Shown: in pieces, positions 1 through 64,000 of the stretch
Position numbering within the stretch: position 1 is the first letter of the stretch
Layout: the number at the start of each line of letters is the position of its first letter
Assembly: GCA_947630185.1 (NCBI GenBank)
Contig: CANRGT010000006.1
Coordinates: 30,405 to 94,404, forward strand
Origin: an uncultured Clostridia bacterium
Lineage (GTDB): Bacteria; Bacillota; Clostridia; TANB77; CAG-508
Direction of reading: 5' to 3'
DNA length: 64,000 bases
Made by a program: the position numbers and the translations under genes
The notes under the pieces: model-generated
Told to the model about the DNA's origin: nothing
The model's input: the letters and a program-made list of their open reading frames with translations, nothing else
Database searches by the model: none

Positions 1-104
1 TTTATGGTTTTATGTCAATTTTGTGTGCTTATAAATAGCTGTATTAAGCATTTAAATTAACTTTATCAATAACTTTTAGGCTTTTTAAAATACAGCAAAT
101 TCCA

Positions 105-133
105 TTGACTTAAAACCCATTTTGTTGTATTAT
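105..133 (+). promoter_or_regulatory. sigma-A-type promoter for the clpE-like gene
   Basis: TTGACT (105-110), 17 bp spacer, TATTAT (128-133), upstream of ATG at 180. Confidence 0.6.
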
Positions 134-179
134 ATATACATATTTAAACTTAAATAAAGAATGGAGCTAAAAATAAAAT

Positions 180-2600
180 ATGTTATGTTCAATATGTAAT
201 AAAAATACTGCTGTGATATTTACAAATAAAAAAGATGAAAACGGCAATTCAAAAGTAGAAGGTTATTGCACTGAATGTGCAAAAAAATTAGGAATTAATC
301 CAATAGAATCTATGATGAAGCAAGCTAATTTATCTGAAAAAGATTTAAGTGAAATGACTAAACAAATTGAAAACATTGTAAGTAACATGGCGGAAAATAT
401 AGATATGGATGCTATTTCTGGGCAAATGGATAATATAGATCCTGAAGAAATGGAAGATATAGAAAGAAACGGTGCAATTCAATTTAGTGCTATTCCACTA
501 GGTTCTATTTTTTCTAATATGTTTGGTACACCTAATAATGATTCTTCTAATAGCGAAGCTTCTAGTAATTCAACTTCTAGTGAAAAGAAAAAGGTTAAAA
601 TTGATAAAGAAAAGAGAAAAGATAAGCGTAAGAAAACATTAGAAACTTATGGTACTAACTTAACTTTGAAAGCACAAAATAATCAATTAGATATGGTAAT
701 TGGTAGAGATAAAGAAATTCAAAGAATGATTCAAATTTTAAATCGTCGTACTAAAAATAACCCATGTTTAATTGGTGAACCTGGCGTTGGTAAAACAGCT
801 ATTGCACAAGGCTTAGCTATTAAAATTGCAAGTGGTAATGTTCCTGCAAAATTATTAAATAAAGAAGTATATTTATTAGATATGACTGCCATTGTTGCAG
901 GTACTCAATTTAGAGGTCAATTTGAAGCTCGTATGAAAGCTATTATTGATGAGTGCAAAAATTTAGGAAATATCATTTTAGTTATTGATGAAATTCACAA
1001 TATTATAGGTGCTGGCGATGCAGAACATTCTATGAATGCTGCAAATATTTTAAAGCCTTCTCTTTCTAATGGTGAGGTTCAGTTAATTGGAACTACCACT
1101 TTAAAAGAATATCGTAAGTACATTGAAAAAGATAGTGCTTTAGAGAGAAGATTTCAACCTGTTATTGTTGAAGAGCCTTCTATAACAGATTCTATCGATA
1201 TTCTAGAAGGTATTAAAAAGTATTATGAAGATTATCACAAAGTAAAAATATCTAATGATGTTATAAAGCAGGCTGTTATTATGTCTGAAAAATATATTCA
1301 TGATAGATTTTTACCTGATAAAGCTATTGATATTCTTGATGAAGCTTGCTCTCGTATAAATTTGAATAATAAAGAATTATATAAGTTAGAAGTTTTAAAA
1401 AACGAGCTTAAATCAGTTCAAGAAGAAAAAGAAGAAGCTGCTCTTGCTGATTCTACTGAGGATTATAAAAAGGCTGCCGAATTAAAAGCAAAAGAGTGTA
1501 GCTTAATTGAGCAAATAGATGCTTTAAATGAAAAAATGAAGCTAAAAAGTATAACTGTTCAAGATATAGCTGAAGTAATTGAAAGCTGGACTAAAATTCC
1601 TGTTAAGAAAATTACAGAAGCGGAAACTCAAAAGTTATTAAATTTAGAGGACAACTTACATAAAAGAGTTATTGGGCAAGATTCAGCTGTTGAGGCTGTA
1701 TCAAGAGCAATTAGGCGTAATCGTGCGGGCTTAAAAAGCACTAAAAGACCACCTTCATTTATATTTGTAGGTCCTACTGGTGTTGGTAAAACTGAGCTTG
1801 CTAAATCTCTTGCTTATGAAATGTTTGGAAATGAAAATTCTATTATTCGTATAGATATGTCTGAATATATGGAAAGTCATTCTACTTCTAAGTTAATTGG
1901 CTCACCTCCAGGATATGTTGGTTATGATGATGCAGGTCAGCTAACAGAAAAAGTAAAAAGAAATCCATATTCAATAGTTCTATTAGATGAAATTGAAAAA
2001 GCTCATCCAGATGTTTTCAATATTTTGTTACAGGTATTAGATGATGGAAGATTAACTGATAGTCAAGGTAATACTGTTAGTTTTGAAAATACTATAATTA
2101 TTATGACATCTAACGCGGGCTCTAACCAAAATACTAATTCGATTGGCTTTGGCGGTATGCGTATGAGTCAAGATAAAGTAATGGATAGCTTAAAAGAAAC
2201 TTTCCGTCCTGAATTCTTAAATAGGGTTGATGAGATTGTTATATTTGAGCAATTAAATTCTGACCAGTTATTAAAAATTGTAGATTTAATGCTAGATGAT
2301 ACTAGAAAAGCTTTAGCTGATAAAGATATTACTATGAATATATCAAATGAAGCTCAAAAATTTTTACTAGAAAAAGGAACTGATATTAAATATGGTGCAA
2401 GACCTTTAAGAAGAGCTATTCAAAGATATTTAGAAGATGAGCTTTCTGATATGATATTAAGAGGTACTCTTCAAAATGGAAATACTGTTACAATTGATTT
2501 AAATAAAACAAATTCCGTTAATGCACATGAAATCAATTTAAATAGAGTAGATACAATTAATGCAAATGAGACACGTTTAGAATTTAATGTAGAAAAATAA
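180..2600 (+). CDS. clpE: ClpE/ClpC-like AAA+ unfoldase with N-terminal CxxC zinc finger
   Basis: N-terminal CSIC...CTEC; two AAA+ modules (GEPGVGKTA, GPTGVGKTE); C-terminal ClpB D2-small-like region; no Clp_N repeats seen. Confidence 0.88.
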   Translation: MLCSICNKNTAVIFTNKKDENGNSKVEGYCTECAKKLGINPIESMMKQANLSEKDLSEMTKQIENIVSNMAENIDMDAISGQMDNIDPEEMEDIERNGAIQFSAIPLGSIFSNMFGTPNNDSSNSEASSNSTSSEKKKVKIDKEKRKDKRKKTLETYGTNLTLKAQNNQLDMVIGRDKEIQRMIQILNRRTKNNPCLIGEPGVGKTAIAQGLAIKIASGNVPAKLLNKEVYLLDMTAIVAGTQFRGQFEARMKAIIDECKNLGNIILVIDEIHNIIGAGDAEHSMNAANILKPSLSNGEVQLIGTTTLKEYRKYIEKDSALERRFQPVIVEEPSITDSIDILEGIKKYYEDYHKVKISNDVIKQAVIMSEKYIHDRFLPDKAIDILDEACSRINLNNKELYKLEVLKNELKSVQEEKEEAALADSTEDYKKAAELKAKECSLIEQIDALNEKMKLKSITVQDIAEVIESWTKIPVKKITEAETQKLLNLEDNLHKRVIGQDSAVEAVSRAIRRNRAGLKSTKRPPSFIFVGPTGVGKTELAKSLAYEMFGNENSIIRIDMSEYMESHSTSKLIGSPPGYVGYDDAGQLTEKVKRNPYSIVLLDEIEKAHPDVFNILLQVLDDGRLTDSQGNTVSFENTIIIMTSNAGSNQNTNSIGFGGMRMSQDKVMDSLKETFRPEFLNRVDEIVIFEQLNSDQLLKIVDLMLDDTRKALADKDITMNISNEAQKFLLEKGTDIKYGARPLRRAIQRYLEDELSDMILRGTLQNGNTVTIDLNKTNSVNAHEINLNRVDTINANETRLEFNVEK

Positions 2601-2612
2601 GGAGATATTTAT

Positions 2613-3215
2613 ATGGCAAAGCACATACCTAATATTTTAACGATAGCACGATTTTTCTTAATACCTTTAATAATTTATTTTATTATAACAGAGCAATACA
2701 TTCTTGCTTTAATATTTCTTATACTTTCAGGCTTAACTGATGTATTAGATGGTTTTATTGCAAGAAAATTCAATTTTATTACTAACTTTGGAAAATTAGT
2801 AGATCCATTAGCAGATAAGGCTACTCAAATTTCTGTATTATTAGCAATTTCTTTTAAAGGAATTATTCCTTTTTGGATTATTATAATCGTTGTAATAAAA
2901 GAAGCTACTATGATAGCTGGTGCATCCTTCCTTTATGGAAAAGAGCTTGTTGTTTCTAGCAGATGGTTTGGCAAGCTTGCTACTGTACTTTTCTACTTTG
3001 CTATTGCTTGCTCATTCTTTATTAAATATTGGAATAACATTGCTTTTGCACCTGGTAACTCTGTAACTCCTATGCCACAATTTGATTTATGGATATACTA
3101 TTTAGCTTTAATTACAACAATATTCTCACTTGTTATGTATTACATTACATTCTACAAGCAAGGATACTTGAAAAAAGAGAATTTAAAAATAAGAAATGAT
3201 GATAATGCTAAATAA
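2613..3215 (+). CDS. pgsA: CDP-diacylglycerol--glycerol-3-phosphate 3-phosphatidyltransferase
   Basis: CDP-alcohol phosphatidyltransferase signature (LSGLTDVLDGFIARKFN...GKLVDPLADK); multi-TM. Confidence 0.92.
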   Translation: MAKHIPNILTIARFFLIPLIIYFIITEQYILALIFLILSGLTDVLDGFIARKFNFITNFGKLVDPLADKATQISVLLAISFKGIIPFWIIIIVVIKEATMIAGASFLYGKELVVSSRWFGKLATVLFYFAIACSFFIKYWNNIAFAPGNSVTPMPQFDLWIYYLALITTIFSLVMYYITFYKQGYLKKENLKIRNDDNAK

Positions 3216-3257
3216 TTACATTTTAAAATAACTGCAATTCAAAATAAAAATAAAATA

Positions 3258-3419
3258 AATAAAGTAAAATAGTTTTTGTGTAGCAACGCGCAGCGTTCAA
3301 GCGGAACGAAGTGAAGTGCGCTTGGAGCAACCTACATATTATATGAAAAAATTGTATCTACAATTTTTTCATAAAAGGTTGCGACAGCAAGTTGCAAACA
3401 AAAACTATTTTACTTTATT
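3258..3419. repeat. Dispersed structured palindromic repeat, copy A
   Basis: Perfect 22-nt outer inverted arms (3258-3279 / 3398-3419) around a GC-rich core GCAACGCGCAGCGTTCAAGCG...GTGCGCTTGGAGCAACC...GGTTGCGACAGCAAGTTGC. Confidence 0.8.
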
Positions 3420-3431
3420 TTATATAAGTCG

Positions 3432-4034
3432 TTATTCAAAATCTTCTAGCACGCTATGAAGCTCTACATCTCCTATTGCCTCTATCCCATTTCTAACCTC
3501 TGTTAAATCTGCTTCCGTTAAGTACATTGTTTGAATATCTGTATCCTCTTTAAAGGTTTCCTCTCCATTTTCATCAGTTGTATAAATGCCAAGTACACCA
3601 TTATGTTCTTTTATTAGATAATGTTCATCACAAAATCCGTCCTGCTCCCTATAAAGTGTAACTTCATCATTTTCAAACTCTTCTATTTGCCAACCTTCAC
3701 ACTTTTCAGTTAATTCTTCTATATTGCAATTTGCAAATGTACTTGGTAAATCTCTTGTATTAGTAGTTATATGATTACAACCTTTAAAATATTCTCTTTC
3801 AACTAGCTTAGCACTTGGTGAAAGCCTTTCCTCACTCCATGATGTAGAAAGTACAACTTGTTCTTTATCAATATTTTCATAATCGTTATTTTCACTATTA
3901 TTTTGTGCTAGTTTTCTTCCATCTAAATTATTACTATCTTTTGTATTATTTATTTGATAAACATATATTCCAGCTATTATTCCTAATATTAATAATATAA
4001 TACACACTAATGCAATTATCCATTCTTTTCTCAT
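3432..4034 (-). CDS. Membrane-anchored protein with BofC C-terminal-like domain
   Basis: N-terminal TM; C-terminal YLTEADLTEVRNGIEAIGDVELHSVLEDFE resembles the BofC_C family. Confidence 0.5.
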   Translation of the reverse strand: MRKEWIIALVCIILLILGIIAGIYVYQINNTKDSNNLDGRKLAQNNSENNDYENIDKEQVVLSTSWSEERLSPSAKLVEREYFKGCNHITTNTRDLPSTFANCNIEELTEKCEGWQIEEFENDEVTLYREQDGFCDEHYLIKEHNGVLGIYTTDENGEETFKEDTDIQTMYLTEADLTEVRNGIEAIGDVELHSVLEDFE

Positions 4035-4134
4035 ACTTCTACTTCCTTCCTTTTTTTTCTATTTATATTTAGTATGAGAAATTTTGGTAAAATTTATTCA
4101 TTTTGTTTTGAAATTGTGAATTTTAAAACAATTA

Positions 4135-4201
4135 AAAAAACGATATAGCTTTTGTGAAGTGCCGCGTAGCGTTCAAGCGAAGCGCGTATGGCGCAACCAT
4201 C
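4135..4201. repeat. Partial/divergent copy B of the dispersed structured repeat
   Basis: GTGAAGTGCCGCGTAGCGTTCAAGCGAAGCGCGTATGGCGCAACC aligns to the left half of copies A and C; no right arm. Confidence 0.6.
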
Positions 4202-5254
4202 TTATACTATAATGTAGTTGTAAGCGCAAGCGCGAATTAATCTATTAGTAATTGCAAGTCCTAAGCCTTTGCTTTCAACACCCTCTATTATAACAAAGTC
4301 GAAATCTTCTTTGTCAACTTTTCTAAGTAGCATAAAAATATTCTTTGCAATTTCATTTAAGTCACTACCCATGTTCCATTTATTATCTACTATGTATTTA
4401 TCTAAATGTTCTTTTTTTCCTAATACTAATACCTTTTTGCCTTGTTGTTCTAATTCTTTTATTTCTTCATTTATTCTTGAAATCATTTTGTTTTCATCAT
4501 TACTATATATCATCATACAACTTGTAGTTGGTGCATAATGACGATATTTCATACCCGGAGACGCAACTACATCATCTTTTCCTACTTTTCCTAAAACATG
4601 ACTATCTACTTTTACATCATTTACTACTTCTTCTAATTCTTCTTTTGTAATTTTTCCAGGTCTTAATATATTAATTTCATCTCCTATAACTCTAATTACT
4701 GTTGATTCTAGACCTATATCTGTAAAGCCACCATCTAAAATATAGTCTACCTTATCTTGTAACTCTTCTATAATATCTTCAATGTTAGTTCCACTTGGCT
4801 TTCCAGATATATTAGCACTTGGTGCTGCAATAGGAACTTTTGCTTTTTCTATGAGTTCAATTGCAATTTCATTATTTGGCATACGCACTCCAACAGTATC
4901 TAAATTAGCTGTTACTACATTTGGTATAACTTCTTTTGATTTGCGATTAAAAATAATTGTTAAAGGTCCGGGCCAAAACTTATTTATTAACTTTCTTTCT
5001 ACATCTGAAATATCTTTTACTATTTCTTCTACCATTTTAATATTTGAAACATGCACTATTAGAGGGTTATCTCCTGCCCTGCCTTTTGCCTCAAATATTC
5101 TTTTTACAGCTTTTTCGTCTAAAGCATTTGCTCCTATTCCATATACAGTTTCTGTTGGAAATAATACTAAATTTCCTTTTTTTATTTCTTCTGCTGCTTC
5201 TTCTATTTCTTTAATATTTAATTTCTCTTTTTGATTTGAATATTTAGCTTTCAT
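4202..5254 (-). CDS. L-threonylcarbamoyladenylate synthase, Sua5 type (YrdC + Sua5 domains)
   Basis: YrdC motifs LVLFPTETVYGIGANA, GRAGDNPLIVH, APSANISGKPSGT; C-terminal Sua5 domain. Confidence 0.93.
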   Translation of the reverse strand: MKAKYSNQKEKLNIKEIEEAAEEIKKGNLVLFPTETVYGIGANALDEKAVKRIFEAKGRAGDNPLIVHVSNIKMVEEIVKDISDVERKLINKFWPGPLTIIFNRKSKEVIPNVVTANLDTVGVRMPNNEIAIELIEKAKVPIAAPSANISGKPSGTNIEDIIEELQDKVDYILDGGFTDIGLESTVIRVIGDEINILRPGKITKEELEEVVNDVKVDSHVLGKVGKDDVVASPGMKYRHYAPTTSCMMIYSNDENKMISRINEEIKELEQQGKKVLVLGKKEHLDKYIVDNKWNMGSDLNEIAKNIFMLLRKVDKEDFDFVIIEGVESKGLGLAITNRLIRACAYNYIIV

Positions 5255-5318
5255 ATTTATTTCTTCTTTCTAATAATATTTAGTTTTTATTTCATAATTT
5301 AAATATACTATATTAAGT

Positions 5319-5663
5319 TTATTTCTCACATTTTTCAATTTGCTCACGAATAGCCATTTCTACAAATTGATTTAAAGACATATTAAATTGTTTAGAAAAT
5401 AATACCGCTTTTTCATGAAGAACAGGCTGTATTCTAATATTAAAACTTCCCTTATATTCTTTATGTGGATTTTTATTCAACATATTACATTCCTTAATAT
5501 ATTCGTCTATTACTTCTTTAAATTCCTTTTTTAAACCTTCAATCGTATTTGACTCAAATGTAATAACATCTTCAACTCCTTCTACTTTTCCCCAAAAAGT
5601 AGAAGTTGTATCTTCATAGTAAATACTTGCAAAGAAATCTTTATATTTTATCATATTTTTCAT
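5319..5663 (-). CDS. hicB: HicB-family antitoxin
   Basis: HicB-like N-terminal fold plus C-terminal RHH-like MSLNQFVEMAIREQI; overlaps the HicA gene by 4 bp. Confidence 0.8.
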   Translation of the reverse strand: MKNMIKYKDFFASIYYEDTTSTFWGKVEGVEDVITFESNTIEGLKKEFKEVIDEYIKECNMLNKNPHKEYKGSFNIRIQPVLHEKAVLFSKQFNMSLNQFVEMAIREQIEKCEK

Positions 5664-5920
5664 TTCATTTCCTCCAATCTCTTTATTACTTCTAAAATGC
5701 TTTCAATCTGGTATGGCTTTAAAATGTTACTAGGATGTGGCTTATGTAATTTAATCTCTAATTTATTGTCACTATGAACAAAAGAAACTCTAGAGCCAGA
5801 TGTCCTTCCTTTGTTAAATTCGTAAAATCCAAGTAATCCTAATAATGTTTTAGCTTCTTGATACGAAAAATCTCTCGGATTTGATTTTAATCTATTTAAT
5901 ATTTTTTCTTTTTTACTCAT
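5660..5920 (-). CDS. hicA: HicA-family toxin (mRNA interferase)
   Basis: SRVSFVHSDNKLEIKLHKPHPSNILKPYQIESIL contains the HicA histidine/dsRBD-like motif. Confidence 0.82.
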   Translation of the reverse strand: MSKKEKILNRLKSNPRDFSYQEAKTLLGLLGFYEFNKGRTSGSRVSFVHSDNKLEIKLHKPHPSNILKPYQIESILEVIKRLEEMK

Positions 5921-6040
5921 ATATTATACTCCTTTTCTTTTTGTTTTGCAACTATTATTTAGTTGCATTTTTATTTATACATTTTAATTTTTTCTTTACA
6001 TAATTTTTTTACTTTTCTTAGCATGACCCACTTTCTCATT

Positions 6041-8720
6041 TCATTCTATAAACTCTTTAATTCTAACCCTACCTTTATAATCCAAATTAAGTATTATTTC
6101 TCCGCTTCTATCTGTTCTATAAATTCTTGTACCAATTACTTTAAGCCTTTCTAAAACGCCATCATTTGGATGTCCAAAGTGATTATTTTCTCCTACACCT
6201 ATTAAAGCAATCTTTGGCTTAACCATTTCTATAAAACTTTGAGTTGATGACGATTTGGAGCCATGATGTGCAACTTTTAAAATGTCAGCTTTTAATTCTG
6301 TCGTTCCTAAATAAAGCTCTACTAATCTATTTTCTGCAATTTCTTCAATATCGCCTGTGAAAAGAATTGTGAAGGGGTTAGTTTTTAGATTTTTTTGATA
6401 ACAAAACTTAGCTACGATTGAGTTATTATTTAAAATGTTTTGTGAAATTAAATCATCTTGAGGAAAAAGTATTTTGAAATAAGAATTTTTATCAATTTGA
6501 ATTTTATCTCCAGCTTTTACTTTTATTACATTTGTTTTTAATTTTTTTATTAGAGTAAGTAGTTTTTGAAGATTTGCACTATCTTTTCCTTGTTTAGAAA
6601 TTATAATATTTTTTACTTTTATTTTTTCTAACAAAGTAAGTAGCCCGCCCACAATGGTCTGTATCTAGGTGGGAAAAGAGCATATAATCTATTTGCATTA
6701 TATTATTATCTAACAAAAATGGCAGTAGTGTTTTTTCTCCAACATCAAAACTACCTACTTCACTTCCGCCACCGTCTATCAAAATTGTTTTCCTTGATGG
6801 TGTTTCTATTAAAGTGCTGTCTCCCTGTCCTACATCAATAAATTTAAGGCTTAAATTTGACATTGGAAATTTTATAAAATATGGTGCTAAAATTAAGAAT
6901 ATTATTAAAATAAAAATTATATTTTTAAGTTTTATGAATGTAATTATAGGCTTAATTTTTGACTTATTTAAGAGTTTATTTTTTAATTTGCCTAGTGCAA
7001 CTAATATTTGCATAACTATTCTATTTTGCAATTTGTACTCATCTAAAGTTCTAATTAAATTTTGTACTAATTGACTTATTTGATTTTTAAATTTATAGAA
7101 TATTAAAAGTAAATAATATAAAAATATTTGCCACATATTTGGTGTTGGAATTATAATTTGTGAAAATGGAAGTTTGCCTGTTATTTTCGCAATAAATGTT
7201 AAAAGCTCTAAAATCGGACTTAATATAAAAGAAATAATTACTGCTAGTGGTTTAAATATGAGTAGAAGAAATATAAATATCATGCTTCCTATTAAGCTAA
7301 CTGCTAGTATTGGTGAGGCTAATAAATTTGAAATTATGAAGGTTAATGAAATAGTATTAAAATGATATACCATAATTGGAAGAATTATTAAATTTGCCGA
7401 TATTGAAACTTCAGTAATTGGTTTTATGTATGAAAAAATTCTTGAAAATATTTTTGACTTACATTTTTTATTTTCTTCTATTACTTTATTAACAATATTT
7501 TTCTTGTTTATTCTTTCTATATTCTGGTTTTCTAGTTTTTTATTCATTAGTAGAATAATTCCGATTGTTCCACCAAACGAAAGCTGAAAACCGATATCTA
7601 ATATATAATATGGATTTATAAGTAATATGATTATACTACTGATTGCTAAGCTAGTATAAACATTTGGCTTTGTAAAAAATATATTAGAGGCTAATGTTAA
7701 AATGCACATTATGCATGCCCTTGTAACAGATGGTGTAAAACCTACAAGCATCATAAAGAAAACTAAAAATAATATAACTAAAACATTGCCCCACCTTTTA
7801 TGGACTCTTAAAAATTGAAATAGGCTAGTAATTCCAAGCAGTATATATGATACATGTGCCCCAGATATAGCCAGCATATGTGATAAATTGCTTTGTCTAA
7901 AACTATCTTGCACTTCTTCTGAAATATATGATTTATCTCCTAATATTAAACCTATACAAAGTGATGAAACTTTTTCTGGTAAAACTTTTCTTATTTTTTC
8001 TATTAAAATTTTCTTTAAATCATGGATACACTTTTGAATTAAACCTATTTTATTATTTTCTATTACTTTTACACTTTTAGCAGTTATAATTCCTGAAATT
8101 TCTTTTTCTTTTAAATACATGCTGTAATCAAATCCGCCTTCATTTCGTGCTACTTCCGGCTCTTCATATATGCCAGTAATCTCAACTTTATCACCATAAT
8201 TTAATTGGTTTATGTTATTAGTATTTTTCTTTATATATAATAGTAACTTTGTAGATATCTTATTATCTTTTGCCGTTAGTTTATTTTTTTCTTCAGTTCG
8301 CTCATTTTTTTCTTGTAGCTTGTTTTCTTGTAGACTGTTTTCTTGTAAGTTGCTCTCTTGTAGGCTGTTAGATAAAGCTTCAATGCTTAATACCTTAATT
8401 GTATATACGTCTTTATATTCCTGTTTTTCTGCATCAGTAACTATTATTGCTTCTAACTTTAATTCATCATTATCATACTGATATATTCTGTTATATTTAC
8501 TTTCTAAAAAAACTACATATAAATAAAAAATCGATATACTTATAAAAAATATTAAGCATAAAGCTATATTTTTCTTTATAAGCACTTTCTTACATGTAAA
8601 TATTAGTAACAGAAATATAAAAGAAATTAGAAACACAAAAAAGGCTATACCTTTTAAGTATAGCCCCATTATAATTCCTAAAATAGTTCCTATTGAGGCA
8701 ACACACATCTTCATTGTCAA
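6041..8720 (-). pseudogene. comEC: ComEC/Rec2 competence channel, interrupted by a single frameshift
   Basis: ORF 6594-8720 has the Competence domain and start of the metallo-beta-lactamase domain (HLDTDHCG); ORF 6041-6652 continues it (GGLLTLLEKIKVKNIIISKQG...HHGSKSS) in another frame. Confidence 0.85.
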
Positions 8721-8862
8721 ATTCCTTTCGTTTACCCCAATTTTGTCTTTTTATTTTATAATTCTAATAAATTACTTTAATTTGTTTTTTATTTAATTCT
8801 ATGATTATTTGCATTTTTTGTTTAATAAAATAATTAATATTATATTTAATATTTTTATATAA

Positions 8863-10596
8863 TTAAATTACTCTAAGACCTGCGTAAAATCTACCTTTAT
8901 ACATTGTATTCAAACTAGAAATAGTTACTGTATACGTTGTTGTAGATGCGTGTATAAACTCTCCATCACCTATATAAATTCCGCAGTGTCCTATTCCTAC
9001 CCCTGTTTCATAATCTGTTAAAAATACAATGTCTCCTGCTTTCAAATCACTTTGTTTTGTAATTTTAGTTCCTTTTCCACTATTATATTGTGAAGTTGCA
9101 CCATGTGGAAGACTTATTCCAAAATTTTTAAACACATACATTGTAAAGCCTGAGCAGTCAAATGTTTTGTTTGAGCCATCTCCACCATATACATATTTAC
9201 AACCTAAATATTTTTTTGCATAGCTTATTACTTCTGATGCATTAATTGATTTAGAACTTGTACTTTCATTTTTACTATCTTTTGAAGTTTCTTCTGTTTT
9301 AGAAGTGTTACTATTTTGAGTCTCTGTACTCTTTGTTTCTGTTTTCTGAGTAGTTGTTTCTTCTTTATTTGAAGCATTGGCACCGTTTGTAGTTGTTTTA
9401 CTTGATGCATTATCGCTATTTGTAGTTGCTTTGCTTGATGAATTATCACTATTTGTCTTGCTTGTACTAGTAGTTGTAGTTTTTGTAGCGTTTTCAGCTA
9501 AATCTTTGTTAGTTTCAGTAGCTCCTATAATTATAGTATTATCAGACTTTTCTTTTTCCTCATCATCTAAAGTTCTAGGGTTACTATTTCCTCTTGTAGA
9601 AGTAATTTTAGTATCTGACACAAATTCTTTAGAAATATAACCTGTATCATTTCCAGCTTTTACTTGATACCATGTTCCTTCTTCTTTAAGAATTGTAACT
9701 TTAGTGTTTAAGTAAAGAACTTTAACAACATTATAATTAGTTCCAGCACCTTTTCTTAAATTAACACCTTGCTCATTAACATATCCTACTTTTTCTTCAG
9801 AAGTATCATTATCTTCTGTAGCTGTAGTTCCTCCTATAGTCGTAGTTACAGTTTTTGCTTCTCCTAAAGAGCTTGTTCTTACCCAACCATTAAATGTATC
9901 AGTTTGAATATATGACCATCCTCCTGTTGTTTCAGTAATTACAATAACTTCTACACCTTTTTTTACATTTCCAATTTCACTTGAATAAATTAGTGGTAAG
10001 ATTTTTACATCTGTATTTTGTAAAAATTTCTTATATACAACTTTTACTTCTCTTGGCTCTTCTACATCAGAATTATTACTTTCTGTTTCCGAATTGTTGT
10101 CTACATTTTCACTATTTGAATTATTTGCATTTTCATCATTGTTTTGGCTATTTGTAGTTTGATTGTTTGTAGTCTCATTATTTGTAGTTTGATTATCTGT
10201 AGTTTGACTATTTGTACTTTGGTTATTTGCTTCATTGTTGTTTGTGGTTTCATTGTTTTTATTGTCGCTAGTTTCATTATTGTTTCCACCACTTAAGTTA
10301 GGACTTTCACTATTTTGACTACTATTATCTTCTACTTTTTTAGAGTAATCTTTGCTAATATAACCGGTATAACTTTTATACTTTATTTTATACCAACCAT
10401 CTACTTCTTCTAAAAGTTCACACTCTACACCTTTAGATAACATAGCTATTACTTCTGAACTTGTAGAAGCACCTTTTCTTACGTTTATGGTATCTCCTGT
10501 AACTTTAACAGTAGTAGCTTGTGAGCATGTAGCCATTATAGATACTGTTGCTACAGTCAATGCTCCTGTTAGAATTACTTTTTTCATAGTATTCAT
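8863..10596 (-). CDS. Secreted NlpC/P60 endopeptidase with three SH3b domains
   Basis: Signal peptide; SH3b motifs (INVRKGAS, VNLRKGAGTNYNVV); C-terminal NlpC/P60 (YVYGGDGSNKTFDCSGF...GHCGIYIGDGEFIHA). Confidence 0.9.
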   Translation of the reverse strand: MNTMKKVILTGALTVATVSIMATCSQATTVKVTGDTINVRKGASTSSEVIAMLSKGVECELLEEVDGWYKIKYKSYTGYISKDYSKKVEDNSSQNSESPNLSGGNNNETSDNKNNETTNNNEANNQSTNSQTTDNQTTNNETTNNQTTNSQNNDENANNSNSENVDNNSETESNNSDVEEPREVKVVYKKFLQNTDVKILPLIYSSEIGNVKKGVEVIVITETTGGWSYIQTDTFNGWVRTSSLGEAKTVTTTIGGTTATEDNDTSEEKVGYVNEQGVNLRKGAGTNYNVVKVLYLNTKVTILKEEGTWYQVKAGNDTGYISKEFVSDTKITSTRGNSNPRTLDDEEKEKSDNTIIIGATETNKDLAENATKTTTTSTSKTNSDNSSSKATTNSDNASSKTTTNGANASNKEETTTQKTETKSTETQNSNTSKTEETSKDSKNESTSSKSINASEVISYAKKYLGCKYVYGGDGSNKTFDCSGFTMYVFKNFGISLPHGATSQYNSGKGTKITKQSDLKAGDIVFLTDYETGVGIGHCGIYIGDGEFIHASTTTYTVTISSLNTMYKGRFYAGLRVI

Positions 10597-10777
10597 TAAA
10601 GATTTTCTCCTTTATATTTTAGTATATTCGTTATTTTTCCTTAAGTTGCTTACAGTATATAATTAAACTCTAAAAAAGTCAATTATTCTACAAAATATTT
10701 CACATTATATTTTATTAATTTTTATACTTAAAGAAACTTTTAATTTCTATTTCTTTACAGTTTTTTATTACATAAAA

Positions 10778-10815
10778 AATAACAAGGTATTACATTATTT
10801 GTAACCCTTGTTATT
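10778..10815 (-). terminator. Rho-independent terminator after tuf
   Basis: AATAACAAGG...CCTTGTTATT stem followed on the minus strand by a T-rich tract. Confidence 0.7.
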
Positions 10816-10837
10816 TATATATTTAGCTTAAATTTAA

Positions 10838-12040
<1,203 letters not shown>

Positions 12041-12197
12041 TTAATTTTCCTCCTTATTTTAGCTTAGTGGAATTGTTTTTTATCTTCCACTTGCTACTTT
12101 TATATTTTTTAATATTAAAATCTTGTTTTGTAACACTTGTATTCTATACTATTTTTACTATAAAAGCAAGTGTTTTTTATAAGTTTTATTTTTATTA

Positions 12198-12337
12198 CAA
12201 AATATAGTAACTTGAAGTAGCAACGCGTAGCGTTCAAACGTAGCTACGAAAGTAGCGAAGTGCGCTTGGAGCAACCAACTTATAGTACTTAAAAATTGGT
12301 TGCGACAACAAGTTGCACGTAAAGTTACTATATTTTG
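12198..12337. repeat. Dispersed structured palindromic repeat, copy C (between fusA and tuf)
   Basis: Perfect 16-nt outer arms (12198-12213 / 12322-12337) with core AGCAACGCGTAGCGTTCAAACG...GTGCGCTTGGAGCAACC...GGTTGCGACAACAAGTTGC shared with copy A. Confidence 0.8.
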
Positions 12338-12361
12338 TTGATTTAGAAACTATTATAATAT

Positions 12362-14446
12362 TTACTCTTGTTTTTTAGCTCTTGATGCAACAATTGTATC
12401 AAATACTGATTTTGGAACTTCCTCGTAATGACTTGGTTCCATTGAGTAAGTACCTCTACCTTGTGTTTTTGAACGTAAGTCTGTTGCATAACCAAACATT
12501 TCTGATAGTGGAATAAAGCTTCTGATAACTTGGTTTCCTTGAATAGATTCCATACCTTCTAGCTTTCCACGTCTCGAGTTAACGTCTCCAATAACATCTC
12601 CCATATATTCTTCTGGAACTGTTATTTCTACTCTCATGATTGGTTCTAGAATAACTGATTTACCTTGTCTACAACCCTCTTTGAAGGCCATAGATCCAGC
12701 AATTTTGAAGGCCATTTCTGATGAGTCAACTTCATGGTATGAACCATCTACTAATGTAGCTTTAAAGTCTATAACAGGGTAACCTGCTAATACACCACTT
12801 TGAGCTGCCTCTCTAACGCCATCCTCGATTGGTTTAATGTATTCTTTTGGAACAACACCACCAACGATTTTGCTTTCAAATTCAATTCCTTTACCTGGCT
12901 CTAATGGTTCCATTTCTAGCCATACATCACCGTATTGTCCACGTCCACCAGATTGACGAATGAATTTACCTTGTACTTTAACTTTATTTCTAATTGTTTC
13001 TTTGTAAGAAACTTGTGGTTTACCTACATTACACTCTACTTTAAATTCTCTCTTTAAACGGTCTACTATAATGTCTAAGTGTAATTCACCCATACCAGCT
13101 ATAATTGTTTGACCAGATTCTTGGTCTGTCCATGTTTTGAATGTTGGGTCTTCTTCTGCAAGTTTTGCAAGTGCTATACCCATCTTTTCGCTATTTGCTT
13201 TATCTTTTGGCTCAATAGCGATATCAATAACAGGCTCTGGGAATTCCATTGATTCTAGAATAACTGGATGTGCTGGGTCGCAAAGTGTATCACCTGTAGA
13301 TACTTCTTTTAATCCAACTGCTGCTGCAATATCACCTGCATATACTTTTTCAATATCTTGTCTGTGATTTGCGTGCATTAATAGGATTCTTCCCATTCTA
13401 TCTTTTTTATCTTTATTTGCATTTAATATTGTTGAACCTGCATCTAATGTTCCAGAATATACTCTGAAGAAGCAAAGTTTTCCAACAAATGGGTCAGTTG
13501 CAATTTTAAATGCTAATGCTGAAAATGGTTCTGTATCAGATGTTTTTCTTTCTACTTCTTCTCCATTTTCGTCTACACCTTTGATATCTGGAATATCAAG
13601 TGGTGAAGGCATATAATCTACAACTGCGTTTAATAATTCTTGTACACCTTTGTTCTTATATGATGAACCACAGCATACTGGAACTATTTTATTAGCTATT
13701 GTTCCAATTCTAATACCTTTTTTGATTTCTTCTTCAGATAGTTCTTCACCATCTAAATATTTCATCATTAATTCATCATCTTGTTCAGCAGCAGCTTCTA
13801 TTAATTTTGCTCTATATTCTTCTGCTTGAGCTTGTAATTCTGCTGGTATATCACATTCTTCGATTTCTTTTCCTAAATCGTCTTTATGAATAAATGCTCT
13901 CATTTTTACTAGGTCTACAATACCTTTAAAGTTTTCCTCTGAGCCTATTGGTAATTCAATTGGAATAGCATTTGCTTTTAAACGATTGCGTAATTGATCA
14001 ACGCAAAGCATAAAGTCAGCACCTGTTGTATCCATTTTATTAACATATACCATTCTTGGTACCATGTATTTATCTGCTTGTCTCCAAACTGTTTCTGTTT
14101 GTGGTTGAACTCCACCTTTTGCTGCTAAAATTGTAACAGCACCATCAAGTACTTTTAAAGATCTTTGTACTTCAACGGTAAAGTCAACGTGACCAGGAGT
14201 ATCGATAATGTTTATACGATTTCCAAGCCATTGGCAAGTAGTTGCTGCAGAAGTAATTGTAATACCTCTTTCTTGCTCTTGTACCATCCAGTCCATAGTA
14301 GCTTCACCTTCGTGAACTTCTCCTATTTTGTGGGTTTTACCTGTATAGAAAAGTATTCTTTCTGTTGTTGTAGTTTTTCCTGCATCTATGTGAGCAACGA
14401 TTCCTATATTTCTTGTTTTTTCCAAAGGGAACTCTCTTCCAGCCAC
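12362..14446 (-). CDS. fusA: Elongation factor G
   Basis: [43 protein letters not shown]. Confidence 0.98.
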
Positions 14447-14502
14447 TATTTTTTCCTCCTTATTTTATTTTAATTTATTCTTTTTCGTGTTTGATTTTAA
14501 AC

Positions 14503-14973
14503 TTAGAATTTGTAATGTGCAAAAGCTCTGTTTGCTTCAGCCATCTTATGCATATCTTCTTTCTTCTTGAATGCTCCACCATTTCCTGTTACAGCTTCCA
14601 TAATTTCATTTGCTAATTTTTCAGCCATTGTTTTTTCATGTCTTTTTCTAGCATAGATAACTAACCATCTTAAACCTAAAGTTTGTCTTCTTTCTGGTCT
14701 AATTTCGATTGGTACTTGGTATGTTGCACCACCAATTCTTCTTGCTTTAACTTCAAGAACTGGCATAACATTTTCAAGTGCTGCTTGGAAAACTTCTAGT
14801 GGATCCTTTTGCTCTTTTTCTTTTATGATGTCAAATGCATCATAAACTATTCCTTGAGCAACTGTTTTTTTACCATCTAACATAACATTGTTAACTAATT
14901 TTGTTACAACTTTGCTATTATATATTGGATCTGGTAAAACCTCTCTTTTTGCTATATATCCTTTTCTTGGCAC
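14503..14973 (-). CDS. rpsG: 30S ribosomal protein S7
   Basis: [28 protein letters not shown]...[14 protein letters not shown]. Confidence 0.98.
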
Positions 14974-15205
14974 TATTCTTCCCTCCTTTTAATGATTTCA
15001 TACCATAAAGTATGATTTGGTACTCTGGAAAACTTTAATGTTTTCCCGTATAGCGCTATATAATCTATTATTAAATTTAAGTACCTTAAATTAGTAATGT
15101 ATTATTAGCACCATTTCTCGCCTTATTTTTTAAGGCATAATCTTTAATGATTTAAAGATTATTTTTGCTTGTTCTAATTTACTTTAGAAGCTTTTAACTA
15201 AAGAT

Positions 15206-15619
15206 TTATTTCTTAGGTTTCTTTGCTCCGTATTTAGAACGACCTTGCATTCTGTCTTTTACACCTGCTGTATCTAATGTTCCTCTGATAATGTGGTATC
15301 TAACACCTGGAAGGTCTTTTACCCTGCCACCTCTTATTAGAACAACGCTGTGCTCTTGTAAGTTATGACCGATACCTGGAATGTATGAAGTTACTTCATA
15401 TCCATTAGAAAGTCTTACTCTGGCTACTTTTCTTAAAGCTGAGTTTGGTTTCTTAGGTGTTACTGTTTTTACAACTGTACATACACCTCTTTTTTGTGGT
15501 GATCTTTTATTAGTAACTCTTTTATTCATTGAATTGTAACCATGTTGTAAAGCTGGTGCTGTTGATTTGCTAGTAGAACTTTTTCTTCCTTTTCTTACTA
15601 ATTGATTAATTGTTGGCAC
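15206..15619 (-). CDS. rpsL: 30S ribosomal protein S12
   Basis: [12 protein letters not shown]...[23 protein letters not shown]...[12 protein letters not shown]. Confidence 0.98.
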
Positions 15620-15764
15620 TTAAATTTCACCTCTTTCCATATTATATTTTTTATTTATCTTACAATAGAATTTTAATTATAAACCTTATTTTCCGTAGTA
15701 AAAACTCACTTTGAATTTTAAGATATATTATTATATGTTCTATTATAAGATTAAAACAAAATAA

Positions 15765-15805
15765 ACCGCTAGGGAAATACGAGTTTCGTATTTTACACTA
15801 GCGGT
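15765..15805 (-). terminator. Rho-independent terminator after the 664-aa coiled-coil gene
   Basis: ACCGCTAG...CTAGCGGT stem with inner AAATACGA/TCGTATTT stem, then T-rich on minus strand. Confidence 0.75.
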
Positions 15806-15877
15806 ATATATTTTATCATTTTTATTTAATAAAGTCAAGAAAAATTAGTTAAGTTTGGCAATATTTGTTATATTTTC

Positions 15878-17872
15878 TTATTCACCATATTCTCCGTGAT
15901 TGCTTGATTCATTTTCTACTTCTACTTCATTTTCATTATTTCCAGATATTACAGTAGGGTTGCTATTGTTTAGACTTTGTTGTGAAACCTTTAAGCCTTC
16001 TTTAAAATCATTTGGCTTGTTTTCTTCTACTGGAGTTTCTGTTGTAGATTCTATTGGCATTTCTGTTGGTTTACCTTCTCTAAGTTCACTAGCTGGTTCA
16101 TATTCTGGTACTATAGTTTTAAATTGCTCTAATGGTATATGATTTTCTTCTAACATTTTTTCAAATTCTACTTTATTAAAATCATCTTTAGAACTTTCTC
16201 TATCATATAATTCTTTAATTTCGTCATTAGTTAATGGATTTATTTTGTCAGATTTTAAAGTTCCTGATGTTATTCTTCTAGCAAATACATTAGACAATTT
16301 TTGTTTTATTCTTTCAAGTATGCTTGGTCTTCCTTCATATGCTTTTAGTAGACCTCTATTATAATTAGCTTTAGCTATTTTTTGAATAAATTTTATTCTT
16401 CTTTTAGCATCTTTATCTGTTGGCATATCATATAATTCACTAAAATCATAACTTATATCTACAGCTGGTTTCTTTCCTTCGTTTTTTCCTTTCATAAATA
16501 CAACGTACTTATCAAAGGCTTTAATTTTGCTTTTATTAATAATTTCTTCCGCTTTAGCTTTGTCTTTATCTTCTACTTCACTATATGTTTTTTCTACTTT
16601 CATTAATAATTCTGCTATATTAGGATCTAAGTATTTGTCTAACTCTTCAATTCTTTCGAAATTTTTTGCATAATTACTATTTAACCTAGTATGTATATTC
16701 TTATCAAGTGTAATAATTTCCTCTTTATCACCATTAACTATAGTTGCACTATAAACTGGTTTTCCATCTTTAGATATAGAAAATTTAATTTCTTTTAATT
16801 CTACTGTATTAGTTTGTTTTTCACTTTCAGTTTTATCTTCGCTTGAACCTACAATTTTAGGATCACTTTGATTATAAGCTTCAAATTCGTTCTTTTTGCT
16901 ATTAAGTTCTTCTGCTGCTTTATCTATGCTTTCTTCAGGAACTGTCGTAGTTTGGTTCGGTACTGTCCAATTAACTCTTTGACGATGGCCATATCCATAT
17001 GTATGAACAGTGTTATCACTCTTTGGTTCTGAAACTTGTTTATTTTCTTCTGTTCTTGGTGCTGTTGTTTCAGGCACTTCTTCTGATTTTTCTTTTTCTG
17101 ATGTTGATGCTTCTGGTACTTGTTCTGTTTTTTCTGTTTTCTCTGCTTTTTCTGTTTTTTCTACCTCTGGTGCTGGTGTTTCTAGCACTTCTGTTGTTTC
17201 TTCTACAATTTTTTCTTCTTTTTTGCCATCACGAACTTCTACCATAAAATCATCTAAAATTGCTAAATCACTTTCAAACCCTTCTCTTTGAGTTTCTAAA
17301 TCTTTTATTTGTTCCTTCTTCTCTCTAGCACTTTGCATGAATTCTCTACTCTTTTTATTAATAAGTTGGTATACATCTTTATCAACTTTTAGTTTATATA
17401 CTTCTATATGATTGCGACGTAATTGCTTAAGTTCTTCTCTTTCAGATTCTATTTTTGCAATTTGATTTTCAATATCCTCAATTTGCTTTTCAATTTCATT
17501 TTTTCTTTTTTGTAAATCTGAAATAAAGTTCTGTTGAGCCTTTTCTACTTTTTCCTTTCTTTTAGCCAAAGTATTTCTTCTTCTGGCTCTATTTTCTAAG
17601 GATTTTGCAATTTGTCTATTTGAGTCATCGATTGCTTTATAAACACTTGCATCTAATTCCTTATAAAATCCACGTATTGATGTTTGTGTATTTAATTTTT
17701 CTTCATCTTTTTTTCTTATAATATCTGAATCTTCAATCTCTTTTTCTATTGCATGTATTTGATCTATAAAGTCTCCTTTTTCTACTTTTAAATTTGTAGG
17801 CATTCCTTTTTGTGCATCTTGTAATTTTAAGTTTAGTTCCTCATTTAAAGATTCCTTTGTTATTCTTTCCAT
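15878..17872 (-). CDS. Large coiled-coil protein of unknown function with low-complexity Pro/Glu/Thr linker
   Basis: Heptad-rich N-terminus, EKTEKAEKTEKTEQ linker, conserved-looking C-terminal half; no family recognised. Confidence 0.6.
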   Translation of the reverse strand: MERITKESLNEELNLKLQDAQKGMPTNLKVEKGDFIDQIHAIEKEIEDSDIIRKKDEEKLNTQTSIRGFYKELDASVYKAIDDSNRQIAKSLENRARRRNTLAKRKEKVEKAQQNFISDLQKRKNEIEKQIEDIENQIAKIESEREELKQLRRNHIEVYKLKVDKDVYQLINKKSREFMQSAREKKEQIKDLETQREGFESDLAILDDFMVEVRDGKKEEKIVEETTEVLETPAPEVEKTEKAEKTEKTEQVPEASTSEKEKSEEVPETTAPRTEENKQVSEPKSDNTVHTYGYGHRQRVNWTVPNQTTTVPEESIDKAAEELNSKKNEFEAYNQSDPKIVGSSEDKTESEKQTNTVELKEIKFSISKDGKPVYSATIVNGDKEEIITLDKNIHTRLNSNYAKNFERIEELDKYLDPNIAELLMKVEKTYSEVEDKDKAKAEEIINKSKIKAFDKYVVFMKGKNEGKKPAVDISYDFSELYDMPTDKDAKRRIKFIQKIAKANYNRGLLKAYEGRPSILERIKQKLSNVFARRITSGTLKSDKINPLTNDEIKELYDRESSKDDFNKVEFEKMLEENHIPLEQFKTIVPEYEPASELREGKPTEMPIESTTETPVEENKPNDFKEGLKVSQQSLNNSNPTVISGNNENEVEVENESSNHGEYGE

Positions 17873-18043
17873 AAATTTTCCTCCTAAAATTTACTTATCT
17901 TCTTTATTATAACACGTATCGACTTTATTTGCAACTATATTATGTAAATTTTATTATTTTGTAACTAAAATTTAACATTTTTGTCATATTTTAATACTTA
18001 TATTGCTACTAATCTAATATTTATATGGTTATTTTCATTTATT

Positions 18044-19561
18044 TTAAAAGCTTCTTTGTTTCAACATATCTTCCAAATCTTTTAAGGCTTTATCAGCTAA
18101 CTTAGTGTACTTTAGTTTTTTATCTCTTATTCTTTCTTCACCTTGTGGCAAAATACCAAAATTTGCATTCATAGGTTGAAATCTTGCATTTTCTGTTGAA
18201 ATGTATTTTGATAATGCTCCTATCATAGTAGTATCTGGAAATATTATTTTTTCTTTAGAGATATTATCTACATTATTTATATTGCTTACTGTCTTATTTT
18301 CTGACTGAGTCATATTACTTTCCTTATTAGCTTCCTCAAATTGCATTACTGTATTTAATCCTGCGACCATTCCTGATGAGACAGACTCAACATACCCTTC
18401 TACACCTGTGATTTGACCAGCAAAGTATATGTTTGGATTTAATTTCATTTGATAAGTTTGATTTAATAGTTTTGTAGAATTGATATATGTGTTTCTATGC
18501 ATTACACCAAATTTAACGAAATTAGCATTTTTTAATCCTGGTATCATACTAAATACTCTTTGTTGCTCTCCAAATTTTAAGTTTGTTTGGAAGCCTACCA
18601 TATTAAATAAATTGCCCTCGCTGTTGTCTTGCCTTAATTGCACAACTGCATAAGGTCTTTTGCCAGTTCGTGGGTCTGTGAAGCCAACCGGCTTTAATGG
18701 TCCATACCTTAATGTATCTTTTCCCCTTTTAGCCATTATTTCAATTGGCATACATCCTTCAAATAATTCTCTTTTTTCAAAATCATGTAAAGTTACTACT
18801 TCGCTATTTATCAATTCTTCATAGAAAGCTTCATATTCTTCTTTGTTCATTGGCAAATTTATATAGTTTTTTTCTTCATCTTTGCTTCTTCTTGAAAGCC
18901 ATTCTTCTACAGTTTCTTCTTTTTTTCTTTCTTGCTCGTATCTATCTCCCCAAAAAGCTATTTTATCATCTATTGAATCCTTTTCTATAATTGGTGCTGC
19001 TGCATCATAGAAATATAGCTTATCTTCGCCTGTAAGATTTGCAATTTCTTTTGATAAGCCTTCTGAGGTTAATGGACCTGTGGCGATTATTACAATTCCA
19101 TCTTTTGCCATTTGGGCTATTTCGTTATTTATTCCCTTACCATTTTTTTCACCATTATCAGCTAACTTAGTATTCACCTCTTCATGAATAGAGCCTACTT
19201 CTTGCCTGATAATTTCAATATTATCAAGCTTTTCTAGCTCTTCTGTTATTCTTTTTGAAAATATTTCTCTATCTACTGCTAAAGCTTGTCCTGCCGGTAC
19301 TGCTGTTTCGTCTGCAATGCGAATTAAAAGAGAATCTAATCTCCTTAGCTCCTCTTTTAATAAACCACACGCATTTGTATGTAAATTAGATTTAAATGAA
19401 TTGCTACACACAATTTCTGCTAAATTTTCATTGTGATGTGCTGGTGAAAACTTATGTGGCTTCATCTCATATAATTTTACTTTTATTCCTCTTTTTGCTA
19501 TTTGGTAGGCCGCTTCTGAACCTGCAAGTCCACCACCTATTACTACTATATAATCGTTCAT
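18044..19561 (-). CDS. trmFO: Methylenetetrahydrofolate--tRNA-(uracil-5-)-methyltransferase
   Basis: IVVIGGGLAGSEAAYQIAKRG, HNENLAEIVCSNSFKSN, YFAGQITGVEGYVES. Confidence 0.95.
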   Translation of the reverse strand: MNDYIVVIGGGLAGSEAAYQIAKRGIKVKLYEMKPHKFSPAHHNENLAEIVCSNSFKSNLHTNACGLLKEELRRLDSLLIRIADETAVPAGQALAVDREIFSKRITEELEKLDNIEIIRQEVGSIHEEVNTKLADNGEKNGKGINNEIAQMAKDGIVIIATGPLTSEGLSKEIANLTGEDKLYFYDAAAPIIEKDSIDDKIAFWGDRYEQERKKEETVEEWLSRRSKDEEKNYINLPMNKEEYEAFYEELINSEVVTLHDFEKRELFEGCMPIEIMAKRGKDTLRYGPLKPVGFTDPRTGKRPYAVVQLRQDNSEGNLFNMVGFQTNLKFGEQQRVFSMIPGLKNANFVKFGVMHRNTYINSTKLLNQTYQMKLNPNIYFAGQITGVEGYVESVSSGMVAGLNTVMQFEEANKESNMTQSENKTVSNINNVDNISKEKIIFPDTTMIGALSKYISTENARFQPMNANFGILPQGEERIRDKKLKYTKLADKALKDLEDMLKQRSF

Positions 19562-19575
19562 TTCTTCCTTTCTTA

Positions 19576-22560
19576 CTACCCAAAAAGCTCCATTATATCT
19601 TCCTTTGATAGTTGATTAATAAAGGTATTCTGAGTAGATAACATATCATCTGCTAGCTTTGCTTTTCTTTGTTGTAATTCATATATTTTTTCTTCTATTG
19701 AATTTTTAGTAATTAATTTATATACTTGGACATTGTGTTTTTGCCCTATTCTATAAGTTCTATCAGTTGCTTGGTTTTCTGCTGATAAATTCCACCATGG
19801 GTCATAGTGTACTACCATGTCTGCACCAGTTAAGTTTAAGCCTGTTCCTCCTGCTTTTAAAGAAATAAGGAATACTTTTATATTTTCATCTTGATTAAAT
19901 CTTTCTACTAGATTTATTCTTTCTGCAACTTTGGTTTGCCCTGTTAGTTTTAAATATTCAATTCCTCTTTTCTTCAATTCTTTTTCTATCATTTCAAACA
20001 TAGAAGTATAGCCTGAAAATAGTAACATTTTGTGTCCACTTGCTACTGCATCTTCTACAACCTCCATGCATTGAATAAGCTTACTGCTTTCACCTTCATA
20101 GTTTTGTAAAAATAGGCTTGGATGGCAACAAATTTGTCTTAGTCTCATTAATAATGCTAATATCTTTATTTGGCTATTTGCAAAGCCATTTTCTTGTATT
20201 TCTTCTGCTACTTCTTTTTTAGCACTAGCTAAATATGATAAATATATTTTTTGTTGTTCTTCTTGCATTTCATTATATAGAACTGTTACTGTTTTGTCTG
20301 GTAACTCTGTTAAAACATCCTTCTTAATTCTTCTTAGTATAAATGGCTCAATCATTTTCTTTAATTGCTCCATTTTTTCTTGATTATTGTCTTTCACTAT
20401 TGGTATTTCATATAATTCTTTAAATTTACGATATTTAAATAAATACCCTGGCATTATATAATCATAAATTGACCATAGCTCAGAAAGTGAATTTTCAATA
20501 GGTGTACCAGTTGATGCAAATCGTGTTTGTGCTACTATTTGCTTTATAGCTTTTGCATTTTGTGTATTATCATTTTTAATATACTGTGCCTCGTCTGCTA
20601 TCATATATTTAAATTCATAATTTTTTTCTGTATATATGTCAATATCTCTTTTTAATGAGTCATAGGAAGTAATTACTAAATTATATTTTTCTATTTTATC
20701 TATTCTTCTTTTTCTTTCTGTTGCACTTCCACTAATAACTTCTACTTTTAAACTTGGTGTAAACTTATTTGCTTCGCCAAGCCAGTTTAAAGTTACTGAG
20801 CTTGGGCATACTACTAAGGATGGCTTTGAGTTTTTACCATTTTCATTTACATATGCTAAAACCACTGCTAACATTTGAAGGGTTTTTCCAAGTCCCATGT
20901 CGTCTGCAAGAACTCCACCAAATTCATACTTATCTAAGGTTCTAAGCCATTGATAACCAATTTTTTGATATGTTCTTAAAGTAGCATTTAAATTTGCTGG
21001 TAATTCTAGGTCCACAGTAGTTTGATTTTCCTTTAATCTGTCCACCATTGTTTGATATGTTTCGTTTGTTTGTATTTCTACATTTTTTAAATTTTTTAGT
21101 ATTTTTTCTAGATAAAGGCTTCTATAACTTGGAAGTGTTATTACACCGTCTTTTATTGTATTGTAATTTATATACATATTAGTTGTAAGTTCTTCTAGGA
21201 ATTGCATTGTCTCATTTTCTTCTAATTTTATATAACTTCCATCTTTTAGCCTGTGAAACTTCTTTTTCAATTCGTATTTTTCTAGCATTTGTGCTAAGTC
21301 AGATAAATCTATTCCTATTTGTGTTAAATCAATTTTTAATAAGTGATTTTCTATTCTTATTCCTATTGATTTTATTTGAAATGAATTTATTTGCTTTTTA
21401 CGAAAGCTATCTGTTGCTAGAACTTCATATTTTTTCATATATTCATCAATTTCTTCTGATAAAAATGAAAAGATATTATCTGAATTTGCAAGCACTAACC
21501 TTGCACTTTTTCTATCTAGCATAAAACCTGTTTCAATAAATCGATTTAATGCTTCATTTTCTCCAATTACATTTCGTGCAATATTAACATTTTGCTCTAA
21601 GAATGGATTTATTTCTTGCTCTCCATAACAAAACTTAACATCTGCTGTGATGTTATTATTTGCATCATAATCTAGATATATTTTAACTCCTAACTTTTTA
21701 GGAATGCACTTTTCCTGAACAGCTTGAGATAAATTTTCTGTAATTATATTATTTTTCATTCTTGGTGCTATCATAGAGAAAAAGCTTGTAAGCTCATTTT
21801 CATCTATAATAATTTCATTGGTATAGTTTTTACGCAACACGTCTAATATTTTTAAAGTATTATTTTCAAAGTCTTTAGTTGCACGATAAATTTCATTTGG
21901 GAATAAAAGATAAATATTCTCTTTTCCTTGTAAAATTTCATAACTAAAAACATCTATATTGCATGTTAATTTAAATCTATTTTCTTCTATTTGTTTTACT
22001 GTAAATGTGATATTAGGCTCATCTGCTGAGAAATAAATTGTTTTTTCTTTTTCGCCTCTTTGAAATAGCACCGTATTATTTTTAAGTGCATCAAAAAAAT
22101 CGTCAAGACCAGTATTTGAAATTAAAATATTGTCTGGTATAAAATTTTTAATATAATAGTTGTATCCATTTGCTACTTCATTATGATATTTCATAATTTC
22201 TGCATATTTTAATAAGAATTTTAATATTGGAAGTGATTCTTCTTCAAAGCTCTCTTCTTGATGAACTAAGTTTAATTTGCTTCCATATTGATAAACTTCT
22301 TTTTTTAACATTCTCTCATAAAATTCTGGTAAGTTTTTAATTTTATAGAATTGAGTATTCCCTATTTTAAATTCTACTTTTAGTGCTTTTGTAAATTCGT
22401 TATAATAAACCTTAGGTATAATCTTTATATTTTTGGCACACGAATCTTTACCTTCTTTTTTAGTTAATTCATCTTGTTCTGTTTGCAAAAAGGTATTTAA
22501 TAATTGCTTATATACTCTATGATTTTCCTTCTCTCGTATTTGTTTTTGATTTTCTAACAT
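19576..22560 (-). CDS. SNF2-family helicase/ATPase
   Basis: GGVLADDMGLGKTLQMLAV, DEAQYIKN, TGTPIENSLSELWSI, LISLKAGGTGLNLTGADMVVHYDPWWN...DRTYRIGQ. Confidence 0.93.
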   Translation of the reverse strand: MLENQKQIREKENHRVYKQLLNTFLQTEQDELTKKEGKDSCAKNIKIIPKVYYNEFTKALKVEFKIGNTQFYKIKNLPEFYERMLKKEVYQYGSKLNLVHQEESFEEESLPILKFLLKYAEIMKYHNEVANGYNYYIKNFIPDNILISNTGLDDFFDALKNNTVLFQRGEKEKTIYFSADEPNITFTVKQIEENRFKLTCNIDVFSYEILQGKENIYLLFPNEIYRATKDFENNTLKILDVLRKNYTNEIIIDENELTSFFSMIAPRMKNNIITENLSQAVQEKCIPKKLGVKIYLDYDANNNITADVKFCYGEQEINPFLEQNVNIARNVIGENEALNRFIETGFMLDRKSARLVLANSDNIFSFLSEEIDEYMKKYEVLATDSFRKKQINSFQIKSIGIRIENHLLKIDLTQIGIDLSDLAQMLEKYELKKKFHRLKDGSYIKLEENETMQFLEELTTNMYINYNTIKDGVITLPSYRSLYLEKILKNLKNVEIQTNETYQTMVDRLKENQTTVDLELPANLNATLRTYQKIGYQWLRTLDKYEFGGVLADDMGLGKTLQMLAVVLAYVNENGKNSKPSLVVCPSSVTLNWLGEANKFTPSLKVEVISGSATERKRRIDKIEKYNLVITSYDSLKRDIDIYTEKNYEFKYMIADEAQYIKNDNTQNAKAIKQIVAQTRFASTGTPIENSLSELWSIYDYIMPGYLFKYRKFKELYEIPIVKDNNQEKMEQLKKMIEPFILRRIKKDVLTELPDKTVTVLYNEMQEEQQKIYLSYLASAKKEVAEEIQENGFANSQIKILALLMRLRQICCHPSLFLQNYEGESSKLIQCMEVVEDAVASGHKMLLFSGYTSMFEMIEKELKKRGIEYLKLTGQTKVAERINLVERFNQDENIKVFLISLKAGGTGLNLTGADMVVHYDPWWNLSAENQATDRTYRIGQKHNVQVYKLITKNSIEEKIYELQQRKAKLADDMLSTQNTFINQLSKEDIMELFG

Positions 22561-22737
22561 AATACATCCTCCAGAATTTTATCAATCTAGAATTATATCA
22601 TAAAAGTTTTGATTTTTCAAGACATTTAAGCAGGGTTTTTGACATTTAGGCGGGTTTTTGTCTTAACCTTTTGAGTAATTTTTTCTTAACTTATTTCAAA
22701 CTAGAATTTTTTCTTAGTTTAGTAAGTCTTTTGAAGC

Positions 22738-22781
22738 AAAAAAAATGTAGTACCTAATTTTTATAAGCACTACATTTTTTC
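22738..22781 (-). terminator. Terminator after the thioester adhesin gene
   Basis: AAAAAATGTAGT...ACTACATTTTTT inverted repeat. Confidence 0.65.
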
Positions 22782-22886
22782 TTAAAGTGACTTAATTTTT
22801 ATTATCAAATATTATTTACTTAAAATAATGTTGTATCTAATTGCCAGTTTTCCTTAAAACAAAAACCCCGTCCCATTGTCTTAACC

Positions 22887-25800
22887 TTAAATTACAAACT
22901 TCTTAATTAAAACTACTCCACCTGCTAAGATACTAACTACTACTAATATCAAACCTACATATGTTGGAACACTACCTGTTACTACTCCTAGGATTACTGG
23001 TGCATCATCTATATCGTCTTCTCCTGGTTTGTTATTTCCTGGCTCAGAGTCTATATCTGGTGAGTGTGGGTCATTATTGTCTTTGTATATCTCTGCCCAG
23101 TTTACTTTCTCTCCTAAGTTGTTCTTATTGTTTATCCATGTTAGTATAATTTCTACTTGGGCACTCTCCCCTGGTTGTAATAGTGTATCTTTTAATTGGT
23201 CTGTTAATACTTTTCCGTCTTCTTCTCTCCATAATGGATTATCTTTTGGATCAAATCTTAATCCTTCTGGAATGTAGTCTATTAATTCTTTTGCATAGCC
23301 TGCTATTTCTCCTTCGTTTGTTACTTTTATTACGAATTTGAATTTGACTGTTGTTTTATCTATTCTACTTCCTCTTATTTCTACTTTTGCTGGTGGTTCT
23401 GGATTCTCATCTCCTGTATGTCCTGTCTTTGTTACTGTTGTTTTTCCACCATATGTTACTATTGATTCACTTACCCATTTCTTTAAGCTTAAGTCAAAGT
23501 ATTGTACTTTTATTTTTTCTTCATCTATATCATCTTCGTCTGGCTCATCATTGTCTGGTGTAGAATCTACATCTTCTACTGGATCATTGTTTTCGTCTCT
23601 ATCATCTGTTATTTCTGCTATATTAATTATTATTCTGTCTGATGTGTTTGGTTCTGATACTTTAAAAGCTATCTTTACATCTTTGTAGTCTGGCATTGTC
23701 ATTGTTTCTTGGTCAAAGGCTTTTAATAAGTTCGCATTTTCCTCTTTTTCATTTTCTTTTGCTAAATAATCTGTTTCAATGTACTTAGCTTCTTCTACAT
23801 TATCTGTTTCTATGTCTTCTTCAGTATACATTTTCCATCCATACTCTACGTTTGTTTCGTGGTCTGGTAAGAAAGTTAATCCTTCTGGTAAATCATCTTT
23901 TATTTTGCTTGCATAACCTGCCATATTTCCTTCATTAAATATTCTTAATGTATATGTTACTATATTACCATTTGCTACTTGTACAGGATCCTTTGGATGT
24001 TCATATTTGAATTCTGTTTCACTTAATTTTGTAAATACTGGCACTCTGTTTATTATGTCTGTATCATTTACCTTTGTTATGAATTTTCTTAACGCTAAGT
24101 CAAATCTTTGTAATATTAATTTTTCAAAGTCATCATCATCTTGTTGTCCTTCAATATATTTCTTTCCTGCTTCTATTTCTGTATCTTTATAATTTGGTAA
24201 TTCTTCGTCTGTTGGTAAATTATCGTTTTGCACTTTGTCTTCTGGTTTTGAGTTATTATTTGTTAAACTATCCTCGGTTGAATCTCTGTCTACTGTTTCA
24301 GGATTATGTTCTACATCTTCAAATCCAGTAATTTCAGCAATGTTTGTAATCTTTGTGTATATACTAATATCTTCTTTTACTTTACATCTTACTTGTACAT
24401 CAATATAATCTAATTTTTCTCCATCAAATGCTTTTAATAAGACTTTATCTTCTCCTTCTACTCTCTCTGCATACATTGAATCTCTAGTTGCTTCTTTATT
24501 TGTACTTGGTGATGTTATATCTGTTTTTATTGTTCTACCATCATCTGATAAAATCCATCCGTTTTTTACGTTTAATTCATCATTTACTATGAATTCTAGT
24601 TCTTGTGGCAAATGATCTGTTATTTCTGTTACATATCCATCTATTTGGCCTTCATTGTATACTCTAATTGTATATGTTACAATATTTCCATTTGATACAC
24701 CTATAGGCTCTTTTGTATGTTCATATATTGCTGTAGTTTTAACTCCATTTGCTAAATCTGTTACTATTACATTTGGAGTTCTGTCATATTCTTTAACTTT
24801 TTCTCCACTTTGTACACTTGTAATGAATTTTCTTAAAGATAAATCAAAATACTTGCCTATCATTACTAATCTTTCAAAATCATCGTCATCTTGTTGATTT
24901 TCATCTAAGTAATTATCTCTATCTACATTACTTGGAATCGAATCACGATCAACTACTGGTTTCTTATCTTCATCTAAGGTTTCAGTTATTTCTGCTATAT
25001 TTCTTAAAGATTGGTCTTTATCTGTTACTGTTGCTGTAACTTCACATTCTATTTTTAAATCTTTGTATTTGATTTCAGTTCCATCAAATGCTTCTAGTAA
25101 TGTATCTTCTAAATAGTTACTTACAATTGTTTTTCCATCTTTTGATGGATTAGACCACTTATACTCTGTATTTATTGTACTATCTTTTGGATCAATAAAA
25201 GCTAAACCATTTGGTAAATAATCTGTTATTTGTTTTGCATAACCAGATATATTTCCTTCATTATATACTCTAATTGTATAAACTATTTTGTCACCTGTTT
25301 GTACTTTTAGAGGATCTTTTGCATGTACTTTTTCGGCAGTTGTGCCATCATCCCATGTTGCAATTCCACTTGCTAATTTTCCTACTTCTTCTTGTGAAAT
25401 CTTTGGCTCTCTTGCAAATTCATTTTCTCCTTCATTTTTTATATCAACTCCATTTATGCTTGTTATAAATTTTCTTAAAGCTAAGTCAAAGTTTTCCTCT
25501 TTTAAAATTAAATCTTCAAAGTCATCATCATCTTGTTGACTTTTCGTTCCATATGGCCAATCTACATTTCCTGCTTCTGAGTCACGATCTTTTATAGATG
25601 TATTTCCAGATTCATCTTTGTAAATTGTAATTTCTGCTACATTTTTTAGTGATTGTGTTTTAGAAGTTGCAATTACTTCACATTCTATTTTTAAATCTTC
25701 ATAATCTAATGTGTTTCCATCAAAAGCATCTAATTTTTTATTACTTAAATAGTTGGTTACAATTGTTTTTCCATCATTTAATGGATTTGTCCATCCATAA

Positions 25801-27365
25801 GTTGTATTTATTTGACTTTCTGATGTAGGTACAAATTTTAAACCTTCTGGTAAGTAGTCTGTTATTTGTTCAGCATAACCTGCTACATTTCCTTCGTTAT
25901 ATACCCTTATTGTATAAACTACTTTATATCCTTTTCTTACTGTTAAAAGGTCTTTTGTATGTACTTTTTCAGCTGTTGTACCAGCATCCCATTTTGCCGT
26001 TTCTGTTTTTAGATTAGCTATTTCTTCTTCTGATATTTTTGGTGTTCTATCTACAGTTGGTGCTACATCATTAATTTCAGTTATAAATTTTCTTAAAGCT
26101 AAGTCAAATATTTTATCTGGTTCTTTTACAAATTCTTTTTCCACAGCAAAGTTTACTGGTTCTTTTTCTACTATAACAACTGGTTGGTCTGTATTTTTTG
26201 GTTCTTCAACTGACCAATAATTAGCAGTAGTAATAAAAAATGTTCCACTAACTTTAACATTTACAGTTGTAATGTCTTCTGTAGTATTTGGGATAGATAT
26301 ATAAAATACTTTATCATCAGATTCTTTATTTACTAAATCCTTTAAAGCAGTTACTTCTGTTTTAGTTGAATTTAAAATTTTAACATCTGAAATAAGAGCC
26401 TCTTTTCCATCTGTAACTGTTAATCCTAAAGTATAATCTATATTTCTTAACTCTTTCATTTTATATGGACCTATTATATATCTTTCTCCTTTTACTTCAA
26501 GTGTAGGAGTTGTATTTTCTAAGCTTATTGGACTTTCTTTTAAGTTATTAGCATAATTGTATGAAAAATCAGGTTCACTAGGTATTTCTACTAAGTAATT
26601 AAATAATGCTTGACATGCCTCTGCTCTGTCTCTTCCATTTTTGAAAAAATTATCACTGCTACTTAATGATTGATAATTACTGTTTTCATTAGGTACTGCA
26701 TTTAACCAAAATTCAAAAGTATCTTTTACATGATATTCATCTCCACTTGGGTTTGTATAATGCCATATTGCTAATTGTTGAACTGCATCTATATCATCAT
26801 CAGTTAAATACTCAAATTCATAACCAGATATATCAACATCTCCTTCTTTTTTTGCATATTCTTTAGCAGAATTTAATAACATTTGTCTATTTTGTGTTGC
26901 TTGTAATTGACTAGCATCTGAAGAATTTGTTTTGGCTGGTACATATATGTTATCTAAAATCCACATTAATGCCATGTACTCTTTACTATTAACTTCAGGT
27001 AATTTATCTATATATTGTTGTGGTATAGTGCTAGGATTTTTCATATCAAAATATTTAGTATAATGTTGTTCTGTTGGAGTAGCTAAAAAAAGGTTTTCAG
27101 AGCCAAATCCTGGTCCTCCCTTTAAGCAATAAATCGTATCTCCCAAATCTTTTTCTGTATTATATATTTTCCATACATTTTTATTAGAGTTTGCTAATTG
27201 ATATCCATATCCAGATTTTCTTAGCATTTTTATTTTTAAATTCAAATCTCCATCAGCAGCTTTTACAATATTAAATGAGCTATTAAATGTCATAATAGCT
27301 AAGAAAAAAACTGCAATGATTAGCACCAATTTCTTTAATTTCATAATTTTACCAACCTTCTTCAC
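22887..27365 (-). CDS. Surface adhesin: signal peptide, Cys-Gln thioester domain, five DUF11/isopeptide-like repeats, C-terminal TM anchor
   Basis: IYCLKGG and VQQLAIWHYTN thioester motifs; repeated FDL(A/S)L(R/K)K(F/W) and NEGxxxGYxxxIxDxLPxGLxF; C-terminal TM without obvious LPXTG. Confidence 0.8.
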   Translation of the reverse strand: MKKVGKIMKLKKLVLIIAVFFLAIMTFNSSFNIVKAADGDLNLKIKMLRKSGYGYQLANSNKNVWKIYNTEKDLGDTIYCLKGGPGFGSENLFLATPTEQHYTKYFDMKNPSTIPQQYIDKLPEVNSKEYMALMWILDNIYVPAKTNSSDASQLQATQNRQMLLNSAKEYAKKEGDVDISGYEFEYLTDDDIDAVQQLAIWHYTNPSGDEYHVKDTFEFWLNAVPNENSNYQSLSSSDNFFKNGRDRAEACQALFNYLVEIPSEPDFSYNYANNLKESPISLENTTPTLEVKGERYIIGPYKMKELRNIDYTLGLTVTDGKEALISDVKILNSTKTEVTALKDLVNKESDDKVFYISIPNTTEDITTVNVKVSGTFFITTANYWSVEEPKNTDQPVVIVEKEPVNFAVEKEFVKEPDKIFDLALRKFITEINDVAPTVDRTPKISEEEIANLKTETAKWDAGTTAEKVHTKDLLTVRKGYKVVYTIRVYNEGNVAGYAEQITDYLPEGLKFVPTSESQINTTYGWTNPLNDGKTIVTNYLSNKKLDAFDGNTLDYEDLKIECEVIATSKTQSLKNVAEITIYKDESGNTSIKDRDSEAGNVDWPYGTKSQQDDDDFEDLILKEENFDLALRKFITSINGVDIKNEGENEFAREPKISQEEVGKLASGIATWDDGTTAEKVHAKDPLKVQTGDKIVYTIRVYNEGNISGYAKQITDYLPNGLAFIDPKDSTINTEYKWSNPSKDGKTIVSNYLEDTLLEAFDGTEIKYKDLKIECEVTATVTDKDQSLRNIAEITETLDEDKKPVVDRDSIPSNVDRDNYLDENQQDDDDFERLVMIGKYFDLSLRKFITSVQSGEKVKEYDRTPNVIVTDLANGVKTTAIYEHTKEPIGVSNGNIVTYTIRVYNEGQIDGYVTEITDHLPQELEFIVNDELNVKNGWILSDDGRTIKTDITSPSTNKEATRDSMYAERVEGEDKVLLKAFDGEKLDYIDVQVRCKVKEDISIYTKITNIAEITGFEDVEHNPETVDRDSTEDSLTNNNSKPEDKVQNDNLPTDEELPNYKDTEIEAGKKYIEGQQDDDDFEKLILQRFDLALRKFITKVNDTDIINRVPVFTKLSETEFKYEHPKDPVQVANGNIVTYTLRIFNEGNMAGYASKIKDDLPEGLTFLPDHETNVEYGWKMYTEEDIETDNVEEAKYIETDYLAKENEKEENANLLKAFDQETMTMPDYKDVKIAFKVSEPNTSDRIIINIAEITDDRDENNDPVEDVDSTPDNDEPDEDDIDEEKIKVQYFDLSLKKWVSESIVTYGGKTTVTKTGHTGDENPEPPAKVEIRGSRIDKTTVKFKFVIKVTNEGEIAGYAKELIDYIPEGLRFDPKDNPLWREEDGKVLTDQLKDTLLQPGESAQVEIILTWINNKNNLGEKVNWAEIYKDNNDPHSPDIDSEPGNNKPGEDDIDDAPVILGVVTGSVPTYVGLILVVVSILAGGVVLIKKFVI

Positions 27366-27620
27366 ATACTAGTATTAATTTAATTTTACTTTCATTTCTT
27401 TAGTATGTCAATAACAGTATTTTACTGGTTTTCCATTATATTTCAATATCCATTTTTTTAGGCTTACGGATTTAATTTATTCAAAAAAATCAGTCATATA
27501 TTACAATTATATTACATTTTCGTCATATTTTCAAGTATTTTAGTGTTTTTAATTTCTCTTTTTCTTATTTCCGTAGGATTTTGTCGATTGTTTTACATAA
27601 TTTAGTGATTTCAATATATA

Positions 27621-27655
27621 AAAAATCTCAGTCTTTTTTTAGACGGAGATTTTTT
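27621..27655 (-). terminator. Terminator after 27683..28561
   Basis: AAAAATCTCAGTCT/AGACGGAGATTTTT stem with T tract. Confidence 0.65.
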
Positions 27656-27682
27656 AGCTAAAATCAAATATCAGTTTTAATG

Positions 27683-28561
27683 CTATAAAATTTTTTCTTT
27701 TTCTCTTTCTCTTAAAATAAGCCCTAATTTAATACCAGCTTCTATTTCACTTAGTTCTAGTGGTTTTCTTAACATTTTACCTATAACCTTCATTTCTTGC
27801 TTTTCTGATACTTTCCCTGATAATTCATCCCTAATTCTACTAATATATTCGTCAAACTTCATTGTTTCTAATTTTCTAGCTGCTATCAATTTTATTCTTT
27901 TTAAAATGTTTTCAAAATTTATATCATAATTTTCAAAACCTTTTTCAAGCATAAAGTCACCACCGTCTAATCTAACCTCTGATAATCCCATTTTTCTTTT
28001 ACTATCATATAATTTTACAAGTAATGCTACCATACTAGAATTTATAACTTTTCTATTTTCAGGTTTGAAATCATGAAATAAGTATTCTGGCTCTGGTACC
28101 CAAATTCCCCATTCTTTATCTTCTACACCAATACATCTAGCTTGGTAATAATATGGTGTAACATATAGCTCCCTCTTTTCACCATTTTTGTCTGCAAAAT
28201 AATAAAGTGGGCTAATAACATTACTTTTATTATCTTTACTTAAGCTTTGCAAGTTTTCAAATTCTCTTTTTCCAGTTCCAAATGGTGTTGCCGGTTGATT
28301 TACTACAAGAGTATATTGTCTGCTTTCATCAATAGTTAAAACATAAACTAGCTGTGTACTTCCATAATTTATAAATTCTATTCTTCTTTGGTTATATTGA
28401 AATTCTGGAACTGCATCACTTGCAAGTACTTGTTTAATAAAATTTTGTATACCAAAAAATTCATTTAAAGTGTTTTCTTCACTATTTTTTCCAGGTGGCA
28501 TTTTTAAATAATTTATTCCGCCATAATCAGGTATGCCTAAAGGGTCTTCTTTTCTTATCAT
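27683..28561 (-). CDS. Unknown protein, possibly a degenerate kinase-like fold
   Basis: INYGSTQLVYVLT...YTLVVNQPA...REFENLQSLS...VISPLYYF...LYVTPYYYQ suggests an N-lobe/hinge arrangement; weak. Confidence 0.45.
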   Translation of the reverse strand: MIRKEDPLGIPDYGGINYLKMPPGKNSEENTLNEFFGIQNFIKQVLASDAVPEFQYNQRRIEFINYGSTQLVYVLTIDESRQYTLVVNQPATPFGTGKREFENLQSLSKDNKSNVISPLYYFADKNGEKRELYVTPYYYQARCIGVEDKEWGIWVPEPEYLFHDFKPENRKVINSSMVALLVKLYDSKRKMGLSEVRLDGGDFMLEKGFENYDINFENILKRIKLIAARKLETMKFDEYISRIRDELSGKVSEKQEMKVIGKMLRKPLELSEIEAGIKLGLILREREKEKIL

Positions 28562-28804
28562 AAAATCTCCTTTTTTGTATTAAATTTTAGTTGGTTAAAT
28601 TTACATAAAATATTATAACATTATTTCTTAAATATTGCAATGTCTTAAAAAATGGAAATTTTAAAATTTCATTGTCTTTTTTTATATCTCTTTACTTTTT
28701 ATGTAAATTATGATAATATGATTATACTTTATGCTTTACTGCATGTATATTTATATACTCATGCTAATGAGTGTAAAGCAAATACTATGAAAGGTGGAAA
28801 CACT

Positions 28805-29656
28805 ATGAAGCAAATTAGCAAAGGCAAAGTACGGGACATCTATGATTTAGGTGACAAGTTGGTTTTAGTAACTTCGGACAGAGTTTCTGCGTTCGATGTT
28901 GTTTTACCCAATACTGTTCCCTATAAAGGAGCTGTCCTAAACAGGCTATCTGCATTTTGGTTTGAATTCACTCGGGATATAATTCCCAATCACATGATTT
29001 CTATCAAAAATGAAGATATGCCTAAAGAGTTCCAAAAAGCAAAGTTTGAAGACCGTTGCATGCTTGTTAAGAAGCTGAAAATGCTTCCTATCGAATGCAT
29101 CGTTCGTGGCTACATCACAGGATCAGGATGGGAAAGTTACAAGGAAACAGGATCTGTTTGTGGCATTAAATTGCCTGATGGATTGCAAGAATCCGAAAAA
29201 CTGCCCTTCCCAATTTACACACCCACAACGAAAGCTGTGGAAGGGCATGATGAACACATCTCATTCGAAGAAACTGTAAGACTGCTTGGCGAAGACCTTG
29301 CCACTCAAGTAAGGGACAAGAGTATTGAAATTTACTCAACCTGTGCAGAATATGCAAAAACGAAAGGCATTATTATCGCAGATACCAAATTCGAATTCGG
29401 CATTGACGAAAATGGCACTCTCGTTCTTGCAGATGAAGTTCTGACTCCTGACAGCAGTCGCTTCTGGCCTGCTGATGAGTATGAGGTTGGGAAATCTCAA
29501 AAGAGCTATGATAAGCAGTACTTAAGAGACTGGCTTAAGAATAGCGGTTGGGATAAAACCCCTCCTGCTCCGGAAATTCCTGAGAAGGTCATAGCCTTTA
29601 CTACTGACAAATACTTGGATGCTTTTGAAACTTTGACGAACATAGCTTTCTTCTAA
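28805..29656 (+). CDS. purC: Phosphoribosylaminoimidazole-succinocarboxamide synthase
   Basis: KQISKGKVRDIYDLGDKLVLVTSDRVSAFDVVLP...PIECIVRGYITGSGWESY; ATG at 28805 preceded by AAAGGTGG. Confidence 0.95.
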   Translation: MKQISKGKVRDIYDLGDKLVLVTSDRVSAFDVVLPNTVPYKGAVLNRLSAFWFEFTRDIIPNHMISIKNEDMPKEFQKAKFEDRCMLVKKLKMLPIECIVRGYITGSGWESYKETGSVCGIKLPDGLQESEKLPFPIYTPTTKAVEGHDEHISFEETVRLLGEDLATQVRDKSIEIYSTCAEYAKTKGIIIADTKFEFGIDENGTLVLADEVLTPDSSRFWPADEYEVGKSQKSYDKQYLRDWLKNSGWDKTPPAPEIPEKVIAFTTDKYLDAFETLTNIAFF

Positions 29657-29676
29657 TTTCAGTATTTGTTTAAAAC

Positions 29677-29715
29677 AAAAATCTCTGTCTTAATATTTTA
29701 AGACAGAGATTTTTT
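29677..29715. terminator. Terminator hairpin between purC and the tRNAs (probably bidirectional)
   Basis: AAAAATCTCTGTCTTAA TATT TTAAGACAGAGATTTTT near-perfect palindrome. Confidence 0.8.
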
Positions 29716-29718
29716 ATT

Positions 29719-29793
29719 TGGAGGCGAGTATCGGAATCGAACCGATGAATCATGGTTTTGCAGACCAGTGCCTTACCGCTTGGCTAACTCGCC
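29719..29793 (-). tRNA. tRNA-Cys (anticodon GCA), CCA encoded
   Basis: Minus-strand GGCGAGT...CTGGTCTGCAAAACCAT...GGTTCGATTCCGATACTCGCCTCCA cloverleaf. Confidence 0.93.
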
Positions 29794-29838
29794 ATTTTAT
29801 TATTTGTTACAAGAAAAAAGTTCTTATTAAACAAAAAA

Positions 29839-29914
29839 TGGAGCGGAAAACGGGGCTCAAACCCGCGACCTCTGCCTTGGCAAGGCAGCGCTCTATCAAC
29901 TGAGCTATTTCCGC
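29839..29914 (-). tRNA. tRNA-Gly (anticodon GCC), CCA encoded
   Basis: Minus-strand GCGGAAATAGCTCAGTTGATAGAGCGCTGCCTTGCCAAGGCAGAGGTCGCGGGTTTGAGCCCCGTTTTCCGCTCCA. Confidence 0.95.
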
Positions 29915-29966
29915 ATATGCTTTTTTTATAAAAGCATATTTATAATAGCAAATTTTCTTTAAAAAG

Positions 29967-31421
29967 TCAAGGTACTAAACTTAAAAAATCTATAAAATAG
30001 TCAATTACTTCTTTTTTTGCTACTTCTTTTTGTACTGTAATATCTAATACTTCTATTGTTTCATCACCATTTATTACTTTAACACTTCCTATTACTTTCC
30101 CCTCTTTAACAGGTGCTTCTAAATAATAAAGTGAATTTATTTCAATTCTAATATTATCTATTTCATCTTTTCTTAAGGCTATTTGTTTACATTTAAGTTC
30201 ACTCATATCAATACTTACATAATTACTTTTGCCTTTGTTTATATATATGCGTTTTTCATTTAATTGTTTCCACTTCTCAAACTGCTCTTTTACTTTTTCT
30301 TCTAAATTTATTACTTCATAATTTTTATATGCATATTCAATTAATTTTATGCTATCTGATGTTCTAATTTTTTTAGTATCTGAGCCAAGCACTACTGTAA
30401 TAATATCTAAATTCCCTCTTTTACATGCTGTTACTAAACATCTGCCTGCCCCATTTGTAAAACCAGTTTTTACGCCATATACACCATCTAAATTTCCTAA
30501 TAATTCATTTGTATTAGAAATTTGCTTTGAACTTCCATTTATAGTAACAGTATAATATTTAGTTGATACAATTTCTTTAAATTTTGGTATATTTAGTGCA
30601 TAATCTGCCATACACGCAAGCTCGTATGCTGTTGTATAATGTCCTTCTTGGTCTAGTCCATGTGGCGAAGTAAAGTGGCTATTTAGTAACCCCATTTCTT
30701 TTGCTTTTGCATTCATTAAGTCACTAAAACCTTCTACACTTCCACCAATGTGCACAGCTAATGCTACTGCTGCATCATTTCCAGACTCTAGCAATAAGCC
30801 ATATAATAAATCATGAACAGTAATTTTATCATTTAATTTTAAGCCTAATCTTGAACCACCAGTACCTGCTGCCTTTTTTTCAATTGTAACCACATCTTTT
30901 AAATTTGCATTTTCTAATACTACTATTGCAGTCATGATTTTAGTGGTACTTGCCATAGGTACTTGTTTTAGTCCATTTTTCTCATATAATATGGTTTTTG
31001 AATTTCTATCAAATATTAGTCCTATTCGTGCATTTTGCTTAGGAATCTCTATACTATTACTTGAAGTTTCTATTGCTGTATTTTGTGAATTTTCTTGTGT
31101 TCCGTTTTGCAAATTTCCTTGTACTTCAGTTTGTATAATATTTTTTGTTTCATCTTGTAGTTCTGTTTGGATTTCATTTAAATCTACTTGTTCATTATCT
31201 TCTAAGTCTGCATATTGTAAGTTTGCATACTCTAAGTCTGCATATTGTAAATCTGCATATTTTAGCTCTGCATATGAAATATTATTAATGTTTACTATAA
31301 CAAAAATAAGTAAAAATATCGTTACGCCAGATACAAATTTCTTCAATAGTAAATTTAATCTATTAAATGAAGCTTTTTTATATTTAGTATGTTTTATTAA
31401 ACATTTTCTGTTTTTTACCAT
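29967..31421 (-). CDS. D-alanyl-D-alanine carboxypeptidase (DacF/PBP5-like, S11) with N-terminal pentapeptide-like tract
   Basis: STTKIMTAIV (SxxK), SGNDAAV (SxN), KTGFTNGAG (KTG); ELKYADLQYADLEYANLQYADLED after the TM. Confidence 0.92.
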   Translation of the reverse strand: MVKNRKCLIKHTKYKKASFNRLNLLLKKFVSGVTIFLLIFVIVNINNISYAELKYADLQYADLEYANLQYADLEDNEQVDLNEIQTELQDETKNIIQTEVQGNLQNGTQENSQNTAIETSSNSIEIPKQNARIGLIFDRNSKTILYEKNGLKQVPMASTTKIMTAIVVLENANLKDVVTIEKKAAGTGGSRLGLKLNDKITVHDLLYGLLLESGNDAAVALAVHIGGSVEGFSDLMNAKAKEMGLLNSHFTSPHGLDQEGHYTTAYELACMADYALNIPKFKEIVSTKYYTVTINGSSKQISNTNELLGNLDGVYGVKTGFTNGAGRCLVTACKRGNLDIITVVLGSDTKKIRTSDSIKLIEYAYKNYEVINLEEKVKEQFEKWKQLNEKRIYINKGKSNYVSIDMSELKCKQIALRKDEIDNIRIEINSLYYLEAPVKEGKVIGSVKVINGDETIEVLDITVQKEVAKKEVIDYFIDFLSLVP

Positions 31422-31422
31422 T

Positions 31423-31464
31423 AAAAAATCACCTTTTTAATTATATTTTAAAAAGTGATTTTTT
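31423..31464 (-). promoter_or_regulatory. Hairpin overlapping the RBS of the DD-carboxypeptidase; also a terminator candidate for 31511..32866
   Basis: Minus strand AAAAAATCACTTTTTAA...TTAAAAAGGTGATTTTTT; AAGGTG RBS (31430-31435) lies in the 3' arm. Confidence 0.6.
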
Positions 31465-31510
31465 ATTCTTATTATTTTTCATATACAATAATTGATAATC
31501 AATTAATCTA

Positions 31511-32866
31511 TTATCTTGGTCTTCTTCCAGCCTCAGCAAAATCCCATGGTCCCTTTTGGTTTTCTTCAGCTATCTCTTCATGTACTTTTTTTATAGCCTC
31601 TTCTTCATTTTCAGCATCTGTATTTTCATATTTCTCTAAAAATTCTTCTGGGGAAACATGAGCTTTTTCAGCCTCATCTCTAATAGTAGTCGTTTCACCA
31701 TTTTCTAATAAAATCTCTTCATCAAATCCTAATTGGTCATTATTAGGTGTATCATCAAGATTTTCTATTCTTGTTTTATCTCCTTCTTCATCTAATTTAG
31801 GATTTGCTTTATCTAATTCATCATCTACTCTTGTATTATAGTGCTTGTCCATAAAGTCTCTTACTTCTCTTGTAGTAGGTCTTATATTATGAGTTTCAAT
31901 CGGTGCTGAAATATATGCTTCTCCCTTTTCCTCACTTAATTGTCTTCTTACATAACCCACGTTTATAATACCATATTGCCCTTGCTCTACAGAAAGGTAT
32001 TCTTCTCCACCAATTCCACTTCTTCCATTTATTTTTACCATTCCTGCTACTTGCTCTTTTTCAACGACACTTCCATCATAGCTATTTATTGAAGTTACTT
32101 TTTGCCCTGTTGTCGTGCCATCTATATTTTCTAAACTTTGAATTTTTTCAATATTTCCATCTTTATTGATTCCTACAAAACTAAATCTTCCTCCACTATT
32201 TATGTTTCCATTTGAATAAATGATGCCTATTTTCTCGATTCCCTTTTCTCTTATTTCTGGAATCATATCTGCAAGAGTTTCTGTTTGTGTCACCCTTACA
32301 TTTGGATCTAACTCCTGTTTATTTGTAATTTTATCAAATGTAAGTTGTTGGTTGGTATCCATTTCAGAATAAGCTTCTACTTTTTCATCTTTTTCTAAAC
32401 TTTTTTCTATTGATTCAAGAGTTGTTCCCTCTCTTCTCTCTTCTTCCTTTTCTTGAATTTTCTCTTTTTCTATTGAAATATCTCTTTCTTCTACTTCTTC
32501 TGGTAACTCAAAATCTAAATCTTCTAAATTTAGTTCTTTAAAATATTCTCCATAATTACTTTTTAGTTTTTCTATATAATCTGGCATAAAGTGAAGCTTT
32601 CCATCAGCACTTACAGTTGCAATTAAGCCATTTGTACTTTCAGAATATATTCCATAGGTAGTACTGCCCTCTTCTAAATTTTGAACTCTGGCAACATAAA
32701 CATTATAATCACCAACTCCGCTTCCTTTAAATTCAAAATCTTTATAGTAAGTAACTTTATCTACTTCTATTTTATCATCCTTTGCCTCTTGTTTAATTAG
32801 ATCTACTAAATCTAACATCTTTTGTTCTTTTTCCTGCCTTATTTCTTTATCCATTTTAACCTCCAT
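31511..32866 (-). CDS. Acidic soluble protein of unknown function, distal gene of the T4SS-like cluster, basic C-terminus (RRPR)
   Basis: No signal/TM; Glu/Asp-rich; ends GPWDFAEAGRRPR. Confidence 0.6.
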   Translation of the reverse strand: MEVKMDKEIRQEKEQKMLDLVDLIKQEAKDDKIEVDKVTYYKDFEFKGSGVGDYNVYVARVQNLEEGSTTYGIYSESTNGLIATVSADGKLHFMPDYIEKLKSNYGEYFKELNLEDLDFELPEEVEERDISIEKEKIQEKEEERREGTTLESIEKSLEKDEKVEAYSEMDTNQQLTFDKITNKQELDPNVRVTQTETLADMIPEIREKGIEKIGIIYSNGNINSGGRFSFVGINKDGNIEKIQSLENIDGTTTGQKVTSINSYDGSVVEKEQVAGMVKINGRSGIGGEEYLSVEQGQYGIINVGYVRRQLSEEKGEAYISAPIETHNIRPTTREVRDFMDKHYNTRVDDELDKANPKLDEEGDKTRIENLDDTPNNDQLGFDEEILLENGETTTIRDEAEKAHVSPEEFLEKYENTDAENEEEAIKKVHEEIAEENQKGPWDFAEAGRRPR

Positions 32867-32959
32867 TTTGCCATTTAAATAGCACTATATACTTAATTTA
32901 TATCTAATAAATTATTCTTCATTTTATATAACTATTTATTAAAAATATAACTATATTAA

Positions 32960-34336
32960 TTATTGTAGTCCAAATGACATTATAAAATCTGTACCCTCAC
33001 CTAGCCTCATTACAAAACTTCTTGTAATAGAGCTACTTGAAAGTCTGTCATTTGCATCTAGTATAGTAACATTCCATATATAGTCTGTACCCTGTTTTAC
33101 TGGAGTACTTGCTAATAGTTTATTTTGTTCATAGAAATTTTCCTTTGCATATTTTTCAAAATCTGCTAATGTTTTAAAATTATTATTTCTATATGTTTCA
33201 TCTAATTTGCTGTATGCATATTCATAGTCTTTATTGTTTATTGCATCAAAGAATTTTTGGATATTTAATAAAACTCTTTCTGTTTCTGTAGATTTTTGAT
33301 AAGTAGCTGTAAACTCTGGCAAATCAATACTATAAGTGTCTAATATAACTGTATACTGCATTGGCGAAGTTATACGAAATATATAATAACTTCCATAATC
33401 GTCAATACAAATACATTGTGTATAGTTTGCTTCTTTTTTTATTGAATATTCTTTTAATCCCTTTACTGTTAAATCATTTAGATATTCATTATATTGTTCC
33501 TCAGTTGCAAAATCTGTTTGCTTCTTTATGCTGTATCTATCCATTGAAGTTAATTGTTCTTTTTTATTATTTAAGTATTGTTGATATTTAGATATATTTT
33601 CATATTTTTTACTTTTATATTCTTTATCTAACATATCATATGATTTTTGTATATTATGTACAGCATAATATACATAGTCTTCAAAATATTTTCTAGCCAA
33701 GTCCTCTTCATTTACTACTGATTGTACAAATTTATTATATTGTGTTCTTGTAATTTTGTTTTGTTCATCTTTCTTTGTTCCATTTACAATAGCTTTGTAT
33801 TCATTTTCTGTAATTGGCTCTAATGCCCATGATAATGTTTCTTGGTCAACATACACTATAAAGTATTTATTGGTTTCATTTCCATCTTGTAATAATATTC
33901 CTTCAGCATAATAAACTGTATACATATAACTTTCATTCAAGTATAGTTTTTTTAATTTAAATTCATAGCTATCAGTTTCAATTTTATCAACCTTGTTTAA
34001 TATATTTTCTTGTGTAATTTGGTTTTTGTTAATGTATTCTTGCGAATATAGTTCATATAATGCTTTTGAATTTTTAACTTTTAAGTATAAAATGTAATTT
34101 TTTAAATTACTTTCTACTGAAAAGAATGTGGAATCATTTGTTTCTAAAACAATATCCTTTTCAAGCTCATTAGACTCTGATGTTTCATCTGGAATGTAAT
34201 TATTCTCTTCAATTGCATTATTTATTGCATCTTTGTTTTGCAATATTATTACTAATGCAACTATAATTATAATAATAAAAATTGTTAATATAATAATTAA
34301 TTTTTTAATGTCCTTCACTTTTAAAAACTCCTCCAC
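32960..34336 (-). CDS. Bitopic membrane protein with NTF2-like repeats (VirB8/TcpC-like candidate)
   Basis: Single N-terminal TM; repeated NNKDYEYAYSKLDETYR-type segments. Confidence 0.5.
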   Translation of the reverse strand: MEEFLKVKDIKKLIIILTIFIIIIIVALVIILQNKDAINNAIEENNYIPDETSESNELEKDIVLETNDSTFFSVESNLKNYILYLKVKNSKALYELYSQEYINKNQITQENILNKVDKIETDSYEFKLKKLYLNESYMYTVYYAEGILLQDGNETNKYFIVYVDQETLSWALEPITENEYKAIVNGTKKDEQNKITRTQYNKFVQSVVNEEDLARKYFEDYVYYAVHNIQKSYDMLDKEYKSKKYENISKYQQYLNNKKEQLTSMDRYSIKKQTDFATEEQYNEYLNDLTVKGLKEYSIKKEANYTQCICIDDYGSYYIFRITSPMQYTVILDTYSIDLPEFTATYQKSTETERVLLNIQKFFDAINNKDYEYAYSKLDETYRNNNFKTLADFEKYAKENFYEQNKLLASTPVKQGTDYIWNVTILDANDRLSSSSITRSFVMRLGEGTDFIMSFGLQ

Positions 34337-34357
34337 ATTCTTTTTTATTAATTTCTT

Positions 34358-37300
34358 TTATTGTGATACTGTAATATAACAACATAAAGATTTTAATACT
34401 TCATCTATATTAACCCATCCATTTGTTCTACTACCAGGATTTGAAACATAAACCTCACTTCCATTGTTACGTACGTCTAATAATACCATCCAATGTTGTT
34501 CAGTAGTAAATGGATTATTTCCATTATATTTTGCTCCTAAAACATGAATTATTACAGCATCATGTTTCAAATGCTCTTGTATTGCAGCTTTATCGCTTTC
34601 AAATGTAACACTATTTGATTCTCTTTCTTCACCTATTCTTACTCTATGGCTTCCTGGTAAAAATTCCTTTAGGCTACCATCTATAGAAACTTCATTTGGT
34701 CCTGCCCATTTATCTGGGGTATAATTGTAACCATATCCACTAGCAACTATCGCTAAGCAAGTTATACTACAGCCTTGATGTGCTATTGTACCACCTGCAT
34801 ATTCCATTGAAGACCATGGACCTGTTCCTTGTTTAAATTCTACGAAAGTTCTTCCTTGTGAATTTGTATATGTTCCATATTCTGAATTATCAATATCCAC
34901 AATACCATTCGTATTAGGTGAATTCTGTGTTGATGTAAATATTTCAATTTCATGTGCTTGATTATTTGGATCTCTTGTAATTTGTTTTTGTGGTGCATAA
35001 CTATACATAGCTAATTGTTCTCGTGTATAATAAATATAATAGTTTCTACCAAATACTTTTCCAGCAGCTGATTGTGAAAAGTCATAAACACCTTTTACAT
35101 AGGTTTCAAAGGATGCATCTCTTGCAGGAATATGCCCTGCCATTCCTCCTCCTAAATAACACCACCAATTATCCCATATATATCTATTTTGTTCCCAAGA
35201 ATCTACTCCAAATGCAGCACCTTCTTCATATACTTGCTTAAATGTTTTTCCATTTCTTTCTGGTAAGTGTCCAAAGTTATGCGCTATAGCAGTTAATGCA
35301 TATAATTGTTGTCTTGATAAATTAAGCCCTTGAGTATCATTTAAGACTTTATTATAAAATTTGTTAGCTACTTCACTACCTATTGAATCTACTAATTCTT
35401 TTTCAATATAAATTTGCATAGCACGTATTTCATCATCTGAATATGTTGCTGAAGCTCCTCTACCTAAAATTCCATTAACATATTCTTCTACACTTTCTAC
35501 CTGCATTTCTTGTTTACCATCATATACTCTACCTGGTACATTAAATTTTTCGTGATGAGATTTCCATTGAAGGTCTGCATTTCCTATAGTAGGCCATCCA
35601 GCACCATCTCCATACATCTGATAATACTGTCCATTTGCAGATTGAGGTGCTTCATTAGAATGGGCAAATTGCCTTAAATATGTAGTTAAATCACTAGCAG
35701 CTGTTGCAGAATTAAATAGGTATCCATTAGATTCAAATATATTTGAATTTAATTCAGTTACCCCATAATCCTCACCAGTATATACATATAAAACATACCT
35801 CATAATATGCTCAACTGATTGTGTTCTTTCACTTCCTGAAAGCATATTAAGTAAAGTACCTGCACCATTAACAATTTTTCCTATTGGTGCTTGTTTTACA
35901 AAGGTTTCTGGTATTATAAATTCAGTACGAAGTAATTTTAAAATCTCATCTATTTTGTATCTAGGATCTCTTAAAATTCCTGGTACAAATGTTTCTACCT
36001 CTATTAACTTAGTTATAGTTTGTGTTCTATTTATTTCGTGAGATCTTGAATAAACTTCTGTTGTAGTTGTCGTTTTTGCATTTTCATCATATACAGGTTG
36101 TCCGCTAGGCTCTTTTTGCCATTCGCTCCATGCTGTTGAAGATGGATTTAAAGATTTTGTATCTGGTCCTATTGTTACTGGGTCTAATTTTACTCTATTA
36201 TATATATATTCTTGTTCAAGAAACCAAGTATTTACATAAGTAACTGCAACCATAGGCATTTTTTCTGTAACACTTATTTTAGTAATTTCTGGATCTGCAT
36301 CAACAGGTTCACTTTTTGTAGGACCAAAAGATCCACTATCAATTACATTTCCGTCTTCATCAACAGTTGTATGACTACCACGAGACTCTGTTTCTATTTG
36401 ATAGTTAACTTCTGTTGTAGTTGTAGTTTTTGTAGTTGTAGTCATAACTGTAAGTTGAATCTCTGTATCTTTTAATATTCTTTCTGCTAGTCCCATTAAA
36501 TCAGGGTTGTCCGAATAAGCTGCTACAAATTCTGGATTTTCTGTAATTATTGCTAAATCTAATAAAAATTCAACAGGAGTCATATATTTCATTAAATCTT
36601 TTTTGTAATTTATTTCTTGTACTGTTATCTGAGTATCTAATATGTCTCCTGTTATCTCGTCTCTTGTAACAGTAGTGCTTGCTACGCATAACCTATCATA
36701 TGGGTCATCTTCTGTTGGTTCCTTAATCGTAAAATATCTCATAATATGATTTGCATCTAATTGAAAAAAAGAATCATAATCAATATAGCATAATCTTTCT
36801 AGATTTTCTTTTTGGGTTGAATTTCTGTCATCTTTTACTCTTTGTACATATACTCTGCCATAATATTTTTCTGGATCTTCAGGATATAGCTGTGGGCCTG
36901 CACCTTCATCTCTAAAGCTTCTATTAATTTCTTTTGAAATTACCTCTGCTGCATATATCTTTTTTAAATATGCTTTTTTACATTCTTCAACTTCTTCATC
37001 CGACATATCTTTTTCTAGTTCTTTATATAAATGAAGCTTTTCCTTACTGGTTCCCATATCTTCTAATAATTTTTCCATGTCTTCTATTTGCTCATCTGTA
37101 ATTTTTATTGCATACTTACTTGCACCTGTTTCATCTTTAGTATTTGCTTCATACTCTACAGGTCTACTTTCCATTGTAGCACCTGTTTCTTTAGAGAATG
37201 AGTCTAATAGTGAATCCCAAAGTGCTGTAACAGCTAAAACAATTCCTGAACCAATTACTAGTACAAGAACCGGCTTTAATAAAGCTGCAACAACTGCTTT

Positions 37301-37360
37301 TATTGCAGCTTTTTTTACTGAAGTTTTTACTTTTTGTTCTATATTGCCTTTTAATCCCAT
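34358..37360 (-). CDS. Large membrane-anchored cell-wall hydrolase: lysozyme-like plus C39-like peptidase domains (VirB1/CwlT-type role)
   Basis: TM near N-terminus; LSRQQLYALTAIAHNFGHLPERNGKTF lysozyme-like; C-terminal HQGCSITCLAIVAS...EQHWMVLLDVR...VSNPG papain-like triad. Confidence 0.7.
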   Translation of the reverse strand: MGLKGNIEQKVKTSVKKAAIKAVVAALLKPVLVLVIGSGIVLAVTALWDSLLDSFSKETGATMESRPVEYEANTKDETGASKYAIKITDEQIEDMEKLLEDMGTSKEKLHLYKELEKDMSDEEVEECKKAYLKKIYAAEVISKEINRSFRDEGAGPQLYPEDPEKYYGRVYVQRVKDDRNSTQKENLERLCYIDYDSFFQLDANHIMRYFTIKEPTEDDPYDRLCVASTTVTRDEITGDILDTQITVQEINYKKDLMKYMTPVEFLLDLAIITENPEFVAAYSDNPDLMGLAERILKDTEIQLTVMTTTTKTTTTTEVNYQIETESRGSHTTVDEDGNVIDSGSFGPTKSEPVDADPEITKISVTEKMPMVAVTYVNTWFLEQEYIYNRVKLDPVTIGPDTKSLNPSSTAWSEWQKEPSGQPVYDENAKTTTTTEVYSRSHEINRTQTITKLIEVETFVPGILRDPRYKIDEILKLLRTEFIIPETFVKQAPIGKIVNGAGTLLNMLSGSERTQSVEHIMRYVLYVYTGEDYGVTELNSNIFESNGYLFNSATAASDLTTYLRQFAHSNEAPQSANGQYYQMYGDGAGWPTIGNADLQWKSHHEKFNVPGRVYDGKQEMQVESVEEYVNGILGRGASATYSDDEIRAMQIYIEKELVDSIGSEVANKFYNKVLNDTQGLNLSRQQLYALTAIAHNFGHLPERNGKTFKQVYEEGAAFGVDSWEQNRYIWDNWWCYLGGGMAGHIPARDASFETYVKGVYDFSQSAAGKVFGRNYYIYYTREQLAMYSYAPQKQITRDPNNQAHEIEIFTSTQNSPNTNGIVDIDNSEYGTYTNSQGRTFVEFKQGTGPWSSMEYAGGTIAHQGCSITCLAIVASGYGYNYTPDKWAGPNEVSIDGSLKEFLPGSHRVRIGEERESNSVTFESDKAAIQEHLKHDAVIIHVLGAKYNGNNPFTTEQHWMVLLDVRNNGSEVYVSNPGSRTNGWVNIDEVLKSLCCYITVSQ

Positions 37361-37410
37361 ATAAAATATATTCCTTTCTTAGTCCGCTAAAAAATATGTG
37401 AGTATTTATT

Positions 37411-38376
37411 TTATAATTCTATCTCAAGTGTTTTAATTTGTGCTTCTTCTCCTCCTATGTATTCATCATAATTTACAACAATATCTGAAAATTTAATAGC
37501 TTTAGATTCTTCCCTTTGCTCATTATACATTCTAGTAAATTTAATGCTTAAAACATTTTTTTCTTGTGGGTTTATAACTATACTATTTAAAGGTTGTTCA
37601 TCAATGTTAGAAGTATATTCTACATTTTTTCCATCTACTAATACTACACCTTTAGTATTTTTTCTGGTGGATAATAATATCTTTTCATCAGTTTTATTGG
37701 TAAATTCTATATCATAAACTTCATAATCTATATAAACATTTTTTTTAGTAACTTTTGCAAAAATATCATCATTTTCTGCTGTTTTTTCTAATGTATTTGA
37801 ATATAAGAATTGATTTATACTTAATTTTATTTCGTTATTTTTTTTAGTAAAATATACATAATCTTCAATAACTCCAGATTGACTATAACCTCCTGATGAT
37901 AATAAATCTCCATAATATGAAATTTGATAAATTGTGTCTCCATACATACTTACTTGTAATTTTGCAGTTCTCTTTTCATTAAAAACTAATTGGATATAGT
38001 TTGTATTAAAGTATTCTACTGTTGGAAATATTTCTTCCTTACATTCATCTGAAAGCATTTGATATGCTTCATCTATTTGTTTATTATTACAATATTCTAC
38101 AAAGGTTTCTAAGGCTTTTTGTTCATCTGATAGTAAATCACTATTAGAAGAATAATTAATATTATTGTTTTTACTATTTTGCTGTATATTTGTACTTCCT
38201 ACTGTATTTTCTTTAATGCTGTTTTTATTTTGAGCAGCTTCATTTTCATTATTTTTGTTTATTCTATATATTGCAACTATTGTTCTAAACACAATGAAGG
38301 AAAATACTATTATAGCAATAGCTGTTATTATATTTCTCCAATTTTGGTTAAGATTACGAAACCATTTATTAATCAT
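37411..38376 (-). CDS. Bitopic membrane protein (second VirB8-like candidate)
   Basis: N-terminal TM then EYCNNKQIDEAYQMLSDECKEEIFPTVEYFN, NTF2-like. Confidence 0.5.
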   Translation of the reverse strand: MINKWFRNLNQNWRNIITAIAIIVFSFIVFRTIVAIYRINKNNENEAAQNKNSIKENTVGSTNIQQNSKNNNINYSSNSDLLSDEQKALETFVEYCNNKQIDEAYQMLSDECKEEIFPTVEYFNTNYIQLVFNEKRTAKLQVSMYGDTIYQISYYGDLLSSGGYSQSGVIEDYVYFTKKNNEIKLSINQFLYSNTLEKTAENDDIFAKVTKKNVYIDYEVYDIEFTNKTDEKILLSTRKNTKGVVLVDGKNVEYTSNIDEQPLNSIVINPQEKNVLSIKFTRMYNEQREESKAIKFSDIVVNYDEYIGGEEAQIKTLEIEL

Positions 38377-38388
38377 ATAATTCTCCTT

Positions 38389-40959
38389 TTATACCCAATT
38401 ATTAAGATCCCTTATTATTTGTAAATATTTTTCTGCTTCTTGACTGCTTATTCCTCTATCATTTAATCCTTCTTTTAATGCATCATATTTTGCTTCATCT
38501 CCATCTACTTGTGAAGCCATTTTAGCTACCATAAGCTTTTCGTTGTCATTTAAACTTTCATTTTTTATCATTTTTATAATTATATCGTCATTTGTTATTC
38601 CATAAGCTCTATATTCTTGAGCTACTTCTTTCATTATTCTTTGTGCACCAGCTTTATCAACACCAAATTTTTCTTGATATTTCTTTATTCTTTCTTTATC
38701 TTCTAATGCTTTCTGGTCTGATCTTTCATTTATTTCGTCTTTTGTATGAGTAGCTTCATAAAAGTTTTCATATTCTTTACTAATTCCATCTTTCATATTA
38801 GCTATTTTATTTGTTATTCCTTTTCCTGCTAATAATCCAGCCCCTGCTCCTGCTAGACCATACTTAGCTACATTTGAGAAATCATCTGATACTAAACCAG
38901 CAGTTAAGCCTATAGTTGCGCCAGTAGCCATTAAGCCTACTTTTAATGCACCCTTTAAGCCTTTTTTAGCAAGTTTTGGTCCTACATATTTAACACCTTT
39001 ACTAAATTTAGAATTTCCAACTTTATTTGCTAAATTTCTTATTTTACTATCTTCTAATTTTTTTCTCGTTCTATTTTGTTCTTCTGCTATAATTTGTGCT
39101 TGTCTAGATATTACTATAGTAGCATCTGTGTCATTAGAATTTTCACTATTTTGTGAATTTGGTTGTCCACCATTATTTTGGTCATTTGCTCCTGAATTTT
39201 GAGCATTTTCCTGACCATTTTGATTATCTCCTTGACTATTTTGATTATCCCCCTGTCCGTTTTGACTATCACCTTGTCCATTTTCTTGGTCATTACCATT
39301 ATTAGGACCTTGTCCTCCGTTATTTTCTCGTGAGCCAAACACACTTTGTGTTAATTGATTTATATCTTTATCTGGCTTTCTATTTGCTTGTGCAATTTTA
39401 TTTTTTTCTTCTTCACCTTTATCTTTATTATTACCACCTTTAAAATGACTAGTTAATGCATTCATACCCTTCATTACTATAGCTCCACCCAATGCTGCTG
39501 ATGTAGCTGATGCCGTTTCTGCTTTATTAAATCCAAATAATTTTCTCATTATTTTTTCTGCTTGTAATATAAAGCCAAACGCTACTAATGAATAAATAAT
39601 ATTTTTTGATGCAAAATCAAGTGCAGTTCCTATTAATACGGTATACAAAATTAAATGTACTGGTTGTATCAATAAATTAAATATGTATTCTTTTATCCAT
39701 GTATCAAATCCTTGTGCACTATTATCATGAATTTTATCTAGTGGATATGTCATAGCTACTAATGGTGCAATCATAGTTAAAAATGCTAATATTATTAATC
39801 TTTTTATATATCTAAATAAAAATAATATTGTATACATCACCATGCCCATGTATATAACTGTAAGACTAAATGACTTCATAAGGTTCTGATCATCTGATGC
39901 TGTCTCAAATTGTAAATCTAATCTTACTTTTCCCATTAAATTGGTAGGCCATACCATAAGCTGTTCTTCTTCATTTCCAAAATTAGATTCATATACTGGT
40001 ACTCCCTCTATTGAATAATCACTTAAAAGTCTTTTGTCTCCGTCATAATTTCGTATTTCATATGTTTTAGAATAATTCACAGAAACTACTGCTTTTGTTA
40101 TTTCTTCTGTTACAGTAACTGCAAAAGACATTATATAATGCATAAAAAATATTAAACACATAGCTATAAGCCAATCTAATAAACGAGCTTTATATTTTGC
40201 TCTATCTTCCATAGAACTACTTATAATTATTCTAATTGCTATGTACACTAAAATAGAAAGTAATGCTACAATTGCTAAATTTCTTAATGCATAATACCAT
40301 TTTGAAATAGTTGGTTGTAATTCTAATGCAGAAGATTTCATTTTTATATCTTGAGAGATTCCGTTTTCTGCATCATATATTTTTATATATGTTTCCCCAT
40401 CTTTTTCTATTATATTTTCTTGCTTATATTTACTAGTTGGATTAAAGAAATTAACATCTAATAATGGTAAATTATCCGAAAAAATTTCTTCTGGAGTAAC
40501 TACAAATAGAGGTAATTTTACTATTTCTGGTATACTATTAGGTGTATTCACAGATTTACTTACCAAATAACCCGCTTCCCCAGATTTAAATACAGCCATT
40601 CCACCTGCTGCCAATGCAGCTCCTGGTGGTCCGCCAAGTAAAAATCCGCAAATTGCTCCCAAAGCTGTCCAACCTACTGCTCCTTCCAGCCAGCTTGTCC
40701 AACTAATTTTGTTTGGATCATTATACTTTAAGTCTAAAAAAGTTTCATCTAATCCACATATTAGCTTATTCATTCCCCACATAGCTGCATCTGATATTCC
40801 TAGTAATAAGTCTTTCACTGGTTTAAATAATTTACCTGATACTCCTGAACCATCTGTATCTGCAAATGAAATGTTTGGCATTATGAAATTAAACAATATT
40901 ACAAAAATAATTGCAATAATTATCTTTTGTGTTATGCTTTTTTGTGTAAATACTTTCAT
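38389..40959 (-). CDS. VirB6/TrbL-like polytopic membrane protein, paralog 1
   Basis: Signal peptide, PEEIFSDNLPLLDVNFFNP, WYYALRNLAIVALLSILVYIAIRIIISSSMEDRAKYK, multi-TM core, ANRKPDKDINQL, N/Q/G-rich linker, C-terminal ...NNWV. Confidence 0.78.
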   Translation of the reverse strand: MKVFTQKSITQKIIIAIIFVILFNFIMPNISFADTDGSGVSGKLFKPVKDLLLGISDAAMWGMNKLICGLDETFLDLKYNDPNKISWTSWLEGAVGWTALGAICGFLLGGPPGAALAAGGMAVFKSGEAGYLVSKSVNTPNSIPEIVKLPLFVVTPEEIFSDNLPLLDVNFFNPTSKYKQENIIEKDGETYIKIYDAENGISQDIKMKSSALELQPTISKWYYALRNLAIVALLSILVYIAIRIIISSSMEDRAKYKARLLDWLIAMCLIFFMHYIMSFAVTVTEEITKAVVSVNYSKTYEIRNYDGDKRLLSDYSIEGVPVYESNFGNEEEQLMVWPTNLMGKVRLDLQFETASDDQNLMKSFSLTVIYMGMVMYTILFLFRYIKRLIILAFLTMIAPLVAMTYPLDKIHDNSAQGFDTWIKEYIFNLLIQPVHLILYTVLIGTALDFASKNIIYSLVAFGFILQAEKIMRKLFGFNKAETASATSAALGGAIVMKGMNALTSHFKGGNNKDKGEEEKNKIAQANRKPDKDINQLTQSVFGSRENNGGQGPNNGNDQENGQGDSQNGQGDNQNSQGDNQNGQENAQNSGANDQNNGGQPNSQNSENSNDTDATIVISRQAQIIAEEQNRTRKKLEDSKIRNLANKVGNSKFSKGVKYVGPKLAKKGLKGALKVGLMATGATIGLTAGLVSDDFSNVAKYGLAGAGAGLLAGKGITNKIANMKDGISKEYENFYEATHTKDEINERSDQKALEDKERIKKYQEKFGVDKAGAQRIMKEVAQEYRAYGITNDDIIIKMIKNESLNDNEKLMVAKMASQVDGDEAKYDALKEGLNDRGISSQEAEKYLQIIRDLNNWV

Positions 40960-41035
40960 AATACCTCCTATCCATATTTTTTATTATTTCAAAATTTTTT
41001 AAAATTAAATTTATAAGTCCTTTGTTTAATAATTT

Positions 41036-43990
41036 TTATACCCAATTATTCATATCTCTTATTATATTTAAGTATTTTTCAATTTCTTCTAACCTTATTC
41101 CTCTATCATTTAAGCCTTCTTTTAAGGCATCATATTTTTCTTCGTCTCCATTTACTTGTGAAGCCATTTTTGCTAGCATAATTTTTTCTTCATCATTTAA
41201 ATCTTTATTTTTTATAGCTTTTATAATTATATCATCATCAGTTATTCCATAATCTCTATATTGCTGTGCGACTTCTTTCATTATTACTTGTGCACCAGCT
41301 CTATCTACTCCAAACTTTTCCTGATATTTCTTTATTCTCTCTTTATCAGATAATGCTTTTTTGTCCATTCTTGCATTTATTTCTTCTTTTGTATGAGTTT
41401 CTTTATAAAAGCTATCATATTCCTTGCTAATATTTTCTTTTAAATTTGAAAGCTTATTTGGTATAGCATTTCCAGTTAGTAAACCAGCTCCTGCACCAAC
41501 AGCACCATATTTAAACACATTTGAGAAATCATCTGAAACTAAACCTGCTGTTAATCCTATAGTTGCACCTGTAGCCATTAAACCTGCTTTTAATACTGCT
41601 TTTAAACCTGTTTTTACAAGTTTTGGTCCTACATATTTAGCGCCTTTTCCAAACTTAGAATTTCCTACTTTATTAGCTAGTCGCTTATATTTGCTCTCTT
41701 CTAATTTTTCTTTGAATTTATTTTGTACTAGTTCTATAATTTTTTCCTGAACTGATTCTTTTGTTCTATTGGCTCCTGAGCCAGCTCCCTGACTTCCATT
41801 TTGATTTTGTGTCTGTCCAGAATTTCCTGAACCTTGTGTATTATTACCAAATCCTTGAGCACCACCATTAGTTCCTTGTTGATTTGGTGCTTGATTATTT
41901 CCTGTTCCATCAGGCTGATTATTGTTTTGTGGAGCATTTTGTCCATTTTGATTACCATTTTGATTGTCATTTGGATTACCATTTGGTGCACCACCTCCTG
42001 GAGTTCCTCCATTGTTAATAGGAGTTCCACCATTATTACTTTCAGCACCATTTGAATTTGTCCCAAATACTTGTCTAGTTAGTTCATTAATATCTTTATC
42101 AGGTTTTCTATTAGCTTGTGCTATTTTATTTTTTTCTTGTTTTTCTTTTGGAGCATTTTTTCCACCATTTAAATGCTTACTTATCATTTCGATTCCTTGC
42201 ATAGCTAAAGCTCCACCTAATGCTGCCGATGTAGCTGATGCAGTTTGTGCTTTTTCAAATCCAAATAATCTTCTCATTATTTTTTCACCTTGTAGCATAA
42301 AGCCAAATGCTACTAAAGAATAAATAATGTTTTCTGATGCAAATTCTATTGCACTACCAATTAATACTGTATATAAAATTAAATGTAGTGGTTGTATCAA
42401 TAAGTTAAATATGTATTCTTTGAGCCACATATTAAAACCTTGTGCACTATTGTCATGTATTTTATCTAATGGATATGTCATAGCCATAAATGGTGCAATA
42501 ATAGTTAAAAATGTTAACATCAATAATCTTTTTAAATATCTAAATAAAAATAATACTGTATACATTACTAACCCTAAATATATAATTGTAAGGCTAAAGT
42601 TTTTCATTAATATTTGGTTGTCATCATACTCTGGTGGTTCCATTTGTAAATCAAGCCTTGCTTTTCCCATTAGATTAACTGGCCATACAATTCCGTTTCC
42701 AATTTTTTTAACTCCATCTACTTCTAATATTGGTGTTCCATCAGATACATAATATTTATCTAATGTTCTACCTTCTCCATCACCTGAATCTGCAATTACA
42801 TATGGATAAGGCTCGCTCATAGGTTCCACTGCCTTTGTTATTTCTTCTGTTAAGGTAACTGCAAATGCCATAATATAATGCATAAAGAATAATAAGCACA
42901 TAGCTATAAGCCAGTCTAGTAAATGTTGCTTGTATTTTGCTCTATCTTCCATAGAACTACTTATAATAATTCTAATTGCTATATATACTAAAATAGAAAG
43001 TAATGCTACAATTGCTAAATTTCTTAATGCGTAATACCATTTTGAAATTATTGGTTGAAGTTGGCTTGAAGAGGATTCTTGTTCTACTTTTGTACTTTCA
43101 TCAGGAGTTGTTATTTCTACACGCTCATAAAGATTTATTGTTCCTTTTCCTATTGAAGTATTATCAACTTTTGCATTAAGCCAACACTCTTGTATCTCAA
43201 ATTTAGCTTCATAATAATATTTATCATCATACCAAGAACCAGTTGCACTATAATAGCGAAAGAAAACTGAACCCTCACCTGGTATATTCGTAACATCTGA
43301 ATCATCTTTTGATTTAACTATTGACCATGATGATAAATCTATATTTCCATATTCTCCCTTTGCTGAGAACCAAGCTTTTAAGGCTCCAACTGCATCCATT
43401 TTTTGAAAATTATTCTCTGTGCCGTTATTATCATAAGTTCTTTCTTCTAGAAAATTTCCCTTTTTTATACTAGTATCATACTTACTATATTTAACAGTAG
43501 TTTCAGGTGGATTAAAAAAATTAACATCTAATAATGGTACTTCACCTTTAAAAATTTCTTCTGGGCTAAGCATAATCATTGGTAGCCTTAGATGTTTAGG
43601 TAAACTATGTGATGCTGAACTATATTCACCATTAGTCCAATCTATAAAATTCCATGTTGCTTTTTCTATTTTTTCTCCTATCCAATCAAATCCCTTTGCA
43701 ACACCATCCCAAAAAGAATCCGAATCACGTAAAACTGCTTTTAAAGTATCTTCATAATATATATCTAAAAAAGTTTCATCGGCTTGATATATAATTTTAT
43801 TCATCAACCATGAGGCTACATCTCCTATGCCTAGTAAAAAGTCTTTAATTGGCTCAAATAATACACCATTCACACCAGACTCTTCATCATCTGCTTGTGA
43901 AATATTTGGAATTATGAAATTAAATAATGTTACAAGAACAATTGCAATTAATATCTTTTGTATTATTTTCTTCTCTGTAAAAATTTTCAT
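41036..43990 (-). CDS. VirB6/TrbL-like polytopic membrane protein, paralog 2
   Basis: Same architecture as paralog 1 with an expanded N-terminal extracytoplasmic domain. Confidence 0.78.
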   Translation of the reverse strand: MKIFTEKKIIQKILIAIVLVTLFNFIIPNISQADDEESGVNGVLFEPIKDFLLGIGDVASWLMNKIIYQADETFLDIYYEDTLKAVLRDSDSFWDGVAKGFDWIGEKIEKATWNFIDWTNGEYSSASHSLPKHLRLPMIMLSPEEIFKGEVPLLDVNFFNPPETTVKYSKYDTSIKKGNFLEERTYDNNGTENNFQKMDAVGALKAWFSAKGEYGNIDLSSWSIVKSKDDSDVTNIPGEGSVFFRYYSATGSWYDDKYYYEAKFEIQECWLNAKVDNTSIGKGTINLYERVEITTPDESTKVEQESSSSQLQPIISKWYYALRNLAIVALLSILVYIAIRIIISSSMEDRAKYKQHLLDWLIAMCLLFFMHYIMAFAVTLTEEITKAVEPMSEPYPYVIADSGDGEGRTLDKYYVSDGTPILEVDGVKKIGNGIVWPVNLMGKARLDLQMEPPEYDDNQILMKNFSLTIIYLGLVMYTVLFLFRYLKRLLMLTFLTIIAPFMAMTYPLDKIHDNSAQGFNMWLKEYIFNLLIQPLHLILYTVLIGSAIEFASENIIYSLVAFGFMLQGEKIMRRLFGFEKAQTASATSAALGGALAMQGIEMISKHLNGGKNAPKEKQEKNKIAQANRKPDKDINELTRQVFGTNSNGAESNNGGTPINNGGTPGGGAPNGNPNDNQNGNQNGQNAPQNNNQPDGTGNNQAPNQQGTNGGAQGFGNNTQGSGNSGQTQNQNGSQGAGSGANRTKESVQEKIIELVQNKFKEKLEESKYKRLANKVGNSKFGKGAKYVGPKLVKTGLKAVLKAGLMATGATIGLTAGLVSDDFSNVFKYGAVGAGAGLLTGNAIPNKLSNLKENISKEYDSFYKETHTKEEINARMDKKALSDKERIKKYQEKFGVDRAGAQVIMKEVAQQYRDYGITDDDIIIKAIKNKDLNDEEKIMLAKMASQVNGDEEKYDALKEGLNDRGIRLEEIEKYLNIIRDMNNWV

Positions 43991-44069
43991 ATTACTTCCT
44001 TTATGATAATATTTAAATATATAAATACATCATATTCCTTTCATAAAACTTATTTTAAACCAATTAATA

Positions 44070-46917
44070 TTATATCCAATTATTAAACATTCTTATTGTT
44101 CTTAAATATTTATTAGCATCCTGATTTTTTACTCCTCTATCTTTTAGTCCTTCTTTTAAACGTTTATATCTATCTTCTTTTCCTTCCACTTGAGATGCCA
44201 TCTTAGCTAATAAAATTCTTTCTTTTGAAGTTCTTTGTTTTAAGGTTCTAGATTCTCCAAATTCTTTTGTTTGCATAGCTTTTATAATTATGTCATCATC
44301 TGTTATTCCATATTCTCTATATCGTTGTGCTTCTTCTCTTATAATTCTTCTAGCTTCAACTTTACTAACATTAAATTCTTCTTGATATTTTTTTATTCTT
44401 TCTTTATTATTTAAAGCTTTTTTATCTTCTCTAGCATGCACTTCTTCACTTGTATGTGTAGCTTCATAAAATCTATTATATTCTTCATTAATTCCATTTT
44501 TTATTGAGGTTGCTTTGTTAACTATGCCTTTACCTGCTATTGATGTTGCAGCTGCTCCTGCCAATGTATATTTTGTAACATTTGAAAAATCGTCAGACAC
44601 AAGACCTGCAGTTAAGCCTATTGTTGCACCAGTTGCTGCCAATCCTACTTTTAGTACACCCTTTGCTACGCCTCCTATAGCCTTTGGTCCTACATATTTT
44701 ATTCCGCTTCCAAGCTCTTTGAGGCATTGTAAGTGTTCTTTTTTCTTCTTTAGGTAAATCATCAAATAAACTAGAAAGGTCTGGTCCTCTATTTGATAAT
44801 CTTGGTGAATTTTCAGCTGTTTCAATTTCAGGTTGATATCTATTCGAATAATTAGCATTGTTAGTATTGCTAGAATTTCTTTGTCTGCCTGAATTATCAC
44901 TACTATTTTCATAATCTATCTGATTGTTTTCATTATTGCTTTGAGTTTCTTCTATATTAACATTTGCAGTATTATTTTGAGGATTGTATGTATCATTTTC
45001 GCTATAATCTTCCGAAGTGTAATCATAATTTTGAGGATTATAATCTGGTGCATTATCTGAATTATTTCTACCTCCCATATCTCTTCGTGGATTATTATTT
45101 GCTATTGGAGGATTTTGTACTTCACTATCTGTATCTGTTTGAGCAGTATTTTCTTGCTCTAAATTATTATTTGGTGTAGGAAAATTTGGTACTTCTGGAT
45201 TTATATTCGGCATTGGCATATCAGTTCCTGCTGGGTTTGTATTTGGTGTTGGCATATCAGCTCCTGCTGGGTTTGTATTTGGTGTTGGCATATTTGGTCC
45301 TACTGGATTTTCACCTGATGTAGGAGTATTATATCCAGTTGGATTAGTATTTTGTGTAGGATTAGGTTGTGTCTGCCAATTACCTCCACCACCTAAACTA
45401 AGTCTAGCTCCTCCAAATACACTATTCATTAATTCATTTATATCTCTATCTGGCTTTCTATTTGCTTGTGTTATTTTCGTACTTTTTTCCTTTTCTGCTT
45501 GTTTTTCTCCCTTCGGTTGCTTATTAGAACTACCTATTCTTTTTGTTAATGAATTTAATCCTTTCATAGCTAAAGCCCCACCTAAAGCTGCTGATGTATT
45601 TGATACTGTACTTGCCTTATTAAATCCAAAGAATTTCATCATTAATTTTTCTGCTTGTAATATAAAGCCAAATGCAACTAATGAATAAAGAAGATTGTCT
45701 GCTGCAAAATCTATTGCAGTTCCTATTAGTACTGTATATAAGATTAAATGTACTGGTTGTATAAGTAAATTAAATATATATTCCTTTATCCATCTATTAA
45801 AACCTTCTGCTTTGCCATCTTGTATTTTATCTAGTGGATATGTCATAGCAACTAGTGGTGCTACAATAGTTAAAAATGCTAATATTATTACCCTTTTAAA
45901 ATAGCGAAATAAAAATAATACTGTATACATTACTAGCCCCATATATATAACTATATACGCAAAGTTATGTAATAATTTTTGTGTTGCACTATAATCTTTT
46001 GACATTAATTGCAAATCTATTCTTGCTCTTCCCATTAAGTTAGTAGACCAATTAATTGCATCTCCACTTGTATCTAATTCCATATCGCTACTTTTATAGC
46101 TACTAGGTAGTCTATCATCTCCATCTTCAGCTTTTATTGAATAATTATATGGTTCACTCATACTACCTACCGCACGTACAATTTCATTATTTAGTGTAAC
46201 AGCAAAGGACATAATATAATGCATTGTAAAAAGCAAGCACATTGCAACAAGCCAATCCATCAAACGACTCTTATATTTAGCCTTGCTTTCTGAAGTACTG
46301 CTAATAATAATTCTAATTGCTATGTATACTAATATAGAAAGTAACGCAACTATTGCAAAATTTCTTAATGCATAATACCACTTTGAAATCATTGGCTGCA
46401 ATTTTGCTGCTGAAGAATCTACAGTTACAGTTTCTCCATTTTCTAACTGAATTTGTTTTGAACCATTACCATCTATATTAAAAAAGTCTACATCTAGTAA
46501 TGGTATTTCGTTACTAAAAATTTCTTCTGGACTTATTACAAACATAGGTAATCTTAAATTTACAGGTATAATTCCTTTTGAAGAATTTTTCATTTGATCT
46601 ATAGATTGTGACATATTACGTGGTATATCGTTTACATTACCACTTAAATTAATATTAATATTCGTTTGCCAATACGCATCTACAAAAGTTTCAGTCATCC
46701 CATACATAACATATTGCAACCCCCAAATAACTGCATCAGTAACTCCTAATAATAGCTCTTTAATTGGAGTAAATAATCTACCAAATATTTCAGAAGCGTT
46801 ATCTTTTTTTTCACCTATTGCTAATGAAATGTTGGGAACTATGAAATTAAATAACATTACAAAAATAATTAAAACAATTATTTTTTGTATTATTCCTTTC
46901 TTAGTAAAAACTTTCAT
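44070..46917 (-). pseudogene. VirB6/TrbL-like paralog 3, split by a single-base frameshift near 44706
   Basis: ORF 44593-46917 and ORF 44070-44912 together match the other paralogs; the shift falls at TLTMPQRAWK|GIKYVGPKAIG. Confidence 0.8.
45205..45300. repeat. Approximately 36-bp tandem repeat within VirB6-like paralog 3
   Basis: GGCATATCAGYTCCTGCTGGGTTTGTATTTGGTGTT repeated, encoding MPTPNTNPAG(A/T)D. Confidence 0.75.
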
Positions 46918-46998
46918 ATTACTCTTGCTTTATATATTTAAATTTTAAATATATAAAAGCTTCCTTTCTTGTACTAAAAATATTTCTAACTAATTGCT

Positions 46999-49770
46999 CT
47001 ATACCCAATGATTAAATGTTCTTATAGCTCCTAAGTATTTGCTAACATCTGCATTACTTAGTCCTCTATCTGCTAAGCCTTCTTTTAAACGCTTATAATT
47101 TTCTTCTTTTCCCCCTACTTGTTGTGCCATTTTTGCTAATATAATTCTTTCATTAGAAGTTCTTTGTTCTGGAGTTGTTGCATCTCCAAATTCTTTAGCT
47201 TTCATAGCTTTTATAATTATATCATCATCGGTTACTCCATACTCTCTATATTTTCTTACTTCTTCTTGTAGCATCTTTTCAGCTTCTACTTTAGTTATTT
47301 TAAATTTTTCCTTATATTTTTCTATTCTTTTAGCACTCTTTAATGCTTGTTCTTCAAGTTTTGAGTTTAATTCTTCTTTTGAATGAGTTGCCTCATAAAA
47401 CTTATTATATTCATCGCTAACCTTATCTTTTAGAGAAAATGCTTTTTTAGCTAGTCCTTCTCCTGCCATCAAACCTGCTCCTGCTCCTACAGCTCCATAT
47501 TTAAACACATTTGAGAAATCGTCAGATACTAATCCAGCAGTTAATCCTATAGTTGCACCAGTTCCCATTAATCCTGCTTTTAAAGTTCCTTTTGCTAAAG
47601 CTTTTATAAGTCGTGGCCCTATATACTTAGCACCTTTTACAATTCTTTGACTTTTTGTAAGAGTTTTTTTATTGTTCCTTGGTCTAGTATTTTGACTTTC
47701 ATTATCTCTATTTGCTAATCTATTCAATTCTTCTAGTGCTTCTCTTTCTTGTTTCTCTTGTGAATTATCATCTTGTTGTGAATTGTTGTTATCTTGTGGG
47801 TTATTGTTTGCTTGTTCTGATTGGTTATTATTTTCATTATTATTATTTGGTTGTGTATTACTACTATCAAAAGTTTGATTACCATTTTGTCCATTATTTT
47901 GACTATTATCTTGTCCATTACCCTGTCCATTGCCTTGTCCGTTATATGTTGGTGGTTGATTTCCACCATCTCCTTCAGTATCTTGATTTTCATTTGTTGT
48001 AGGTGGATTTTGTGGACTACTTCCACCACCTAAACCAGTTCCAGTAGTTCCAAATACACTTCCCATTAATTGATTTATATCTTTATCTGGTTTTCTATTT
48101 GCTTGTTTTATTTTATTATCTTTTTCCTTTGGTTCTTTATTTTGTTTTTTATTATTACCTCCTAATTTTTGACTTAGCATACTAATTCCTTTAACAGCTA
48201 AAGCTCCACCTAAGGCTGCTGATGTAGTTGATACTGTAGATGCTTTATTAAATCCAAAGAATTTCATCATTATTTTTTCTGCTTGTAATATAAAGCCAAA
48301 TGCTACTAGTGCATAAAGAATATTATCATCTAATAGATCTATAGCTGTTCCTATTAAAACTGTATATAGTATTAAATGTACTGGTTGTATTAATAAATTA
48401 TATACATATTCTTTAAGCCAAGTCATAAATCCTTGTGCTTTACCATCATGCATTTTATCTAATGGGTAGGTCATAGCCATTAATGGTGCTATCATAGTTA
48501 GGAATGTTAATATTAACAACCTTTTTAAATATCTAAATAAGAATAGTACTGTATACATTATTAGCCCCATATACATCACTGTATATCCAAAGCTATGTAA
48601 TAATACTTGAGCATCAGTATATTCTTCTGGCATTATTTGCATATCAAGCCTTACTTTACCCATTAGGTTGGTTTCCAATTTTATGCTGTCATAATCAACA
48701 TTTTTTCCATCTAAAGTATAATAAACATCATCATCTCCGTTAAATTTTACATTACATTCATATTTTAAGTTTGCACTATTTACTACGTCTATAATTTCTT
48801 CTGTCAAAGTAACTGCAAACGACATTATATAATGCATAAAAAATATTAAGCACATAGCTACAAGCCAATCATATAAACGCGTCTTATATTTTGCTCTGTC
48901 TTCCATCGAACTACTTATAATTATTCTAATTGCTATATATACTAGTATAGAAAGTAACATTACTATTGAAAAATTTCTTAATGCATAATACCACTTTGAA
49001 ACTATAGGTTGTAATTCCATTGATGATGAATCTACTATATCTGATGGAACTTGTGTAATATCACAAATTGTTAAAAAACCTTTTATGGTTGTTTCTCTTT
49101 TAAGTCCAAAAATTCCATCTTTTGTTTCTGTTATATCAAATTCCATTTTATATGATTTTTGTTCATTTTTATAATAATACTCAGCACTATAATTTCCTTT
49201 TTCATTTTTACTTGGTCCTGTTAAATTTTTTTTATTATATTCATAACCATTGTCTTTAAACCATTGTTTTATAGCTTTATTCATGTTCATTTTGTATTTT
49301 ACTTCTGAAATTGCAGTAGTTACTGGGGAGGTTTCTTGTTCATCATACTCATCATTCATAGCTTTTGGCTCTGCTGGATTAAAGAAATTCACATCTAATA
49401 AAGGTACGCTATTACTAAACATTTCTTCAGGAGAAATATTAAATTTTGGTAATTTTATAGATTGAACTGCTACTGGTACAGTTGCTCCAAGTCCTCCACT
49501 ATACTGAGTTTTGGTCTCTGCAAAATCAAGAAAAGTTTGCTCTTGTCCCAATATTATGTATTGTATTCCCCAAATAACTGCATCAGATACTCCTAGGAGC
49601 AAATCTTTAATTGGCTCGAATAATATCCCAAATCCATAATCTGTTCCGTCTTTCTTATCATCTGTAGCCTTAACTTGGGAAACATTAGAAAATATGAAAT
49701 TAAATAATATTACAAAAAGTATTGTAATAATTATCTTCTGTGCCATTCCTTTCTCTGTAATTTTTTTCAT
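46999..49770 (-). CDS. VirB6/TrbL-like polytopic membrane protein, paralog 4
   Basis: Same architecture; ends TFNHWV. Confidence 0.78.
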   Translation of the reverse strand: MKKITEKGMAQKIIITILFVILFNFIFSNVSQVKATDDKKDGTDYGFGILFEPIKDLLLGVSDAVIWGIQYIILGQEQTFLDFAETKTQYSGGLGATVPVAVQSIKLPKFNISPEEMFSNSVPLLDVNFFNPAEPKAMNDEYDEQETSPVTTAISEVKYKMNMNKAIKQWFKDNGYEYNKKNLTGPSKNEKGNYSAEYYYKNEQKSYKMEFDITETKDGIFGLKRETTIKGFLTICDITQVPSDIVDSSSMELQPIVSKWYYALRNFSIVMLLSILVYIAIRIIISSSMEDRAKYKTRLYDWLVAMCLIFFMHYIMSFAVTLTEEIIDVVNSANLKYECNVKFNGDDDVYYTLDGKNVDYDSIKLETNLMGKVRLDMQIMPEEYTDAQVLLHSFGYTVMYMGLIMYTVLFLFRYLKRLLILTFLTMIAPLMAMTYPLDKMHDGKAQGFMTWLKEYVYNLLIQPVHLILYTVLIGTAIDLLDDNILYALVAFGFILQAEKIMMKFFGFNKASTVSTTSAALGGALAVKGISMLSQKLGGNNKKQNKEPKEKDNKIKQANRKPDKDINQLMGSVFGTTGTGLGGGSSPQNPPTTNENQDTEGDGGNQPPTYNGQGNGQGNGQDNSQNNGQNGNQTFDSSNTQPNNNNENNNQSEQANNNPQDNNNSQQDDNSQEKQEREALEELNRLANRDNESQNTRPRNNKKTLTKSQRIVKGAKYIGPRLIKALAKGTLKAGLMGTGATIGLTAGLVSDDFSNVFKYGAVGAGAGLMAGEGLAKKAFSLKDKVSDEYNKFYEATHSKEELNSKLEEQALKSAKRIEKYKEKFKITKVEAEKMLQEEVRKYREYGVTDDDIIIKAMKAKEFGDATTPEQRTSNERIILAKMAQQVGGKEENYKRLKEGLADRGLSNADVSKYLGAIRTFNHWV

Positions 49771-49779
49771 ACCTTCCTC

Positions 49780-51756
49780 CTAATAAAGCTGTCTCTGACC
49801 TCTACTCTTCTTTTGCGCTAATTTATTTAAGTTTGTTTCAACAAATTCAAACTCTTTTGCAGTAGGTTGTATTTGAATAATTGCACTATCTGCTCCTACT
49901 TTTAAAAGTCCTTCACCTTTAAAGCATGTTATTAAAAAGTTTGCTTCACCTTCACTTAATTTAAATACTTCTTTTAAGTACCCAATTTCTGATTTATCTT
50001 GTGCTAAAAATAGCTTTGTATCTGATGATGTTAAAACTGCTTGTGCTTCTGGTTTTTCATAAAAGTCTTGGAATCTTTGTGAAATAATAGCAAGTGATAC
50101 ATTTCTTTTTCTTGCACGACGTGCCATTGTGTTTAAGAAATCAACAGCCTCTGGGTATGGTAAAAGCATCCATGCCTCATCTACTAAAACCCTCTTCTTA
50201 GCTGCCTTTGTTCTATCTTCACTGTTTTTCTTAACGTATTTTTCCCAAATCCATGCAAGCAATATTTGTTGTGCAAGTGGTCTTGCGAATCTTTCCTCTA
50301 ATTGTGAAATATCTAGGTTTATAAATAATGTGCCATCTAATAAATCAAATGTAGATTGTCCATCAAAATATGCCATTTGTCCATCATATTCCCTTATGTA
50401 TTGTTTCATAACTTTTAATAAATAACTATAATGGAAGCTATAATCTGCATTTTTATTGTCTGCTGCTTTTTGTTGTATTCTTTTATACCAAGAACCTATT
50501 GTAGGCATTTTTTTCTTTTCTTTTCCTAACATATTTCCAGATTTCATATTGCTAGAAGCTTCATATAAGCTATCTGGATCAGAATTAATTCCATTTGCTG
50601 CATATTCCTCACTTACAGATTCTGCTATAATTTGTTTTGTAAGTTCATTTACTTCCTGGCTTCTAGTACTACCTCTTGCCATTGTAAGTAAAGCTTGTGT
50701 TACGTCCTCTACTTTGTTTTCTACATTTAGTACTACTCTATCTCTACCTGTTATTTCATCTTTAATTACCTCTGTTTCAATATCAAAGATGTTTATAACT
50801 GTTTTTGATGTTGGAGATAATACTACATTAACTCCACCTAAGCTCTCTGCAACTATGCTATACTCACCTTCAGCATCTAGTGCTAAACTTTGTATTCCCA
50901 TTAAAACTGCTGAACGAGAAATTAAAGTTTTCATAGTAACTGATTTACCAGCACCAGATTTAGCAAATATAACCATGTTATAATTTGTTAATGAATTGTG
51001 GAAGTTATCAAACAAAATTGGTACACCAGTCTGTTTATTAATTCCAAGTGGAATTCCTGTTGGATGTCCTACTTCTGATGTAGTAAATGGAAATACTGTT
51101 CCCATAGACCTACGGTCAAAAGTATGTGTTTTTCTAATTTTATCTTCCATCAAAGGTAAGTTTGATTGGAATGCTTCTTCTTGCATTGCCCATGCACTTT
51201 TTATATTTACTAAAGATTTTGACATTTCTGTTGTTAATAACTTTGTATACTTGTTAAGATCTTTTAAGCTATATGCAAATAATGTAGCTACAATTGAAGC
51301 TTCATATAATTTATTAAATCCTGCTGCTATCTCATCTCTTAGTTGTTCTGCTTCTAATCTTTTTTGAGTTAAAATACTCTCCCTGTTAATATTTCCTCTA
51401 TCTGCAGCTACAATTCTTTCTGTTTCTAGCTCATTTATAACTCTATTTAAATCATTTTGTGACTTAGACTCTTGCATTGGATTAATATATATTGATGTAT
51501 TAATATCTCCAAATAAATACATATCTCTAAATAATTCAGGGAAAGTACACATTCTTGGTAGAGCAGATATGAAAAAGCTTCTTGCATATCTTGTTACATT
51601 TGAAATTATCTCTAAGTGATCTATATTACTTGCATCTATTCCAGATGGTGCTATTAATTCTTTAATTGTCTTCTTTCTTAAAATTTTATACTCATCAGGC
51701 TTTGAATAATCATTAAGCTGATTTTGTAGTTTTTGCTGTTTCTCTTTCTTGCTCAT
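49780..51756 (-). CDS. VirB4/TraE-family conjugation/T4SS ATPase
   Basis: Walker A FAKSGAGKSVTMKT, Walker B KRVLVDEAWMLLPYPEAVDFLNTMARRARKRN, VTRYARSFFISALPR. Confidence 0.9.
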   Translation of the reverse strand: MSKKEKQQKLQNQLNDYSKPDEYKILRKKTIKELIAPSGIDASNIDHLEIISNVTRYARSFFISALPRMCTFPELFRDMYLFGDINTSIYINPMQESKSQNDLNRVINELETERIVAADRGNINRESILTQKRLEAEQLRDEIAAGFNKLYEASIVATLFAYSLKDLNKYTKLLTTEMSKSLVNIKSAWAMQEEAFQSNLPLMEDKIRKTHTFDRRSMGTVFPFTTSEVGHPTGIPLGINKQTGVPILFDNFHNSLTNYNMVIFAKSGAGKSVTMKTLISRSAVLMGIQSLALDAEGEYSIVAESLGGVNVVLSPTSKTVINIFDIETEVIKDEITGRDRVVLNVENKVEDVTQALLTMARGSTRSQEVNELTKQIIAESVSEEYAANGINSDPDSLYEASSNMKSGNMLGKEKKKMPTIGSWYKRIQQKAADNKNADYSFHYSYLLKVMKQYIREYDGQMAYFDGQSTFDLLDGTLFINLDISQLEERFARPLAQQILLAWIWEKYVKKNSEDRTKAAKKRVLVDEAWMLLPYPEAVDFLNTMARRARKRNVSLAIISQRFQDFYEKPEAQAVLTSSDTKLFLAQDKSEIGYLKEVFKLSEGEANFLITCFKGEGLLKVGADSAIIQIQPTAKEFEFVETNLNKLAQKKSRGQRQLY

Positions 51757-52939
51757 CTTCTTTTGTACCTCCTTCTTTATTTACTTTTTTCTTTGGTCTT
51801 CCTCGTCTCTTGACTGCATCAGTATCTATTTTTTCTATTGCATTTTCAGCAACATCTTGTCCTAAAATTTTGCTGTTTTGTGAAATAATGAATTTTGCCA
51901 TTTCATCAATTAAGTCTTCCATTTCATCTTTCTTTTTGTTATATTTCTTCTCTTTTTCTGATTTTGCTTCAGATATTTTTTCATTTGCCTTTTCAAAAGC
52001 TTCTCTTTCTATCTTTTCATCTAATGCTTTAATCTTTTTATCTAATACATCAGGAGCTGTTGAATATAATTCATCATATCCAGCATTTAAAGCTTTATCA
52101 ACTCCATAAATTTCTGCATCATCACGATTGTAAGCTACATATAGTAAATCTACTAATTCATTAGAATCTAAAACTTTACCATTTATCCCGCAAACACCTA
52201 ATGTTCTAATAACTGATTGTGCCCTTGTATACAATTCAGAGAAAGCCAAATTTCTAATTTCTTGTTTATCAAAATCATTTTCCTTTAATTCTTCTGAGTA
52301 ATATGGAATAACCACATAATATTTTTGATTTAATACACTTTTATTTAAGCTCATTCTTTCTGTAGTATATATAATATCTTTTCCATACTCATAAAGGTTT
52401 GTTAACTTTGTTAATTCATAAAATGCTGCATTTAATTCTTCTTGTGAATATTCTCCAGAATTCAACATTTTATCGTATTTTTTCTTTTCGTTATCTAATT
52501 CTTGTTGTATTTCATCTACTTTTACACGATAATTTTGAATACTACTTTCTAGATTTATTGTTCTAGTTTGTGTATATATTTGAATTGGATGTCTCAAGGT
52601 ATTTAAGAACTGAATAAATCCTTCTTCTACTGCATTTTTTTCAACTTCTGACATCAAGTCATAATTGACACCTTGGCATTCTACTACCATAATGTACTTT
52701 AATCCATTTTTAGTACAAATCATATTATCTTCAACCTTATCAAATTCCATAAAGTCAAAAACAGGAACTGTAGAAAAGACCTTAGTTTTCTTATTTATTT
52801 CTTCTTCATTATTAGGATTTTCTTGTGTAGCCTCTTTTTCTAACTTTTTAGATTTCAAATATAATAAGCAAAGAATTGCAAGTAAAAATAACATTATGCA
52901 TAAGACTACTGTTAATACTATTGTCATTGTATCAATCAT
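51713..52939 (-). CDS. Membrane-anchored TraC-like domain protein of the T4SS
   Basis: N-terminal TM; VEDNMICTKNGLKYIMVVECQGVNYDLMSEVEKNAVEEGFIQFLNTLRHPIQIYTQTRTINLESSI; overlaps the VirB4 start. Confidence 0.65.
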   Translation of the reverse strand: MIDTMTIVLTVVLCIMLFLLAILCLLYLKSKKLEKEATQENPNNEEEINKKTKVFSTVPVFDFMEFDKVEDNMICTKNGLKYIMVVECQGVNYDLMSEVEKNAVEEGFIQFLNTLRHPIQIYTQTRTINLESSIQNYRVKVDEIQQELDNEKKKYDKMLNSGEYSQEELNAAFYELTKLTNLYEYGKDIIYTTERMSLNKSVLNQKYYVVIPYYSEELKENDFDKQEIRNLAFSELYTRAQSVIRTLGVCGINGKVLDSNELVDLLYVAYNRDDAEIYGVDKALNAGYDELYSTAPDVLDKKIKALDEKIEREAFEKANEKISEAKSEKEKKYNKKKDEMEDLIDEMAKFIISQNSKILGQDVAENAIEKIDTDAVKRRGRPKKKVNKEGGTKEDEQERETAKTTKSA

Positions 52940-53277
52940 TGTTTTTTTCCTCCTTGTAAATATATATTTTCTTTCCGTCTTGTTTTAAATTTTATTGCAC
53001 GCTTTATAATTTCATCTATGTTTTCTCCACCTGTTTTCTTAGTAAATTCAAATCTTCCTAATTCTGGCATTTTAAAGGTTCCAATTGCAAAACCAATTAC
53101 TGCAATAGATGCTACGATTATAATTCCGACCATTTTCATATTAAATGCAGAAAAGATGAAATAAAATGGAAGTCCAATGAGAGCTGCTACAATAGTATAA
53201 ATAAAACTTTTTGTAGAAAAAATAAATAAAATTCTACCTTCGCCTTTCACATTTCTAGGTAATTCATAGGTACCCAT
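52936..53277 (-). CDS. PrgI-family (VirB3-like) T4SS membrane protein
   Basis: MGTYELPRNVKGEGRILFIFSTKSFIYTIVAALIGLPFYFIF, two TMs, directly upstream of TraC-like/VirB4 genes. Confidence 0.75.
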   Translation of the reverse strand: MGTYELPRNVKGEGRILFIFSTKSFIYTIVAALIGLPFYFIFSAFNMKMVGIIIVASIAVIGFAIGTFKMPELGRFEFTKKTGGENIDEIIKRAIKFKTRRKENIYLQGGKKQ

Positions 53278-53332
53278 TATGGCTTTCCTCCTTTGTTTTA
53301 ATTTCTATATAAATCTAATTATACTTATTATA

Positions 53333-53362
53333 ATTATATCAAATAATAGCGAAAATTGTAAA
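53333..53362 (-). promoter_or_regulatory. Putative promoter for the PrgI-TraC-VirB4 transcript
   Basis: TTTACA (53357-53362 rc), 18 bp, TATAAT (53333-53338 rc). Confidence 0.5.
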
Positions 53363-53374
53363 TAAAAAGCGAAA

Positions 53375-53400
53375 AAAAAGTGCATTAATATGCACTTTTT
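53375..53400 (-). terminator. Terminator directly after the third pilin gene
   Basis: AAAAAGTGCA TTAATA TGCACTTTTT with T-rich continuation. Confidence 0.8.
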
Positions 53401-53441
53401 AATAATATTGTAACAATATTGTAATTGTCTTGTAATATATT

Positions 53442-53852
53442 CTATGCTTTTATGTTAGATGCTAAGTCTACAACAACTTTTGTTATAGCTGATGCACCAA
53501 ATATTAAAATTGCACCTACTAAGTATGGAATCATTGTCTTCTTGTATTCTGCTTTTTCTGAAGCACTTCCCATCATGTACTTAATACCTAATACTAATAG
53601 AATAACAACTGCTACAACAACACCAACTGTTGTTATAATACCAATAATTTGGTTACCAATAGTTGCAACTGAACCACTTGCAGTAGTATTAGTACCATGT
53701 AAGCTGTTTGCTAAGCCTACTGGATCAACATTTTCTTGAGATCCCCAATAAGCACTAACCATTGTTGTCATTGTAAAAAGTACCATAACTACCATTAACA
53801 TTACTGACATGATTTTCATAGATTTTTTCATAATAAATATCCTTCCTTTCAT
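53442..53852 (-). CDS. VirB2/TrbC-like pilin, paralog 3
   Basis: Signal peptide, two TMs, MMGSASEKAEYKKTMIPYLVGAILIFGAS. Confidence 0.75.
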   Translation of the reverse strand: MKGRIFIMKKSMKIMSVMLMVVMVLFTMTTMVSAYWGSQENVDPVGLANSLHGTNTTASGSVATIGNQIIGIITTVGVVVAVVILLVLGIKYMMGSASEKAEYKKTMIPYLVGAILIFGASAITKVVVDLASNIKA

Positions 53853-53868
53853 TTTATGAATTTTTATA

Positions 53869-53896
53869 ATTATAATGTTTCATAAATTTGAAACAA
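53869..53896 (-). promoter_or_regulatory. Promoter with palindromic spacer upstream of pilin paralog 3
   Basis: TTGTTT (53891-53896 rc), 16 bp, TATAAT (53869-53874 rc); perfect 7-bp inverted repeat TGTTTCA-TAAATT-TGAAACA at 53876-53895. Confidence 0.55.
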
Positions 53897-53929
53897 TTTT
53901 AAAATCTAATTAAATAATTTTATATTTCA

Positions 53930-54307
53930 TTATCTTAAAAGTAAAATTACTAATCTCCAAATACCAAAGGCTCCAAAAAGAACAACACATCCAATTATAA
54001 ATGGTATTATAGATTCTTTTACCTTTACTTTTTGTTCTACACTTCCCATAATAAATTGTAATCCTAAAATGCCACCCATAATAACTGCTGCACAAGTTCC
54101 TACGATTAATAAAGTATTATATATTAAATCTGATGCTTCCTTTAATTTTTCTTGATCAACTGCTTCCTGAAATGTTTCTTTTCCAGAGTTCAAGAAGTTG
54201 TCAGCACCTGACACAAAATTGCTCGATGCTTGTACGAAATAAAATGGATGTACAAATATAGTGAATATCAACGCTATACAAATTATAAAAAATGTTTTTT
54301 TCACCAT
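53930..54307 (-). CDS. VirB2/TrbC-like pilin, paralog 2
   Basis: Signal peptide, two TMs, IMGSVEQKVKVKESIIPFIIGCVVLFGAF. Confidence 0.72.
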   Translation of the reverse strand: MVKKTFFIICIALIFTIFVHPFYFVQASSNFVSGADNFLNSGKETFQEAVDQEKLKEASDLIYNTLLIVGTCAAVIMGGILGLQFIMGSVEQKVKVKESIIPFIIGCVVLFGAFGIWRLVILLLR

Positions 54308-54326
54308 AATTCGTCACTCCTTTTTT

Positions 54327-54355
54327 ATTATACTATATACTTTTTTTATTTGCAA
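54327..54355 (-). promoter_or_regulatory. Putative promoter very close to the start of pilin paralog 2
   Basis: TTGCAA (54350-54355), 17 bp, TATAAT (54327-54332 rc), only about 20 nt from the ATG. Confidence 0.4.
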
Positions 54356-54372
54356 TTTATTTTTAATTTATA

Positions 54373-54849
54373 TTATAAAATAGTATTTGAAAGAGATGTA
54401 CTTGTAACTAATGATGCTATTAATTTTACTATAATAGAAGTGGTGAATAAAAATGCTATTCCTATTATATATGGAACCATACTCTTTTTATATTCTGCCT
54501 TCTCTGCTACACTTCCCATCATAAACTTAAGACCTAAAATTAAAGTTGCGACTACTGATACAACTACACCAACTGTAGTAATTGCTCCTATAACTTTATT
54601 TGCTTTTGAAACAATTGGTTCTGTGTCTGCACTATTAAGTTGATTTGGTTTAAATTTACTTGGATGATCTGTTACATCAGCACTACCAGAATCTTCAATT
54701 GTTCCGCTACCGCTGCCTCCTCCGCCGTCAGTAAGTGTTACTGAATCATATATCGCATATTGTGTCGCTTTGGCAAAATTAGGAGTAATAACTATTGTTA
54801 ATAAAATAAGTAACATAATAAAAACTAATATCTTCTTACTTTTTTTCAT
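54373..54849 (-). CDS. VirB2/TrbC-like pilin, paralog 1
   Basis: Signal peptide, two TMs, MMGSVAEKAEYKKSMVPYIIGIAFLF, Gly-rich insert GGGGSGSGT. Confidence 0.73.
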   Translation of the reverse strand: MKKSKKILVFIMLLILLTIVITPNFAKATQYAIYDSVTLTDGGGGSGSGTIEDSGSADVTDHPSKFKPNQLNSADTEPIVSKANKVIGAITTVGVVVSVVATLILGLKFMMGSVAEKAEYKKSMVPYIIGIAFLFTTSIIVKLIASLVTSTSLSNTIL

Positions 54850-54920
54850 AGTTTTTCCTCCTTTGCTCTATAATAGTTATATAAATTATATCATCACACT
54901 TTTACATATGGTTATTATTT

Positions 54921-54949
54921 ATTATACAACATTTTTCGCACTTTTTCAA
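54921..54949 (-). promoter_or_regulatory. Sigma-A-type promoter for the T4SS-like cluster
   Basis: TTGAAA (54944-54949 rc), 17 bp, TATAAT (54921-54926 rc). Confidence 0.6.
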
Positions 54950-55029
54950 GTATTATATTAACATATCTTATTTTTGTTTGCTATGTTTTTATATAAATGT
55001 AATGAAAATGTAATATTTTTGTAACAAAA

Positions 55030-55073
55030 AATGCATATAATCCCTAGATATTAATCTAACGATTATATGCATT
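55030..55073 (-). terminator. Terminator after the Spo0E-like gene
   Basis: AATGCATATAATC...GATTATATGCATT inverted repeat between the Spo0E-like gene and the pilin cluster. Confidence 0.6.
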
Positions 55074-55106
55074 ATTCAAAGTTTATAGCTATAATAATTA
55101 TGAATT

Positions 55107-55352
55107 TTATTTAGAATAACTTATACTTTTTTCTTTATTTTTATTTAATTTTGGTTCAGTACTTTTATTTTTCTTTTCATTTGTTAGTCTTTTTTTCTTC
55201 TTTTTGCTGTTCAAATTAACATTTTTTCTATAATATTCTGCAATTAACTGGTCCAATTCCACGCTTAGTTGGTAAGTAACTTCATAATCATTTTTCTTAA
55301 GAATACTTTCATGTAATTTTTCTCTTAATTTACAAATTTCATCATTTAACAT
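55107..55352 (-). CDS. Spo0E-like aspartyl-phosphate phosphatase family protein
   Basis: Short helical protein with SVELDQLIAEYY (SxELDxLI-type motif). Confidence 0.7.
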   Translation of the reverse strand: MLNDEICKLREKLHESILKKNDYEVTYQLSVELDQLIAEYYRKNVNLNSKKKKKRLTNEKKNKSTEPKLNKNKEKSISYSK

Positions 55353-55609
55353 ACCAAATCACTCTCCTCTTCCCATTTTTTTCTTTTGTATATATTTAAA
55401 ATACCATATTTTTACAAAATAGTCAATGTTTTTTTCAGTATTTGTGGGATTTTGGGAGTTTTTCGTGTTCTTTTTTTCTTGTTAATTTTCCTTTTTCAGA
55501 CTTTTATCGACTTTACTTATTTTTGTTCGTCAACATAGTTTATTTTTAGCAAATTTTCGCAATTTTAAATTTTTACTCATTTTAAGTTTCTTATTACTTT
55601 TTGTTATTT

Positions 55610-56884
55610 CTAGTTTGGTTCTACAACAGACATTACTTCGTTTTCTTTTTTGAAAAGTTCTTTTAATATATTTTCTGTGTATTCTTTTGTTACTGTTTCA
55701 AATTGTTCAATGTAGTCAAAGCTTTGTACACCCTTCATTGTATCTGCTAAAAACATTCTAGCAATATCTCCAACGCTGTTGTATTCTATAACATAGTCTC
55801 CATATATTTTTCTTCTTATTTGTTCAAATCTTTCTGCATCTAAACCATCTTTTTGCATTTTTTCTATTTCTTGCAAAATTCCCTCTTCTACTTTTTTAGG
55901 GTCTTTAGAGTTTGCTGATATTAAAACATGAGAATATTGTTCATTTGATTCGTAGTCAAAGTCAGGTTGTGCAAGTAATAGGCCTTCTTTATAGCATTTT
56001 TCATATAATTTTGAACTTTTTCCAATTATCATGTTTAATATAATTTCTACTGCTATATGTTTTTTCACTCTTTCTGCCTTTTCAGTTTGCGTATCTTTAT
56101 AACCCATCATAAATATTGGTGTACTTACTTCCATTTTTACACTTTTATATTCTTTGTTTATTTTTTCTTCTTTTAGTGGATATATTCTTTTAATTTCTCC
56201 TTGATTTTCTTTTGGTAATAACTGACTTTTTATTTTCTCTAATAATTCTTGTGGTTCAAAGTCTCCACATGCTACTAATACCATATTCGATGGATGATAA
56301 AATGTGTTATAACATTTATATAATACATCAGGATTTATCTCGCTAATTGATTCTACAGTTCCTGCAATGTCTATTTTTATTGGATTTTCTTTGTACATAC
56401 AGTCTAATGCATTCATATATAATTGCCAACCTGGATCATCATCATACATTCTTATTTCTTGACCTATTATGCCTTTTTCTTTTTCTACATTTTCGTCTGT
56501 AAAATATGGATGTTGAACATAGTCTAGTAGCTCTTTTAATCCCTCATCAAAGTGACTTGTACACTCAAAAAGATATGCAGTATGGTCATTTGTAGTATAT
56601 GCATTTGCATCGATTCCAAGTGCCATTAAGGTGTCTAAGCTGTTTGTTCCATTTGGTTGTTCAAACATTTTATGCTCCAAGAAATGTGCCACACCATCAG
56701 GAATATATACTTCTTCACCAGTTTTTGGCATTATGAAGTGATTATCAATAGAACCAAAGTGCGTTCCCCATATTATATATTTTTTCTTTGTATTCTTTTT
56801 TGGTATAATTATTATTTTTAATCCATTTTCAAGTTCTTCTACATAGGCTTTTTCCTTAATTTTTAAACTTTCTATAACTTTCAT
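55610..56884 (-). CDS. M16-family zinc peptidase (YmfH-like)
   Basis: HFLEHKMFE (HxxEH inverted zinc motif), downstream Glu region, full-length M16 pattern. Confidence 0.9.
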   Translation of the reverse strand: MKVIESLKIKEKAYVEELENGLKIIIIPKKNTKKKYIIWGTHFGSIDNHFIMPKTGEEVYIPDGVAHFLEHKMFEQPNGTNSLDTLMALGIDANAYTTNDHTAYLFECTSHFDEGLKELLDYVQHPYFTDENVEKEKGIIGQEIRMYDDDPGWQLYMNALDCMYKENPIKIDIAGTVESISEINPDVLYKCYNTFYHPSNMVLVACGDFEPQELLEKIKSQLLPKENQGEIKRIYPLKEEKINKEYKSVKMEVSTPIFMMGYKDTQTEKAERVKKHIAVEIILNMIIGKSSKLYEKCYKEGLLLAQPDFDYESNEQYSHVLISANSKDPKKVEEGILQEIEKMQKDGLDAERFEQIRRKIYGDYVIEYNSVGDIARMFLADTMKGVQSFDYIEQFETVTKEYTENILKELFKKENEVMSVVEPN

Positions 56885-57001
56885 ATTTTCTCCTATCTAT
56901 ATGCTTATTTCTCATAAAAATTTCAAAATAATTTTATTTATAATTTAATTACTTGTATTTGCTTAAATAAATTTATTATAATAATTTTCTAAAACACTAC
57001 T

Positions 57002-58354
57002 TTAATCTCTTAAAAAATAAATTGTGTTTATTGTAACATTTTTGGCTAAATCAATTATTTGCTCTTTTGTTACATCTTTTATTTTTTCTGCGTATTCTTC
57101 AACAGTTACAAATCTATCTGCTAATTCTTGACCATAATAATATGTTATTTCAGTATCTTGTTCTTCTGTTATTCCTTCTATTGATGCTAAAATTAGCTCT
57201 TTACTGTTTTTTATGTCTTCGTCTGTGAATTTTCCATTTTTCATGTCTTCTAATTGCTCTTTTATGGTGTCTAATGCTTTTTGGTAATTATCTATTTCAA
57301 TTCCACAACGAATAAATATTGCATTTTTTACTCTTATATATCCTGAGTTTGCAGTGTATGCTAAGCTATTTTTTTCACGTACATTTTGAAATAGCTTTGA
57401 ATTTGCTCCACCACCTAGAATTGCATTATATACTGAAGCTATAAATCTTGAATTCTCTTTAGTTTCATTTACATCTAAACCTATTACTAATTTTCCTTGT
57501 GCTATTTGCATACTTTCAGTTACAACATTTTCTTTTTTATCTTTGATTTCATTATTTTCTTTGCCTTCTATTTGCTCATTTGCATCTATGCTTTTTTGAG
57601 TTTTATCTTGCTCATTTCTTTCTTTTGCTTCTGTTGTTTCATTATTAATAATATAGTTTGGCTTTCTTTCTTTTAAGTTTTGTATATTTTCATTTTGCTC
57701 TATTATTTCTTTTACGTTTTTATCTTTTATTCTTCCTGAGCAAAATATATCTATTTTTGCTGTGGCTATTAATTCTTGATAATATTTATATAAACTTTCT
57801 GGTGTTATACTTTCTAAGTCTTCTACGTATCCGTATTTATATAAACCATAAGGCTTGCCTTTAAACATTTCTTCTGTGCATCTATCATATGCATATCTAT
57901 CTTTTTGATCTATTTTAGCTTCTATTATTTGCTTTAAGTTTTGTTTTTCACCTTCTACATATTCTGCTTTAAATGCTCCATTTTCTGTGTATGGATTAAA
58001 GCTTAAGTCTAGCAATATTCCTAAACTTTCTTTTATTAGTTCCTCTGGTTTTGGTAAGAATTCTTCACTTAATGCTTCTAAATAAAATTTTAAAATGTGG
58101 TTATCTCCTGTTTTTTCTATTCCACAATTAAAACTTGCACCATACATCATTTCTAGCTTTTTGCTTATTTGTTCTTGTGATGGCAAGTTTTTTGTACCTC
58201 TTCTTAATACCGCTGATATTAATGCATCTAATGTTACATTCTCTCTTTTTAATGGTGTTGCTATAAATATAGCATATAAGTTTGTTTTGTAATTTTCTGT
58301 TTGTATTTGATGAAGTGTAATACCTTGCTTTATTCCTTGTTTTTCATAGTTCAT
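57002..58354 (-). CDS. M16-family peptidase-like protein (YmfF-like, probably inactive)
   Basis: M16 fold segments but no HxxEH; ILGGGANSKLFQNVREKNSLAYTANSGY C-domain signature. Confidence 0.85.
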   Translation of the reverse strand: MNYEKQGIKQGITLHQIQTENYKTNLYAIFIATPLKRENVTLDALISAVLRRGTKNLPSQEQISKKLEMMYGASFNCGIEKTGDNHILKFYLEALSEEFLPKPEELIKESLGILLDLSFNPYTENGAFKAEYVEGEKQNLKQIIEAKIDQKDRYAYDRCTEEMFKGKPYGLYKYGYVEDLESITPESLYKYYQELIATAKIDIFCSGRIKDKNVKEIIEQNENIQNLKERKPNYIINNETTEAKERNEQDKTQKSIDANEQIEGKENNEIKDKKENVVTESMQIAQGKLVIGLDVNETKENSRFIASVYNAILGGGANSKLFQNVREKNSLAYTANSGYIRVKNAIFIRCGIEIDNYQKALDTIKEQLEDMKNGKFTDEDIKNSKELILASIEGITEEQDTEITYYYGQELADRFVTVEEYAEKIKDVTKEQIIDLAKNVTINTIYFLRD

Positions 58355-58513
58355 GGTTTGTTTACCTTTCCTTTCCGTTTTTTTCTATTTGCTTTTCCTA
58401 TTATAATCTATTTTTGGGAATTTATACAAGAGGATTTTAAAAAAGAAAAAGCTACAGTAAAAAAAGAAAGAATTAATACTAGTTCTTTCTTCTAATAATT
58501 TAAACTAATAATT

Positions 58514-58545
58514 AAAAAAGGAGACTAATTTAAATTTTAGTCTCC
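58514..58545 (-). terminator. Terminator after tsf
   Basis: GGAGACTAA...TTAGTCTCC followed by TTTTTT on the minus strand. Confidence 0.85.
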
Positions 58546-58591
58546 TTCATTTTTATAAATATTATCTATTCATTTGCTTTATTCATTTATT

Positions 58592-59473
58592 TTATCCATT
58601 CATTTGTTTTGCAACTTCTTCTGCGAAGTTTTCTTCTCTTTTTTGTAATCCTTCACCTTTTTCAAATCTTGCAAATCTAACAACTTTTGCTCCATTTGCT
58701 TCTAGTAATTGATTTATTTTTTGATCTGGATTTTTAACAAATTCTTGCTCTACTAAGCAAATTTCTCCGTAGAATTTTCCAATTCTTCCTTGTACTATTT
58801 TTTCAGCTACTGCTTCTGGTTTTCCTTCATTCATAGCTTGTGCTTTTAGTATTTCCATTTCATGGTCTACTCTATCTTGTGGAACTGCGTTTCTATCTAA
58901 GTATTCAGGTCTTGCTGCTGCTATTTGCATACATATATCTTTTGCTAAGTTATTATTTCCGCCTTCCATTTCTACTAATACACCGATTTTTCCGTCACCA
59001 TGGATGTAGCTTTCTACTAATCCATTTGTTTCAAATCTTTCAAATCTACGGATTGACATATTTTCACCAATTGTAGCTATCTTTTCTGTTAATACTTCTT
59101 GTACTGTTTTGCTTTCATCAGTGATAGATTTTTGTGCTAATAATTCTTCTACTGTTGCTGGATTTTTTTCAGCTACTTGTTTTGCTACATCTGCAACAAA
59201 GCTTCTGAATTCTTCATTTTTAGCAACGAAGTCTGTTTCTGCATTTACTTCTACAACAACTCCTACTTTTCCTTTTTCTGCTACGTAAGTAGTTACTAAT
59301 CCTTCTGCTGCAATTCTATCTGACTTTTTAGCTGCTTTTGCTATTCCTCTTTCACGTAATAGCTCAATTGCCTTTTCTTCGTCTCCATTTGTTTCTGTTA
59401 ATACTTTTTTGCAGTCCATCATGCCTGCACCTGTTTTTTCTCTTAAAGCTTTTACTTGTTCAGCAGTAATCAT
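58592..59473 (-). CDS. tsf: Elongation factor Ts
   Basis: VKALREKTGAGMMDCKKVLTETNGDEEKAIELLRERG. Confidence 0.97.
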   Translation of the reverse strand: MITAEQVKALREKTGAGMMDCKKVLTETNGDEEKAIELLRERGIAKAAKKSDRIAAEGLVTTYVAEKGKVGVVVEVNAETDFVAKNEEFRSFVADVAKQVAEKNPATVEELLAQKSITDESKTVQEVLTEKIATIGENMSIRRFERFETNGLVESYIHGDGKIGVLVEMEGGNNNLAKDICMQIAAARPEYLDRNAVPQDRVDHEMEILKAQAMNEGKPEAVAEKIVQGRIGKFYGEICLVEQEFVKNPDQKINQLLEANGAKVVRFARFEKGEGLQKREENFAEEVAKQMNG

Positions 59474-59497
59474 TTTTTATTCCTCCTTATTTTTGAA

Positions 59498-59542
59498 AAG
59501 GATGTATTCTTTTCTTAAACTTGTATGATAAGATACATCCTT
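59498..59542 (-). promoter_or_regulatory. Hairpin in the rpsB-tsf intergenic region
   Basis: AAGGATGTAT...ATACATCCTT inverted repeat just upstream of the tsf RBS. Confidence 0.45.
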
Positions 59543-59662
59543 CTTTATTTTTATTATTTTATTTTTAATTAATATTATAAATATTTTATTATATATAATA
59601 CAATTTATAATACATATTATTTTAGTCATTTTTAATTAATTAAATTGTAATTACTCAATTAA

Positions 59663-60580
59663 TTATTCAGCTGATTCTTCTTTTGATTCAGCTTTTTTTC
59701 TTGTTCTTTTTGGTTTTTCTGTAGCTTCTTCAGCTGGTTCTTCTACTACTTCTTCTACTTTTTCAGCTTTTGGAGCTCTTTTAGCTTTTTTTACTCCTTT
59801 AACTTCTTCTTGTTCTTCAACTACTTCTTCCATATCAGTAGGTTCTACTTCTTCTACCATTTCTTCTGTCATAGTTTCTTCTGCTGTTTCCATAGATTCG
59901 CCTTGTCTTCCTTCAATAACTGCGTTTGCCATGCAATCTACTATTAATTTTACTGCACGAATTGCATCATCATTTCCTGGAATTACATAGTCAACATCTT
60001 CTGGGTTACAGTTTGTATCAACTAAACCGATTACTGGAATACCTAATTTTCTAGCTTCTAGAATTCCAATTCTTTCTTTCTTAGGATCTACTATAAACAT
60101 AACACCTGGTATTTCTGTCATGTTTTTGATTCCACCAAGATTTTTTTCTAGTTTTTCTTTTTCTTTCTTTAAAAGAATAACTTCTTTTTTAGGTAATACT
60201 TCAAATGTACCATTTGCTTCCATTTCTTCTAATTCTGCTAATCTAGCTAGCACCTTTTTAATAGTTTGGAAGTTTGTTAATGTACCACCTAACCATCTTT
60301 GGTCAACATAGTACATACCGCATTTTTCTGCAGCTTCTTTAACACATTCTTGTGCTTGTTTTTTTGTTCCTACAAATAGAACTGTTTTTCCTTGCTCTGC
60401 TTGTTCTTTAAGAAAAGCATAAGCTTCATCTAATTTTTTTGATGTCTTTTGTAGGTCGATGATGTGAATACCATTTCTAGCTTGGAATATATATTCAGCC
60501 ATTTTTGGTTCCCATCTTCTTGTTTGATGTCCAAAGTGAACACCAGCTTCTAGTAATTGTTTCATTGCAACTACTGCCAT
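59663..60580 (-). CDS. rpsB: 30S ribosomal protein S2 with long charged C-terminal tail
   Basis: [41 protein letters not shown]; Glu/Lys-rich extension after the core. Confidence 0.97.
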
Positions 60581-60599
60581 AATTTTTTTCCTCCTTTTA

Positions 60600-60714
60600 G
60601 TTTTTCCTCCATATTGCTACAAGCGCATAAAAAAACTTGCTTATGATAAAGCACAGTAGTACTATAAAAACAAGCACTATTTTTATGCTGACAATATGTG
60701 TGTATTTTTTAACG
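60600..60714 (-). promoter_or_regulatory. Structured 5' leader of rpsB
   Basis: GCATAAAAA...CTTG / CAAG...TTTTTATGC long-range stem (60625-60688). Confidence 0.5.
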
Positions 60715-60720
60715 AGCAAC

Positions 60721-60750
60721 ATTATATCACAAAAAGTGTTGCTAATGCAA
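60721..60750 (-). promoter_or_regulatory. rpsB promoter overlapping the upstream terminator
   Basis: TTGCAT (60745-60750 rc), 18 bp, TATAAT (60721-60726 rc). Confidence 0.6.
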
Positions 60751-60758
60751 CACTTTTT
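60731..60758 (-). terminator. Terminator overlapping the 3' end of the YfhO-like gene
   Basis: AAAAAGTGTTGC ATTA GCAACACTTTTT spans the stop codon at 60742. Confidence 0.75.
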
Positions 60759-62646
60759 TAAATTTTTTGTTTAAACTTTTTGAATTTTTTATCCTATATA
60801 TTATTAATACACATATTGTAATCAAAGAAATTATGTCTGCTATGCAATATATTAATTTTTCTTTATATTGTACTGTTATGGTTCCAGATTTTTTCTCTGT
60901 TAATTCTATTCTTATTACATTATTGTTTCCACATGATATATCTAGTTTTTTCCCGTTTTCGTCTTTTGCTTCATAGCCTGGATAATATAATAAAGGTACT
61001 TCTATATAGCCATTCCCTACGTGGTTAATATAATCTAGTACAATTTTATTTCCATTTTTTGAATATTTATCTATTAAAATCCAATCATCAGATACATTAT
61101 ATTGTTCTTCAATAAACTTTTCTGTTTCAGTTCCTTCTAAATAGTATTCACCATATGGAACTGGATTAAAATAAGCTATTTCATATTTATCTTGTTTTGA
61201 ATATGGTGCAGTAATTATTAAAAATATTACTATTGATGCAAAACCAATTTCAAATATTATTCTGTAATTTTCTATAAAATTTGCTTTTTTACGATATTTT
61301 GAATCTACATATTCACCTATAATAATACTCATTGTCATTACAATTGCTACAGTAGCTGGTCCTAAAAATCTCCATGAAAATTGCATTGTTGTGGATAACC
61401 AATTTATTATTTTATAGCTTTCTTCTAAATCCTTCCAAGGTATAATTGATGTAGATAATAATAAAAATAAAATTCCTAAAAAAGTTAATATTCTAATCAT
61501 TTTATACAAATTATTACTTTTGTTGTCTTTTATTTTTATACAATATATTAAGCAAAGTGGCACTCCTATCAAACAAAATAATCCTATTGATAAATTCATT
61601 TCATTTTCTATACCATAATAACTATCATTTGAATCTCTATAACTACTTAAATCATCAAATACGTTAAACAATTGTGATGGTATTACATTATGTGTGCCAA
61701 AGGTATAACCTGGATCTTCTTCTTCTGGTCTTGCTTTTACGGCTAAATCTAAACTGTATGCATCTAAGAATGGAACTATAAACCATAAATTTACTAATAC
61801 AATGATTACAAATGCCAATATAAATTTTGAATATCTTTTTTGCATAATAATATTTTTTATAAAGAATAAACAAATTACTGCAAATATAATAAATGTTGAA
61901 ATTAAACTTAATATATGCGATTGAATTACACATGTAATTCCTATTACGAATATATACCATTTGTTTTTATCGCCTAAACATAATTCGTAAAGTCCCCATA
62001 TTACTAATGGCAAAAATGAAAGTGCTAATGTTTCACCAATAGCTCCCCTAGTATATACTGTTACTAAACGATAAGTAGCTGTAGCATATATAATTGAGCC
62101 TACTATTCCTGCACTTTTTGATTTTGAAATATTTTTAACTGCTAAATACATAGAAAATACAGATGCTATATTTATAAATATTAATAATATTTTATAGCAA
62201 AATTCTATTGAAGTATTTAGTAATCTTAATATAGCAGGAAGATATAAGAACAATTCCGGATAAAGCATAGGAACTGCATAACCATATCCATTATTCACTA
62301 AAGGATAAATCCTTGCTGGTATTTGAAAGATTTCTAAGGCACTTTTTATTCCATTTATTCTCATTAAATTAAATTCAATATCATGCGAATGTAATAAATA
62401 ATCACTATATATTGGATAGCTTACAAATAAAGCTAAAGCCACAAGAAAAAGCCCTATTTTAAATTTACTATTTAGATTTCTTTTAAAATATAGCACACCA
62501 CCTAATATTAATACCATTATTAATAAAAAGCCTTGTATATATATATCAAAGGTTTTTGCATCGTTATTACTCAATTTTAAAAAGAATAATAGCATTGCTA
62601 CTATACAAATTATGATGTAAATTATTTTCTGTTTTATATTTTTCAT
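60742..62646 (-). CDS. Polytopic membrane protein (YfhO / PTPS-related glycosyltransferase-like)
   Basis: Many TMs; HSHDIEFNLMRINGIKSALEIFQIPARIYPLVNNGYGYAVPMLYPELFLYLPA. Confidence 0.65.
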   Translation of the reverse strand: MKNIKQKIIYIIICIVAMLLFFLKLSNNDAKTFDIYIQGFLLIMVLILGGVLYFKRNLNSKFKIGLFLVALALFVSYPIYSDYLLHSHDIEFNLMRINGIKSALEIFQIPARIYPLVNNGYGYAVPMLYPELFLYLPAILRLLNTSIEFCYKILLIFINIASVFSMYLAVKNISKSKSAGIVGSIIYATATYRLVTVYTRGAIGETLALSFLPLVIWGLYELCLGDKNKWYIFVIGITCVIQSHILSLISTFIIFAVICLFFIKNIIMQKRYSKFILAFVIIVLVNLWFIVPFLDAYSLDLAVKARPEEEDPGYTFGTHNVIPSQLFNVFDDLSSYRDSNDSYYGIENEMNLSIGLFCLIGVPLCLIYCIKIKDNKSNNLYKMIRILTFLGILFLLLSTSIIPWKDLEESYKIINWLSTTMQFSWRFLGPATVAIVMTMSIIIGEYVDSKYRKKANFIENYRIIFEIGFASIVIFLIITAPYSKQDKYEIAYFNPVPYGEYYLEGTETEKFIEEQYNVSDDWILIDKYSKNGNKIVLDYINHVGNGYIEVPLLYYPGYEAKDENGKKLDISCGNNNVIRIELTEKKSGTITVQYKEKLIYCIADIISLITICVLIIYRIKNSKSLNKKFKKVLH

Positions 62647-62717
62647 TTGTTACTCCTATAATTAAAATCCAAAACAAGGTTTAAGAAATACTCTTAAGCC
62701 TTATTTATAATAGTATA

Positions 62718-63266
62718 CTATTCAAAATATCTTTTTAATAGTCCGTCAAATCCTCTACCATGACGAGCTTCGTCTTTGCACATTTCATGAACTGTATCAT
62801 GTATCGCATCATATCCAAGCTCTTTTGCTCTTGTTGCAAGCTCTTTTTTACCTTTGCAAGCACCATGCTCTGCCATTGCTCTTAATGTTACATTTTTCTT
62901 TGTATCTGCATATACAACTTCTCCTAATAATTCTGCAAATTTAGCAGCATGCTCTGCTTCTTCAAATGCATATCTTTTGAAGGCTTCTGCAATTTCTGGG
63001 TAACCTTCTCTATCTGCTTGTCTGCTCATTGCTAGGTACATACCTACTTCTGAGCATTCTCCTGAAAAATTTTCTCTTAATCCTTTTACTACTTCTTCAT
63101 CTAAACCTTGTGCAACGCCTATTACATGTTCATCTGCATAAGATTTTTCTTGAGCTTCTTCTTTTAATTCAAATTTATCTTTTGGAGCACCACATTGTGG
63201 GCATTTTTCTGGAGCCTCTTCTCCAAAGTGGATATATCCACATACTTTACATACATAAGCTTTCAT
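62718..63266 (-). CDS. Reverse-type rubrerythrin (N-terminal rubredoxin + ferritin-like domain)
   Basis: [21 protein letters not shown] rubredoxin knuckles precede EExxH di-iron helices ([19 protein letters not shown]). Confidence 0.9.
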
Positions 63267-63385
63267 TATATTTTTCCTCCTTGTTTATTTACTTCGTCAA
63301 TATTATATATCTTTAGTTATGTTTTTTTCAATGGGTATGAAAAATTTTATTTCTTTTTTGTAAAATTAATACTTATTTAATTAGA

Positions 63386-63418
63386 AAAGTTCTAGAATTT
63401 TTAATATTCTAGAACTTT
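63386..63418 (-). terminator. Terminator-like hairpin after the partial surface-protein gene
   Basis: AAAGTTCTAGAAT...ATTCTAGAACTTT inverted repeat. Confidence 0.55.
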
Positions 63419-63493
63419 CCTATATTACAGTCTTATATTGTATTTACTTCGTTTTTTTGCCTGTTTACTTTGTTTTTATTTTGCCTATTTTCA

Positions 63494-64000
63494 TTATTCC
63501 TTTTTATCTTGTTTCTTCTTTACTATTACTACATTTTGTCCATCTAATACCAAGTGTCTTATTGCTACTCCTCTTTCTCTTTGATATGTTTCATATTCGT
63601 ATAATAGTACTAATGCTCCACAACTTGCTATTGTTCCTAATATTACTGCTAATAGTTTTGTACTTGCTCCTGTCTTTACACTTATTATTGCTTCTGCTTC
63701 TGATGTGTTATCTTCTTCTGTTGTCTCTAAATAGTTCGCTGGGTTCTCTGTACTTACTACTTTTACTATGTTGTTCATGTTTCCAAAATTACTATTTCCA
63801 TTCTTCCATTCTAGTACTACTTTTAGTTTCTCTTCTCCTCCTGCTTCTAGTTCTACTTCTTTTGTTAGTTTTCCATTTTCTTCTTCCCAATATTCTGGAT
63901 TCTTACTTGATACTTTTAATCCCTCTGGTATGTTCTCTTCTACTTTTGCCTTGCCTTCTAATTCTCCTGTGTTTTTTACTATTACTTCATATTCTATCTC
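63494..64000 (-). CDS. C-terminal part of a surface protein with DUF11-like repeat and TM anchor, truncated by the window end
   Basis: Frame stays open from 64000 to the listed ATG at 63778 (222 nt): EIEYEVIVKNTGELEGKAKVEENIPEGLKVSSKNPEYWEEENGKLTKEVELEAGGEEKLKVVLEWKNGNSNFGN-MNNIVKVVS... Confidence 0.85.
   Translation of the reverse strand, partial: EIEYEVIVKNTGELEGKAKVEENIPEGLKVSSKNPEYWEEENGKLTKEVELEAGGEEKLKVVLEWKNGNSNFGNMNNIVKVVSTENPANYLETTEEDNTSEAEAIISVKTGASTKLLAVILGTIASCGALVLLYEYETYQRERGVAIRHLVLDGQNVVIVKKKQDKKE

What the first reader, a model, noticed from the sequence alone, without database searches (positions are those of the whole stretch)
22887..27365. Thioester-domain adhesin with five repeat domains, each bounded by acidic motifs
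The N-terminal region has IYCLKGG and VQQLAIWHYTN, fitting the Cys and Gln of internal thioester domains that covalently bind host surfaces. It is followed by five FDL(A/S)L-type repeats (starting near 26115, 25490, 24850, 24105 and 23495). Most repeats end in QQDDDDFE. The C-terminal TM lacks a clear LPXTG, so anchoring may be sortase-independent.
Basis: partly seen in the sequence, partly recalled or inferred. Interest (0 to 1): 0.65.

Follow-up and report, generated by a model that had tools for sequence, protein, structure and literature searches.

The report
Covalent-grip surface adhesin of gut Clostridia
This gene encodes a long surface protein of an uncultured Clostridia bacterium that probably bonds chemically to its target through a reactive tip held on five self-stapled stalk domains; the kind is known, but the stalk type, the enlarged tip and the conserved tail without a cell-wall sorting motif make it a new variant.

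Summary
The ORF, the five repeats and the acidic motifs are real and far beyond chance. The N-terminus is a thioester domain (Pfam TED; 35/35 homologues match; AlphaFold pLDDT 91; the only strong PDB fold hits are class II TEDs). VQQLAIW is the helical "T motif" (TQxxΦW), published as not forming the bond. The likely bond is Cys80-Gln394 (DQPVVIV, window 26184-26186): the only Cys, and the only Gln outside the T motif, invariant in 35/35. The repeats are DUF11/"CLIPPER" domains; all five carry the Lys/Asp/Asn isopeptide triad, conserved in 98-100% of 162 related repeats. The acidic motif (DxDS...DDxD, 97-98%) belongs to each domain; calcium binding is untested. The tail lacks LPXTG but is very conserved (L-S/G-V/I-x-T-G, TM, IKKFV-I/L at the C-terminus) and recurs in 57/59 genomes of the family, also on other giant surface proteins. 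It has no sortase-motif proline, so membrane anchoring is likelier, though unproven. Best reading: a TIE-type covalent adhesin; this TED subtype was found only in one Clostridia family in a 196-genome class sample. New variant of a known kind.

The parts
22887..27365 (-). Whole ORF, TED-DUF11 surface protein, 1492 aa; probable true start ATG at 27344 (1485 aa)
27258..27344 (-). Signal peptide, residues 8-36 (MKLKKLVLIIAVFFLAIMTFNSSFNIVKA); likely cut after VKA
   Evidence: sequence; paralogues have similar N-termini; no signal-peptide predictor was run
26109..27260 (-). Thioester domain, residues 36-419, class II-like with beta-sandwich insert and long C-terminal hairpin
27126..27128 (-). Cys80, C motif IYCLKGG, predicted thioester Cys
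   Evidence: 35/35 conserved
26763..26783 (-). T motif VQQLAIW (residues 195-201), on a helix; not the bond-forming Gln
   Evidence: PMC6194298
26184..26186 (-). Gln394 in DQPVVIV, predicted thioester Gln in the turn of the long beta-hairpin
   Evidence: 35/35 conserved, also in divergent members, position in model
25515..26108 (-). Repeat 1, DUF11/CLIPPER; triad K426-D503-N575; ends QQDDDDFE
24873..25490 (-). Repeat 2; triad K632-D715-N789; ends QQDDDDFE
24123..24848 (-). Repeat 3; triad K846-D917-N1008; ends QQDDDDFE
23523..24104 (-). Repeat 4; triad K1094-D1157-N1248; ends EDDID
23001..23498 (-). Repeat 5; triad K1296-D1363-N1422; ends EDDIDDA
22890..23021 (-). Conserved tail EDDIDDAPVILGVVTG-SVPTY-TM-KKFVI; no LPXTG
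   Evidence: 32 complete homologues; 57/59 genomes of the family
22905..22958 (-). Hydrophobic stretch VGLILVVVSILAGGVVLI, predicted TM
   Evidence: sequence; no TM predictor was run
27383..27411 (-). Promoter-like TTGACA-17-TAAAAT upstream of the start (weak: 35 sites found, 29 expected in the region)

Best explanation
A secreted, C-terminally anchored fibrillar adhesin of the TIE type. A class II-like thioester domain sits at the tip and would form an internal Cys80-Gln394 thioester. It would react with a nucleophile (by analogy a lysine amine) on a host, mucus or bacterial target and make a permanent amide link through Gln394. Five DUF11/CLIPPER domains form the stalk, each probably stapled by a Lys-Asn isopeptide bond helped by an Asp, which would resist force and proteases. 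The acidic DxDS...DDxD element closing each domain is an integral segment, confidently modelled in repeat 1, that may bind a metal. The tail is most simply a single membrane-spanning anchor with a short KKFVI cytoplasmic end. Shown here: sequence, conservation, predicted fold, homology. Inferred: the covalent bonds, the target, the anchoring route and the metal.
For: TED above Pfam cut-off; 35/35 homologues match TED; AlphaFold pLDDT 91.0, pTM 0.86 with helical part, beta-sandwich insert and long terminal hairpin; top four PDB fold hits all class II TEDs, E 5e-10 to 8e-7. Cys80 and Gln394 invariant 35/35; a QPVVIV-like Q motif is kept in divergent members, including one with no room for the insert. 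Hairpin strands 332-350 and 361-378 of the model flank construct residue Q359 (=Gln394). DUF11 in 61/61 tandem-repeat rows; K and D invariant and N 98% in 162 repeats; all five window triads present; the only PDB sequence hit of the repeat profile is 9IFR, the isopeptide DUF11 structure (weak, E 0.21). PMC4450167: TEDs of this kind react with a fibrinogen lysine. Four copies of the subtype in this genome.
Against: No experiment. Fold TM-scores to class II TEDs are low (0.25-0.36, rmsd 10-14.5 A), so the lobes are arranged differently or enlarged. Sequence profile search of the PDB finds no TED. Profile alignment to the LPXTG-type TEDs is weak and puts the two Gln two residues apart. Cys-Gln and Lys-Asn distances could not be measured. 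No ligand is known. The sequences come almost entirely from MAGs.
Confidence: 0.8

Rival explanations
1. Thioester forms between Cys80 and Gln196/Gln197 of VQQLAIW.
For: Both Gln are invariant in 35/35 close homologues.
Against: In solved TEDs this helix Gln hydrogen-bonds the Cys backbone and is not needed for the bond (PMC6194298). The bond-forming Gln is on the C-terminal strand Q, after the T motif, matching Gln394. The residue at Gln196 is Glu in a divergent member (L130).
Confidence: 0.05
2. Same adhesin, but covalently anchored to the wall by a non-canonical sortase that reads L(S/G)(V/I)xTG before the TM.
For: T/S-G sits at a near-fixed place before the TM and KK in 32/32 complete homologues. 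The genome has about ten sortase genes (11 Pfam matches, two of them on one stretch), some without an obvious neighbouring substrate. The signal recurs on other giant proteins.
Against: The sortase-adjacent substrates found in this genome keep a Pro (LPKTG, LPSTG, LPQTG, APQTG, SPKTG), absent at this place here in 32/32. The Pro-less NVQTG motif of C. difficile is not cleaved by its sortase (PMC5569036). Pfam Gram_pos_anchor does not report this tail.
Confidence: 0.25
3. A degenerate TED that only folds, acting as a non-covalent adhesin or structural surface protein.
For: No reactivity data; Pfam score only just above cut-off on the full protein.
Against: Cys and Gln are invariant across 35 sequences that go down to 31% identity with the window domain.
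Confidence: 0.12

Closest known systems
Class II TED proteins BaTIE (6FWV) and EfmTIE86 (6FWY), and the conjugation adhesin TIEpLS20
   Same: N-terminal TED with Cys motif, T motif, beta-sandwich insert, hairpin carrying the Gln, isopeptide stalk
   Different: Cys-Gln spacing 314 against about 170-205; DUF11 (CnaA-like) rather than CnaB stalk; no LPXTG
DUF11/CLIPPER domains (PF01345, structure 9IFR, PMC12617251)
   Same: Pfam match, Lys/Asp/Asn triad, tandem stalk in a fibrillar adhesin
   Different: Longer domains (about 200 aa, with an extra segment between the Lys and the DUF11 core) and a near-invariant acidic DxDS...DDxD closing element (not compared here with DUF11 domains of other phyla)
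SfbI and other class I TEDs (PMC4450167)
   Same: Predicted thioester chemistry
   Different: Class I lacks the insert; fold hit only E 0.037
LPXTG-type TED proteins of the same genomes (L018, L019-L048)
   Same: TED with invariant Cys and Gln, followed by CnaB-like domains
   Different: Mostly small, next to a sortase, many ending in LPxTG plus one residue; no DUF11 stalk, no TM tail

Membership tests
Thioester domain (TED, PF08341) | Pfam profile above curated cut-off | tested here: met
   22.7 bits whole protein, 28.5 on the domain, cut-off 22
Thioester domain (TED, PF08341) | Invariant Cys in [YFL]C-hydrophobic-hydrophilic motif | tested here: met
   YCLK, 35/35
Thioester domain (TED, PF08341) | TQxxΦW motif | tested here: met
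   QQLAIW with Gln in place of Thr
Thioester domain (TED, PF08341) | Bond-forming Gln after the T motif on the last hairpin | tested here: met
   Gln394 invariant, in the hairpin turn of the model; ΦQζΦΦ fits only weakly (D before Q)
Thioester domain (TED, PF08341) | Actual Cys-Gln thioester (17 Da loss) | not testable with these tools
   needs mass spectrometry; Cys-Gln distance not readable from the model output
Class II TED | Beta-sandwich inserted before the Gln hairpin | tested here: met
   model strands 245-324 between the last helix and the hairpin; fold hits are class II
Class II TED | Close global superposition with class II structures | tested here: inconclusive
   prob 1.00 but TM 0.25-0.36
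DUF11/CLIPPER isopeptide domain | Pfam DUF11 match | tested here: met
   85.9 bits, 5 stretches; 61/61
DUF11/CLIPPER isopeptide domain | Lys, Asp, Asn triad | tested here: met
   five of five repeats; 98-100% in 162 repeats
DUF11/CLIPPER isopeptide domain | Covalent Lys-Asn bond | not testable with these tools
   needs mass or structure
LPXTG sortase substrate | LPXTG or accepted variant before TM and charged tail | tested here: not met
   0 of 32 tails
TIE protein | TED at N-terminus plus isopeptide/ester stalk plus surface anchor | tested here: met
   architecture, with a TM tail rather than LPXTG
Calcium-binding linker | Metal site formed by the acidic motif | not testable with these tools
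   motif 97-98% conserved, segment pLDDT about 90 in repeat 1; no metal modelling

The most novel reading that the evidence does not exclude
The proline-less tail (acidic-A-x-V-x-L-S/G-V/I-x-T-G, TM, IKKFV-I/L) is an undescribed C-terminal sorting signal, shared by giant surface proteins across this Clostridia family and handled by a dedicated sortase or other transpeptidase.
Probability: 0.2. Interest if true: 0.6.

Novelty: new variant of a known kind. Interest (0 to 1): 0.42.

Why it matters
Covalent thioester adhesins were defined mainly in pathogens and in a conjugation system. Here a family of small-genome, uncultured Clostridia, with relatives recovered in animal-associated MAGs, carries giant versions, four of this subtype in one genome. 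They use a different stapled stalk and a different tail. If the chemistry holds, these bacteria could hold permanently to mucus, host cells or other microbes, and the tail poses a testable anchoring question.

Tried and rejected
phmmer of the whole protein against the PDB: no hits; TED profile: none. Global hhalign of the large against the small TEDs failed; local alignment was weak but collinear, with the Cys aligned and the Gln two residues apart. pLS20 was fetched as a class II yardstick, but no intact gene 34 was found in the stretch taken. tblastn of the repeats against plasmids: none. NVQTG as precedent for a Pro-less sortase motif: reported not cleaved. Promoter scan near chance, no terminator found. 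Fold search of the two-repeat model does not discriminate. Model coordinates are not exposed, so distances were not measured. An early scan of loci L019-L048 read only one strand and was redone on both.

Full report
Observation. The window holds one open frame of 1492 codons on the minus strand, 22887-27365. The GTG start is probably not the real one: an in-frame ATG at 27344 begins a typical signal peptide, has AAGAAGG 11 nt upstream, and agrees with the starts of paralogues. The five repeats are 32-60% identical, with alignment z-scores of 7 to 42 against shuffled copies, so they are not chance. Residue numbers below count from the GTG.

Relatives. The genome (1.64 Mb, 60 contigs, 5.4% estimated contamination) has four genes of this kind: the window gene, two in tandem on contig 2 and one on contig 41. 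Those on contigs 2 and 41 interleave the same repeats with a second, CnaB-like domain (inspection). A search of named genome contigs gave 35 loci, all labelled Clostridia or Clostridium, nearly all MAGs. A profile of this TED subtype was found in 4 of 196 genomes sampled across the class, all in the same family. Pfam TED in any form occurs in 57 of 59 genomes of that family.

Tip. Pfam TED matches the window domain (22.7 bits whole protein, 28.5 for the domain, cut-off 22) and all 35 homologues. AlphaFold with 35 sequences gave mean pLDDT 91.0 and pTM 0.86. The model has an N-terminal beta part ending at the Cys, a helical part, a beta-sandwich between the last helix and the end, and a long hairpin (strands 332-350 and 361-378 of the construct). 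The four PDB matches with E below 0.001 are all class II TEDs (6FWY, 6FWV); the class I SfbI domain follows at 0.037. TM-scores are low, so I claim fold membership, not close superposition.

Which glutamine. The TED literature (PMC4450167, PMC6194298) separates three motifs: C ([YFL]C..), T (TQxxΦW) and Q (ΦQζΦΦ). The Gln and Trp of the T motif are not needed for the bond; the bond-forming Gln follows on the last strand. VQQLAIW is the T motif and lies on a helix in the model. Among all Cys and Gln of the domain only Cys80, Gln196, Gln197 and Gln394 are invariant in 35/35. Gln394, in DQPVVIV, sits in the turn of the long hairpin. Divergent members keep it as TQPVVLV, EQPLVEI, VQPIVII and QQPVIEI; the last belongs to a protein (L129) with too little sequence for the beta-sandwich, resembling class I. 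Cys80-Gln394 is therefore the likely thioester. This is inference from homology: the atom distance was not available.

Stalk. The repeats match DUF11 (85.9 bits; 61/61). DUF11 was recently shown to hold a Lys-Asn isopeptide with an Asp and was renamed CLIPPER (PMC12617251). In 162 repeats from the window and its relatives Lys7 and Asp90 of the repeat (repeat 2 numbering) are invariant and Asn164 is 98% conserved. All five window repeats have the triad: 426/503/575, 632/715/789, 846/917/1008, 1094/1157/1248 and 1296/1363/1422. In the two-repeat model (pLDDT 90.9) the Lys lies on the first strand and the Asn on the last long strand of each domain. The repeat profile's only PDB sequence hit is 9IFR itself, weakly (E 0.21). 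The fold search of the two-repeat model returned integrin legs and antigen I/II C-terminal domains, so it does not discriminate. Assigning the catalytic Asp to the DxLP aspartate is my reading of the alignment to 9IFR; the published residue numbers fit it to within one residue.

Acidic motif. QQDDDDFE is the second half of an element DxDSxPxN...DDxD that closes every domain: DxDS 98% and DDxD 97% over 162 repeats. It occurs also at the end of the fifth repeat (EDDIDDAPVIL), where the chain runs into the tail. It is part of the domain rather than a separate linker, and in the repeat 1 model it is ordered (block pLDDT about 90). Metal binding is plausible and untested.

Tail. None of 32 complete homologues has LPXTG or an accepted variant. 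All have an acidic stretch, A-x-V-x-L (or a close variant), S/G/A/T-(V/I/T)-x-(T/S)-G, about five residues, a TM and (I/L)(K/R)(K/R)(F/Y)V(I/L) at or within one residue of the end. Tails of this type are found in 57 of 59 genomes of the family, including on proteins of about 1700 residues without a TED match; two neighbouring giant proteins have LPPFG at the same place. The genome has about ten sortase genes, and the neighbouring substrates found keep a proline (LPKTG, LPSTG, LPQTG, APQTG, SPKTG). A Pro-less motif of C. difficile, NVQTG, is not cleaved by its sortase (PMC5569036). I favour plain membrane anchoring, with a non-canonical sorting signal as a real alternative.

Setting. The gene stands between a SNF2-type helicase downstream on the same strand (closest curated model a pilus-regulating Snf2 helicase, but far below its cut-off) and an unassigned 292-aa protein upstream. 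No sortase is adjacent.

Verdict. A TIE-type covalent adhesin, new variant: enlarged class II-like TED, DUF11 stalk, Pro-less conserved tail, the TED subtype found only in one Clostridia family in the sample examined. The covalent chemistry, the target and the anchoring route remain to be shown.

Noticed in passing
L018:3872-6466 (own genome, contig 8) and loci L019-L025, L030, L033-L035, L038, L040-L042, L048: Seventeen TED-locus proteins in as many genomes (412-865 aa) end exactly at LPxTG plus one residue (M, Y, F, W or K) and a stop, with no TM or charged tail in frame; all seventeen have a sortase-like TLxTC frame within the fetched stretch. They look like sortase substrates without a membrane-retention segment.
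   Followed up: partly
L095:4778-15828 and L096:1112-11884 (contig 2): Four adjacent giant surface proteins (1708-1947 aa): two carry the LSVVTG tail and a terminal FDLRLDKY repeat, two carry an ILPPFG-(E/T)HY-TM-IKK tail and YCIDPG/YCIEPK Cys motifs that Pfam TED did not report.
   Followed up: partly
window 19576-22560 (-): SNF2 helicase directly downstream; best curated model is a pilus expression-regulating Snf2 helicase (511 bits against a cut-off of 1100), so a link to surface-protein regulation is only a lead.
   Followed up: no
L129 (genome G008): A TED-DUF11 relative whose TED has too little sequence between the last helix and the Q motif to hold the beta-sandwich, suggesting class I-like and class II-like forms within one adhesin family.
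   Followed up: no
window 27683-28561 (-): 292-aa protein upstream with no NCBIfam match.
   Followed up: no
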